Assembly (NCBI GenBank): GCA_027627225.1
Contig: CM051030.1
Location: 2,187,501 to 2,251,500 of the forward strand
Length of the DNA stretch: 64,000 nt
Origin: Congeria kusceri
Lineage: Eukaryota > Mollusca > Bivalvia > Myida > Dreissenidae
Direction: 5' to 3'
The notes under the pieces were generated by a model. That model saw only the letters and a program-made list of their open reading frames with translations, ran no database searches and was not told the origin of the DNA. Position numbers and translations under genes: made by a program. Below are positions 1 through 64,000 of this stretch, one piece after another (the first letter of the stretch is position 1; each line of letters starts with the position of its first letter).

Positions 1-374
1 CATTAAATGTTTATGTCCATTGTCAGGGCTTGAACATAGCACTAGCAAACTTGCAAAATGCAAGCTCAAAATAAGTTTTGCGAGTAATTTCTTATTATTA
101 AATGAATTGCTAGTTTTTCCGAGTTAACATTTTGAGTCACTCACATTTATTTGCTATAGTTGCAAAAATAGTTAAATTTTAGCTCTGCATTTTAAAGAAT
201 AATTTGAATTTTAATATATCAAGCGTATGCAAAATATGTATGTGGAATCATAATATTTTTATTCCAAAACAAAATGTTATTTAGAGATTTTTTCATTTTG
301 TGGTTTTAACGGTCCCTGCAATCATGACCAGTTCAAGATTCAAAGTTACTATTTAAGTACTATAATTTTGTTAA

Positions 375-486
375 TAAGTGATTTCCTACAGGCACTGTTA
401 TTTGTCCGAGGTCTGCTGCATTCTACGGGCTCTCGACAATACAGCTGACCGAGGACAAAAAATAGTGCCTGTAGGAAATCACTTAC
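375..486. repeat. Hairpin element with ~38-bp inverted arms
   Basis: Arms 375-412 and 447-485 are inverted copies (core gatttcctacaggcact), with a ~34-bp loop. The motif acaggcact recurs at 676-685 near further related sequence, so this may be the end of a larger, worn element. Probably a small MITE. Confidence 0.7.
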
Positions 487-3400
487 TTAATAAGTGTTTT
501 ATTAATCAACTTTATTATTATTATAAGTTATTACTCCTGAAAATTTTATAAATCGGATTGTCTGTGTTTTTTGTGTTTTTTTTCAAGATGGCGGTATTGT
601 TTCTGGAAAAACTTTTCATATTTTCAATTTCATATAGGAACAGTTCAATTGACCAATCAGAAGCGTGAAATTTCATACAGGCACTGGTTTTAGCAAATCA
701 CAATCCTTAGATCCCATACAAGAACAGATGAATTCAGTTGATCATTTTATTTACTCGTGCTAACTGATAAAAAATGTGCATTATCACTGATATTGTGCGT
801 AATATTGTAAAATTGATTAATAATACATCATAAAGCAGTGATGTATGTGCAAGCTGACAGACCACCCTCCATATGGATCCTAAGAATCTGAAAGAACTCT
901 CCAAATATTAATAGTTCACATGAATTAAGATAGTGTCAGTCAGTCTGGTTATTAGGTGAATGATAATGATTACATTAGCATGGCTAAGTCAATTAGTGCC
1001 AGGAAAAACGGGCAGATAACCCAGACACTGACTGATGTGCCCAGCAGGCTTTCAGTGACCAAATGCAGAAATTTACCAAGTAAATATCAAAATGCTGATA
1101 GCATAGAAAGACTGTTGGCAAGAAAAGGACAGAAACCAAAATCCAGGGAAATATAGCGCAAACATTTTCTAACAGAAAGGACACATTTGTTTGAATGAAA
1201 CTGAATTTTTGCAATGAATGTTTTATAAAAGATAAATCGACTGACTCATTGTTGAACTCCCTACTTCAGTGTCTTGGTAGATATATAGTTGTATGCAAAC
1301 TACTTATTGCAATCGCAATAATATGCATAATAGTCAACGTGTCAACTAATAGTCAACGTGTCAACTAATCCTGAAGGGGCAGAAATATCTGATATAACAT
1401 ATAAATTTGGGGGTATTGATTGTTAGTGCCTCAGCCTGCAAAATAAAAAGTAGGTCACGCGATTCAATCTCTCGAAATCACCCTACTAAAGACCGTTGGC
1501 TTCTGCCAACAGTCTTAAAACCAACAAGCAGGGCAGAAATGATTCATTAAGTAAATTTGAAAGCAACAACACCACAACAGCAAAAGTAGCAACAACAAAA
1601 AGAATAGTAGTAATGACAACAAATATCAACCCGAGATTTTGTTGCCAAGCATTTTGCTCATTTTGTTCTAGGAAACATAGTAACATGTGTTACATGTGTT
1701 TCAAAGCATCTGCATATGTGAAATTTATCATGCATTCTTTTATAACAATTTACGGATCTGTGTTCATGCTTTTTTAAATGCCTTTTAAGCATGTGGGAAT
1801 ATTCAAAACCTGCATTTATAAAAACTCCTTAATACTTTCTGCAGTTCTTTGCACAATAATATGAACCAACTGGAACAAATTACCAGATGTTCTTAATGTA
1901 TCTAAAAATCAAAAGAACACTTGCATAACAGAAAACATGTGAATTTGAAAAAACAGTCACACCACTTTTCATGTGAATGAAAAGTCTGGATAGTCACAAG
2001 TCAAGCTGTTAGACATGGCTTTATGCAATGCATGTGACCAAACTATGTCAGTTGGGTCTCATAGATAAGAGGGTGGCAGGTGTGCATGCCCATTTATCTT
2101 CTTTTTTTTTAAAAGGCACTTCAAAATCATAACACAGCTTGACTGAAACAGGAGCTCAGGGTTAAACATGGATTGTCTGGAATGACAAAGTTGATAAGAA
2201 ATATGCTGCATGGTTTCACAAACAAATTGGTACAAAGAAATCACTTCATTGGGATGATAGATACACACAGAGCATAAATGTCAACAGATTTTTTTCAACA
2301 GGTTACATTGACTTCATGGGCTAAAATGGCACTTGATAGAATGTCCAATCTTTAACTTGACCCCTGCAAAGACTCTAACATACATAGCGAACACATTTAA
2401 CACAAATATATATTTACCCCAATTAGACAACTTTAAGTGTGCCTGATTCATAGACTTTGACCATTTGAAGGTTAAAAACCCATGAAATTGCACGGATACA
2501 AATGGCACTGCAGTCGCAAGGCCTATCTCTGTGCAGACTCTGTTTGGAGGTTGCAGAGACTGCATGGCAACGGTACATAATAGCAGTTGTACTAAAACTG
2601 CATGATTTGCATACAATCTCGCTGCAGCCCCTGTACTGATTTGCCTCCTTCTGCCACCAGTGAGCCGATACTGTGCCTGTAGAAAATGTAAACAAGTACG
2701 CCCTAGCCCATAGCCCCCTACAATGTCTTAAAATGCACATGGAAAATTGTAGGCCAGTTAATGGCATGGCACCCATTGCAAATGAAATTTAGAAAGTAAC
2801 TATTTAAGTCTATGATGGTTAATTTTTTTTACGAAGAATTTCAGACAACCGAAAATGTGAAACTCAGAACACATGCATGCAAATGGAAATGTAGCATGTG
2901 TCATATATATGTCACATTTTATGTTAAATGTTTGTTTGATATCTCTATTGTTAATAAGGTCAATTTTGCCACCAGTAATACTAGTCCAATCAATCTCATC
3001 AAAATCAAATCCTAACGTTGTTAGGATCTGAAGGCATCGTATAACAGGTCACATTCAAATGACCTTCCAAACAATACAAATCTCAGCTCTGCTGCGCCCA
3101 ATGAAATTGCTTTTGACCACGGATTAAAAATGTGATGCCTTTCCAACTGATCATTGGGAATAAATCTTGTACAGTTAATTTTCGTGTGGACAACAATGGA
3201 TGTAGTGGTACCTTAGGTGACTAGACACCCGAAATTCACGTTACTTTCGTGCATAGTTTTTGTGTTTTATATATAAGTTATACCTCAACATTTTGAAGGC
3301 AACAATTTGATTGGCTCCGGAAAAGGTCATCTGAACGTGACCCCTAATGCGATGTCATCAGATCCAGTCAGCAGATAATATAGTGGCATCAGACTGGAGA

Positions 3401-4106
3401 TGATTTTAATGAGATTGCAGTCCAATATGTTTAAATCATTTATAATTTTAAAACTATATTCTAGACTGTTGTAGGTAATCATTTGAAGGACCAATTTGCC
3501 ATTGATAAATCACTTAAACCTGAATGTTTTAAATGCATTTTTTTCCGTCATAATGTTGTATGTCATTAAAACGTACAACTTGAACATGAATGTTGCAATA
3601 CATCGTTTTATCAGATATTGGCTCCGGCGGGACGTAATGTGAGTTCATACCAGTTTTGAATGATTTACTAATTGATAATTAAATGAGGGGTGAAATTTGA
3701 CAGCACAAAGAAAACCTTGAAACTTTGTGCAGATATTAATATCTAAGCAAGTAGATCCTTCTTTTGGGTATTACAGATTTTACTACCCCCATATAATGAT
3801 TTGAAGGATTCAAGGCATACTGTGTCTAACTTTATTGATAGGTGTAACAAGTTTCAAAGAGCTTTTGCCATTGAATTTGCTTGATGACATCTTTGCATGA
3901 CACCCTGTTGTCATAAAATCAATCACTTGTAACGAAAAGACTATTACAAATTGAGAAAGGACAGTGGTAAAGTGCTTACTGGAGCGTAATTAGATTTATT
4001 CAGTCATTTTCAAATATATACAGGATTTTTAATAAAGCATTGACATATTTTGAAGCCTCTTTTAAAAATAATAAATGGTGCTGTTTTAAGGATGTATGCC
4101 AGAAAG
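487..4106. other. AT-rich non-coding stretch
   Basis: No conserved ORF, tRNA or recognised repeat copy. The ORFs here are under 120 codons, overlap on both strands and show no domain. A 24-bp near-direct repeat (agtcaacgtgtcaactaat) is doubled at about 1331-1369. A small palindrome, cctaacgttgttagg, lies near 3012. Confidence 0.5.
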
Positions 4107-4410
4107 GAATAGGAATTGGTACTTTTTCAAGACTCTCTGGTATATAACGAATCAAGTCACAATAGTATCTGTTCAAGTCCCAAAGGCCTAAAGGAATCAA
4201 GCAGTGGTGCTTTTACAACTCCTAAAGGCATGAAGAAATCAAGCAGTGGTGCTTTTACAACTCCCAAAGGCATGAAGAAATCAAGCAGTGGTGCTTTTAC
4301 AACTCCCAAAGGCATGAAGAAATCAAACAGTGGTGCTTTTACAAGTCCCAAAGGCATAAAGGAATTAAAACACGGTACCTTTTCAAGTCTCTTTGGCATA
4401 CAGAAATGAA
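4107..4410. repeat. 42-bp minisatellite, ~6 units, open in frame
   Basis: Tandem units of 42 bp (core aaggcatgaagaaatcaagc). Because 42 is divisible by 3, one + frame repeats PKGMKKSSSGAFTT and the minus strand is open too. Outer units are more diverged than the central ones, and a related unit recurs at about 4553-4612. There is no start, splice or domain support for a gene. Confidence 0.85.
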
Positions 4411-4725
4411 GGAATTCAGCTGCAGCGCCTTTTTCAAGGCATATAGAAAGTAAGCAGGCATTGATCGAAATCATTCTTGTGTGGTAAGAAAAATATATGA
4501 AGTGACAGAAGTGACATTCTGTCAGTAAAAAGTCCAAGTTGAAACCCCCGTTTTGGCATAAAGGAATTAAGCATTTTAGCCTCCTTGAGACTCTCTGGCA
4601 TACAGGAATCAAGGAATTACACAGGCATTAGATCAAAGTCCTTTCTGTGTGGTAAGAAAACTTTACGAAGTGACAGAAATGACAGTCTGTCAGTAAGACA
4701 TCCAAGTTCGACCTGACACGAGGCA
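4411..4725. repeat. Duplicated segment between minisatellites
   Basis: Two related ~180-bp halves (about 4430-4540 and 4610-4705) share ggcatngat, a gtgtggtaagaaaa tract, gtgacagaa and a tctgtcagtaa tract. It appears to be an older, longer-period duplication adjoining the 42-bp array. Confidence 0.6.
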
Positions 4726-5168
4726 TTTCTCGTGTACATCCGTCCAGTTAATTTCTCAGGTGTACATGCGTCCGGTTAATTTCTCAGGTGTACACGCGTC
4801 CGGTTAATTTCTCAGGTGCATATGCGTCCGGTTAATTTTTCAGGTGTACATGCGTCCGGTTAATTTCTCAGGTGTACATGCGTCCGGTTAATTTCTCAGG
4901 TGTACATGCGTCCGGTTAATTTCTCAGGTGTACATGCGCCCGATTAATTTCTCAGGTGCACATGCGTCCGGCTAATTTCTCAGGTGTACACGCGTCCGGT
5001 TAATTTCTCAGGTGTACATGCATCCGGTTAATTTCTCAGGTTACATGCGTCCGGTTGATTTCTCAGGTAAACATGCATCCGGTTAATTTCTCAGGTGTAC
5101 ATGCATCGGTTAATTTCTCAGGTGTACATGCACCCGGTTAATTTCTCAGGTGTACATGCGTTCGGTTA
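4726..5168. repeat. 28-bp minisatellite, ~15 units
   Basis: Consensus begins aatttctcaggtgtacatgc and ends gtccggtt; 28-bp period with point variants (acatgcacc, gcatatgc). It joins directly onto the 53-bp array to its right. Confidence 0.9.
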
Positions 5169-5866
5169 TCAGGACTGTACTACATGTGTCACCAAGAGTG
5201 GAAGCGCTATGTGACATCTCACAGCTTAGTACATGATTGTGTCACCAAGAGTGGGAGCGCTATGTGACATCTCACAGCTTAGTACATGATTGTGTCACCA
5301 AGAGTGGAAGCGCTATGTGACATCTCACAGCTTAGTACATGATTGTTTCACCAAGAGTGGAAGCGCTATGTGACATCTCACAGCTTAGTACATGATTGTG
5401 TCACCAAGAGTGGAAGCGCTATGTGACATCTCACAGCTTAGTACATGATTGTGTCACCAAGAGTGGAAGCGCTATGTGACATCTCACAGCTTAGTACATG
5501 ATTGTGTCACCAAGAGTGGAAGCGCTATGTGACATCTCACAGCTTAGTACATGATTGTGTCACCAAGAGTGGAAGCGCTATGTGACATCTCACAGCTTAG
5601 TACATGATTGTGTCACCAAGAGTGGAAGCGCTATGTGACATCTCACAGCTTAGTACATGATTGTGTCACCAAGAGTGGAAGCGCTATGTGATATCTCACA
5701 GCTTAGTACATGATTGTGTCACCAAGAGTGGAAGCGCTATGTGACATCTCACAGCTTAGTACATGATTGTGTCACCAAGAGTGGAAGCGCTATGTGACAT
5801 CTCACAGCTTAGTACATGATTGTGTCACCAAGAGTGGAAGCGCTATGTGATATCTCACAGCTTAGG
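5169..5866. repeat. 53-bp minisatellite, 13 units
   Basis: Thirteen near-identical copies of a 53-bp unit (core gtgtcaccaagagtggaagc). Only a few units carry substitutions (gtgggagc, tgtttcacc, gtgatatctc), which indicates recent expansion or homogenisation. Confidence 0.95.
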
Positions 5867-6530
5867 CCTGGTCTTGCACACTCATATAACTGTCCTATAG
5901 AGTCAATATAGCCATTCCAAGGTCATATATTGTCTGTTAAAAAGTCTAGAAAGGGTTTTCAGCCTTATTTGCACACATATGCTGTTGGCAACTTCTGGCT
6001 TTCAAGGGACTATATATCATATATCTGTCACATGATTCTTTTCCGACAGGGATTTTTGGTGACTTACTCATATATTGTATGTGAAAGTGGAAATAAAGTT
6101 TTGGTAGTTACAGATTTATTTAACATGCCAGCTTAAAAGGCTGTTGCCACTATAAAAGTAACTGTTTAAGATTGTATACATTTTAGAGAAATAACTGATT
6201 GATTTTATTTTCGTCCACTTGACAGGTAGGATTTTCATTATTGTATAGCTATTCTTAGAAGAAATATCAGATAAACTTTCCATTAACAGAATGCAAAAAA
6301 TTTCCAACCTTTTATTAGTAGATATCACCCTTATTGCATTACATGTATATGCTCATGTATTTGTCATAAATAATGGGAACATAATTATTGCATGACAGTT
6401 GTAGCTAATTATCTGTATTTTGTAATGACAAGGTATTGCTTTGTCTGATGTTGCTGTTTGAATATCTTTGCTGCAGGTATAGGTCTATGTTTGAATGATT
6501 TGTTAAATTTTATTTCCTGTACGTGAATAC
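5867..6530. other. AT-rich non-coding stretch
   Basis: No repeat copy or credible coding sequence recognised. Confidence 0.5.
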
Positions 6531-6705
6531 AAGCACATGCATAATATCGTGAATACAAGCACATGCATAATATCATGAATACAAGCACATGCATAATATT
6601 ATACTTCACGAATAATGACTGGCCTTGAAATTGCACTTCACCACGAGATGGTGATGCACTGTCAATTAGTGATGTACTGTTAATTAGTGATGTACTGTTA
6701 ATTAG
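6531..6705. repeat. Two short tandem arrays (26-bp x3, 19-bp x3)
   Basis: 6533-6605 has three units of gtgaatacaagcacatgcat(aatatc). 6655-6705 has about three units of taattagtgatgtactgt. Confidence 0.8.
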
Positions 6706-6719
6706 TGCTCAATATTTTC

Positions 6720-6895
6720 TGCTGTAGAGCAGACATGCTATTTAAAGAGACTTTTTCACAGGTTTTCATATTGTTGAAGTGTCATAACTATATTATACAA
6801 ACCCGTCTGCAGTGGAACAGATATGCTATTGAAAGAGACTTTTTCACAGGTTTTCTTATTTTTGAAAAGTGTCATAATTGGGCAGCATTATATTA
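6720..6895. repeat. ~100-bp duplication resembling the start of family A
   Basis: Two copies share agagactttttcacaggttt and then gaag(t)gtcataa. The motif resembles the agggacttgttcacag starts of the TTAA-flanked family (15803, 34732), so these look like solo end fragments. Confidence 0.6.
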
Positions 6896-6941
6896 CTTAT
6901 AATAGTGGCCTCTTGTATGTTCCTACACATTTACCCATCTT

Positions 6942-7848
6942 CATACATGCCATACGTATTGTCCCGGTTTCGCGAGGTCTGTCCTGACGTCCCGGTGGGA
7001 TGCATTTTGTCCGGGTCAATCACAAAAATCGATGTTAGTGTACCATAAAACTTACATTGGGCCAACAATTAACTTCAGATCGTTAATCCCTTTATCGGTC
7101 CAGATGACAACAATACCCACTAGCCGCGTGTCAAAGAGGAGCAGTAATGATACCCCATTAACGATTTATTGATCGTTTGTCACACTTTCGTGGGATGGGG
7201 GTCATATATCCGTGGTCGCTAATTGCTGCTGATTGTTGCATTGTTTCGGAATAAAAAAGGAACTGTGTTTGTTGTTATTTTGATTTTAAATGGAATATGT
7301 GTTATGACATAATTAGTTTGGTAATGTTTGAAGGTAAGTATGCAAATAAATTGAGAACTTTTCGAGAATTAAAGATGCAAAAACAATCATTACTTTCTTT
7401 AAATTCGTATTGTTCACATCGCAAAATTTGATGCAGTTAATGATGCAGTGTATAGTGGAACGTAGCCCAGGTATAAGTCTGGTGGAGTAGTCTTCCTTGT
7501 AAACGCATTTGTTTATTTGACAATCAGTGTTTATATTTGCGTGTTTCGTATAATTTCTTTGATGTCATAATTAAAAATACATGTTATCATCTATATTATT
7601 GAATAAATATGATTAAAATATATGCGTGTGTATGTTAGTGTTATTCATTTTGGGTGTTTATTGTTGAACTATAACTATATAGACCACGAAACGGAATAGG
7701 ACCTAGGTTAGATACGATAAACTATTATTATTACTCGTTTTTTTTTCCGACAAACTGACAACATTAATGTGTCCCGGTCAAAAGTCAAATGTCCCAGCGA
7801 TTTTTTGACAATGTCCCGTTTTGGCCTGAAAAAATTATGGCATGTATG
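6942..7848. mobile_element. Non-autonomous hAT-like DNA transposon with 8-bp target duplication
   Basis: Terminal inverted repeats catacatgccata (6942-6954) and tatggcatgtatg (7836-7848) are perfect complements. They are flanked on both sides by the identical 8-mer cccatctt (6934-6941 and 7849-7856). Near both ends lie clustered tgtcccgg-type motifs (about 6960, 6991, 7007, 7770, 7789, 7811), like subterminal transposase-binding repeats. There is no transposase ORF, so it is non-autonomous. An 8-bp duplication is typical of the hAT superfamily; P elements also make 8 bp. Confidence 0.85.
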
Positions 7849-7856
7849 CCCATCTT

Positions 7857-8252
7857 AAACATGAAAATGTACTTAAAATGCCTCAACTATAAAAACTACA
7901 GCGTAATTTATCTTAACAGCCCACATACTCTCCAGAAAAGCCTAAACAAGGAGAAAAAATGCCTCTGTTGGTGCTCAAACCCATGACCTCCGGATCAAAG
8001 TCTGTCCCGTCCCGGTAACCTCTTGGCCAATGGGGCATGCATGCTGAAGCATGTATTTTGATGCTATGTAAGTGATACCTTGCTTTATAATTTTTGCCAT
8101 TTGAATTGATTTGAACTCATAAACAACACATTGAATATCTTTCTGAGTCAGGAGTATACATTTCATATCTTTGTTTTACAATGAATTTTGTGGATTCTGT
8201 GACAAAAATGTTTTTGGAAATTGCCAATATGCCCATCTGTAAATAGGTCCGT
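7857..8252. mobile_element. Family A element (right part), interrupted by the hAT-like insertion
   Basis: Shares with 34732-35167 the tract from ttaaaatgcctcaact, a tRNA-like block (caaacccatgacctccgg, which reads as a degenerate B box on the minus strand), gctatgtaagtgatac, and an end ggtccgt|ttaa (TTAA at 8253-8256). Its left end is unclear because the hAT-like element inserted there. Confidence 0.65.
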
Positions 8253-8262
8253 TTAATTCACA

Positions 8263-8568
8263 GGCCCGGCTAGCTCAGTTGGTAGAGCGCTGGATTGTCA
8301 ATCCGGGGATCATGAGTTTGAACCGCAGCCGGGCCACATAACTTGTGTGGGGATTGGTCATGAAATTATTTCTACGGTCATTCTCCCCTTACCACTGATT
8401 CAAGTAGGGCAGTTGTCAGTTACTGGCGTAAGTATGTAAACTTAGTACTGGTAAACCGCTTAGTTCGGCTAAGCTTGCCCAGGAAAAGTGTGAGTAGGTT
8501 AACTGACCGCTGTGATATGACCGAAATACTGTTAAAAACTGCGAAAAATCCAAACAAACAAACAAACA
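8263..8568 (+). mobile_element. tRNA-derived SINE, copy 1
   Basis: The tRNA-like head (8263-8335) has paired ends ggcccgg/ccgggcc, a good A box (tagctcagttgg) and a degenerate B box (agtttgaaccg). The anticodon loop reads GTC. It is followed by the body shared with copies at 16242 and 37128 (ggtcatgaaattatttctac … gtgagtaggttaactgaccg) and a (caaa)n tail. The head belongs to a retroposon and is not an independent tRNA gene. Confidence 0.85.
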
Positions 8569-9399
8569 GTTCACCATGACTTCTGGTGGATGCAAATGGC
8601 TTTACTTGATTATTCATTATCATGTCTTTGTCAATGTATGAAGTAACATATTTTACCTTTTAAGGCTAGTGTGACGAGCAGCCACGAAGTACTGATGTGA
8701 TGTCTGCCATATGTTGCAGATTTATCAACATGGCTTCAGAAAATTATGTCACTAGTGTTTTAATGTTTTTTTCCCATAACACTTTTGTGTGGGAAAGTTT
8801 GTCCAGGCACAATGCAGCAAAAGCAATCTTTTACCATTAGCCAGATTTGAAAATAGAAAAGGTGATAAAATAATGAAACCACCATTTCAATTCCTTGTGG
8901 AACCATTATGAAATGATATCAAAAATTTATGTACAAGGGTGAAAAGGCTTGGACAATTAAAAAAGACAAAGGGGTTATTAGTGAACCCAGTTTTTAATTT
9001 AAAACCATCCAAAGTGCACACATGAGGTTGTATTTGAACTTTATTGTGCATTAACATTTCCTGCAACTTAGTTGGTGTGCATTAACGTTATTTGTCAAAC
9101 AATGTTTGCCATTATCTCCCTGACATTTCCTCAAGTTGAAAAGTAAACACTGTAAACTTGAATGCCAACAATTAAATTTACATTTTATTACATTCTTTAG
9201 TGCACATCTCAGTTTTTGAGGACTGCTTATTTTATGTTTAGAAGATAGCTTATGGCTCTCATGTTGGTAGTGGGTGGTACACCTGATTCATAACAAAACA
9301 TGCAATCCTCCATAAAATCAAGCTTCAGGCAAATGTAGAAGACAGTGTATGTTTGAAAAATATGAACAAGTAATTTGAATATAATTGACAATATTGCAT
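8569..9399. other. AT-rich non-coding stretch
   Basis: No feature recognised. Confidence 0.5.
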
Positions 9400-9880
9400 G
9401 AAATTAGTTAAGGACTCCAAGCTAATTAAATTTGACTTTTCCTACAAATTCAGGTCAGAGCCTCTGTGTCAGTAACAAGCTTGGTGATGTGAAATATAAA
9501 GGAGGAATTAGAAATTAATGGACATTATTGCTGGAAATCACTTATGTCTCTTGGATGAGGACTCCAAGCTAATTAAATGTTAGTTTTGTGCTCTTAAGGG
9601 CCAATTTTGAGGGTCTCCGAAAACAGTGTCTGAAAACATAGACTTAATACGGTAAATAAAACTTTGATTTTTCATAAAATTTCGGGCAGCATCTGTGTTA
9701 GTAGCAGGCTTGGTGATATGTGTTAAATATGAACAAGGATTTAAAATTTAATTGACATTATGGCAGAAATTCAGTTAAGTATCTTGGATGCAGACTCCCA
9801 AGTTAATTAAGAAACACATTTTTCACAATATGAAATTTCTGGCAGCATCTGTGAAGTAACAATCTTGGGGATATAGAGCA
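9400..9880. repeat. Degenerate long-period tandem repeat
   Basis: About three diverged units share ggactccaagctaattaa (near 9412, 9558, 9791) and the phrase cagcatctgtg…gtaacaagcttggtgatgtg (near 9460, 9690, 9845). Spacing is uneven, 150-230 bp. Confidence 0.65.
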
Positions 9881-11151
9881 CACCTGTGGTTTGTAGAGTT
9901 TTATGAGGGATTTGACTTCTCTGATCACAGATCAAGACACTGTGATCTGGCTAATATTATTGATTATCAATCACAGGACCTTGCTACCTTTGTTAAATGT
10001 CAGAGACAAAGAGCATTTCTGTTTGGAGTTTTAATTTTGATATTCATGGTTGAACTGTCAGATGGAATTGAGCAGGGTTCACGCCAGGTACGGTACTTGT
10101 TCCTTTGTTCAAGGTAGATATTTATGGGCTGTGTGCACAGCCAGATACACAACGAAATGTCACACATGGATGTAATTTATTGTGATTTATTTTTGAGTGG
10201 GTGGGCACAAATATTACCATTATTGTTGGATTTATAGAAAAGACGTTTTCTTCACTGATTGTAATGTAAGTGTTCTTTGATTTCAGTTTAATTTCGGCGA
10301 ATGTGATTGTAAATCAATGTATATAATTAGCTGGAGGAAGTGGTTTGCAGTTAGGTATGAAAGAATTCAACTTGTACACTGTTGCAGTGCAGTGTTATCT
10401 ATTCAACATTATTGCTTTGTGCGTTATCAGTTAAAAGTAAATAAAAACAACACGGTGTCAAATGCATAAATAGGCATAGAGTTGATTTGCCCATATCTAA
10501 TCATGTACACACGCATTCTTTATCAAATGTGCTGAAGATTTTACTGTATCAGTGATTTGTTGAGTTTTATAATCAAATTGCACCTAACTTTAAATGGCTT
10601 CTTATAATAACTTGAAATGTGGTCATATTACAATAGACATTTTACAATTGATCTCTATAGACAGGGGTACTGATGCTTGCATCTTACTATGCAATACTTC
10701 CGATAATTATACGCATCAAAATGGGGTAGAAATGAATGAGTAACTGACTAGCATGTTGATTTGTATTGGTAATAAATGCAGACATATAAATTATGTGCCC
10801 TTTTGCTTAGAAAATTATAAAGAATACATACCATCAAAGTGCCATTGTGCTTTTAATAGAATTTATTAGGTTTCTGCATCAATTACTTCAAAGATGAAAC
10901 AATATCATTAATAAGGAGACCAATAAATAATGTTCTAAAAAGCATTAGATCTTGGACTATATTAAATGCAGTGCCAGCTGAATAAAAGGCCCGTTTCCTG
11001 CATGTGGGAACACCATGGGAACACAATACATCCTTTATTAGGTCTGCTGCAAGCTTTTGTGTCTGAAGTGCCACTCCTTAGGTTATCTTTTCTGCACACA
11101 CTGCATTCCTGTCTCGTTATCACATTTATGAAATTTGAAGTTATCTCAAGC
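9881..11151. other. Non-coding stretch
   Basis: No feature recognised; short ORFs near 10883-11190 overlap on both strands without domain content. Confidence 0.5.
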
Positions 11152-11410
11152 TTAAAGGGATGGATGTGTCGCCTGCAGGGGCATAACTGAAGTATGATAA
11201 GAGCAATTATACCAAAAAAACGAAATAACCTTTCTTTTATGACTGCTAAGACTTCCCTAAAGTTTCATAATGATTGCACAAAACTTCTCAAGTTATTGTC
11301 TACACAAACTAAAGGGTACACTGCCACTGCCGCTGCCACCGCCGCTGCCAAAGTAACTCCTATATGTTGCCGTTTCAGGCGACACAAGAACCAAGTGGTG
11401 GGATGACACT
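11152..11410 (+). repeat. Family I dispersed repeat, copy 1
   Basis: Matches the reverse complement of about 48680-48902: gcgtcgc…aggggcataa, agtatgataagagnaatta, ttattgtctncacaaactaa, then a Gly/Ala-type gccaccgc stretch. It begins at ttaaaggga. The type is unknown; two copies in opposite orientation suggest a transposon. Confidence 0.7.
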
Positions 11411-11559
11411 GCAAAAAGTAAATTAAAATGAAAGTGCGATTTTAAAGAGAGAAACTGCCTTTTATGGGGCTGTCAAGGTATCCATTTATCTCCCTTCACT
11501 TTTGAAGAGTGGCCATCTTTCAGCTTGATATACCACTTGGCCTGCATAGATGTATACAG

Positions 11560-11668
11560 TTCTAGGCTACTGGAGAATGCAGGGCCATTCAGTTGGTCCC
11601 CAGGGAGTGATGTATCCCAGCTTTAGGCTACTGGAGAATGCATGGCCATTCAGTTGGTCCCCAGGGAG
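11560..11668. repeat. 60-bp tandem duplication
   Basis: Two adjacent copies of taggctactggagaatgca…ggccattcagttggtcccc, nearly identical, spaced 60 bp apart. Confidence 0.85.
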
Positions 11669-12031
11669 AGTTCAGTTCCCTGCTGTTGTGTTTTATGTGA
11701 TCAAGTGATATGGTGTACATTCAAATGAATCTGAATGATAAAACACCTGCTGCAAAAGTGGATAACCAGCAGTTTGAATAGATCACAGTGGGAGGAATGC
11801 TTACCTTGTATATACCCAATAACATTCTTAAGACATGTACTGTTTTGCACTAGCCTGTGTGTTGATCCGTTATTTACAAAATCTCTTGTGCATTTATCTT
11901 ACCACATGTTTTGTGCTTAGGTCTTCCCACACACATTTTTGGTACTTGGACAGCTAGTCTTCAAGTTGGGACATATTAAGCCTGTTAAATTCTGCAGCCT
12001 CTTGATCGGCATGCACACTTACTGGTATCGC

Positions 12032-12373
12032 AGGGGTGTGGAAATATCAAAATTAGTCATTTGTCCATGGACAAGTTCATTGCATAAATATACTTGTCCC
12101 CAAACAAATGTCACTTGTCCAAATAAAAATAAAGTTTCTATTCCTGGCGTTCCTAATATAATGTGTTATCAAATTATGAATAAATTACAATTTGTTAATA
12201 ATGTTAAAATGTATTAGTATAATATTAATATAATAATTACCTCCCACTTTTTACATCATTTTTTATGGCCTGACATTGTACTGGTCCACGCACAACTTGA
12301 CAGGAAAAATTTACTTGTCCGTTGGTAAAATTATCTGTGTCGGACCAGTCAGGCAAGGGTTTTCCACACCCCT
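12032..12373. mobile_element. Family C MITE, copy 1
   Basis: Ends ggggtgtggaaatat and ttttccacacccct are inverted. The interior has mirrored tgtccatggacaag motifs and runs of acttgtcc. Other copies are at 32773, 55162 and 60669. Confidence 0.8.
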
Positions 12374-12401
12374 TTATCATTTTCGAGAGAATAATGTACA
12401 T

Positions 12402-12632
12402 ATGAGTGGCGTTGTTGGAAAAATGGACTTAATGCATGTGCGTAAAGTGTCGTCCCGGATTAGCCTGTGCAGTCCGCACAGGCTAATCCGGGACGGCACT
12501 TTCCACTTTTATGATATTGTTTGTTTCAAGAAAGTCTCTTCTAAACATAAATCCACTGTAGGTGGAAAGTGCCATCCTGAATTAGCCTGTGCGCACATGC
12601 ACTAAGTCCGGTTTTCCCACGACACCCCTCAT
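12402..12632. mobile_element. Family B palindromic MITE, copy 1 (shortened right hairpin)
   Basis: Long terminal inverted repeats (ttaatgcatgtgcgtaaagt and complement). The left internal hairpin ggattagcctgtgcagtccg/cacaggctaatcc is intact; the right one is truncated (gattagcctgtgcgcacatg). It starts only 29 bases after a family C copy. Confidence 0.9.
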
Positions 12633-12803
12633 ATGTGTTTCTATTTCTTGTTGGGACATGTGATTGTGTGACTGTTTGTAAGCAAAGATGGTGTTTGGGG
12701 TTAGGGGATGTCCAGTGAGTGGATTGTCCCTGACCAGTTTGTTTTTACACTGAGTTTCTAGTACCGAAAATCTAAAGCAAGTTAACGATTTTTACATGTT
12801 AAA

Positions 12804-12875
12804 GACACAGTGGTCTCCCCTTCTTTTCTGCTTTCAATATGTCACATATCAGGGGAGATCACTGTGAGGTGTTTG
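12804..12875. repeat. Family H small hairpin, copy 1
   Basis: agtggtctcccc and ggggagatcact form the arms of a stem, followed by gtgaggtgtttg. A second copy is at 51666-51725. Confidence 0.75.
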
Positions 12876-15802
12876 CAGATATGCCGCGTTGGAACTGACA
12901 AATTCAAATATATTTAGATATATGTCTCTCGCATTTCTTTTGCAATCCATTTGGGGAAATACAGTTTATGTGACTAGGAATAGGTCTTTTCAAACGTCCC
13001 AGTAAAAGAAGTAAAAAAACAACAACACGACTTGAAGATGTGTTAATATTGTATTATTGTATGTTTAATAATGTTTTAGTCAGTGAAAATAATGCTTATG
13101 ATCTTTATCTTTTTATGGCAAACCACAGTCCTTTAGTGTTTCAACGCTTTGATTTTATCTTTAGTTTATTCCATCTTGAGTGTGGCTTGAACACCAAATG
13201 TTGAAACTTAAATATCTTGAGAATTTATGTCAATGTAACAGGAATATAGGTAAATAAACTGTTTATTTTCACTGTGTCACCAACTTCTCAGGACACCTTG
13301 ACTCCATTATGACTTCAAGATTTGTTTTGCAGTCAATGACATGACAATATTAATGCACACTGTGCCTCATTGCCGAAGATGCTAGAATTCCCACCTAAAT
13401 CACACGGAGAGAAGGCAGGGGGTGATATGTGTTGCACCATTTTTCCCACCTCTCACATCATTAGTGGCTATTGTCACAAAATTAATTAACGGGTTAAAGC
13501 CAGAACCTAAGTGTCTGGCTGTAAGTTAACGTTAGATACTTGGTTTTGGCATTTAACTCTTCATCACTTGGTGTTGGATATTCAATAAATTGTTGTATTG
13601 TGTTGTGTATTAGTGACTGGATTGAATCAAAATTGCCTTAGGAAAATCTATCAAACAAATGCATTGGTTATTATTTATGACCTACCTTTATGACAATATT
13701 TTTTTATAAGCGTTTAAAGAATGTTGGCACAAGCAATTGGGTAACACTTCCATCTGTTTGTCGCGTTTATTATGATGGCTTCATATTGTTACCAAATTTG
13801 TGTTGGTTTTTTTAGCAGGATAATGCATGGTACAGGTGCAAGTTTATTTATTTGTTTGTTTGTTTGTATTATTTATTTATTTATTTATAATGAAAAATGT
13901 ATACCTTTACAATACATTTTTGATTACTTATGTCATTTTAAAAACCTATGAGTGTATTTATTTTTATAGACCCTATGTATTTATCAGAATGAACTTGATC
14001 AAAGTAAATGTGCAAGTCTGAAGACATATTTAATGACATTTCTGCTTCATTGCACTGCAACCTAGTATCGGTTTATTAAAGCAGATTCTGAGTTACAAAA
14101 ATAGAAGATATGTTTAGTTTGTAAATTCCTTTCAAACATCTTTGTTATGTTAAACATAACTGTGCATATAAGATTGTATTGTTCTTCCAATGTTTAAACA
14201 AACTGTTGTCGTTTAATGACATGTCATTGTCATTGTCAAAAATACTTCGCTATGATTATCAAGCAATTTTAATTACTGATAGTAATATTGTTATTTACTG
14301 ATAGCCAAAATGATGATATGCCAATAGATAACATTTTGCAGGTATCTCCTTGGAATATCACATGAAGTTGTGATTTCAAAGAGTAATGGATGTTTAAGAT
14401 ATTTTGGAAATGTTTATTGTTTGTTTATCTCTTGGATTGTAATGTGTTTTCTTAATGCTTTTTGGATGTTTTTGTCTTTGTGTCACCAAGGGCACTTTGG
14501 CAACGGAAAATTAGGGTTCTTTGATGTTAGTATGTAATTTTAGGTGGTTTTTAGTTTGTAGTGATTAATCATAAAAAAAGTATTGTCATGTTATCTAAGA
14601 TAAATGTGTTAAAAACATGAAAGACCAACATTGTTGCACATTAGAATGACTCATCTAAAATATATAAATATACAAAAAGTATTTCCTTCTGGGTAGCATG
14701 TACTCGTATGCGTGTTTTAAATAAATTTAAGTAATTATATCACTATTACATAAAATTTGTAAATACCTGTTTATTGCAAAGGTATGGAATTGAATCCTGG
14801 AAATTCGAAGATATTTGTTCTTTTGTGAAAACATTGTTTGCAAACTTATGTAGGACAAAAAGGTTAAGGTTAAAGGTTAAGATCAAAGGCCACAAATGTC
14901 AGTTTCCTTATTTACTTCTCAGATAAGATTAATTTATTGATGTTTCTGACCTTTGGAATCTTTGAGGTTCCATAACATGCATTCTTATTCTTTATTTGGG
15001 TTACTGTAAATCCCAAAATATGTGCAGAGCAAAATGTAGGTGTCTTTTAAAGTGTTGTCAATTGGAAGTGTAATAAATTGGTGCGAACTTCGCAGCTGCC
15101 AAATTATCTCTTCTGCAGAGTTACTGTTGCGGTGCAAATGTAGAGGTACCCCCATCAGATTGTTATATTTCACATTTTAATTTAAAGCTGCAATTAACGG
15201 ACTAGTAAAAAACCATCTCGATCGTTTGTAAATCAAGCTGACAGAGTCCCAACAAAACGATTCATTTAATATGTTAAATATTTTTTTAATGGCCTAGTTT
15301 TGAATTGGTGCTATCATTTGTAATGCCCAATATAGGTAAAATTAAAACACCAACGAAAATAATACTAATACGGTATTTTCTTTCTCTAGCAACTCCTCAT
15401 GTTTTCTGCAACGTTCACTAGAAAATCATCTTGAGCATTGATTTTACCTTGATTTAATAAACAATTACCATTATTATTTTTTTTCAACTTAATCACACAT
15501 CTTCGTGGTGTATGTGCGAGTCAGATATTAAGGTTATCAAAAACATTGCATGACAATTTGGAAACTACCTGTGATATGGGCTGTTTATCATTTTAGTCAA
15601 TTTGATATCTTCAAGTACCGGATCACGATGTACATGAAGGAAGGACCTTCACAAACAATCAGATACCTGGATGTTTGTGTCACTTAGTGTTCATTTGAAT
15701 TTCTGTCAAACAGCAGTTAGGAAATCTAAACAGGAAATATAAAATGATATCATGTGGGTTCAGTGGCCTAGATGATTTGATCTTTGCCCATTATTTGTTT
15801 AA
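12876..15802. other. Long AT-rich non-coding stretch
   Basis: Contains ttta/tttg microsatellite at about 13845-13890 and a ggttaaggttaaaggttaag tract at 14861. No gene or dispersed element recognised. Confidence 0.5.
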
Positions 15803-15876
15803 AGGGACTTGTTCACAGTTTTTCGTATTCATTTTGTAAATATGCCATTAAATGTCTAAACTTGCCAAAGCGTCGG

Positions 15877-16023
15877 AATTAAAGAACTGAAGTATAATAA
15901 CAAGAAATTAAAGAACTTACAAGTATAATAACAAGAAATTAAAGAACTTAAGTATAATAACAATAAATTAAAGAACTTAAGTATAATAACAATAAATTAA
16001 AGAACTTAAGTATAATAACAAGA
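15877..16023. repeat. ~29-bp tandem array, ~5 units
   Basis: Units of aattaaagaacttaagtata plus ataacaag lie inside the family A element. Confidence 0.85.
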
Positions 16024-16241
16024 AACGCATAAACAAGAAAAGAAAAAAAACACTGCTGCCACTGGGGATGGAACCTATGACCTCAAGGTCAAAAGTCTGA
16101 CTTGCAAACTTTCTCGTTCCAACCTGATTTATATACGTGTCCATGTAACTTTTACTTTATGTCAACAATTTCAACAAAAACAACAGAAGTACTCCAAAAT
16201 ATTAAATTATTGTGCGTTACAAACGCTTTATAATTTGACCG

Positions 16242-16534
16242 GGCCCGGCTAGCTCAGTTGGTAGAGCTCTGGACTGTAAATCCGGGGATAGTGAGTTCGA
16301 ATCCCAGACCGGCCACGTAACTTGTGTGGGGATTGGTCATGAAATTATTTCTACGGTCATTCTCTCCTTACCTCTGATTCAAGTAGGGCAGTTGTCAGTT
16401 ACTGGTATAAGTATGTGCACTTAGTACTGGTAAACCAGCTTACCCAGGAAAAGTGTGAGTAGGTTAACTGACCGCCGTTATATGACTGAAATACTGTTAA
16501 AAACTGCAAAAAATCCAAATAAACAAACAAACAA
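16242..16534 (+). mobile_element. tRNA-derived SINE, copy 2 (nested)
   Basis: tRNA-like head with A box tagctcagttgg and B box agttcgaatcc; the anticodon loop reads GTA. The body is the same as copies 1 and 3, and the tail is (caaa)n. It sits inside the TTAA-flanked element, so it inserted later. Confidence 0.88.
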
Positions 16535-16706
16535 ATTTTATCCATTTCAACTGATGATAACTCATTAACAAAATGTTATTATCATTATATTTTCATGACA
16601 GTAGTGCTAGTTGGCTCCTTTACATACAGTTTTCTTTTATTTTCGGAGTCTGTGACAAAAATGTTGGGCATTGTCAATTCATCAATCTGTGATTAAGTCC
16701 CTTTAA

Positions 16707-18889
16707 GAACCTCTAGCTATCAAGTTCTGTGTCAGTGCACAATAAAGTGCTTCTTTAGTCTTGTTTACATTCGTATGATGGGTCCAATCGTAAATGATCT
16801 AATTTCAAAATCTGTCTCTCCCCGATTCATAATCATCTCTATTCAGGCTTGGTTGCCCACAATTGGCAATCGCCTCACCTTTTTACTACACGTGTGTTGC
16901 AAATTTTGTTATGTGATCACGATAAATACTGTGACAGTTTACACCGTTCATAATTTCAGTGTGTCACTCATAAAGCTGTATACACGCGGTGGTATTAAAG
17001 CTTGATGCATTTGAGGAAAAGCTAAATCCCCTTTTGGCCATAATATTTGTGCGTGCGAGAGATTAATAAGGGACTATTTATATTACGTGTCAAGCACTTA
17101 AGAATATTAGAATAGTGAAATATAGAGAGTGTTAAAGATTTAATTTGTTAAACATTGTGGTGAAAGTTTCAGGATACTAGTGGGTTTTTTTTTCTCAGTT
17201 ATATTACTGTGCATGTTTAACTAATTAATCATTTTGTATATTCTTGACTTTTTATTATGAAGTGTTAACCCAAACGAGGATGTAAGTGACAGTGCTGTAA
17301 CACTGAATTTAAATTTGCTTTGGATTATAAAGAAAGTGTACAAAATCAGCAGGAAAACATTCAGATTTCAGAATTTGTTTTGTTTTATACAGGAAGGTTA
17401 GAAGATCATTTTGTCTAGATATTTTACGACAGGTAAACCAGATAGCCTGCATAATTTGGCAGGTATTAATTGGTTTATCAGGATTAATCGAAGGATAATC
17501 TGCTACTGATCATAACTTTATACACTGAGAAACACTAATCTTTGAAAGATATGGCTTATCTACAGGTATTTGTGTACATGTATGTATGAATTGATTGATA
17601 AAATACAAACATATTTGTTTCAAAATATCAGTACAAAAGATAAATATTGTATGATGATAAATAACGAAGAATTGGTGCAGAACAAATTGTGGGCATGTGA
17701 ACTGTGCATGCACCTAGAATTTTCAGGTGGAATTTCATTAAGTTAGCATTGGATATTTGGGTCTTGAATATTTAGCTAAAAGGGGCCAATTCTTAACTGC
17801 AAATGTATTCAATTCAACATGGCTATCAAATATTGTGAGGTTACTGATATATCTAAAATCTGATAAAGTTGACCTGACATTGCCTGCAGACATTTCCCCA
17901 GATTGTATGTGTTCTCTTATGACTACAAACAGCTGACTTGAGATATAACATTTGAGATAAAATTTGTGTTAAAAATTTGTATACTTTTCATGTTTGGTGA
18001 ATATAATATGGCTTGGTGATGTTTGGAATTACAGAGATAGTAAATAAAGTGTCGGTTAGTGATATTGAGTGGTTTTAATTTGAGAAGGGATTATTAAGAA
18101 TGTGCGTTATTATAAATGAATAATTTAACATGGAGTAAAAAAAATAAACAAGTATGTTAGTGGTTTTTCTGGTGTAAATGTTATGCAATGAGTTCTGACA
18201 ACAAAATGATTTATGAAAAGGAAAAGATATGGTATTATACTACCTTTATATTGGTATAGATCGAACAAATTTACATGACATTAAAGTTTCTGCTCTATTA
18301 TTGTCAATTACCATCAGTGCCAACATTGACGCATTTTACAATATATTGGATATAAAAATATGTCAGACGTTATTGATTTTTAGTACAACTGCATATCCGA
18401 ACTATAACGTATGGGCAAAGATTTTATATTGTGAGTAGATAAATGTTTTTGTCTCAATTTCGTAAGAAACATTCAAAGTAGTAAGCACATTGTATTTACA
18501 AGTGTGGTATATTTCTTGTATGACAATTATAAGCAATTTGTTTTTTCTGATCAAGTTCTAAACTTTAACCTCAGTAGAAACTAGATCATTATCTAAATCG
18601 TAACCTGTAAAGATTAGATCAGGATCTATACTATTAAGTGTGAAATTATCAGGATCTGATCTGTTACCATTAAAGGACTTAAAATGGCCATCCCAGACTC
18701 TAAAATGTTTTGATCAAATTAGGATCTAAGTCTATGACTAGAAAAAATCTCAATCTTAAACTTAGTTTCAACTTAAAATTTCAACGGTTGAAGTGAATAT
18801 CACTTGTTGCATTTCGGCTTTGAATTTCATTGGTCAATATTTTAAGTTCGGACTAAGTTTTAGAGATTGCGAATTTTTGCAGTCTTGTA
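16707..18889. other. AT-rich non-coding stretch
   Basis: No feature recognised. Short ORFs are unsupported. Confidence 0.5.
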
Positions 18890-19225
18890 AGCAGTAAAGA
18901 CCACAAAATAAAATCATCACAAGTAAAGACTACAGCAAGATCTACGCCGTCATTAGTAAAGGCCTCTAGTCTTTAGAATGAACATCTTTTTCCACCACAT
19001 TAAAATCTTTTTGCTAGTAAAGACCAAATCAAAATCAACATTTTTTCCAATTAACACCACATTAAAATCATTTGCTAGTAAAGACCACATCAAAATCAAC
19101 ATTTTTTCCAATAAACACCACATAAGTATCATTTGCTAGTAAAGACCATATCAAAATCAACATTTTTTTCCAGTAAAGACCACATCAACGTCTATTACTT
19201 TTGACAATCAAGACCACATCAACTT
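18890..19225. repeat. Degenerate ~60-bp tandem repeat
   Basis: Several diverged units share agtaaagaccacatcaaaat and caacattttttccaataaac, least diverged around 19010-19185. Confidence 0.75.
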
Positions 19226-19427
19226 CACTTTGTATGCAGACTGGTGCCATTTCCATATTTGGCAAATGCCTGATCCATTAAGTAAATTCAGCAGGTTTAG
19301 GTATTTCAGGCATGTCAAGGCCCTGGTATGCAGTAGAGTACACAATACTGGTCCATATTTCTGTTTTGGTATTGAATAACATGCTCTCCAGATGTGGCAG
19401 TGGCATTAACAATCTTCATTTAATAAT

Positions 19428-19691
19428 ATGTGGCGCGTCCTGAGAAAACCGGTCTTAATGCATGTGCGTAAAGTGTCGTCCCGGATTAGGCTGTGCAGTC
19501 CGCACAGGCTAATCCTGGACGACACTTTCCGCCTAAAGTGGATTTGTGGTTAGAAGACACTTCATTGAAACAGAAAATACCATAAAAGCGGAAAGTGCCA
19601 TCCCGGATTAGCCTGTGCAGACTGCACAGGCTAATCCGGGACGACACTTTACGCACATGCATTAAGCCCGGTTTTCCCACACGCGCCTCAT
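19428..19691. mobile_element. Family B palindromic MITE, copy 2 (near-complete)
   Basis: Long inverted termini (gcgcgtcctgagaaaaccgg and complement) plus two internal hairpins of the gattagcctgtgcag…gcacaggctaatc type, separated by a spacer with ccataaaagcggaaagtgcc. Confidence 0.93.
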
Positions 19692-19769
19692 ATATATTTC
19701 TATCTAAGGCATTGTCACTGTGTACGGTTAAAAAATTACGTCTATTGAATAGTATTCGAGGTGACTAGC

Positions 19770-20280
19770 GCCTGAATATTTATAACGAATCTTAGTTGAA
19801 ACTTACGAAAATGTTAAAATTGTGATATATTATTATTTGGATTTTATGACAAAGAAATGCATTGTTTGCAGATTTTGACTCAGGAGTTGCTATACCATTC
19901 CAAGTGTATTATTATTAAGTATTTTCTCATGCACAGGTACCAAAGCATTTTGACTTATGTTCAACTTATGTAAGGAATAGCTTACGAATCTTTATGAATA
20001 TGTTTCCTGGACTGGTATTTATGAAGAATCTTAGTTGAAAATTAAGAAAAATCTTAGAATTTGCAAAGTTAGTTATTGGATTTTCTGACAAAGTAATGCA
20101 TTTCTGGAAGATTTTGACACATAATTTGCCTTATAATTCGAAGTGTATTAATATCTAGCCTTAGTCATGCAAATTTTCCAAAGCATAGTGTTTTAAACAC
20201 AAATTCTTATTTTGACTTATGTTCGCCTTAAGTTAAGAATGGCTTAAGAATCTTTATAAATATGGGCCCAGGACTCTAAT
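19770..20280. repeat. Diverged ~250-bp tandem duplication
   Basis: 19780-20020 and 20024-20275 share ordered blocks: gaatcttagttgaaa, ggattttntgacaaag, gaagtgtatta, ccaaagcat, ttttgacttatgttc, gaatctttat(g/a)aatatg. Confidence 0.75.
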
Positions 20281-20325
20281 TACATGACTTAAGTACTTAA
20301 ACCGAGAACCAAATCCACGGTGCAT

Positions 20326-20948
20326 ATGGGCACCGCATACTGCTGAAATAAAATTGGAATGCACAGTATACTTCGTGGAAAAAGTCGTTGAAAAGGCAAG
20401 ATATACCTGTATTTAAATTCAAATATTTAACAATCAATATATTCTATGATAAAACCACGAGTTGCACTTAACAAAATATGATTTAAGACACACAGGAACG
20501 TTTAATTTTAGTAAAATAGTGCTAGCATGGTGTAGATCTCGGTCAAAAACAAGTACCTGTATTGAATGATATGCATAATTCGCATTTTAAACCTTAAGTT
20601 TCAATATAAAGTTTATAGTTCCAAACATATTTTTTAACCAAAAACACAGTGATAAGATCACAGAAACTTAAATGAGCTTCTATCACACAAATTATAGCCA
20701 AACTGGAAGAGAAATCTGAATATATTTCTGAAAATTCACTACATAAATAAAAGACATGGACACTTTTTCACTTCGTCTATGACGAGGGACGAATTTCAGG
20801 AAAATATTTTGAAAGAATATTTAGTAGCGATATCCATTGTGTTCCGTAGAGCTTAAATTATTGTCATATAATGATGAAAACCCGGAGAAATTAACATTTT
20901 CTTGCACTGCCCTTTTTTTTTTTTGTCCATAAGTATGCGGTGCCCATC
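20326..20948. mobile_element. Candidate TIR element (~620 bp)
   Basis: Inverted tgggcaccgcatact (20328-20342) and agtatgcggtgccca (about 20932-20946) bound a segment with no ORF. A target duplication is not evident, so this is tentative. Confidence 0.5.
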
Positions 20949-21506
20949 CATTCATTATAAAAGTAACGTAGTTGTAGTATTACATCAGTATATGGTGACC
21001 ATATACACCGTGAAATCAGTGTTTAATACTAACGTGAAGCACGTCAGACAGTAAATGAACAAACATAAATACCATAATATTTCAATGCAAAACATTTTAT
21101 TGGGAAAATGAAGAAATAATTCAAAATTCTTCAATGAATTAAGAGTTATTATTTTTTATAATATGACTTATAAATAAACTTTATTTGATTGGCTCAGCGA
21201 CACATCCTTGAAAGAAAATCGTACATGATTGTTGCACAGTTTTTACTTCGCCCATGCATACATACAACAGATGATGTTGCACACTAACTAAAAATAGTTT
21301 ATTTGGAATCCCAATAAAAGTGTGAATTTTGCCGAGGCTCGTTTCGTTCAAAACAGTAATCTCCCTTTAAAATTAAAACTAGGGAAGTAACCGAATTATA
21401 TATTTTTGTTTTGATAATATGATTGAAACAAATAAATGGGTGTTGTTCTTGTTTTTTAAAACGCCATTAGCTGTCATTTATTTTATAATTTATATAATCA
21501 AACAAG
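20949..21506. other. Non-coding stretch
   Basis: Only a short palindrome gtatatggtgaccatatac (about 20990-21008) stands out. Confidence 0.5.
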
Positions 21507-21625
21507 TATGGACTGTTTAGCTGTGCAATATCATGTGATGGTGCACAGCAAAATCCATATTGAACTTTTCACATGGATATTGCTGTGCACCATCACATGA
21601 TATTGCACAGCGAAAAAGTCCATAT
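21507..21625. repeat. Near-perfect hairpin, ~50-bp arms
   Basis: Left arm reads tatggact…gtgcaatatcatgtgatggtg; the right arm, its inverted complement, ends in agtccata. The loop is about 15 bp, and an aaaatccatattg/atggatattgc inner stem continues the pairing. A foldback element or recent inverted duplication. Confidence 0.85.
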
Positions 21626-22952
21626 TTGTATAATATAACATATTTAAATTCATAAGATTATTTCAATACCTTTCTTTGGTCTTAGCGGAAAGCAGAGATT
21701 CCCCAGCAAAAGAAGAATTTCCTGTCATTTTCAACTAGTTTTAAGCAGTTAATTGGTTTCACTTTCAAGCAGTTAATTGGTTTCATTTTGTTCGTCATTG
21801 AAATATTTTACAATGTGATTTTCTAACAAGAAAAGCAGTTTTAAACTGTGAAAAATATTTATCATGTCATGACAAATATATATTTACAGGTAGTTTGAGT
21901 GCATGTCTGTGATTGGTTTTATGACTTAATTTTTGACAGTGACGTAAAATTATTATATTTATGGTTTTGCAGTTGTCAGAAAAAGCTCTCATATCAAAAG
22001 CTTCGCTGATACAGAGCTGGAAGCTTGCCAATTAAAGGTTTAAATCTCGATGGTTTATATACATGACAAATTTGAGGCTTGATAAAATGTTATGAAATTA
22101 TTTTAAAGTTACAATCCCTTCAAAGTCCCAGTATATTATGAACTCAAACATATGAAAACCCATTCCCCAATATTGTAAAAAATATTTAATTGGACATATA
22201 AAGTCAAATTGATAGATATATTACATACATTTGACGTAGTAAAACCAAATCACATTCATGATATACAAAATAAATACTGTCACTAAAAAAGTGACCCTGT
22301 TTTATAAACTTTGTTTACATTTTGCAAAAACTTATAACAAGTTTTTCACTACATTAAAGTTATACTTTTGTATTATTTTGATTTATGGTTCAATTTATAA
22401 AATTTATTAATAATTTGTACTTGATTTTCTGATTATAATATGTTTATAATTACTTTTAATATGTGCATTGTTAATAGATCTTCGTTAATTATTATGATAT
22501 ACAGACTTCATCTCAGATTTGCATTTTAAAATTCACCGTCGTGCAACGAAATATACTTATTTAATTACAATAACAACCTTATTATTTTCATTACATTATT
22601 AACATCTCTAACCATTAATTGTGCATGCATTATTTGTGATACAAAATGATCTATGACATTTAAATCAATTTCATTTCCTGTTTGCGTAAGTTCATAACTC
22701 ATTGTCTTAATATTCGTCGCCATCGATTTGCCCATTAAGATGTCTGTAATTGATAAACAGCAATTTAACGTTGTATTTGCTCCATGTTTTTTTGCAACAC
22801 AAAAATGCTTTTATCATAGCACAGTCTAGACAGTGGCCTTGTTGCAATTAATACTCTGGAATGCAGTTTAATTCATTATGAAGCCAAACAACCGGGAAAA
22901 AATGCGAACATTGACAAAAATAAACAAATGTCAATAAAATAGCCTTAAGTAA
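21626..22952. other. Very AT-rich non-coding stretch
   Basis: No feature recognised apart from a doubled aagcagttaattggtttca at about 21745-21785. Confidence 0.5.
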
Positions 22953-23252
22953 TGCACCTATCAATATTTTCCCCCAGGGGGGAGCAGCGGGCATATACGG
23001 GACTTTAGACTGACAGCGATTCCTGACAGGTGTGAATTTGACACGCCTAATAATTCCGGGTCCCGGGAAAAAGACCTTTGTCGGATTTTAGATCCCGGTA
23101 ATATTGTGCCGCTAAGAATCACCCACTGTGAAAATTGAGACAAAAATGCTTGGCTCTTCAGGGTGGGGATTAGACCCCAAATAATAAACTTAGTCAAATT
23201 CCCCTGGGTAAGCCCACCGCTCTCCACCCTGGGGTGAATATTGATAGGTGCA
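22953..23252. mobile_element. 300-bp MITE with tgcacctatcaatatt termini
   Basis: Inverted ends tgcacctatcaatatt and aatattgataggtgca are perfect. Inner GC-rich arms (ccaggggggagcagcggg / cccaccgctctccaccctgg) extend the pairing imperfectly. TAA flanks both sides (…agtaa | taact…), a 3-bp duplication as made by PIF/Harbinger elements. Confidence 0.8.
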
Positions 23253-23340
23253 TAACTGTATATACAGTTGACAGTTTTGAGTTTATTTTATTTAAAATTA
23301 TTATTTTAAATGATAAAAACAACAACAACAGCAACACAGA

Positions 23341-23700
23341 ATAAAAACAAAAGCCAACAAATACAAACTGTTGATGAAATATAAAAACAAAAGCCAACAA
23401 ATACAAACTGTTGATGAAATATAAAAACAAAAGCCAACAAATACAAACTGTTGATGAAATATAAAAACAAAAGCCAACAAATACAAACTGTTGATGAAAT
23501 ATAAAAACAAAAGCCAACAAATACAAACTGTTGATGAAATATAAAAACAAAAGCCAACAAATACAAACTGTTGATGAAATATAAAAACAAAAGCCAACAA
23601 ATACAAACTGTTGATGAAATATAAAAACAAAAGCCAACAAATACAAACTGTTGATGAAATATAAAAACAAAAGCCAACAAATACAAACTGTTGATGAAAT
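23341..23700. repeat. 40-bp minisatellite, 9 identical units
   Basis: Exactly nine copies of a 40-bp unit (ataaaaacaaaagccaacaa, then atacaaactgttgatgaaat) with no difference between units. The 40-bp period shifts the reading frame each unit, yet all three minus-strand frames stay open, which gives long repetitive ORFs without coding meaning. Confidence 0.98.
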
Positions 23701-24129
23701 ATTTTACAATAACTTGAATGTGGTCTTAGATATATATTTTAAATATGAACCCAGTACTTAACTGAGTATTAATAAGAGATTTATTGGACTAACGCACGAA
23801 CATTTAATGTACAGCATCATGTCAAGTGATATTTTAATTATTCAAATATATCATACATTTTATTTTTCGACATTTGTAACTCTTGTTATCGTTTAGCAGT
23901 TATAAATGACTTTCCTAGACTGGGGCTAAGAAATAATTATTTGCAGCCAGATGTTTAGATTTTTAAAAAAATTTCCTAGAAAATAACAAAATTTAATTGT
24001 GCCTCATGTTAGAACTATACTATTGGACATGTATTCAACATTTACTTAGCATAGTTTTTGTCTGACCCATCGTAACGTAGATATGGCTATGCGTGACAAA
24101 ACTACAATACTTCCTCCATTATTTTTCAG
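23701..24129. other. Sequence just upstream of the first coding exon
   Basis: Presumed 3' end of an upstream 5'-UTR intron, ending in the acceptor ttatttttcag. No other signal. Confidence 0.5.
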
Positions 24130-26280
24130 GAAGATGAGTTGAAGACCTTGTAACCATGGGAAACAAGCATTCTAGCTCGAAGGATGCCCATTTCTCTGCC
24201 GAGTCCCGTGGGCGGAGCAGGTCATTCAACGGGCTCGCGTCCCGCTTCCGGAAGGCCAGCAGAAGCCCTCCACGGGAGCGAAGCAGCTCGTTTGGTGAGT
24301 CAGGAAAACCGCACCGAAAGGGAAGCGAAAAAGTGGGTCAGAACGGCGTATTCAAGAGTGGCCATAATGGGCACTTGATCCGAAGAGGTCACGATATTCC
24401 AATAACCACCACGCTGACAAGAGACAATGGAGGTGTCGATGCCCAGAATGATGTCAAGGGAACTGCCGCAAAAGAAAGCTTGAGTAAACTGTCGCAGTCC
24501 GCCCCCAGTGGGCGGGGTTTCCACTATCGGCATTCTCCTGCCCGCAATGTTGCACCTGTGCTGGAACAGGTGTCTGCTGGCTCTAAGCCAGTGAAAGACC
24601 TTAGTGAAAGTCAGGATAGTTATAAATATAGTTGTCCTTCCCCCAGTAAATCATTAATTTTAGATGAAAATGATACCATCATCAAAAGTTCGAATCTGAA
24701 GAATTTGAAAAACCAGCAGTTATCTGATAAGCCTGAATTAATAGAGAATTATTCAGAAAATGCACATATCACTGCTTCACAAATGCGTAATGTTTCTCGG
24801 GAACTGTTTTCTGAGCAGCTGGAGGATTTGGCCAAAAGACGAGGCATGGCAACGTTGAATCGTGATTTATCCTTATCAAATGCCAGTCTGGGTTTGCTTT
24901 CGAATCGATCCAAGTCTATGCATAGCTTAAGTTCTAATGATTACGATTATGAGGAACGGTGCAAAGTTGGAGAACTACTTTCTTTTGAGGATAGTTACCA
25001 AGTGGGTGAATTGTGTAGGAGCATAACTTCTCAGTTTTCTAGTGAAAATCAGGATAAAGATGACATATTTCTGCGACCACGAACAAATTCTGCTTCGGCA
25101 GTCGATCTAGGGAGTTATAACAGAAAGCAAATGGCATTTGGTAAGACGAGTGCAGAGATCAGGCGCAATTTGGCATCTCAGTATGCAATAGATCCTAACA
25201 AGTCTGCGCAGAAAAGTAGTTCCACAAATAATGTTGGACCTGACGTCATGCAGGCACGAAGAATGCTGGTTGCCAGGGCACTCAAAGACGGAGACCCTGC
25301 AGAAAAAGAGGAGAACATTCCAGCTCTTGTATCGCCCCAGCAACCACAGTCATTGCAGATGCCACAGGTATCACCGGTTAAACAGAATTCCATCCAAAGT
25401 TTCACAGTGAACGAGGGTGTTTCAATGACCACCGCTAACCCTGTAAGCACTGGACCCAAAGCATCCCCGAAAATGGGACGACGTAGCTCCGCAGGCAGGC
25501 TACAGGGGCCTATTACGACTCCGGAAAAGTCTTATGGCCTTGCAAAGCAGGGTACCCCATCCCCAAGTGGCAAAATGTTCCTCTCAAGGCGTACATCTAG
25601 TCCTATACTCTCACAGAGCTCTGTGTCTACTCCAGAGAAAACCAGCATGCATCAGAGCGTGACAATAACCAGCTCAGGTTCATTACTGCAAGACATTGAC
25701 AAAAATCAGCTGCTAGCTGTGAATATGACCAAATCAATGCAGAAGTTTTTACTGGATAACCAAGGAGTGGGGACGAACTCTACTGATTACGAAAAACTGC
25801 ATAATAAGCTGAATAAGAAAAAGAAATCCACAGCGGCATTGCAGGATGGCGCGCTACGTGAAAGGAGCAGTAGCTTCTCCATACTGTCATCGCGTCAACA
25901 ACAACAACAGTTCGTCCAGCAAATGATCTCACAGCAACAGGAAGAATTGAGTAAAAAGAAAAAAGAGCAGGAGGTTATGGTGCCGCCAGAAACTCAAATT
26001 ATTCACGTTCAATCTAAGTCATACGACAGCACGCCAGTTTCGACCGGTGGCGACTCAGGCTTTCGGAGTCGTAGTCAGAGCTGGTCGTCGCTGTCGCGGA
26101 AAAGCGTGTATGAATCGCAACAGCAGATTAGTAGCGTGATGAACCCTGTGAGCAATCTGTGGAGTTATAGCGAAGTGTCGCTCGCAGAGTTACCCGTAGA
26201 TTTGACCTCCCAACCTCAGAGGTATATCTCGGTAATCGAGGATGACGGACCGCCGCCTGAGATTCTGAATTTCTCACATG
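24130..26280 (+). CDS. Large first coding exon, long isoform of RING/TANC-like protein (5' part, partial gene)
   Basis: The ATG at 24156 opens 708 codons plus one base, ending at a strong donor (catg|gtaagt, 26281). The start is supported by Kozak context (accATGG) and an in-frame TGA at 24135-24137. A pyrimidine-rich acceptor (ttatttttcag) ending at 24129 implies a non-coding exon further upstream, which I could not locate. The product begins MGNKHSSS, with Gly2 and Ser6 as in N-myristoylation signals. It continues with a basic Ser/Arg-rich stretch (about 17-55, RSRSF and RSPPRERSSSF), then long Ser/Thr/Pro-rich, probably disordered sequence with many possible phosphosites. A Gln/Lys-rich helical or coiled-coil patch spans about 581-605 (QQQQQ, then KKKK), followed by an acidic end (EDDGPPPEI). 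No enzyme domain is visible. The exon is GC-richer than its surroundings and free of repeats. Family assignment rests on the RING exon at 48970: I infer a TANC/Rolling-pebbles-like scaffold with moderate confidence. The existence of the exon is nearly certain. Confidence 0.9.
24156..24179 (+). other. Candidate N-myristoylation signal
   Basis: The first codons read M-G-N-K-H-S-S-S. Gly at position 2 and Ser at position 6 fit the general N-myristoyltransferase substrate pattern, and a basic region follows within 20-50 residues, which could assist membrane binding. The isoform starting at 44535 begins M-A-A-N and lacks this signal. The membrane-targeting role is inferred. Confidence 0.5.
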
Positions 26281-26281
26281 G

Positions 26282-27492
26282 TAAGTGGTTCCCATTGACC
26301 TAGATAGTAAATTTGGAAGTAGAACAACAAGTTCAGTACTGTTGCGGTTAGGTTTAAGTGTTGCATTAGGTTATGTTGTTGAAAGTACTTGTATGGTTAG
26401 GAGTAAAACCTATTTTCATACACATTACTATTAAGTAGTGACATTTGTTTTACATGAATGTGTGACAGATTGTTTGGTGGAAGAAATTTGAAAAAAACAA
26501 CAACAAAAAAACAACAACAACAACAACAACATATGAATGTAAATTATGATACACTATTATTAATGAATTTATGATTTTTCTGTTTGAAATTATCAATTTG
26601 AAAGTATTTGAAACATTTAGTTGTTTATTTGTGCATTTAAAGGGTACTAGTAATGAAACTTATTAAAAAATATAATTATTATAGTCTCAAATGGGAATTT
26701 GTTTCCATGTGTAAGATACAAAATTCTAATTCTTTGAATAGAATGTGTTCATATTTCAATTGTGCCTAAAATAACCATTGTTGTAAAGATAGATGTCAAC
26801 GTACAAAGAAGTTTTCAATGTATCAGTATTTATTGAAAATCTTGTTGACAGCTGTGGTTTATATTTATAATAAATACATTCCTTAAATTAATTGCTTATT
26901 CTCATAACATTCTATATGCTGTTGTGCTTAATAAATTGACGTTTATATTTGACATTGAAATACTAAGCATATTTGGTTAAAAGCTATGGAAGAAAATCGA
27001 TTTTCTGTTTCCTTGAAGTTCATTCATTTAACCATGTAACTATATCCACCAAATTATCTGCACAATCTGGCAAGAAATATAAACAAATAGATAAGTGCAT
27101 GTAGATGTATCTACAATGGAATATTTGGAATGCCTTTGTGGTTACTGTATGTTTTCAAGGATATGTTCTGAAGGTGCGGCAAAATGGGCAAAACCACAAA
27201 ATGCCCCGTTAGCTTATACACATGTCATAGTTATATATAGCCATTGCGCATTACGTGTTCTACAAACACAGTGGTGAAAGGTTTATTACCATTGTCTGGC
27301 CGCAACCATGTAGGCTATAGAAGCCTTTCTTCATGACCACAAGTCCATAATGGGTCACATGGGTTATGATTGAGTTTATTACAGCATGGTCAATAAGAAT
27401 CAATAGGCAATGCTGTTTAACTGGTGATCGGTAGTCTCTATGATTCTTTAATACCTGAAGTATTTTCTACAGCAGCAATGGACAGGTCTTAA
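26282..27492. other. Intronic stretch with (CAA)n
   Basis: A (caa)n tract at about 26494-26530; otherwise featureless AT-rich DNA. Confidence 0.5.
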
Positions 27493-27932
27493 AGAGGGAT
27501 TCTACGATTTTGTAGGAAAATTATATCGTAAAACCATCCATTTATTCGATTCTAATGATGTCAATTAATTTTTAAACTAATATTATAATAATGTTGGGAA
27601 TAACTTATGTTCAGAACTCATATTAAGAGAGAAATTTAAAACTAAAATAATACTTTACTGTGCAGCAAACTATTATATACATCTATATACAGCTTCTCGA
27701 TGAGTCTGACCGATTGTTGCGCATGCACAGTAGTTTTCTAATTCTAAACCGAATGTAGCCATTGCTGTAGGATAAACGGGTCTGTATCTACCAAAAATAT
27801 GTATTTTTATTTTTTCTATAAATAAATTAGTTTTTGTTTATGTGTATGTATTTATGTTATATAAAATGTTTTTTGTTTGTGTGTAACGAAATATACTGGA
27901 AATAAATTGAGTATAAATCAGACAGTCTCTCT
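27493..27932. mobile_element. TTAA-flanked 440-bp element
   Basis: Ends AGAGGGA and TCTCTCT are imperfectly inverted and flanked by TTAA at 27489-27492 and 27933-27936. There is no tRNA-like block. It is either a separate subfamily or a coincidental match to family A. Confidence 0.5.
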
Positions 27933-27936
27933 TTAA

Positions 27937-28579
27937 ACCAGTAACAACTTTTTTCAGCGAAATAACAATTGCAAACTGTTTCATCACTTGCATATCTTCA
28001 GTAGACTGGTTTCGTCACCATTAGATATATAGCTGAAGTATTTCACAGCGATAACTTATTATAGCCATAAAATGTCAGTTATTTAGATGACAGACTACAA
28101 GATAATTGTATGTTTCTAATAAATTTCAAAATATGATAATTAGGCGTCGTCAAGTACATGGTCTCAAACCTCGTCTAGTAGTAGTTTTTAGTCCAGGGCC
28201 TGTATCCAGAAAGCTTCTTATGTCTGCGGCTGGTTCATGTAAAGATTATTTTTATTTAATTTTTTTTTAAGATGGTAAAGAAACAATGGATGCTTCTTTT
28301 TAACCAAATTTCAAATATACATTTTCACAGGGAAAATTGAATTATAAAATTTCACTTAAATAAATAAATAATTGTGATTTTAGTTAAGATTTTCCTTGGG
28401 AGCTTTGAGGATTTTGGGCCCATGTCAATACCAAGTTTTTATTGAACTCAAGATTGATTTTTTTTTAATGAAATAAATTTGTTAGTTTTGTTCTTTTATA
28501 ATAAAAATAACTGTTAATATGAGGTGCAGTTGTACATTAAAACATTGATGTTTTTCTAAGAAAAACTTTACATAGCAGT
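27937..28579. other. Intronic AT-rich stretch
   Basis: No feature recognised. Confidence 0.5.
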
Positions 28580-28915
28580 AAGGAGTAAAAAAAAATGTTT
28601 GTTTCAGGTAACATGCCCAAAAAAATTAGGGTAAGTAGGTCGGGATTTATTTTTTATTTTTTTGGTTAATGGTCAACTTGTAGATTCTTAAACTGAATAA
28701 ATATTCAAAACGTAGCAGTAATATCGTTAAACATCGTTTATAAGTGGATACTATCAAAACAAAACACTTATTTATCCAAAAACACATTTAATTATTGAAA
28801 AAGGTAAATAAACCAAAAATCAATCTGACAAACCCAATAAAATGTTCTAGGGTTGGGCATTTTTTGAGGGCAGGTCGGGTTACCTGTAACAAACATATTT
28901 TTTTCTACGCCTAAG
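28580..28915. mobile_element. Family G MITE, copy 1
   Basis: Inverted ends (atgtttgtttcaggtaac / gttacctgtaacaaacat) plus the internal gggtaagtaggtcggg / gggcaggtcgggtta pair. It matches 52036-52376 over its length. Confidence 0.85.
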
Positions 28916-29466
28916 CAGGGAAATTTACCACTTGAACTGGGTTTTGGGCCTAGTAAACTATTTTGTGCACTGCGATTTAAATTTGTTATGTTTGTATCAT
29001 AGGCAGTCTCGGGACTAATGTATATAATTAATAAGTGTCTTTTATTATTTAAAGTAAAACGATACAATGTTATTACCACCAGCTCACTACATTGTTTTTC
29101 ATTATATTTGCAAAGCTCAAATAATCATCACTATAATCTTTGTGTCCATAGCCTTGCACAGGAAGCCTTATAGGTGAACGTTAACAAAGTTGGAAAGTAC
29201 TGGTTCTACCCAGCAAACAGACTGCAGTGTCCCTAAAAAAAACACAAGCTTTTGAGAAAATGATTAAATAAGTTGGTTGATATGTGGTAATGAAAAGAAC
29301 AACTGATCGACTTGTAGCTTTGTTTATGGCTTGGTTATCAAATGGGAGAATACTGAACATAAGCAACAGTATTCAAATTCTCAAATGTCAAAGCTATGAC
29401 ATCTTAAACATGGTGTTTCTTGAAATGAGATACATTATAAGAAACAGAAACTCCAGGAAGTATTTT
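28916..29466. other. Intronic stretch
   Basis: Contains a short gtactggttctacccag motif at about 29198 that recurs at 38313 and, inverted, near 62050 (worn dispersed repeat). Otherwise nothing. Confidence 0.4.
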
Positions 29467-30447
29467 TATACCCCCACAAAGGAAGTTTAGTGGGGGTATA
29501 TAGGAGTGAGTTTGTCGGTCCGTAGGTCTGTTGGTCCGTCGGTCTGTTGGTTTTTGGTTTCCGAATGATAACTCAAGAAAGACTTGACATATTCAAATAT
29601 TTTTTGGTACACATGTGTAACATCATAGAATACAGGTCAGGTTTGATGTTGGTTACAAACCACTTAAATTTTGACAGAGTTATGGCCCCTTTTTGACTTA
29701 AAATTCCCTAAAAACATGGTTTCCGGATGAAAACTCAATAAAGGCTTGACATATTCAAATAATTTTTGGTACACATGTGTAACATCATAGAATACAGGTC
29801 AAGTTCGATGTTGGGTACAAACTGCTAAATTTTGACAGAGTTATGACCCCTTTTCGACTTAAAATTCCCTAAAAACATGATTTCCGGACGATTACTCAAG
29901 AATGGCTTGACATATTCAAATAATTCTTGGTATACATGTGTAGCATCATAAAATACGGGTTAAGTTCGACTTTGGTTACAAACCACTAAATTTTGACAGA
30001 GTTATGGCCCTTTATTTGACTTTAATTCTCTCAAAACATGGTTTCCTGACGATAACTCATCAATGGCTTGACATATTTTAATAATTATAGGTACACATGT
30101 GTAGCATCAAAAAATACAGGTCAAGTTCGACTTTGGGTACAGACCACTAAATTTTGACACAGTTATGGCCCCTTTTTGACTTAAATTCCCGAAAAACATG
30201 GACAATAACTCCTGAAAGGCTTCACAAATTTAAATTATTTTTGGTACATAGGTGTAACATCATATGATACAGATCAAGTTCAACTTTGGTTACAAACCAC
30301 TAAATGTTGACAGAGTTATGGCTCCTATTAAAATTGAATTTTTCCAAATACACTGTTGACTTCACAAATTAAAGCATTCTCTCTCTGTCCGTTTCTTTTG
30401 AATGGATGCCATAGTTTGTGACAAGGCTATATTGTGGGGGTATATCC
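29467..30447. mobile_element. Family D element with ~160-bp internal tandem units
   Basis: Boundaries carry inverted atacccccac / gtgggggtat. Inside are about five diverged units starting near 29558, 29720, 29881, 30043 and 30201, each with ggcttgacatattcaaat, ggtacacatgtgtaacatca and ttgacagagttatggccc. No ORF. Confidence 0.8.
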
Positions 30448-31502
30448 GTCACTCATGTGCCAATTCTAGTATTTTCAGGTTTGTCAAAGAAAGCTTGTGG
30501 TTTCAGTATGGTATAAGCAAGGCTTAGGGAAATCGCCATTCAAATGTGATTCAAATTATTTATGTGGACACTTAAACAGATTAGTTCAGTATGTATTGTT
30601 TAAACATATTTTCCCAGTTGCATACTGTTAATTTTGTGGTGTAATGTTGTCCAAGCCTTAATGACAAAAAGAAAATATACTGCTAACATAACCAACCGTA
30701 CGTGCTGTGTGGCAATAATACATGCCCTTTCATGTCTTCCTGGTCAAAAGGGTGTTATTTTCCTATAGCAAGTAATAGTTTGTCCATTGACCAAGTGCCT
30801 AATACCTGGCTATTAGAAAAGATTAGATCAATGTCCAAATACGGCTGAAATTTATTGGCTCCATTTGGGCCACCGAGACATAACGAGTAAACTGATTTTA
30901 TCTTGATATAGAAAAAGCTTTTGATTGAATTACTTCCACACTTCTGAGAAGCCAGATTGTCCCTGGGTGGAAATCCCCATGTAAGTAATTAGGCCCTATT
31001 CAGTATATTAACGTCTTAGGCAATTGTATGTGTCATAAATGGACTTGAGGTCGGAATCTTTTTCTTTGTCATTTGATGTCCGGCAGGGAGGAGTTGTAGT
31101 GCAAATAAAGGGGATTAGTGTTTGTTCTGTAACAGGTCATTACATTGTAGACATCTTGTCTCAGAGTTATATTCACTCAAAGATTACTGACAGCATACTT
31201 GCAACAGTGTTAAATTTCAACTTGAAGCGGTGCTAATTTATTTGTAATTGTTACGCACTTGACCTAAGTAAAATGGGTTTTTAATTTTTCTCTTTGTAGA
31301 CTGGATTTCAAAATTAACGCTCATTCTTTAAGGTGATAAGCCTATTCTTAAGGGGATAATGGATTGTTTCATAGTTTTAATTTGCAATCAGACAACATTT
31401 TAAAAAAACTCTAATTATCGTGACAGCTTGAAGCATTTTGATGTTGTTACAGATAAGGTTACAAGCATACTTAACAATAAAAAAATCATGTAATGTTTGT
31501 TT
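30448..31502. other. Intronic stretch
   Basis: No feature recognised. Confidence 0.5.
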
Positions 31503-31981
31503 ATGCCCCCGGCATCTTGATGAGGGAGGCATATAGTGATTGTCCTGTACGTCCTTCCGTCCGTCCTTCCATCCGTGACAAGGTTAAGTAGATTTTACCG
31601 TTTTGACTAGCACCAACACCGCTTGCTATAACACTTGGATACTTACACAGTTGTTGCTTATGACCATACCCAATCCACCCATATCACCCAACCTCACTTT
31701 GACTTGACCTTAACCTAATTTGGACTTGTAATAATCCAAAAGTGCCATTTCTTGGTTAACTAGATTTTACCGTTTCGTCTAGCACCAACACCGCTTACTA
31801 CAACACTTGGATATTTACATAGTTGTGACTTATGACCGTTCCCAATCCACCCATATCACCCAACCTAACTTGACCTGGACCTGGACCTAATTTGGACTAA
31901 AAAATTAGCTATCCAGCACCAACCGGGGTGGGGGTGGGGGGGGGGGCAGGGCATGTGTGTTTATCAAACACAGAATCTTGT
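31503..31981. mobile_element. Family E element, copy 1 (two internal units)
   Basis: Begins atgcccccggcatcttgatg and ends gtgtgtttatcaaacacaga. Two ~165-bp units share gattttaccgttt…tagcaccaacaccgctt and caatccacccatatcaccca. A G-run (about 31926-31946) lies near the end. Copy 2 is at 36443. Confidence 0.8.
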
Positions 31982-32772
31982 TGTGTGCTAGAATTGTTGT
32001 GTGCTAGAATGTTTTGTCAGACCAGATTAGAATTGCCTTTATTTATTTCAGGAAAATGATGGGTATAAGACACCAAAATATGACTATACCAGTGTGTTAT
32101 TTTATTTTATTATTCTATAAGACTTAAATGAGTGATAATCCAAGTAAATGTAGTAATGTTAATTTAATGGTGTTACATGCAACCGAATAAAAGCAGTATA
32201 AACATTATTTAATAAACGTATACAATTCTTGTTTAAAGATTGTACACTTTACTATGAAACAGTACTAAGTAACTAAGTACTTGAAATGTAACTTATGTGC
32301 TCGGAAAGTGTTGTGTATACAAATTTAAACCAAATGTGCTTGAAACAGGAAAACTGTTTGGTGTGACACAGTTGTTAGGGTACCTTTGGGTTGAACACAA
32401 TGCCTCAATTCTATCACTTACTTTTTGTGTAACGCGATACACTAGCTCGATGTAGCTTTAAAATGGAGACGGATTTCTCGGGTTTCTATTGTAAATAATA
32501 AAGCTGCGTGACAACAAATTGCGTGGCTATTCAAAGTTACCGGAGCAGAAAAGGGTCCCTCGAAACAGTTGCATTGTGGGTCAGTAGTCCATGCAGGATC
32601 AGCTGATGGTAAAACTCCTGTCTTTGTCATACGAGATGAGGAGCTAATGATAATGGGACGAAAAATCTGTTCAAAAGGGTTAATACGGGCATTGGACGAT
32701 TGCTTATACAAGCAGTGTTTTAAAACTAGACTTAAAATGCAATAGGAAATCCTTTACACATTAAAACTATCA
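31982..32772. other. Intronic stretch
   Basis: No feature recognised. A GC-richer island at about 32440-32710 has no splice-compatible ORF. Confidence 0.45.
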
Positions 32773-33060
32773 GAGGTGTGGAAATATCCACGAACAAGTT
32801 CATTGCAAACACGTTTTGATTCTAGGTGTTCCTAATATAATTTCTCATTAAATATAAATAAAATACAAATTTATATTGATCTTAAAATATATTATAATTA
32901 TATCTAATATATAATACCATCATAAATAACTCCTTACTTTTACATAACTGTTACGCACCAATATTGTACTTGTCAACAGAGAACATTACAGGAAAATTGT
33001 ACTTGTCTGATGGTAAAATTACCCCGTCGGACAAGTCGGGCATAGGATTTCCACAACCCT
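32773..33060. mobile_element. Family C MITE, copy 2 (diverged, internally deleted)
   Basis: Starts aggtgtggaaatatcc and ends ggacaagtcgggcatagg…ttccacaaccct. It lacks the middle acttgtcc block seen in copy 1. Confidence 0.75.
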
Positions 33061-33278
33061 AACTATTTACGAAAACTTGAACAACAATGTTTAAGTAATT
33101 ATAAAGTTACATTGGCATTACGTTGTTCTGATTATGTTGATTGGTGTACATAATAAGTTGCTTTATTGTTTGATAAAAATAGTTATTTATTCCTGGGCAA
33201 AAAGCTGAAATGTAAGATTTTGTATCCTACATACTATTAACGGTGCGTCACAAGCTGATTGTGATTGGAATTCCTGTT

Positions 33279-33672
33279 TTGTCTGCCATCTGTTGTCATA
33301 GAAACAAAGCATGTCATATGTTGTTAGGCAACAAGGTCTGTCATCTGCTGTCATGGCAACAGTCTGTCATCTGTTCTCATAGTAACAAGGTCTGTCATCT
33401 GTTGTCATAGTAGCAAGTTCTGTCATATGTGTTCATAGTAACAAGGTCTGTCATTTTTGTCATGGCAACTAATTCTGCCATCTGTTGTCATGGCAATACA
33501 ATCTGTCATTTGTTGTCATGGCAACTAGATCTGCAATCTGTTGTCATTGCAACAAGTCCTGCCATCTGTTTTCATGGCAACTAGATCTGATAACTGTTGT
33601 CGTAGTAACAGAATCTTTCATCTGTTGTCATGACAACTAGGGTCTACCCTCTCTTGTCATAACGGCAAGGTC
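33279..33672. repeat. Degenerate ~27-bp minisatellite, ~13 units
   Basis: Units follow tctgtcatctgttgtcatag plus taacaag, with many substitutions and length variants: an old, unhomogenised array. Confidence 0.85.
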
Positions 33673-34253
33673 ATTATGGTGTTTCTATGAAGCTGTACTG
33701 ACTAAAATATTAAACTGACAATAAACGTAACACAACAAAATGTGCTTAGTATTAGCTTAAAGCGATTGGCTTTTGTCGAAGTGTGGTTGGATTGAGTGAT
33801 CAAGGTGCAAGGTAAACATATGTCCTGAGGATTTAGAATGAGTGATTGAGGTCCAATGTATATGTCCAGAGGAATGTGAAGTTGTATGCTCTGTATAAAT
33901 TAAATGAGAAATTAATGGAGTGTCTTTCGTCATGGCTGTACATAGTTAGATTAGAAATACATTGTCTGGCCTATTTGCAAATTGTAATATCCCCTATGGG
34001 TCACTGGGTCAAAGTAGAGATAGGTTTGAAATGATTATTTCCCCAGAAATTTGTATATTTTGATAGTGTAAAGATAAGGTTAATTTGTTATGTCACAGAG
34101 TTTCAGTATGTATAAGGGGAGTACTGCTTAGGTAATTTATAACTTCATGTTTGAATTGTGTTTCAAACAGACACTTCCTGAATCGCATTCCAAACTCATA
34201 ACTGTTTGTTTCTTTTCAAGGATTGCTTCTTCTTAGCTTGAGTATGAATATAT

Positions 34254-34515
34254 TTGAGGCGCGTCATGAGAAAACTGGGGTTATTGCATGTGCATAAAGT
34301 GTCGTCTCGGATTAGCCAGTGCAGTTTGCACAGGCTAATCCGAGACGGCACTTTCAGCTTTTATGGTATTTTCTGTTTCAAAGAAGTCTCTTCTAAACAT
34401 AAATCAACTGTAGGCGGAAAGTGCCGTCTTGTAGTAGCCTGAGGACTGCATAGGCTAATCCGGGACGACACTTTACGCACATGCATTAAGCCCGGTTTTT
34501 CCATAATGGCCTCAT
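34254..34515. mobile_element. Family B palindromic MITE, copy 3
   Basis: Long inverted ends and both internal hairpins are present. The right hairpin is mutated (tagtagcctgaggactgcat). Confidence 0.9.
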
Positions 34516-34731
34516 TTGTATAGTGTTATTCATTTGAGCTGATTTGAGGTGAAGTTTGCAGCTTCAGTTATTTTCATGAGAAAATTACTGCTTTTGATTT
34601 ATACTAAATATTTATGCAACTTGGTTTTGCTCAGTGGTTCTGTCAACTTTGCCTGGTGATAGGGTCTGGCCATATTTCTGCAGTGGTGAAATTATATTTC
34701 ATGGTATGAAATGGGTATCAAATTACCTTAA

Positions 34732-35167
34732 AGGGACATATTCACAGATTTTTATATTTTTGAAAAATTTCCTTTAATGCCTGATCTTAACTGCCAAAAC
34801 TAAAGCATCTAACAAAATATTTTATAAAGTAGTAAAAAGTAATTTATTAAAAAGTTTGCCCTGCCCAGGCTCAAACCTACGACCTTCGGGATCATTTTCC
34901 TGACACACTAACCATTCTACTAATCTGACTTACGAACATTGTAGTGTATTTTTCAACGCTATGTAAGTGATACACATGTATTCTAAAATACTGACAAATG
35001 TAACTTTTGTATAATTTTATAATTTGATTCATTTATAATTGTTGATTAGCCCTCTCTATATATATGTCAAAAGTGTTATTTCGCTTGTTTATATATATAT
35101 ATTTTTTTTAGGATCAATGGCAAAACAATTTTAAATTGTCAATTCGCGAGTGAGCGAATAGGTCCCT
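34732..35167. mobile_element. Family A TTAA-flanked element (436 bp)
   Basis: Inverted ends AGGGAC and GTCCCT are flanked by TTAA (34728-34731) and TTAG (35168-35171, one change). The internal block ctcaaacctacgaccttcgg reads on the minus strand as a tRNA B-box-like region with an A-box-like tagaatggttagtg further on. Confidence 0.75.
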
Positions 35168-35171
35168 TTAG

Positions 35172-35847
35172 GTAATAAGAAAGTTATTGATTTTGTAGCC
35201 TGCTGATTACAAAAATTAAGAGCTTAGTTCATCCTTGAAAGTTTGTTAAGAGCTAAATATTGTCAACAAATTATTGACCATTTGTGGTTGTTTGAATATT
35301 GGTGTGTACCAACAACCACATAATTTTAATAATCCAAAGTCGCAAAAGCTGTATCAATTGACTGTGACATATAGATCAGCTTTAAAACATGGTTTCAATC
35401 CACAATGGTAAAATAAGAAACTCTCCCATTAATTAATAATTCAGGTATGTTTTGAAAGCGAAGGTTGACTATTGAAAAGCTGATAACTTTTCCTTAAACA
35501 CATTATGCACCCACCACTTGAAAGACCAAAGTGTTCTTGTATTCCGCAAACATTAAATTCTCGCCTTTGAAAACAGAATGATCAGATATTGCACTGAATT
35601 TAAATATCATAATCATCCGCAAATGATATGACTCAGTGATGCCTGAAGGGTGATTGGGTTTAAGTTTTGTATAATTTTGAACTTTAATTTAAAAGGGCAG
35701 TGCATGGTAAACAAAACATAAACAAATGTATTTCGTAATTTGTTGTATTTGAATTATAGGTAAAAAAAATCATTTTAAAATTTCATGATCATCACAAAGT
35801 AAAAGAACTTAACATAAAGAACATGGTTCTGTCAGAAGATACGAAAA
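35172..35847. other. Intronic stretch
   Basis: No feature recognised. Confidence 0.5.
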
Positions 35848-35935
35848 TATCAATCAATCAATCAATCAATCAATCAATTAATCACAAATAAATAAATAAA
35901 TAAATACTGAAAATAAATGAATAAATAAATCAGTC
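35848..35935. repeat. (AATC)n and (AATA)n microsatellites
   Basis: A run of tcaa/aatc repeats followed by aataaata repeats. Confidence 0.9.
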
Positions 35936-36442
35936 AGGAGGATACAATTGTACAGAATTACTGTGTGGAAAAAATTGTGTTAAATATGTTTTCATTTTAT
36001 AACCTATTTACTTTAAATACACACATTTTGTATTTAACGACAATTTAAATGGAAATCTTGTCATCCAGGCTATCCTAGGTATAATCTTGAGGCTACATAC
36101 TAGTATCACAGGTTACATACCAGTATTAATGACCATATGAAATCATCCTGTGACCATGTCAGCCCCAATTTAATAGATAATATTTCACCTTACTTGATAC
36201 AATTTAACACCTGGTTGCAACTAAACTCTCATAAAGTTTGGGCTGTGTAGGATTGGTACAATGCAAGTTGCATTCATGTTGTGTGCGAAAAATCTGATAT
36301 TGCATGCAAAAATCTGATAATGCATGGTCAGGAAGTAAACCAATCAGCATAATGGCTTTCTGAATTTGTTAAAAAGTGCTAATACTACAGGAATATATGT
36401 ATGAATTGGATTGTCTGAAAATATATGTATTCCAAATTATTT

Positions 36443-37062
36443 TTATGCCCCTGGCATCTTGATGTGAGAGGCATATAGTGATTATCCTGTCGGTCCGCCC
36501 TTCCGTCTGTCCTTCCGTTCTTCTGTCCGTGACAAGGTTAAGTAGATTTTACAGTTTCGTCTAGCACCAACACCGCTTACTACAACACTTACACAGTTGT
36601 TGCTTATGACCATTCCCTATCCACCCATATCACCCAACCTCACTTTGACCTTGACCCAATTTTCACTTACAATAATTTAAATGGGCTGTTTCTTGGTTAA
36701 CAAGATTTTACGGTTTTGTCTAGCACCAAAACCGCTTGCAACAACACTTGGATATTTACATAGTTGTTACTTATGACTGTTCACAATCCACCCATATCAC
36801 CCAACCTCACTTTGACCTTGACCTTGACCTAATTTGGACTTTTAATAATTCAAAAGTGCAATTTCTTGGTTAACTTGAATTTACCATTTTGTCTAGCACC
36901 AACACCGCTTACTTTAACACTTGCATATTTACACATTTGTTACTGATGACCGTTCCCAATCCACCCATATCATCCCACCTCACTTTGATCTTGACCTAAT
37001 TTGGACTAAGAACTGGGCTATCTAGCAACAACCGGGCACATGTGTGTTTATCAGAATCTTGT
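36443..37062. mobile_element. Family E element, copy 2 (three internal units)
   Basis: Same ends as copy 1 (atgcccctggcatcttgatg … gtgtgtttatcagaatcttg), with three ~165-bp internal units where copy 1 has two. Confidence 0.8.
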
Positions 37063-37127
37063 TTGATACTAAAATACTAAATTACTTAAGTTTGTCCTAA
37101 GGAGATTTGTGAATATGGGCCCAGTAC

Positions 37128-37405
37128 GGGCCGGCTAGCTCAGTTGGTAGAGCGCTGGACTACAAATCCGAGGATCGCGGGTTCGATTCCCAGCCGGCCG
37201 CATGGTCATGAAATTATTTCTACGGCCATTCTCCCCATACCTCTAATTCAAGTGGGGCAGTTGTCAGTTAATGGCATAAGTATGTGCACTCAGTACTGGT
37301 AAACCAGCTTACTCAGGAAAAGTGTGAGTAGGTTAACTGACCGCCGTTATATGACTGAAATACTGTTGAATACGGTGAAAAATCCAAAAACAAACAAACA
37401 AACAA
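37128..37405 (+). mobile_element. tRNA-derived SINE, copy 3
   Basis: Head with A box tagctcagttgg and a perfect B box ggttcgattcc. It lacks the cataacttgtgtggggatt spacer found in copies 1 and 2, joining the body directly at catggtcatgaaatt. Tail (caaa)n. Confidence 0.88.
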
Positions 37406-38473
37406 GTTTAGTCCATTTTAACTTCTTAATGAAGTAAATAGACCTCCTAATATTGTAACAGATATTTTTTCGTTGAAATCCAGTTCAACAAAAAAGAAAA
37501 TTTGAGTTGAAGGTTTGAGGCAGTAAAAAATTATTATGTATAAATGAAGAGGTAAGGCATTGGGGAAATATTTTTTGACATAATTATTTGCCAACCTGAC
37601 GTTAGCATCATTTTACTATAATGATGTCCATTTGTACGTGAAATGTACTACAAAAGACCTGCAGCTGAAAACTCACATAGGTCTGGCATTGTGATTCTTT
37701 TCCAAACTATTCTTTACATTTTACTCATTTATAAAATGACATACATCTATCAGAAAGAAAAAACAAAAATGAACAACTGTCTGCCAGGTCTTGAATTCAC
37801 AATCACAGCCACCTAACACTGGTGGAATTGTTTCTGGAGTCATGGGAAATATTCCCAGAACAGGCCATGACAACCCAGAAATGATAAGGTTGTGGGTTTC
37901 CCCTGATTGTTGATATCCAACACATGCATCATTCTTTGTGTAGTATTGGTTCAAGATTTGTTATATCTGTATCATAATTTAGTGGAAAATTAATGTGTCT
38001 GGCACATGTTGGTTCTGTATTTATATTGTAAATGATAGCCCATTATAAACAAAAAGGGCTTTGATTCCTGGCTGTTTAGAACCACAGTTGATTATATTTG
38101 TTAAAAAACCAACCCTGATCAGATACTTTTCTAAGGAATGTATGCTCTGCCATTTTTCAATAAAAAAAGCATCAGCACGACACTTGTTAAAATTCTGAGC
38201 TCTAATTTGGATGATTTGAATTAATTCAATCGGGAATTGTCCGCTCGGCAGTAAGGAGTCTCAAGTTTGTGCCATGTATATATTAGTGTTTCTATCTAAT
38301 GTCAATGCCGTGTACTGGTTCTACCCAGGAAATGGACTCTCGGGAATGTTTCATAGTTGCAGCCTTAAAATGTTCAACTCTTGTTATCTCGAACTTGTTT
38401 ATTTCAGATAACTTGTTCTAGCCAGGGAATAGACTCGAAGAATGTCTGATGCAATTGCACTCTTAATATTAAT
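37406..38473. other. Intronic stretch
   Basis: Two partial copies of a worn repeat (gtactggttctacccaggaa near 38313; cttgttctagccagggaata near 38412). Otherwise nothing. Confidence 0.45.
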
Positions 38474-38732
38474 ATGAGGCGTGTCGTGGGAAAACTGGGC
38501 TTAATGCATGTGCATAAAAAGCATTGTCCTGGATTAGCCTGTGCAGTCGGCACATACTAATCCGAGAAGACACTTTCCGCCTATAGTGGATTTATGGTAC
38601 TTCCTTGAAACAGAAAATACCATAAAAGGGGAAAGTGCCATCCTGGATAAGCCTGTGCGGACTGCACAGGCTAATCCAATACAACACTTTACGCACATGC
38701 ATTAAGCCCGGTTTTCCTATGACACGCCTCAT
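38474..38732. mobile_element. Family B palindromic MITE, copy 4
   Basis: Ends atgaggcgtgtcgtgggaaa and gttttcctatgacacgcctc. Hairpins are partly eroded (cacatactaatccgagaaga). Confidence 0.9.
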
Positions 38733-39770
38733 ATATATTTTGATTACAAACTAAAGATTCATGGCCTTTGACTATGGAAGTTCTTCATCTCGAACTTAGT
38801 CTCAGTTTTAAATATTGACCAATGAACACTCTTGTTACAATTGTCATTGGACAAATATTTAAGAAATAAAGTTTTAGAAAGTTTCGTCGTATTTTGGCCA
38901 GTACGGCAAGTCAAGATTGCACCATATTTAATTTTATAATCTTTATAATGCGCTTTATCTCTTCAGAGGCATTTGAATAATATTTTGTTCCACATTTTTT
39001 TATGTAGGCTAAACAAAATAATTGTTTCATGTTTGTGTGGAAAACGTTTGAAAAGAACAATGTTAAAGATATGGGACCTTATCTTAAAGTTTCCTGCGGG
39101 AGGTTCGTTTATTCTGAAGCCATTTATTAGACCCTGTGTCAACAGGCTTATTGATCTGTGTATATAGCACTGCATCAATATGACTCAGATTCCAATCTTT
39201 CTAATGGTATTTAATTCTCTTTAATTTCCTCATTTCATTGGTTGTGTTGATTTTCAAGAGAGTGTTTACAATCTTTTCTTCCCAAACAGGAAACATCAGT
39301 GAAACCAGAGACTTTGTAACTTGTTTTGTTATGTAGATTCATCAAGGATTTAAAAAGATGGAAACACGAGTCAGCTGAACAGCTCCATAATCTGTGATTT
39401 TGCTAGCTTTGTAATGATGCACCAGTAACTTAGAAAATTTATTTTAGACCAATGTAAAATTGCATTCTGATTATGCTTGTTAAGGACATCATTGAACGCT
39501 ATGTCTTGCCACTATTAATTGCTTCTCTTTCATCTACATCCTAACTGCATTGTCAGATAGCTGCATTATCAGATATGCATATCTTTCATCCCCTGTGGGG
39601 TCTCATTTTAATCACTCAGAACAGATAGATTACATTGATTATTCAAGCATCTGTAATGAATAGAAAACACAGCAAAATCTGATGTAAGGGAGACAACTGT
39701 AAAACGGTGCACTCTTGAATTAAGTAGCAGTAGTCTCCCTTTGTTATCATATGGCGACATTACCGCAAGA
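38733..39770. other. Intronic stretch
   Basis: No feature recognised. Confidence 0.5.
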
Positions 39771-39888
39771 TAATCATAAAATTACAAAATAAATGTATAC
39801 TAATAAGCAAATCATAAAATTACAAACTAAATGTATACTAATAAGCAAATCATAAAATTACAAACTAAATGTATACTAATAAGCAAAT
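39771..39888. repeat. 38-bp tandem repeat, 3 units
   Basis: aatcataaaattacaaacta plus aatgtatactaataagca, almost identical in three consecutive units. Confidence 0.9.
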
Positions 39889-41307
39889 AAAGTATTAAGA
39901 TTGTGTATATTAAGTCAACTAATATATAGATCTAGATATTATAATTATTGTGAGAATAACTTGATTTTATTCTATAGAAATTAAAAACAGATGTTCAGAT
40001 TTAAGTACAACCCTACTTTGTCTAAGTTGTAACATAATTTATGCATATTTTTCATTGAGTAATAGTTTAAATTTGTAAACAGGGAAATATTATTGTTTTC
40101 ATATTTAAGTGCTCTTGTTGGTGCCTTGATCACTTGAAATGAAATATGATTTGTATCTTGAAATAAAGGGTGTCATTGTGCATAAAATTAAATCTTTTTC
40201 CATTTGATTAATGTCAACCATTTTACAGAATCAGAATTCATTGAACAAATATCTCAATAGGTGCTATCATTTTTAGTGATTTTGTGTCTGTTAACACACA
40301 ATGTTTTCATTTTTGCAGCCCTTAGTAATTTTACTTTATGTCTTAAAAACGTTATGGTAATGTTTATTTTCGAGACATTATATCATTTATAGTAAAAACT
40401 GTGCAAAAATGTTTTTGGTACCTTGATAGAAGTAGAGATTAAATATAAAAATTTAAAGAAAAATTCCTTGTGAATTTGAACCTTCATGTACCTTCTTGTA
40501 AGTTATCTTAGCTTTGAAAATTTGAAGTAATATTCTTTGTGAATTTGAACCTACCTTCTTGTAAGGTATCATCACTATTATCACAAATATTATTAAGTGT
40601 AAAGAAGTTCAATAAAGTAGGACAATAACGAATACCCAGGGTGTATGATAATCAAGACAATATTAGATAGATCCACAATGCTGCTATCAGCCCAATGGAG
40701 GTCCTAGGACAGATCATTAATTGCCTATATCAGGGAAAGATCAGATCATAGATTCTTAACTAAATATTGATATGTCCAAACATGGCTTAGTGCACTAAAC
40801 ATAGGTCAATGTTGGCTTTAATTTAGTAAAATTATTTTCAGGTCAAATATTTTTACAGGCACAGCTTTGTATGGATGCCTGTATCAGCAAGTGTGGTGTT
40901 TTTAAATTCCTGTTGTTAAAATTCGCACTTGGTATGCATTTCAGAAATACATAATGTCTTGCCTGTGAATACACCTTTGATGTTTTTGTGAAGTAAAATG
41001 TAGACTGTAAACATGTGCCAGTGTTGCAAAGAATTTGATATCGGGCTATGATTCGTGTTTTTGGATTGGTGGTCCGTTTTATAAATGAAGAGCAAATTGG
41101 AATTTTTATTGGATTTTGAGGTACGAAAATTGTTATTTTATAGAGTAACAGTAATTGTAATATAATTACCTTTATTGAACTTTAACAATAATGTTGTGAA
41201 GTACACTTTATCATGTTAATTTAACCATGGAATTGAGATTTGATCACATTTTCAAGGACTTCATCGAAAGAAAATCTAAAACATACCTGTTTCATGACAG
41301 CATTTTC
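39889..41307. other. Intronic stretch
   Basis: A small duplication of ttgtgaatttgaacct…taccttcttgtaag (about 40467-40565). No other feature. Confidence 0.5.
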
Positions 41308-42034
41308 AGCTCGCCTGAGCACAAAGTGCTCAAGGGTGAGCTATTTTGGTCAGTCATCGTCCGTCGTCCGTCATCATTCGTCAACAATTCACTGCAAACA
41401 ACTTCTTCTCAGAAACCACTTTGTGGATTTTACCCAAACTTGGTAGGAATGTAGCTGCTTGCTGGATTTTAAATATATTTGTGGCGCGTCCTGGGAAAAC
41501 CGGACTTGATGCATGTGCGTAAAGTGTCATCCCAGATTAGCCTGTGCAGTCTGCACAGACTAATCCGGGACAACATTTTCCGCCTAAAGTGGATTTATGG
41601 TTGGAAGACACTTCATTGAAACAGAAAATACCATAAAAGCGGAAAGTGCCATCCCGGATTTGCCTGTGCGGACTGCACAGGCTAATCCGGGACGACACTT
41701 TACGCACATGCATTAAGACCAGTTTTCCCACGACTTGCCTCATTTATAAAAATGTTTGTTGGGTGACCCTCTACCAAATTCCTTCAAATTATTTATAAAC
41801 ATGGCCACCAGGGGGTGGGAACCTCTTGCTGGATTTTGAAATAATTTTCACAAAAATGTTACTACTATCTACCATTGTCTTGATTTGCTAAAAAAAATTG
41901 CTGTCAGTTGTCCATTGTTGATGTCCATCTTCAATGTTTCACCTCAAACGTGTCTGCATACGCTATTAGCCTTTTACGAGCCATTATGGTTCATTAAACT
42001 CAGGTGAGCGACCCAGGGCCATTTGGCCATCTTG
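41308..42034. mobile_element. Family F element, interrupted by a family B MITE
   Basis: The left end agctcgcctgagcacaaagt…caagggtgagct contains its own inverted pair. The right end taaactcaggtgagcgaccc complements it loosely (gtcgctcacctg). The middle holds cagaaaccactttgtggatt, and a complete family B copy sits at 41480-41743. Confidence 0.75.
41480..41743. mobile_element. Family B palindromic MITE, copy 5 (nested)
   Basis: Full-length, with both hairpins; inserted in family F, so it is the younger of the two. Confidence 0.92.
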
Positions 42035-42599
42035 TTGTCATTCAGGATTGGACAGGTCGAAAGACCAATTCCAAGGTCACTGTAATATTGAATAGTGCTT
42101 CAAATTCATTAGCAAAATCATGAAAAATTGACTCCTTAGCAAACATTCAGCTTATTTGTTGATTTAGTCAGACACTGTTAATACCTTTTTACATGCACAA
42201 CCTTACAAGTTAAGAAAACAAGAACTGCTTAAATATTAAAATATTCTTTTTCAATCATGGGTGATATAATTGAAGTTCTTCCAGTGGCTCTAAAGTTAAT
42301 ATTTAAGCAGATTAAAGTGGTAATCTTTTTTATGCCAAGTGTAAGCTGATCATTTGAAACAAAAATCTCTGCGCATTTTATGAATGGAAAATAGGAAGAT
42401 TTTACTGAATGACTCATGGGTATGATGTAATCAGGATTTATAATAACTAATAACTAAGGATTTATGGCCATTGTAGCACATAGCACTTCAGTGAAATTAA
42501 AAAAGTCAAATCTTATTTAAGACTTTCGTGTTTGAGGTGCAGTCAATCTGTATTGCACAGGACATAATAATGTTTGGAAAAAAAATAAGCAAAAATGTT
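42035..42599. other. Intronic stretch
   Basis: No feature recognised. Confidence 0.5.
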
Positions 42600-43100
42600 G
42601 CCATTCTGTTTGGAATGATGTTGGCATTGGTAATGACAATGAGGATGAGGATTAAATCATCATCACCATAAATACATAACATGATGTATTGGGATGATGA
42701 TGATGAAGATGTGTAATTATGATGATGATGGTGATGTTGATGTGTGATTATGATGATTATGATGTGTCATGATGATGGTGATGATGATGATGAGGATGAT
42801 GATGATTATGTTGTTGATGGTGATGATTATGATGATGGTATTGTTGATAATGGTGATGGTTATGATTATATCAATGATGATGATGATGATGACATTTATG
42901 ATGTTGTTGATGTTGATTTGGTATCATAATGATAATGCTCGTGATGATGACCATGATGATGTTGGTATTATTGATGATGATGATAATGCTGGTGATGATG
43001 ACCATGATGATGTTGGTATTATTGATGATGATGATGATGCTGGTGATGATGACCATGATGATGTTGGTATTATTGATGATGATGATGATGCTGATACATG
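42600..43100. repeat. (GAT)n-rich microsatellite with 51-bp higher-order unit
   Basis: Trinucleotide gat/atg repeats with interruptions. From about 42936 a 51-bp unit (cgtgatgatgaccatgatga, then tgttggtattattgatgatg) is repeated three times. The ORFs of Asp, Met or Ile seen here are by-products of this composition. Confidence 0.92.
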
Positions 43101-43495
43101 GTTTGTGGTAGTTATCTTAAAGATGATATTCCATTATTCATGATTTATAGATCGGTTTTATATATCGCAAATGAAGCGTAAATAATGAACATCTTTTAAG
43201 CTTTATATCGATAACTTGAAACACAAATAAATAAATGGAATAATGACATCTTCAAGCAGGTATTGTACCTATAAGCCTTTGACGTTTTTTTGTCTCAACA
43301 GAAGTGTTTTTGTGCATCTCTGAATAAAAAACAAAACTCAGAGAGAGAAATTAAGTGACACACTCAAGAGAGCAGGTGTTATCAAGATAACAAACTGAAA
43401 TCATACAATTGTAGAGCCCTCTATTTGCAGCTCTCCACATTTGTTTAAACAACATTGAATGTGACTTTGAGATTTAACCAATGTTTCACAACCCG

Positions 43496-43504
43496 TATAA
43501 ATAG
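43496..43504 (+). promoter_or_regulatory. Possible TATA box upstream of alternative first exon
   Basis: TATAAATAG fits the TATAWAWR consensus and lies about 1 kb upstream of the ATG at 44535. Sequence from here to the exon is free of recognisable transposons, which suits a promoter plus long 5' UTR. The motif is common by chance in AT-rich DNA, so this is weak. Confidence 0.25.
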
Positions 43505-44534
43505 TATGTAAATTATTAATCTATACCTGGAGGATAGGCCGCTGGCCGTGAAATGTGTGTGCACAGGTATAATGTTTTAAGAGCATTAACGGTGTTAACG
43601 CTAGGCTAGCTATCTGGTATGCGATATATACAACTTTGTTCTACTCATTCATGTTAGCAATCTATGATCTTGACACATTTATGTTATCTCACTCTGCTAA
43701 GGGACAACTTTTTTTTATGGATTTTTGAAAGTGGTTGTGACTTGCTGAACAGACGTTCGTTTGTGACTTTATGTTTGAGGTAGACGGACATCAGGAAGAG
43801 TTGGTGGTTTTGTAGGGAGATAATTGCGGCTCTCAGACACATGGATTGCAGTTATCACAGGGATAGCAGTTAATTTTTAGAGCAGTGTGTTGTTGTGGTT
43901 TTGGGGATTACTAGGCTAGTGTATTGAAACATCTACAGTGGATATGGAGGGCGGAATGAAATGAATTGAAGTCAGCGATGATGAAATTTTTTTGTACGGC
44001 GGTTGGTTACTGGGCATACAGTTTCAAGTGGGTTTTAATTTAAATGTGATGGTGGCGGTGTTGGTGTTTTATTTAGAAGCTTGGATATTTTAACAAGCTG
44101 GAAACACAGTTAATAGTGGTGTTTGTTTCTAGTTTATTTTGTACGACAGTTGTTTAGTAAAGTGCTTTTTGTGTGTGTATAAATTTGCACATATTTGTGG
44201 CCTAGCCTATCCTGTAATACCTTTTGGTTTGATATTTTGTTGAATACAGTTAAGGGTCATTTGATAAATTAATTTTCAAATTATGATGAAGTGTTTTTGG
44301 TGATTTCATAAATAGTAACAGCAGATGAACATATAAAGATATCAACGATCTTGAACATGGCCTGAATATGTAATGAATGAAGCTGAAATTGTGATTTATC
44401 AAGAAAGTTACTTTTAGTGGATGAATACAAATTGTGATTTACTAAGAAAGTGTGGGTGTTGTCTTATGAGATGTGAATTTTTTATTGGATCACCTTGTAA
44501 AGAGAACACATGTGTATAGACAGACAAGTACACC
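43505..44534 (+). other. Putative promoter-proximal / 5' UTR region of the short isoform
   Basis: About 1 kb without any repeat family recognised elsewhere in the window, and with more G than its surroundings (runs such as ggatatggagggcgg near 43945). It ends at the Kozak-context ATG at 44535. I infer a 5' UTR and/or promoter region. There is no direct evidence for a transcription start. Confidence 0.3.
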
Positions 44535-44568
44535 ATGGCTGCCAATGGATATAACGAAAAAGAACATG
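44535..44568 (+). CDS. Alternative short first coding exon (11 codons + 1 base)
   Basis: A Kozak-context ATG (caccATGG) at 44535 opens M-A-A-N-G-Y-N-E-K-E-H and ends one base into a codon at a consensus-like donor (catg|gtaggt, 44569). An in-frame TAG at 44517-44519, 18 bases upstream, fixes the start. The leftover g in phase 1 joins exactly to the acceptor at 48970, where g+ac gives Asp, just as the 708-codon exon does. The two alternative exons also end alike (…SH|D and …EH|D). The resulting protein would lack the long Ser/Arg/Gln-rich N-terminus and put the RING at residues 46-83. It lies 18 kb downstream of the large exon and 4.4 kb upstream of the RING exon, so it would need its own promoter. 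No transcript evidence is available. The combination of start, stop and phase makes chance unlikely but not excluded. Confidence 0.72.
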
Positions 44569-44718
44569 GTAGGTCAGATTATGGTTCTATTACTGACATA
44601 CTTCTTGGTGTTTGATGGTTTTTAGTTGATACCAAAATTTAAAATGATGAACCAGTAAATATTTTTGCCATTATTTCTGACAGTACAAATGGAGTCTCAT
44701 TGCATTCATTTGAAAGAT

Positions 44719-45152
44719 TGGCCAATTATCACATAATTTTAAGTACTTTATTAGTTATAAATAGGGTTATAATGATTAATTGGAAATAGTGGCCAATTAT
44801 CACATAATTTTAAGTACTTTATTAGTTATAAATAGGGTTATAATGATTAATTGGAAATAGTGGCCAATTATCACATAATTTTAAGTACTTTATTAGTTAT
44901 AAATAAGGTTATAATGATTCATTGGAAATAGTGGCCAATTATCACATAATTTTAAGTACTTTATTAGTTATAAATAGGGTTATAATGATTCATTGGAAAT
45001 AGTGGCAAATTATCACATAATTTTAAGTACTTTATTAGTTATAAATAGGTTTATAATGATTCATTGGAAATAGTGGCCAATTATCACATAATTTTAAGTA
45101 TTTTATTAGTTATAAATAGGGTTATAATGATTCATTTGAAATATTGGCCAAT
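44719..45152. repeat. 71-bp minisatellite, 6 units
   Basis: Six units of ggccaattatcacataattt…tataatgattaattggaaat, the last one or two more diverged, starting 150 bases after the donor of the alternative first exon. Confidence 0.95.
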
Positions 45153-45728
45153 GTAATCACTGAATTTACTAGTACTTAAATAGTTAAAAATAGGGTTAAT
45201 ACAATTAATTTGAACTGTTGACCAAAACTTATATAAAATGAAGTAGTAGAACAATAGAAATTATAAAAAAGCGCAAAACAATTAATTTAAAATATTGGTT
45301 AAAAATCTGTAGAATTTAAAGTTCAATAGAATAGTTAGCAATAAATAAGGTTAAAACAGTTCATGGGAAATGTTGGCAAAAAATCACACACTTGAATGTC
45401 AAAATTATTTATAAGTTAGGTCAAATTTACATATCGGTAAAGTAAACTAATACAAGGATTTAGGTTATCAATGTTTGGTCGATTCTTTGTTTACATTTCG
45501 ATGTCAGTTTTGGAAAGTACCATGTACGATCATACCGTATTTAATCTATGTTTTGGGACACTAAAAACTTTGTTTTCAGTGTCCGAATATTTAGCATACA
45601 AAATGATTGTTCCAAGTCTGTCCGAGAATACAGCATCTGTAATATTGTCATAAACTCGCAAATGCGTCAAGCGCTCTTCTATATTGTCATCTGCAATTTA
45701 TAATGGTTTTCAGTTAGTGGTGGAGGCG
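45153..45728. other. Intronic stretch with decayed array remnants
   Basis: About 45150-45420 shows fading similarity to the 71-bp unit (taaaaatagggtta, aatattgg). Nothing else. Confidence 0.5.
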
Positions 45729-45732
45729 TTAA

Positions 45733-46301
45733 AGGAACCTGTTCACAGATCGACGAATTGACAATTTTTCAACGTTTTGTTACTGATTCCAAAAAAAAGG
45801 AACAGTGCATACAAGGGAGCAAAATAACACTACAGACCAAGAAATACTGTAAAAACCATTTCTTTTATGAGTAATCATCAGTTGAAATTTGCTAAAATTA
45901 TAAAGCGTTTGTAACACTAAACGATGCAATAATTTGGAGTGTTTCTGTTGTTTTCGTTGAAATGTTGACATCACATGGAACACTTACATAAAAAATCATT
46001 CATAGTTAAACGCAGAAGTCAGAATGGCCGAGTGGTTAAGGCGATAGCCTTTTAATACGCAGGTCCAAGGTGCGAACCCCGGTGGGACCTTTTTTTTTCT
46101 TCTTTTTTTTGAAATACTTTTCTTGAGTTTTTAGTTCCGATGGTTAAATCTGTCAAGTTAATACATTTAATGGCATACTTCAAAAAATGCGAAAATCAGC
46201 GGTTATACAATAAAATGGGTAAACACAATAGGGAAAACACCTGTAAAAACGACTGTTGCTCACTATGAACTGTTCAATGATAATGGGTGTTTATTGCCTC
46301 T
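45733..46301. mobile_element. Family A-like TTAA-flanked element with tRNA-like block
   Basis: TTAA at 45729-45732 and 46302-46305, and ends AGGAACCTGTTCACAG and TTGCCTCT resembling family A termini. It holds a + strand tRNA-like block at 46021-46090. Confidence 0.6.
46021..46090 (+). other. tRNA-like segment (not a full tRNA gene)
   Basis: agaatggccgagtggttaag resembles a Ser/Leu tRNA 5' half with A box, and ggtgcgaaccccg resembles a B box. The acceptor stem pairs poorly and a long variable arm is missing. It is followed by poly-T/C, so transcription by Pol III is conceivable. Confidence 0.45.
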
Positions 46302-46573
46302 TTAAGTATCTGTCCGAAACATAGATAACCATTGAATTCCAAAAACAGTGACACAGAATAATTACTTTGTGTGATTTTGAGGATATCAGAAATGATACAA
46401 TGTCTGAAAACGTAGATTAAATACAGTAATACTTTCTTCATATCTTATCACTGTCAAGATACCAGTGTATTTGTTTTTATGAAGTCACACAAGGGGTTCA
46501 ATTCTTGTGTATTTTCCCTGCAATTTCAAGCTTTTCAAGCTTCTCATCAAATGTTGGTATTGGTCTATCAAAA

Positions 46574-46826
46574 ATGAGTCATGTCGTGGGAAAACCGGGC
46601 TTAATGCATTAGCGTAAAGTGTCGTCCCGGATCAGCCTGTGCACTCCCAACAGGCTAATGTAGGACAGCACTTTCCGCCTATAGTGGATTTATGTCTACA
46701 AGAAAATTCCTTGAAGCAGAAAATACCATAAAAGCGGAAATTGTCATCCCGAATCAGCCTGCATAGGCTGATCCGGGACGACACTATGCACACGCATTGG
46801 GCCCAGTTTTCTTAAGACACGCCTCA
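46574..46826. mobile_element. Family B palindromic MITE, copy 6
   Basis: Ends atgagtcatgtcgtgggaaa and cttaagacacgcctcat. The right hairpin is shortened (atcagcctgcataggctgat). Confidence 0.88.
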
Positions 46827-47788
46827 TATATAAATGTTGTTTTATTCATAAAGGGAATATTTTATTGTCCATAATATCTATAAGAAATGCTGAACAATTT
46901 TTATGGTGAAGTTGAAGAATCCTTTTTAAAGCAAAAATAACAGCTTCGTGTTGCTTGATAAGACAGATATATATGAAGAAAAAGTAGTTTTTAACCTCAT
47001 TTGATAATATTTATCAATAACTACACTTTCGTATTGATCGTTTCACATTAAAACTTAAGAAGTTTTATCTTTTGTTTTCAACTATACAAATACATGAAAT
47101 CTAGTTCAAGTTATATGCTCTCATAATTATGCTTCACTTGTCTTAACAATGTTGAATTGAAACTGATTGGGTAAGAGTTTTTTGTATTGGTAAATGTGCC
47201 AACATATTTAATGTAAAATAATAAATGGTTAAGTCATTGATTCAGATAGATAATATTTATGAATCGTTATTATGTGTGAAATGTATTGCTCAACCATAAA
47301 TGATGTTTAAGTATTATTTACAATATGCTGTGCATAAATATAGTTCATATTAACTGGTTACAGGTACTGCTAGACAAATGATTTTTCTGAACTTTTATTG
47401 TTGAATAGAAAACAAAGCAGCAAAAATTATTATCATAATTCTCTAACATAATTTCAGTAATTTTAATTGAATGTTCTAATTGTTACCCTTAATAATCCAT
47501 ATAAGAAACCATTCTTTTAGTGGTCATACTGCATGATCCAATATTAATCCTTTTTTTATTTGTATGGTTTTAAAAATCATTGGAAATGCAACTTTGTAAT
47601 ATTACCAAACATGTTTTTAACATTGAATTCATGCCAAAACTCGCTTGATTCAACCGCTCAGAAGCTAAGAAGGTCATATTATACTTGAATCTCAACATGC
47701 CGTGTTTATTGGCGTTAACGTTTAAGTTTTGTGTGTGTGGGCGGTACCTTTAAGGGAGGGGGGGGTTTACAAAATTGTAATGCCTTAA
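46827..47788. other. Intronic stretch
   Basis: No feature recognised; a short G-run near 47757. Confidence 0.5.
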
Positions 47789-48120
47789 AGGCACTTTTTC
47801 ACATACTTTCTCATTTTTCATAAAAAAATATTTAAAGAGTCTTAACTCCAAAACCCCATTTGTATCTGGACTTAGCAACCCTGATATTTTATCAAGAACA
47901 GCATACACAAAGAAAACAAGTAGTTTCTCCGCAGGGTCTCAAACGTATGACCTCCGAAAACCAAAGTCTGTCACACTTTCCACTAAGGCAGATGGATTTA
48001 TGTGCGTTAGTGTCAATTTTAACCGTTGTAAGTAATGGAGCTATTTTAATGTTTTACATGGTACACTTAAAGATTTGAGGAAAAAATAAAAAATGTTGAT
48101 AATTTATAAAATTAAAACCT
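47789..48120. mobile_element. Family A element, left part
   Basis: Starts ttaa|aggcactttttcaca like family A and continues with a tRNA-like block (ctcaaacgtatgacctccga) and the ctaaggcagatggatttatg tract. No matching right end was found. Confidence 0.55.
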
Positions 48121-48576
48121 GGGAAAAAAATATTAGTTAAACATTAATTTAAGACTGTTTACTAGAAATACAAAGCACACGCTCCCTGTGATTCTCCACA
48201 AATTTAAGTGAACTATAGTAAACATAGTATGAGCTCAGTATGGGGCATTGATACTCTTGATTATTGCATGTAAATCTGGTATCTCCAATTATCTGGTCAT
48301 AGGTATTTGTGGGTTAGTTTTTCTTTTCCTTGTGATATGACACTGTATACCTTGCTAATTGGTAGTGACATGTTAGTTAAGCACATGGATAGATCATACT
48401 AAGTCTTCATTATTTGTTGACATGTGCTCAGTCAAAAGGTTATGGAGTGTTTGTTTTATTCACAATGGAGTAATTATGTATAATAAATACATTAGGTTTG
48501 CTAACCCAGACTTATTTGTTTACTAAGAACCACAATAATTTTGAAGGTTAAATACAGATCAAACGATTGAATTGTA
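48121..48576. other. Intronic stretch
   Basis: No feature recognised. Confidence 0.5.
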
Positions 48577-48902
48577 ATGTTCATTTGGCTGTTTTCACCT
48601 CTGTGCTGGTTCTGTAAGATATTATTTTGCCTAGATAATTTGTCAGTGCCACATTACCAATGGGTTCTGGCTTTAAACCATTATTTTTATGGGGCCTGAA
48701 AAGCGACATATAGGGGGTTACTTTGGGGGCGGTGGCAGTGACCCCTTCAGTTTGTGCAGACAATAACTTCAGTTTTTATGCAATCAATATGAAGCTTTAG
48801 TGAAGTGTTAGTAGGCATAAAGGAAGGTTAAGTTCTGTTTTCGGCGTAATTACTCTTATCATACTATTATGCCCCTTCAAGCGACGCATCCGACTTGCGG
48901 AG
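48577..48902 (-). repeat. Family I dispersed repeat, copy 2 (inverted)
   Basis: The reverse complement matches 11152-11410 over about 220 bases (ggatgcgtcgcttgaagggg … tgtctgcacaaactgaaggg). It ends only about 70 bases before the RING exon. Confidence 0.75.
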
Positions 48903-48969
48903 TTCTAGTATATGTAATGTATTAATTATTTTATTATACATTGTATATCATGTTCTCTGTTTGTTTCAG

Positions 48970-49191
48970 ACCTGGATGTGATACAGAACCTGGGTATGGA
49001 CGGCCCCATGGCGCCACGGGTGCTGGGCGGGGCCCAGAGCCATCAGCACCTGGCTCCTCCCCCTGACCTCTGCCCCACGTGTCACCTGCCATACGACTCG
49101 TCTAGGAAACGGCGCCTCATAGACGCGTGCGGGCACGAGCGGTGCTGGTCGTGCATGTTTAGCAAGGAGGAATGTCCGCTCTGTAACAGCG
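48970..49191 (+). CDS. RING-finger exon (C3HC4) of TANC/Rolling-pebbles-like protein
   Basis: The exon follows acceptor tgtttcag (ends 48969) and stops before donor g|gtatgt (49192). Its 222 bases are phase 1 in and out. It begins D-L-D-V-I-Q-N-L-G-M and carries a compact cross-brace zinc finger, C-x2-C-x15-C-x-H-x2-C-x2-C-x6-C-x2-C. In the long isoform the ligands are C743, C746, C762, H764, C767, C770, C777 and C780; in the short isoform the RING is at 46-83. Core residues read CPTC … LIDACGHERCWSCMF … CPLC. RING fingers usually recruit E2 enzymes for ubiquitin transfer, but a tight C-G-H-E-R-C RING in a scaffold may be mainly structural. From memory, Drosophila Rolling pebbles (Rols7) has such a RING ahead of ankyrin and TPR repeats, which is the basis for the family call. 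The RING itself is certain; the family is inferred. Composition is clearly richer in GC than the flanking introns. Confidence 0.93.
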
Positions 49192-49273
49192 GTATGTTGT
49201 TGTCTGCTTTTGTACGTGTTTAGTTGAATCCTGCACTGGTTTTCACAAGGTTCCTAAGGAAGTCCTAACTTAA

Positions 49274-49771
49274 AGGGACTGTGTTAACGAAAAAATTGGC
49301 TTCCTATTGCACTATAAATTATATTATTTGATAGAAATGCGCTTAAGTAAGTCATATGCATTAAATAAATAAAAACAATAAAACATTAAGATATTTGATG
49401 AAAAACAAATCAGCAAAAAAGCCTCGTGAAATTAAAACCTCAAGCGGGTATCGAACTCACGACTTAGGATCCATACAAAGAAATGACAGTAGACAGGGCT
49501 TTAACCAACTGCGCTATCATGCTTGGTAAGGTGTCGTGTGTAAACTATGGTTATACAAAATGCTCACAATTCTGACGTCACAATGTGAACAGGAAAGGGC
49601 CAAACAAACACAACCTATATTATAAATTGAATTTTATCTCAGATTCTGTACACTCTTTTCCCAATATATATACCCTGTTTTAACCATTATTATATGTCAG
49701 TATTAATATATAAATTTCAGATTTTGTAAAGAAATTGCACGCTTGAGGCCCTTTTCCAAGACATAATCCCT
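49274..49771. mobile_element. Family A TTAA-flanked element (498 bp) with minus-strand tRNA-like head
   Basis: TTAA at 49270-49273 and 49772-49775, with ends AGGGACTG and AATCCCT. On the minus strand about 49439-49528 contains a perfect A box (tagcgcagttgg) and B box (agttcgatacc) in tRNA order. Confidence 0.75.
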
Positions 49772-50022
49772 TTAAGTTGTACTTATGTGAATATTTCAGA
49801 TCATTGATTTCTGCTTACAAAAGGGTAAAATACTAAACATCATACTATTTTAATGTAAAAAGACATATACATGACACGGTTACGTACTTGTTATGAATAT
49901 AAGAAATTTATTTAAAAAAGTTTTGTTTATAAGGAGCTTTGGGAAAACATACCCTGCAGTAAGACAATATCAGATTTTGCCACAACTGTCCATACAGCAA
50001 AAATATACTAGTAGTAAGTTTT

Positions 50023-50102
50023 GTGCGGACACGAGCAGTGCTGGACGTGCATGTTCAGTAAGGAAGAATGTCCGCTCGGTAATAGCGGTATGTTGTTTTC
50101 TA
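50023..50102 (+). pseudogene. Decayed partial duplicate of the RING exon and its donor site
   Basis: About 80 bases align without gaps (offset 896) to 49127-49206, the last 65 bases of the RING exon plus the start of its intron. About 8 of 65 exon bases differ. In the original frame it reads CGHEQCWTCMFSKEECPLGN. The final zinc ligand Cys is now Gly (tgt to ggt), and two other changes alter residues (R to Q, S to T); the other five are silent. The donor g|gtatgt is kept, but no pyrimidine-rich acceptor precedes the copy and the first half of the RING is missing. It is therefore most likely a non-functional remnant of a ~0.9-kb tandem duplication. The excess of silent changes would also fit a duplicate that was used for a time. 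Confidence 0.85.
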
Positions 50103-50799
50103 CTGTAAATTTTCTTTTGCTGTGTATAAATTTCGAGCATTTTTGAAAAACGGCTCATTCACGCAGTCTCTAATTCGCGTATTTGTGATTTGTATCAGTA
50201 TCAATAAAAATTTGTTGATTATCATGCAAAAAGAACATTTGCAAGGATCTTAAATTCGCGCTACGGACATGCCACAAAATACACGAAATAGACTAATGTA
50301 GAAGATAATTATTGTATAAAAGTAAATCTATGAAATTCATACTTTCATTGATTACTGTAACTTATAAACTGGGTATAATATAGGTTATTCAATAAAATTA
50401 ATGTAAATATTTATCTGCCTTGGGAGAAATAGTAGACACTGTTCACCCACCCCTAGTTTGATACTATTCATGCATTTCAGTGAACAAAAATAACTACCTG
50501 AATGAAAATAAACACAAATAAACATGCAGTTTCATGAATTATTTTGTCTCATGTTTATTGGTTTTCATAGCAGCCGAAAAAAGGTAATTTTAATACGTAA
50601 ATAAAGACATAACAGACACTCTTGTGAAGAAAGAGTCCTTGAGCCCCCAAGAAATTAATGGAAACCGAAATGAAACGTTGCGTGCAGCCAAAGAATCATG
50701 GCACAGACGCGCCTAAAATAGTCGCATTAATTGTTCGATAATGATATTTCTCTCTCTGCAGTCTCCCTGGTAACAGTTTATAAGAAAGTATCTGTTTTT
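50103..50799. other. Intronic stretch
   Basis: No feature recognised. Confidence 0.5.
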
Positions 50800-51190
50800 C
50801 AGGGGCCAACCTTAAAAAATTGTTTGTTTGCCATTGCCCGGGTTGCTGGTAACGGGTAGGTAGGTAGGCAATTTTATTTTTTTTGGAAAACAAATTCAAA
50901 TTTATGAATGATTCATTTAGCGTCACAAGTTTGATAAAACATGATTAGAATTGCATTATGATATGGCCTATTATAAGCAATGGTCTAGCTGATACAGTTA
51001 ATTTATAAACCCAATAAAAAAAAAGACCTAAATGAAAGAAGACCGAGCTTTTATTTAACCCAAAGAAAAATAGAATATTCAGAATAAAAAAACCCAAACT
51101 GTTTGATTTAATAAACAAAAACTTTTGAGTTGGGACTTTTTTGTCGGGTAGGTAGGCAATGGCAAGCAAAGTTAATTTTAATGTTGGCCT
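50800..51190. mobile_element. Family G-related TIR element
   Basis: Inverted ends aggggccaacctt / aatgttggcct and inner tgccattgcccgg…ggtaggtaggtaggca / gggtaggtaggcaatggca. It shares the GGTAGGTAGG motif with the other G elements. Confidence 0.75.
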
Positions 51191-51665
51191 CATCTTGCAA
51201 ATAAAAGAACAGGTACTATTATTGTTGTTGCAACAGGCAACTAAGAACACTCCTAGGTGGGTTTTATTTGGGTTGTGAATCCATCAATTCAATATCTTGT
51301 GCAATTACTGGTGCAGTTTAATGCCTCACAAGGTGCAGACAGATCAGTGATAATTACCTGGGATTGGCTTCATTGCTGATAAAAACTTTCATTATTATTA
51401 TGATAATTTCACATTCCTGTTACGATAACAACAAGCATTTGATGTATTTATTTGATCTATTTCATCTATTCACTTTCTACAATGTTGCATGTTATCAAAT
51501 GTTTACTACTGGAAATATGTAGATTTTTACCTGTTCTGGCTTTGACTATGTCAGGAACATACTAAGTTTAGTAAATATATTTAAAAAACTAACTTATATG
51601 TTTGTCTGCCCGAAAATTGGTCAACTTGGTAGTGTTTGTGACTCCTCTAATACCAAACTCGTTAG
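51191..51665. other. Intronic stretch
   Basis: No feature recognised. Confidence 0.5.
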
Positions 51666-51725
51666 AGTGGTCTCCCCTGCTGTGCTTCATTAATCCAGGG
51701 GAGATCACTGTGAGGTGTTTGTGTT
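51666..51725. repeat. Family H small hairpin, copy 2
   Basis: agtggtctcccc / ggggagatcact, followed by gtgaggtgtttg as in copy 1. The loop differs. Confidence 0.75.
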
Positions 51726-52035
51726 AAGGATGGGCCCGTATTCACCAACTTGTGCTTAGATTTAAGACTTAGAATAAAGAGTATTCTTGAAACTTGACTG
51801 TTCAAAGAACGCTGTGAAATTGAATCTCACTAGGTATTTACCCACTCTCAATGCAGCATTCTTTATTTAGAACGATGTGTTAATAATATAAGCAACATTG
51901 GTATCCAGCATATTTGCGAATGCAGAATATTTTTTTTTTAGTCTGGAGTCTTTTCTTAATTCTAAAGTCTAAGAATTGATTGGTGAATATGGACCCAGAT
52001 CTCTTTGCAAATTTCATTGTATCATTTTGAATGTA

Positions 52036-52376
52036 ATAAGGCGTAAAAAAAATATGTTTGTTTCAGGTAACATGCCCAAAAAAATCAGGGTAGGTAGGTC
52101 GGGATTTTTTTTGTTTTTTTTTGGTAAATGGTCAAATTGAAGACTCTATAAAACTCAATAAATATTCAAAACGTATCAGTAATATACTTAAACATTGTTT
52201 TTAAGTGGATACTATCAAAACAAAGCACTTATTTATCCAGAAACTCCTTTAATTATTGAAAAAGGTAAATAAACCAAAAATCAATATGACAAACCCAATA
52301 AAATGTTCTAGGGTAGGGGCATTTTTTGAGGGTAGGTCGGGTTACCTGAAACAAACATATCTTTTTTTACGCCTAA
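52036..52376. mobile_element. Family G MITE, copy 2
   Basis: Ends aaggcgtaaaaaaaatatgt and catatctttttttacgccta are inverted, with inner tttcaggtaac / gttacctgaaa. About 90% like 28580-28915 by eye. It ends 34 bases before a coding exon. Confidence 0.88.
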
Positions 52377-52410
52377 TCAATGTTAAAATTAATATTTATT
52401 TTTTTTTCAG

Positions 52411-52563
52411 GCGTTTTACTCCGACACTACAGTCAGAACAACCTGGATTATCGGCCCAAACTAAAGACGAACGGACACTTCACAACGTACATGCAGACTA
52501 GACCCGACAAAGACACGTCACACTGCCAAACACCACAACCTCAGAGGCCCCAATCTGCTGCAG
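52411..52563 (+). CDS. Third shared coding exon (51 codons, partial gene continues beyond)
   Basis: Bounded by a polypyrimidine acceptor (tttttttttcag, ends 52410) and donor gcag|gtaaac (52564). It has 153 bases, phase 1 in and out, and continues the frame of the RING exon: the split Gly codon is g+gc, followed by V-L-L-R-H-Y-S-Q-N-N-L-D-Y-R-P-K. The remainder is polar, rich in Thr, Gln and Pro (HCQTPQPQRPQSAA), and matches no domain I recognise; it is probably a linker after the RING. It corresponds to residues 784-833 of the long isoform. The G-family transposon (52036-52376) ends only about 34 bases before the exon, so it lies next to the branch-point region. I found no further exon in 52564-64000 that was open, phase 1 and repeat-free, so the next one is probably beyond the window. 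Confidence 0.85.
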
Positions 52564-52770
52564 GTAAACTTTGTTGTTTTTGGTGTTTCAGAAGATATTC
52601 AGGATATTCAGTGTTTTGCCTAATAAACGCCCCCACTGTAATAAACGCCCCCCATCCCCCCACAAAATAAATTACTTCCAAACCTCCATGCCTAATTGAT
52701 GCCCTCATTTTGCATTAAACACTTAATGCACATGCGTCCAAGATGCTTGTTTTTATTAATCTTTGAAAGA

Positions 52771-52980
52771 CGTGGCTCGTCGTGAGAAAACGGGTCTTAA
52801 TGCATGTGCGTAAAGTGTCGTCGCACTGTTGGCTTTTATCGTATTTTCTGTCCCTTCTAAAGATAAATCCACTGTAGGCGGAAGGTGCCGTCCTGGATTA
52901 GCCTGTGCGACTGCACAGGCTAATCCAGGACGAAACTTTACGCACATGCATTAAGACCGATTTTCCCACAACACACCTTA
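52771..52980. mobile_element. Family B palindromic MITE, copy 7 (internal deletion)
   Basis: The left hairpin is lost (gtgtcgtcgcactgttggct). The right hairpin and both termini are kept. Confidence 0.88.
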
Positions 52981-53113
52981 AATGTTTTTACAATATGCTT
53001 CAGAGTCATGCTGATATAATACGACAGATTACCAAAAACTGGACTCATAATAAACGCACCCATTACGGAAAATGGAAAGCACCAGCGTGTTTATTAAAAA
53101 AAGAAAGAAAAGA

Positions 53114-53316
53114 GTTCCGTTTCTGGTCTCGTGCCCAAAAAAATAAGGGTCGGTAGGTAGGAATTTTTTTATAGTTTACTATAATTTTTTATGATGGGAG
53201 AATGGTTTGTGTTGTACACGGTAACAGTCTTTTTCAGACTTTATTATTTGGGGACCAAACATATGTAGGGTCGGCACCAAAAGTAAAGAGTCAGTCGGGA
53301 GACCAGAAACGGGACT
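53114..53316. mobile_element. Family G-related TIR element, small form
   Basis: Ends agttccgtttctggtctc / gagaccagaaacgggact. The interior has gggtcggtaggtagg and gtagggtcgg motifs. Confidence 0.8.
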
Positions 53317-53497
53317 ACTTTTTTGGGGGGAGGCCTTAGGAAAATTATACAGTATTCAGTGTTTTAGACTTATATTTCCCCTCGCAATTATAGTTATTAA
53401 ATAACAAATATGTATATATAGTAAAAACTGTTATGATTGGGCTTAAGGTCAAAATTATACAAACATTAACTTTGGTATTGTTAAGACAATTGTATAT

Positions 53498-53762
53498 ATG
53501 TGGCGCGTCGTGAGAAAACCGGTCTTAATGCATGTGCTTAAAGAGTCGTCCCGGATTAGCCTGTGCAGTCCGCACAGGCTAATCCAGGATGGCACTTTCC
53601 GCCTACGGTGGATTTATGTTTAGACGAGACTTTCTTGAAACAGAAAATACCATAAAAGTGGAAAGTGCCGTCCCAGATTAGCCTGTGCGGACTGCATATG
53701 CTAATCCGGGACGACACTTTATGCACATGCATTAAGTCCGGTTTTCCCACGACGCCCCTCAT
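53498..53762. mobile_element. Family B palindromic MITE, copy 8
   Basis: Full-length with both hairpins; ends tggcgcgtcgtgagaaaacc and ccacgacgcccctcat. Confidence 0.92.
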
Positions 53763-54356
53763 ATGCTTCTTTAATGTTTGCAGACAAATTTTCCATAAAA
53801 TTAATGTGCATTCTTTGTTCTGTACCTAAGTTATTTCTATGTAGGTATTATTTTGACTTTAACAACACAATCACTATGCTCAAAACTCTGCTTGGTCATT
53901 ATTATACATTCATTTCATAAGTTAATTATGATTGTAGAGGTAAATATCCCTTCACCACAAAGCTGGCAACTGCTTTTTGCAGATTGTTTGTTAAGAAATA
54001 GATTTGATCAGGCATGGCAATTTGTATCGCACCATGAAATTTTATGCACAAATATGTTGATAGTGTGGTTTCACTGTTGATAGTGTGGTTTCACTGTTGA
54101 TAGTGTGGTTTCACTCTATTTGCTAATTTATACATTTATTTCCTAAGGTTATTATGATTTTAAATGTTTGTTGACCACCATGGTGACAACTTCTTTTCTC
54201 AGACTGTTTGTTTAGTCGTAGATTTTTATCAGGAATAGAGATTTGTGTTGCACCAGGCAATGTTATGCACATATATGTTCATTAATGTGCAGCTCATTGA
54301 AGTTTCATACAGTTCAGAACAATCTACAGATCCGAATAATCTGAGGCGCAAAAATA
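53763..54356. repeat. Intronic stretch with a 20-bp x3 array and a diverged duplication
   Basis: 54058-54117 has three units of gatagtgtggtttcactgtt. The segments around 53890-54045 and 54125-54290 are diverged duplicates (catttatttcctaaggttat…tgattgtag/tgattttaa; gcaccat/gcaccag; atgcacatatatgtt). Confidence 0.7.
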
Positions 54357-54625
54357 GTCCTGTTTCTCGTTTCCCGACCGACCCTTTACTTTTGCTGCCG
54401 ACCCTACATATTTTTGGTCCAAAAATAATAAAGACTGAAAAAGACTGTTACCATGTACAACACAAACCATTCTCCCCCGCCCCTAAAGTTTAGCGACAGA
54501 TGTTTTCCATGAAATCTGTATTCGTCAGATTTAAAATAATTTTAAATGTTTTTTTACTGAAATGTGTCTTTAAAAAAAAGTAATAAAAAAACCCCCACCC
54601 TACCTAAATTTTTTGATACACACAA
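54357..54625. mobile_element. Family G-related fragment (inverted)
   Basis: Begins gtcctgtttctcgtttcccg, the complement of the right end of 53114-53316, with ccgaccctacatatttttgg inside. The far end is degraded (cccaccctacctaaatt). Confidence 0.65.
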
Positions 54626-55161
54626 TTTGTTTTTTGGCATAATGCAATGAAATGCAGTGCACTGAAACGAAATTCATTAATTTTCTTCGCTATTTAGGGA
54701 ACAGCAGTCTGTGAAAATAAATGATGTTGGCCTCTATAGACAGTAGATTTTGTATGGTACATGCATTCACCATTATCAATGCTTAGCAATGCAGAATTTT
54801 TCAGTGATTTCTTGTAACTTCTCCAACTTGCTTCACAAACATTTCACAATACAGTTGCCAGCTATTGTACTTCATACAGGTTTTAAATGTCTCCAGACAC
54901 CACCAGTCAACGGCTATTTATGTGGGTTGTAAAGAAGTTTGGCACATGGAGAGATTTTTCTGAAGGGCTTAATACTGTTCAACATTAATTAATTGCAGAT
55001 GTGAATGGCTGCCGTATTATGCCAAGTACACACTTGTACACACTGGTGGTGAGGTGTAGGCATTTGTATGAGCATAATAATGATAGCTGCAACAACTGCT
55101 TTATCAGAATACCAAACGAACAAAAACCCACATACTGGAAACGGTATTTCACCCTATGGTC
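54626..55161. other. Intronic stretch
   Basis: No feature supported. An acceptor-like attgcag at 54998 precedes an open frame that I reject as an exon. Confidence 0.4.
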
Positions 55162-55494
55162 AGGGGCACGGAAATACCAAAATTGTTTACTTGTCTATGG
55201 ACAAGTTCATTGCAAATTTCTACTTGTCTGCATGCAACAGTCACTTGTCCAAATAAAATATTGTTTTCATCCCAGGCCTTCCTGATATATGTTTTCATTA
55301 AATGATAAATAAAACACAAGTTGTTATTGATATGCATAAGAATATAATAATATGATAAATAACTTCCAACTTGTACATAATTTTCACACCCTAAAATTGT
55401 ACTTGTGCATGGACAGCTTGACGTGAAAAGTTTACGTGTCCAACAGTCAAATTACCCGCATCGGATAAGTCGGGCATAGGATTCCCACACCCCT
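55162..55494. mobile_element. Family C MITE, copy 3
   Basis: Ends aggggcacggaaatacc and ggattcccacacccct; the interior has cttgtctatggacaag and acttgtccaa. Confidence 0.8.
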
Positions 55495-57992
55495 GCATTT
55501 GGTATTTATATACTGCTTTGACTTGTTCTTGAATGGATGCCCACACAACTTTTGTGGAAATGAGATGTTTCTACACTGTAAGACTAGAAAACAATATTTG
55601 GCATTGGTAACAAATTAGTTGCTTAAAACCTGCAAACGTTGAAAGAGAAATTGCATTGACTGATTTCACGTGTTGTTGTTGACTTTCCACAGTTGTTTAG
55701 TTTAAACATATTTATTTCTCTTGTACAATTGGCAAATATACAAATACATTCACAATACAATAACAATAAGAAAAGGATTGAAACGAAAGAATTAAATTCT
55801 TATATGGTTTCTCTCCTTGAAATTGTTTTTACACATATAAATGGCAAGTTTTTATAGAACAAACGACAAACATTTATGCCAGCCAAAGATATATACATTA
55901 TAGATATGCTAAATTTTAGAAAGACAAATGAACAAGAAGACAAAAAAGGATTGGAGGATTGTTTCAAACCTGCAATTTCTGTTACTTTCATGTCTTTATC
56001 TTTATTGAAAATTTAATATTTATATTTCTTGAGCCTAACTTTACATAATTCAGTGAAGAGAAAGAGACAATTACATGTATTATCAAAATGCTATCTGAAC
56101 TCCAGGTGATTCTACTCGAAACATTTTCCAACTGCAGGTTTTGCTAGTATAAATCTACTGTCTAAATACTGGAAATTGAGGTGTGAAACCATTGACATTT
56201 CACTTGACATTTATTATAAGCAGAAAGCTAAGCAAAGTAAATATTAAACACACACAATCAGTCTGGCAAATTAACAGATCAGATTCAGCATTAACATTTG
56301 AATATGAACAAACATAAATAAATGGCAGTTTGCGACAGGTACAACAGTATCATACTCAATCAACCCTTGATTTATTTGGGACCAAACTGGCATAATAAGG
56401 GACCTCCATACAAAAAGAAGCTAGGAGAATGTCACAGTATTTTGGAGGTCTGAGGATCTACTGACTGATAAGCCCCAGCTGTATGAAGGCTTTGTTTGGG
56501 GTAGTAAAACATGGGGCCCCACAAGTCTGGTGATGTACATGGTTCATCTGGAAGCTACATGACTGTGTCAAATAGAAAACAAATGTGAATGCATTAGAAA
56601 TAGGTATATTTTGTTTCTTGATTTGAATGTTTTGTACTTAAGACAGATGTCTTAATAATTTTTGCTAACAGTAAAAATTATAATGGTCAGCTGTGGCTTC
56701 CTCATTTATGATAAGCCTTGAAAAAACAACAACGTTATATTGAGTAAAAATGAGGTAGATAAAAATATTATTTGTAAATTTCATATTAGAAGGTTGTTTA
56801 TTGAGTGTAAGAAACATTCTTCTTTTTCTCAGTTTTCTTAAAAATGAACAAAAAGGCCTATTGCATCATATATCTGCAATGGTATCCATGCTACATCCTT
56901 TTCATGATTTCTGTGATAGTTGTCAGTTATGCATGACATTTTAATTTTAATGGTAATCAGCACGCATATTTTTAGAATTGTAATGTCTTTTTATAAAAAT
57001 CTTCAGATCTAGTTCTTCCGTTTCACATGATTCTCATTTTGACCAGCAATTTTGCATGATGCTCATGATTGCACTTTGTTCGGCAATAACTCACGGTTGC
57101 TCGCACTTTTCGAATAATCACAAGGTCGAATTCATTGAATATTGTGCTATCTGCATTACACATGACTGACTGTAGAAATAATTTTCAGCTCACTTGAAAT
57201 GCTGTAGTCACATGATGCAAACCTGTGCTGGTATGCGGAAGAACTTGAAACAAATTGTTGGTGATAATTTTGTGATCATGTGATCATAGGATTGAGATTG
57301 ACCTTTATATCATGGGCATATGTTTCTGTGTGAGTGAATGACTTCCTATACATAATGTTTTACTTCATTTACTACCTTTTGCCCATAAAGATTACTTCAG
57401 GGGTTTAGTGTGAAACTGTTGTATCTACTTAACATCTCTGTAGCAGATACAACAGAGTCACACTGAACTCTTGACATGTCTTTTTTGTCAATTTTAATGG
57501 ATTACCTGCAAGGTCATCGTGGATTTTGAATCTTCTTATATTTCTTGAGTCTGAAAATAAGTAAAAATGATCCTACCATATGATTTCAAAATTATACTGC
57601 CAAGCTTCGTTATCTCGAAGTCACTGAAGTTTGTCATATCCAAGAAAAGATGTTTTAGTATTTTTTAGTCCAAACGTTCAGTATATTGTAATATAAGATG
57701 TGTACATATACTAAACTGGAAATCAGTGATCAGTGATCAATTATTCAATTAAAGTTTCATATACTCGTTTAAATTGGAGAAAACTTTGAGATGTACGTAT
57801 AGAAATTGGTGCGAAAATACTTGTTGGGATAGAAAACCACTTCTACATAACTGAAAATTCAAGTTATAACTTCCAGACAACTGTATTTATTTCATATAAA
57901 ATACAAAGGAAGAAAGTCAGGAATTATTTTCCACCTCAACGTATCCAGAACTTTGACTTAAGCAAGTTCGAGATAACAAAGTTCAGCTATAT
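55495..57992. other. Long intronic stretch
   Basis: 2.5 kb without a recognised repeat copy or splice-compatible exon. An inverted gttgtatctact / agatacaacag pair lies near 57420-57450. Confidence 0.5.
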
Positions 57993-58255
57993 ATGAGGCG
58001 TGTTGTGGGAAAACGAGGCTTAATGCATGTGCGTAAAGTGTCGTCCCGGATTAGCCTGTGCAGTTTGCACAGGCTAATCGGGGACGGCACTTTCCGCCTA
58101 CTGTGGATTTATGTTTAGAAGAGACTTCCTTGAAACAGAAAATACCATAAAAGTGTAAAGTGTTGTCCTGGATTAGCTTGTGTGGACTGCGCAGGCTAAT
58201 CTGGGACGACACTATGCACATGCATTAAGCCCAGTTTTCCCATGACACGCCTCAT
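57993..58255. mobile_element. Family B palindromic MITE, copy 9
   Basis: Full-length; ends atgaggcgtgttgtgggaaa and cccatgacacgcctcat, with both hairpins. Confidence 0.92.
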
Positions 58256-58686
58256 TTATTTCATTTACAGTTGTCATATGTATGCAATATGCACATTTTC
58301 ATTTCTTTTATTGCTAAGCGTGCTCGAAGATATATGGCTAGCTTGTATGACGGACAAGGCGGATACTTCATCAAAGTTGCCCCCTCAAAAACTACGCACT
58401 TTATTAATATCTTCTTTTGAAAACTACCTTCTCATGAATTCCATTCTTCTCCTATTTGCCCCCCTAAGAAATTTGCTATTTTGGGAGATTAGTGGTTTTA
58501 AAATTGATAAAATATGCAAATTTAAAAGCAAACAGATCTTAGGCAATTCAATAACCAGGTCATGTTGATCCAATAGTTTGTGCAGTCTTCCTGTTACTTG
58601 TTTATGTATTTTTTTAAATAAAGATTTATGGCTAATTTCTTTGATGGTGGTGTGTGGGGTATAGGGAATGAAGACTTGAAATTATT
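58256..58686. other. Intronic stretch
   Basis: No feature recognised. The open frame here starts within the family B end and has no domain. Confidence 0.45.
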
Positions 58687-58876
58687 AGACCCCAAAAAAT
58701 AAATTCTGTGTTTCAGGCAACGGTAAAAAAAAAAGTTTCATTAAAAGAAAAAATGAAAATTATCTAAAATCCGGCGAAAGTATTTCACGGAAAACAATTG
58801 TCGCTAAAAATTTTAAGGTTGGGGGGTTAGCGCAAGGTAGTTTCGGGTTGCCTGAAACATAGATTTTTTGGGGGCC
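58687..58876. mobile_element. Small TIR element related to family G termini
   Basis: Inverted ccccaaaaaataaattctg…tttcaggcaac and gttgcctgaaacatagattttttgggg enclose about 120 bp. Confidence 0.8.
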
Positions 58877-60050
58877 TTATTATCCGGCCTTCTTTGAAGT
58901 ATAATATACCACAAAAGTTTTGTGCTTTTGTGGACACATTACGCTTGTATTAGGCTTGTATTAGTATGACTGCTATTGGGATAAAGACATGAAATAGCGT
59001 TTTGATGATATTTTAATCTTTTGGTTGTGTTTTGTTCTTCCAATTTATCTGTAGACCAAATGTGTTGTTTGTTTGTAAACTGCAGCTTGTTTTATTGGAT
59101 TGAAAACAGATCTAAGATGCATTAAGCATATTTGGGTCTGCCGAACTTTAAAATGACAATTGTTGTTGTTGTTGATGTTTCTTGCTGATACTGTTTGTTG
59201 TTTGACAGTTATGTAAGATATGCAGCTAATGATTGATGACTTATTTCACATTCCATCCCAGTGCTGTGATTTTTATCTTTAAGAAATATTGTGGCAGTAA
59301 ATTATAAGAAAAACAAAACAAAACTATTCACCAGAATGTTGTTGTTGTGTCACATTTTGTAACACATGATGTATGTAATATGTTTAGTGCAAAAAAAGTA
59401 AGTTTCAATTTAATTACAACGTATTTGTTTCATAAAACACAAAAAAAGCACAATGACTTTACAGTTTATAGAGTACAGTGACATCTTTATGACTGTAACG
59501 CAGTGATTTTCTCTGGATTTCGAGAATATTTAGTTCCATAAGTTGTGCATTGTAACAGAGAGTTACAGTGACATTGCAGATTGTATGGCAAAAGTAAATA
59601 AAAACTTATTGCACCAGCATGGTGGCAAATTTATTAGAGCTTACTCAGCATGATTTGAATGAAAAGGCCTCTTGTTGTTACAAAGTTATTCACATTATTT
59701 ATTAAGATCGTTCTTCTGTAAACCTCCTGCAAAGTATTTGCTTTTTCATTGATTAAATAATTATGCATTCATGATATGTTGTACACAGAAGTGTAAATGT
59801 TACGAAAATTAACAATTTGCTTTACATTCACAATGTAGGCAGTATTTAGTAGCACATTTTCATTAATATTTATGGTATATTCTAAATTGACACGCAGAGT
59901 TTTCTATAGGCAAAGAACAAAATTCACTGTTGTTAGACTACCAATGAACAACCCGAACAAATAGTTCCGAAACTGTTAAATATAGTTTGCATTGTAATGG
60001 CAGAAAATGGTGTCAGGTCATGTTAGAATCAAAATAATTTTTGCCTTATC
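58877..60050. other. Intronic stretch
   Basis: No feature recognised. Confidence 0.5.
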
Positions 60051-60185
60051 ATTGTTTATTGGCTAATAAACACTGATTTGTCATTCTGATGCGCTTTATT
60101 AAACCACTCAGATTAACGCCCTCGTGGTTTAATTCATACGCATCAGAACTCCAAATTGTTGTTTATTAGCTGATAAACAACTCTA
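60051..60185. repeat. Hairpin element with ~40-bp arms
   Basis: Left arm tgtttattggctaataaaca…ctgatgcg pairs with right arm cgcatcag…tgtttattagctgataaaca; inner ttaaaccac / gtggtttaa continues the stem. Confidence 0.85.
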
Positions 60186-60405
60186 AATCAAACATTATTT
60201 TTTAAATAACAGCCTGGACAAAAGGTTGTACTTTTTAGTTTAAGTTCTAAGACTGTTAACTAGAGTGAGAGAGATCAGTTATGACTTTAAACGAGACGGT
60301 ACAATGCGTCTTCACGGTTCCATCCTATCTGATTCATAAAAATCAACAATGACAACGTCCAAGACATAACCAGCATTAACATGCTGAAATAGCGGCAAAC
60401 CATAT

Positions 60406-60579
60406 TTTTTTTTTTTTTTTTTTTTTTTTTCCGTTCAAAATATATTTTATTTTCCTCGTCAATAGGTGTGTGAGGGTCGAGGGCATCCCACTCCACACCG
60501 TACAGAGTTTACAAGAAATATATGCATATTATAACACATTTTATACATTTTACCATCAATAGCTTTTACATTACAATAT
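60406..60579 (-). mobile_element. Poly(A)-tailed retro-insertion with 9-bp target duplication
   Basis: The segment lies between two identical 9-mers, aaaccatat (60397-60405 and 60580-60588). On the minus strand it ends in a run of about 25 A, preceded at about 20 bases by aataaa (ggaaaataaaatatatt). These are the signs of LINE-mediated reverse transcription of a polyadenylated RNA, here a 174-bp 5'-truncated piece. The source RNA is not identified; the only open frame is short. Confidence 0.82.
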
Positions 60580-60668
60580 AAACCATATAATGGCTAATAT
60601 TCTCAACAACAATATGCTTTTGCATCCTATGGGAAGTAAATTGTTACTGTATGATCAAATGCTTGTTC

Positions 60669-61050
60669 AGGGGTGTGGAAATGGTTTTAACCGAAGTCCC
60701 GAGGGTAAACAACTCCAATCTGCTGTGGAAATATCAAAATATGTTTACTTGTCCATGGACAAGTTAATTGAAAAAATCTACTTGTCTGCAAGCAACAGTT
60801 AATTGTCCAAACAAAAAAAATGTTTTTATTCCAGGCCTTCCTGATATATTTTTTTCATTAAATAATAAATAAAACACAATATGTTATTCAAATGGTTAAG
60901 TATATAATAGTATGATAATTTCCAACTTTTACGTCACTTTCTCATCCTGAAATTGTACTTGTTCATGGACAACTAGACTTGAACAATTTACTTGTCCATA
61001 AGTAAAATTACCTGCATCAGACTAGTTGGACATAGGATTTTCACACCCAT
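60669..61050. mobile_element. Family C MITE, copy 4 with 50-bp insertion
   Basis: Ends aggggtgtggaaat and ggattttcacaccca. After tgtggaaat an extra 50 bp (60683-60732), itself ending in tgtggaaat, interrupts the usual atatcaaaat. Confidence 0.8.
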
Positions 61051-61701
61051 GTTGTTGTACATGTGGGTTACACCGTGGCTTTTTTCATGGGTTGGGGATG
61101 TGGCCCCAGGGGTGAGGTTTCACAAAGCTCCTTAGAACCAAATTCTAAATAAATCTTGAAATAGGACTATTTGACGATTTTGTAGACTGACTGTTTAATT
61201 TCCAGGACAACGGCGGAATTATTCTAAAGAATAACAAGTATTTTCAATGGAAACATTTTAGTGTTGGTGCATTTTGAAATATCGTGAGTCAAATGATGCT
61301 GCTGCGAAACAACTGATGAGGGAGTATAAAGCTTCATGCGGTATAACTTATACACCCAGCTTCAAACAAAGTATGTTAAAGTGATACCCTGAAATCTGAT
61401 TTTAATGAGGTTTCAGAAAGTTAATATGTCTGGATAGGGTAAAACTGACTGCTTTCGTTGAGATTTTACCTTAAAGTTTGGCCTTGTTTTGCTCAGTTGT
61501 CAATATAAATGGACTAGGCAAAATGGTAGAGATTTTTGTATGAAAATGAAAAGATAACGTATGCATGATTGAAAATTGTGAATATGCACATTGTATTGTA
61601 TTCAAAGTTGTAATTACATGATGTATTGCGGTGTTTGAACATAAAAAGTATTAACTAACAACAGGCAACAAAAACTTGACAACTAAAAAGTTGTTCAATA
61701 T
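61051..61701. other. Intronic stretch
   Basis: No feature recognised. Confidence 0.5.
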
Positions 61702-61966
61702 ATGTGGCGCGTCGTGAGAAAACCGGACTTAATGCATGCGCATAAAGTGTCATCCCAGATTAGTCTGTGCAGTCCGCACAGGCTTATGGGGGATGGCACT
61801 TTCCGCTTGTATGGTATTTTCTGTTTCAAGGCGGTCTCTTCTAAACATAAATCCACTGTAGGCGGAAAGTGCCGTCCTGGATTAGCCTGTGCGGACTGCA
61901 CAGGCTAATCGGGGACAACACTTTACGCACATGCATTAAGTCCAGTTTTCCCACGACGTGGCTCAT
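61702..61966. mobile_element. Family B palindromic MITE, copy 10
   Basis: Both termini and hairpins are present; the left hairpin is altered (cacaggcttatgggggatgg). Confidence 0.92.
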
Positions 61967-62009
61967 ACTTATTATTACCTATTCATTTTAGCTTCATTGA
62001 GTTGAAAGC

Positions 62010-62200
62010 CAGAGGCTTATTGAGACACTCTCGAGTCCGTTCCCTGGGTAGAACCAGTACTTTGTGTCGTTTGAGAAAGATCATTCGAACGCACCCTGAG
62101 TAGGGATCCAACTCATGATCTCCCGATTGCAAGGTCACAGACACCATATTCATTACAACACTGCGACCATCGATTTGTTACTTTATTGTTGCAAGCAAGT
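62010..62200 (-). repeat. Worn dispersed repeat with tRNA-like block
   Basis: The minus strand contains gtactggttctacccaggga (as near 38313) and a degenerate B-box-like gatcatgagttggatccc. Possibly an old SINE. Confidence 0.45.
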
Positions 62201-62288
62201 TAGATACTTAAAGTATTTAGATACTTTTGTCATATTTGGATTCTAATGGAGTCAGTGCTTCAGATGATGTTTTGTGTAAAGGGTACAT

Positions 62289-62500
62289 GTTTATGGGGGT
62301 AAATGTACATTTAAACCAGAATTTATGGGGGGTATATTTACACTTAAACCAGAATTTATGGGGGTATATGTACACTTAAACCAGAATTTATGGGGGTAAA
62401 TGTATGCTTTTACCAGAATTTATGGGGGTAAATGTACGCTTAAACCAAAATTTATGGGGGTATATGTACACTTAAACCAGAAAAATAATGGGCGTAAATG
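62289..62500. repeat. ~34-bp minisatellite, ~6 units
   Basis: Units of tttatgggggtaaatgtaca plus cttaaaccagaa, with small variations. Confidence 0.92.
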
Positions 62501-63469
62501 TTATGACTTTCAGTCAGAAATCAGGTTAGATGGTTAGCTTAAAAATGCAAAAGAAAACAATGCAGTAATCTTAAGTAATGTAGTAAAGATCTACTTTCTG
62601 CATGTTTTAAATAAGTAAAAAAGGAATTTCAAAGTATTCATGCATATGGGGATTTTGTCATTTTCCATGCGTAAATTACGCGTATATGCGCCTTCATCTG
62701 GTCGTCAGATTGGATTGTTAAAATTTTATTATAGAAAGGTCCATTTCTCAATGCATTTCTTGCATTTCATAGACTTCTGCATCTTGAATAGCTAATGATA
62801 CTGAAGTATGTGGGAAAATGAAATCAGAAACTTAGTATCACAGGCGTTTCCCATTAACAACCCATTATGAAGGGTTTCACTCTACTGACAAACAGGTGTT
62901 CTTGTTTTTTAAGGAGTCAAGTGTTGTGTCCAGAACACCAATTAAGTCCATGTTACAAGTAAAAGCATGATTGTTCTTGTTAGGTTGGTATGGGAAATTT
63001 AGTAGTGTCACATCCATGTCTTCACAGTTTTTGGGAACAGGAACAAAAACAACAAAACAAAAACAAACTTTACTTAATAAAGAACAATAAGTTTTAATGA
63101 AACTGCATTTTTATCAAAAATATTCACAAGAATTTGATGTTTTTGATTTAAATTGCATTGTGAAAATTTTTGTTATAATTTCTTTTTATTTACATAAGTA
63201 TAGTGGCAAATGAGTTCAAACTTTTCCCTCTCATCTCTGTGTATAGTTTATGTAGTGAAACTATCACAAGTTATCAGGATAGGCAGGTCAGTGGGGAGTT
63301 AATGTGGACATATTGTAGTGCTGACCAACTTCTTGAGATATTGGAGTAGCAACTGTTTGAGATAATGAGATAATTGAGATATAGGAATGTCAGTTTCATG
63401 AACTTGTTGTATTGCAATCTCTTGCACACCGGCTACATTCCACTCTGTAGATTGCTCGGAAAGTACACT
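62501..63469. other. Intronic stretch
   Basis: No feature recognised. Confidence 0.5.
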
Positions 63470-63907
63470 TTCTCGAAAAAGTCTATTTAATATGCATTTA
63501 ATGCGTATTAAACACTGCGGTATCGGTACCATATTTTTTTCTGTGTTAAATGCGCATTAAATACACTTTTAGTACACTAAGTGTATTTTTTCTGTACTTT
63601 TTCTGCATTTTTTACACAAAAGTGTATTAATGCACTAGAAAATACACTTACAATACACTTTAAATACACTTAAGTGTATTTTTTGAAGATATAGTGTATT
63701 TTTAAAGGAGAAAAATACAATTTAAATGCACTTAAGTTTGTTAATGCAGGTAAAATGCCGAAAAAATACACTTTATTTCTGTAATAAGTGTATTTTTTAG
63801 AAGTTTTCAAGTGTATTAAATGCGTATTAAATGCAGAAAAAATACAGTGCCAATACCGCATCGTTTAATAAGTATTAAATGCGTATTAAATGCACTTTTT
63901 CGAGAAG
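63470..63907. mobile_element. Foldback / long-TIR element (438 bp)
   Basis: Left ttctcgaaaaagt…atgcatttaatgcgtattaa…gcggtat and right ataccgc…ttaaatgcgtattaaatgca…ctttttcgagaa are inverted over about 70 bp. The interior is packed with gtgtatttttt and its complement aaaaaatacac, so nearly the whole element can fold on itself. Confidence 0.85.
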
Positions 63908-64000
63908 GGTAGTTCCAAGTTTTAGTCACATGATCATAACATTCAAATGCAACGTACAATACCATCCACTGTGTCCATTTTGTTTACATTTGGGAACTGA

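What the first reader, a model, noticed from the sequence alone, without database searches (positions are those of the whole stretch)
44535..48975. Hidden 34-base alternative first exon gives a second, short isoform of the RING protein
The ATG at 44535 has a strong Kozak context and an in-frame stop 18 bases upstream, encodes 11 codons, and ends in phase 1 at a good donor. That is the phase required by the RING exon 18 kb downstream of the first ATG exon. Both alternative exons supply the same leftover base g and end with His before the shared Asp. The long isoform carries a possible myristoylation signal and 708 residues of disordered sequence; the short one replaces these with 11 residues. 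From memory, Drosophila rolling pebbles also uses alternative 5' ends (Rols7/Rols6), so this could be a parallel or ancient arrangement.
Basis: partly seen in the sequence, partly recalled or inferred. Interest (0 to 1): 0.8.

Follow-up and report, generated by a model that had tools for sequence, protein, structure and literature searches.

The report
Possible alternative first exon, mussel rolling-pebbles gene
In a mussel's version of the fly muscle-fusion gene rolling pebbles (TANC), a tiny possible start exon could make a short protein without the long, probably membrane-anchored front part; short forms of this protein are already annotated in related animals, so the arrangement is ordinary, and whether this exact exon is used still needs RNA evidence.

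Summary
The exon is there as described: 44535-44568, ATG in CACCATGG, in-frame TAG 18 bases upstream, 11 codons plus g, donor GTAGGT, phase 1 into the RING exon at 48970. The gene is a dreissenid-like rolling pebbles/TANC gene. The long exon (708 codons) is confirmed by seven relatives; 19 of 59 TANC relatives carry an MGN N-terminus plus RING, 18 named molluscs and one unnamed record. RING-bearing short models exist in Dreissena polymorpha (isoform X2) and Mya arenaria, so the short-isoform idea is sound and already in databases.

This exon as its start is not proven. For: the only pair in the intron as good on both start context and donor (0.045 expected), and similarity to Mya's first exon MNGTRFERKY|D (2nd or 3rd of 244 mini exons by scoring scheme, 1st of 122 in the intron; control p 0.001-0.05). 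Against: D. polymorpha X2 has a different first exon, not found in the window; several molluscan short models start next to the RING; ATGs are not depleted upstream. Verdict: probable, ordinary alternative first exon; new member of a known kind.

The parts
24130..24155 (+). 5' UTR piece of the long exon, after a good acceptor (TTATTTTTCAG)
   Evidence: sequence; pyrimidine fraction 0.84
24156..26280 (+). long coding exon: MGNKHSSS..., 708 codons + g, donor GTAAGT
   Evidence: relatives P0003-P0009
43496..43504 (+). TATA-like TATAAATAG, candidate core promoter of the short form
   Evidence: the other 5 of its 6 plus-strand copies in the window lie in the tandem array 44704-45198; no evidence of function
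43501..44550 (+). stretch with the highest G>C plus T>A strand asymmetry in the window after the GAT-type array at 42.7-43.1 kb, just upstream of and over the mini exon
   Evidence: 500-base windows starting 43501-44051; only this direction of asymmetry was ranked
44535..44568 (+). candidate alternative first coding exon MAANGYNEKEH + g, donor GTAGGT
48970..49191 (+). RING exon, shared; C..C, C.H..C..C, C..C all present; internal Met 48996-48998 could also start a short form
52411..52563 (+). next shared coding exon (GVLLRHYSQNNLDYRPKLKTNGHFTTYMQ...)
   Evidence: 89% identical to P0001

Best explanation
44535-44568 is probably a real alternative first coding exon of a dreissenid-like rolling pebbles/TANC gene. 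A promoter inside the 22.7-kb intron (about 43.5-44.5 kb) would start an mRNA whose 34-base coding end is spliced in phase 1 to the RING exon at 48970. The short protein would keep RING, ATPase, ankyrin and TPR parts but lack the 708-residue N-terminal exon with its myristoylation-type signal and basic stretch, so it would not be lipid-anchored. Shown: exon signals, frame, both downstream exons in the window, conservation of the long exon, RING-bearing short models in Dreissena polymorpha and Mya. Inferred: transcription start, use of this exon, the domains beyond the window, membrane versus cytosol localisation.
For: Intact signals and frame. Only pair in the intron with both scores this high, 0.045 expected. 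Similar to the Mya first exon: over nine scoring schemes 2 or 3 of 244 window mini exons (itself included) score as high, and only this one of 122 in the intron; p among 6649 control minis 0.0014-0.02, among length-matched controls 0.0023-0.040, among length- and Asp-matched controls 0.005-0.054. No acceptor of normal quality in the 285 bases upstream (best pyrimidine fraction 0.63 against 0.79-0.84 at the three other acceptors), as expected of a first exon. Strand asymmetry and a TATA-like site upstream. Short models in D. polymorpha and Mya. The junction residue is D, H, Y or N in 37 of 42 rows that have one there, window included, as a codon N|AY split by a phase-1 intron predicts.
Against: D. 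polymorpha X2, the nearest annotated relative, uses MYHSGSHGNLTQTWRRRK|Y, not found in the window; against it 44535 ranks only 59th of 244. ATGs are not depleted between the TATA-like site and the exon: 27 seen, 24.7 expected; 3 within the last 75 bases. The Mya exon is itself only a model, and the similarity rests on about 5 identities including the start Met and the junction Asp. Other short models start at a Met next to the RING and need no coding first exon. By summed score another pair, 41227-41335, is better. CpG observed/expected at 43.5-44.25 kb is only slightly high (ranks 68-69 of 254). Donor and start weights are recalled.
Confidence: 0.52

Rival explanations
1. The short isoform exists but starts from another, distal 5' exon (like D. 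polymorpha X2) that skips the long exon and joins the RING exon directly; 44535 is a chance ATG-donor pair.
For: The D. polymorpha X2 N-terminus MYHSGSHGNLTQTWRRRK|Y joins at the same place and is not found in the window (best ungapped score 27 against 111 for identity), so it lies outside or is not conserved; the acceptor before the long exon suggests a more distal exon.
Against: Does not explain the start/donor quality or the similarity to Mya; the X2 exon might be an additional one.
Confidence: 0.3
2. The upstream exon is non-coding in effect and the short protein starts at the Met inside the RING exon (ATG 48996, G at -3 and +4).
For: Mytilus californianus P0011 and Crassostrea virginica P0024 start MDG.../MED... 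at about this place; 13 of 59 relatives (5 of them Branchiostoma) start within 16 residues of the first RING Cys.
Against: The D. polymorpha X2 and Mya models start upstream of the RING exon; 44535 has a strong start context and would be met first.
Confidence: 0.13
3. This species makes no short isoform; only the long exon feeds the RING exon.
For: No transcript evidence could be examined here.
Against: Short models in both closest bivalve records and in other molluscs.
Confidence: 0.05

Closest known systems
Drosophila rolling pebbles, Rols7/Rols6 (passages of PMC4169254 and PMC2789252 seen)
   Same: Same gene family; two promoters give transcripts with specific 5' exons, Rols7 in mesoderm, Rols6 in endoderm and Malpighian tubules.
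   Different: Fly protein sequences were not compared here; none of the insect entries starts with MGN, but these are cluster representatives of limited length.
Dreissena polymorpha protein TANC2-like isoform X2 (P0001)
   Same: Short form; RING exon 87% and next exon 89% identical, same junction position.
   Different: N-terminus differs in length, sequence and junction residue (Tyr, so base T, against Asp, base G).
Mya arenaria TANC2-like protein (P0002)
   Same: Short form with a 10-residue start + Asp (MNGTRFERKY|D), resembling MAANGYNEKEH|D.
   Different: Only weakly similar; the evidence behind the Mya model is unknown to me.
Molluscan TANC models with MGN N-termini (the 19 entries listed)
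   Same: Long-exon form, joined to the RING part.
   Different: Some oyster and scallop models leave the long exon early (P0016 against P0015); not tested in the window.
Anoplophora glabripennis TANC2 isoforms X2 and X3 (P0050, P0052)
   Same: Two different N-termini, from contigs of the same length, joined to DLAAIRRLL before the RING.
   Different: No MGNK exon; N-terminal sequences look unrelated.

Membership tests
rolling pebbles/TANC (RING form) | N-terminal RING with conserved context | tested here: met
   RING exon 87% identical to D. polymorpha TANC2-like; all RING ligands present; Pfam zf-RING_5 2.6e-05 but below the curated cut-off
rolling pebbles/TANC (RING form) | TANC ATPase lid and winged helix, ankyrin repeats, TPR | not testable with these tools
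   these exons were not found in the window and presumably lie beyond it; present in the close relative P0001
Rols7/Rols6-type two-promoter gene | two promoters with specific 5' exons | tested here: inconclusive
   candidate exon and promoter-like features only; no transcripts
Rols7/Rols6-type two-promoter gene | tissue-specific use of the two starts | not testable with these tools
   no expression data
N-myristoylated proteins (long isoform) | MGxxxS/T N-terminus, conserved | tested here: met
   the window and 25 of 28 other MG-starting sequences fit MG[NACSD]..[ST]; P0026, P0028 and P0057 do not (motif recalled)
N-myristoylated proteins (long isoform) | actual lipid modification | not testable with these tools
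   needs labelling or mass spectrometry

The most novel reading that the evidence does not exclude
Across molluscs, alternative 5' exons of rolling pebbles/TANC act as a membrane-anchor switch: the long exon adds a myristoyl-plus-basic anchor and a long, probably disordered arm to a RING scaffold, and a small intronic first exon (MAANGY in this mussel, MNGTRF in Mya) removes both. This would parallel Rols7/Rols6 in flies, with the phase-1 junction before the RING as the ancient, shared docking point for changing first exons.
Probability: 0.3. Interest if true: 0.5.

Novelty: new member of a known kind. Interest (0 to 1): 0.35.

Why it matters
Rolling pebbles acts in fly myoblast fusion (passages of PMC8834112) and TANC proteins are reported as postsynaptic scaffolds (abstract of PMC5533708). 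If molluscs switch a lipid-anchored N-terminus on and off by first-exon choice, it gives a simple, testable control of where this RING scaffold sits, and suggests that first-exon swapping before the RING is old in protostomes. The single exon by itself is a small annotation gain.

Tried and rejected
Considered and rejected: (1) mini exon as an internal exon: no acceptor of normal quality upstream. (2) Shared His + g as evidence: the g is donor consensus and the residue is not conserved. (3) The half-RING copy at 50023-50104 as an alternative RING exon: 88% over 82 bases, last RING Cys lost, first half missing. (4) The D. polymorpha X2 first exon in the window: not found. (5) Related genomic loci, asked with the long exon only: none confirmed in genome contigs or viral contigs, as expected for an animal gene. 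(6) Literature: no paper held has both 'Dreissena' and 'rolling pebbles'. PMC5533708 (TANC in silico; passages only) has no hit for words beginning 'ring' or 'invertebrate'. A broad search for TANC2 with bivalve terms listed 10 of 3,880 papers, none of the ten holding TANC2, so it settles nothing. Four further searches and the myristoyl search were seen as listings only, apart from papers opened. PMC8834112, PMC8805411, PMC2826419: passages only. I do not claim that the molluscan arrangement is absent from print.

Mended at the self-check: rank against Mya is 2nd or 3rd by scheme, not always 2nd; two donors in the possible leader are as good as known ones; repeat counts corrected.

Full report
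What the gene is. Searching with the RING exon (residues 1-74 of a query from 48972) gave two proteins from 7 candidates: Dreissena polymorpha TANC2-like isoform X2 (P0001, 1498 aa) and Mya arenaria TANC2-like (P0002, 1388 aa). tblastn of both on the window places the RING exon (87% to P0001) and a next exon at 52411-52563 (89%), and no convincing later exon, so the rest of the gene presumably lies beyond the window. P0001 carries Pfam TANC1-like ATPase lid and winged helix, ankyrin and TPR. The long exon is 84% identical to a D. polymorpha model in the alignment (78% by the search's BLASTP). So the window is probably from a dreissenid other than D. polymorpha, or a paralogue; the species was not identified.

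The long isoform. The exon 24156-26280 encodes 708 residues starting MGNKHSSSKD. A search with it found 7 relatives among the 7978 candidates scored (a capped set): one D. polymorpha GenBank model (P0003, on a contig of the same length, 66,979,997, as P0001) and six unnamed ORFs from ena or lgn contigs. All six start MGN[KR].SS and have a Gly at the place of the donor, then run on without similarity, which fits a conserved G|GT donor read through; their DNA was not seen. A profile search with P0001+P0002 found 63 proteins at E up to 1e-30 among 7975 scored candidates (capped, lengths limited by the query). Four (P0067-P0070) are weaker matches to other ankyrin proteins, leaving 59. Of these, 19 start with MGN and carry the RING: oysters, pearl oyster, scallops, abalone, limpet, Gigantopelta, octopus, and one unnamed record (P0013). 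Several are the same species, so this is not 19 independent cases. Residues 2-60 hold 10-17 K+R against 3-6 D+E in the MGN-starting sequences. The myristoylation motif is recalled, not from a tool; no Pfam family was found in the exon at E up to 1. Disorder was not computed; I take it from composition.

Short isoforms. Of the 59, 13 start within 16 residues of the first RING Cys, 22 have another upstream sequence of 18-212 residues before it, and 5 lack an intact RING by my pattern. P0010 (Potamilus) begins MKFTFTVFI|D, which looks like a translated intron end, so I do not count it as an exon. P0001 begins MYHSGSHGNLTQTWRRRK|Y and P0002 MNGTRFERKY|D. All are database models; how far RNA supports them was not visible. 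The P0001 cluster has six members, of which I saw one.

The junction. On an alignment of the 54 RING-bearing relatives plus the window (55 rows), the residue at the junction is D 23, H 11, Y 2, N 1, other 5 (Q, S, E, R, G), gap 13. D, H, Y and N are the residues of GAY, CAY, TAY and AAY, as expected if exons that end in any base join an acceptor exon starting AY in phase 1. The informative rows are the 14 with H, Y or N; ten of the H rows are oyster or scallop, so they are not independent. Two Saccostrea echinata models show D with the full long exon (P0015) and H after an early exit from it (P0016); they come from contigs of different length and differ slightly elsewhere, so they may be two assemblies or loci. 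Two Anoplophora isoforms show two unrelated N-termini before DLAAIRRLL.

The mini exon. In the intron, 6 of 562 ATGs have an equal or better start context and 16 of 1460 GTs an equal or better donor, itself counted in both. Both at once: 1 pair in the intron, expected 0.045. By sum of scores: 2 in the intron, expected 0.31; the better one is 41227-41335. These weights are recalled and the thresholds are the candidate's own, so the figures flatter it.

Cross-species test. I listed the ATG-to-phase-1-donor mini exons of 3-29 codons (244 in 1-48940; 122 in the intron) and scored each against the Mya and D. polymorpha first exons. Against Mya, under nine scoring schemes, 2 (five schemes) or 3 (four schemes) of 244 score as high, itself included, and only 44535 of the 122 in the intron. 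With BLOSUM62 and gaps -6/-1 the one above it is 10062-10092, with a poor donor and upstream of the long exon. Control p over 6649 mini exons from 30 simulations and the minus strand is 0.0014-0.02; length-matched (2133) 0.0023-0.040; length- and Asp-matched (996) 0.005-0.054. Against D. polymorpha X2 it is 59th of 244, and nothing in the window resembles that exon.

Promoter evidence. The 500-base windows starting 43501-44051 have the highest G>C plus T>A asymmetry in the window apart from the GAT-type array at 42.7-43.1 kb; the opposite direction was not ranked. The stretch starts near TATAAATAG at 43496. But ATGs are not depleted there (27 seen, 24.7 expected), so a contiguous 1-kb leader would be hard to scan; a nearer start or a spliced leader would be needed. 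For a spliced leader there are two donors (43616, 3.4; 44027, 3.6) as good as those of the RING exon (3.4) and the next exon (3.6), but no acceptor of normal pyrimidine content before 44535.

Literature. [quoted passage not shown] PMC2789252 (passages) says the TPR repeats are conserved in Rols6. Hence the kind is known. Whether the molluscan and fly arrangements are one ancient feature cannot be told from N-termini alone.

Verdict. Observation confirmed; interpretation partly supported; probable but unproven exon of an ordinary kind. The more interesting part is the molluscan MGNK exon that first-exon choice would add or remove.

Noticed in passing
50023-50104: A partial copy of the 3' half of the RING exon with its donor, 88% identical over 82 bases; the last RING Cys codon reads Gly. 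Likely a relic of a tandem duplication.
   Followed up: partly
46581-46830 and nine further places (58001, 19437, 61957, 53507, 34503, 41488, 38482, 12590, 52973): A roughly 250-base repeat, 75-81% identical between copies, that also matches itself on the opposite strand (67%): probably a palindromic, MITE-like element.
   Followed up: partly
44704-45198: Tandem array of about 7 copies of a 71-base unit, 136 bases after the mini exon; it holds 5 of the 6 plus-strand TATAAATAG copies of the window.
   Followed up: no
46018-46090: tRNA-like sequence by eye (what look like A and B boxes), not called by ARAGORN or at Rfam's gathering score; possibly tRNA-derived. Three tRNA calls lie elsewhere (8263, 16243, 37129).
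   Followed up: no
oyster proteins P0014, P0016, P0017, P0019-P0023, P0025 and scallop P0027: Models that seem to leave the long exon early, after ARRMLV[YF]RALK..., and enter the RING exon with His instead of Asp: a third, intermediate N-terminus. Aligned only for P0016 against P0015; the rest from their residues.
   Followed up: partly
23341-23702: Tandem array of about 9 identical 40-base units, ending 428 bases before the long exon.
   Followed up: no
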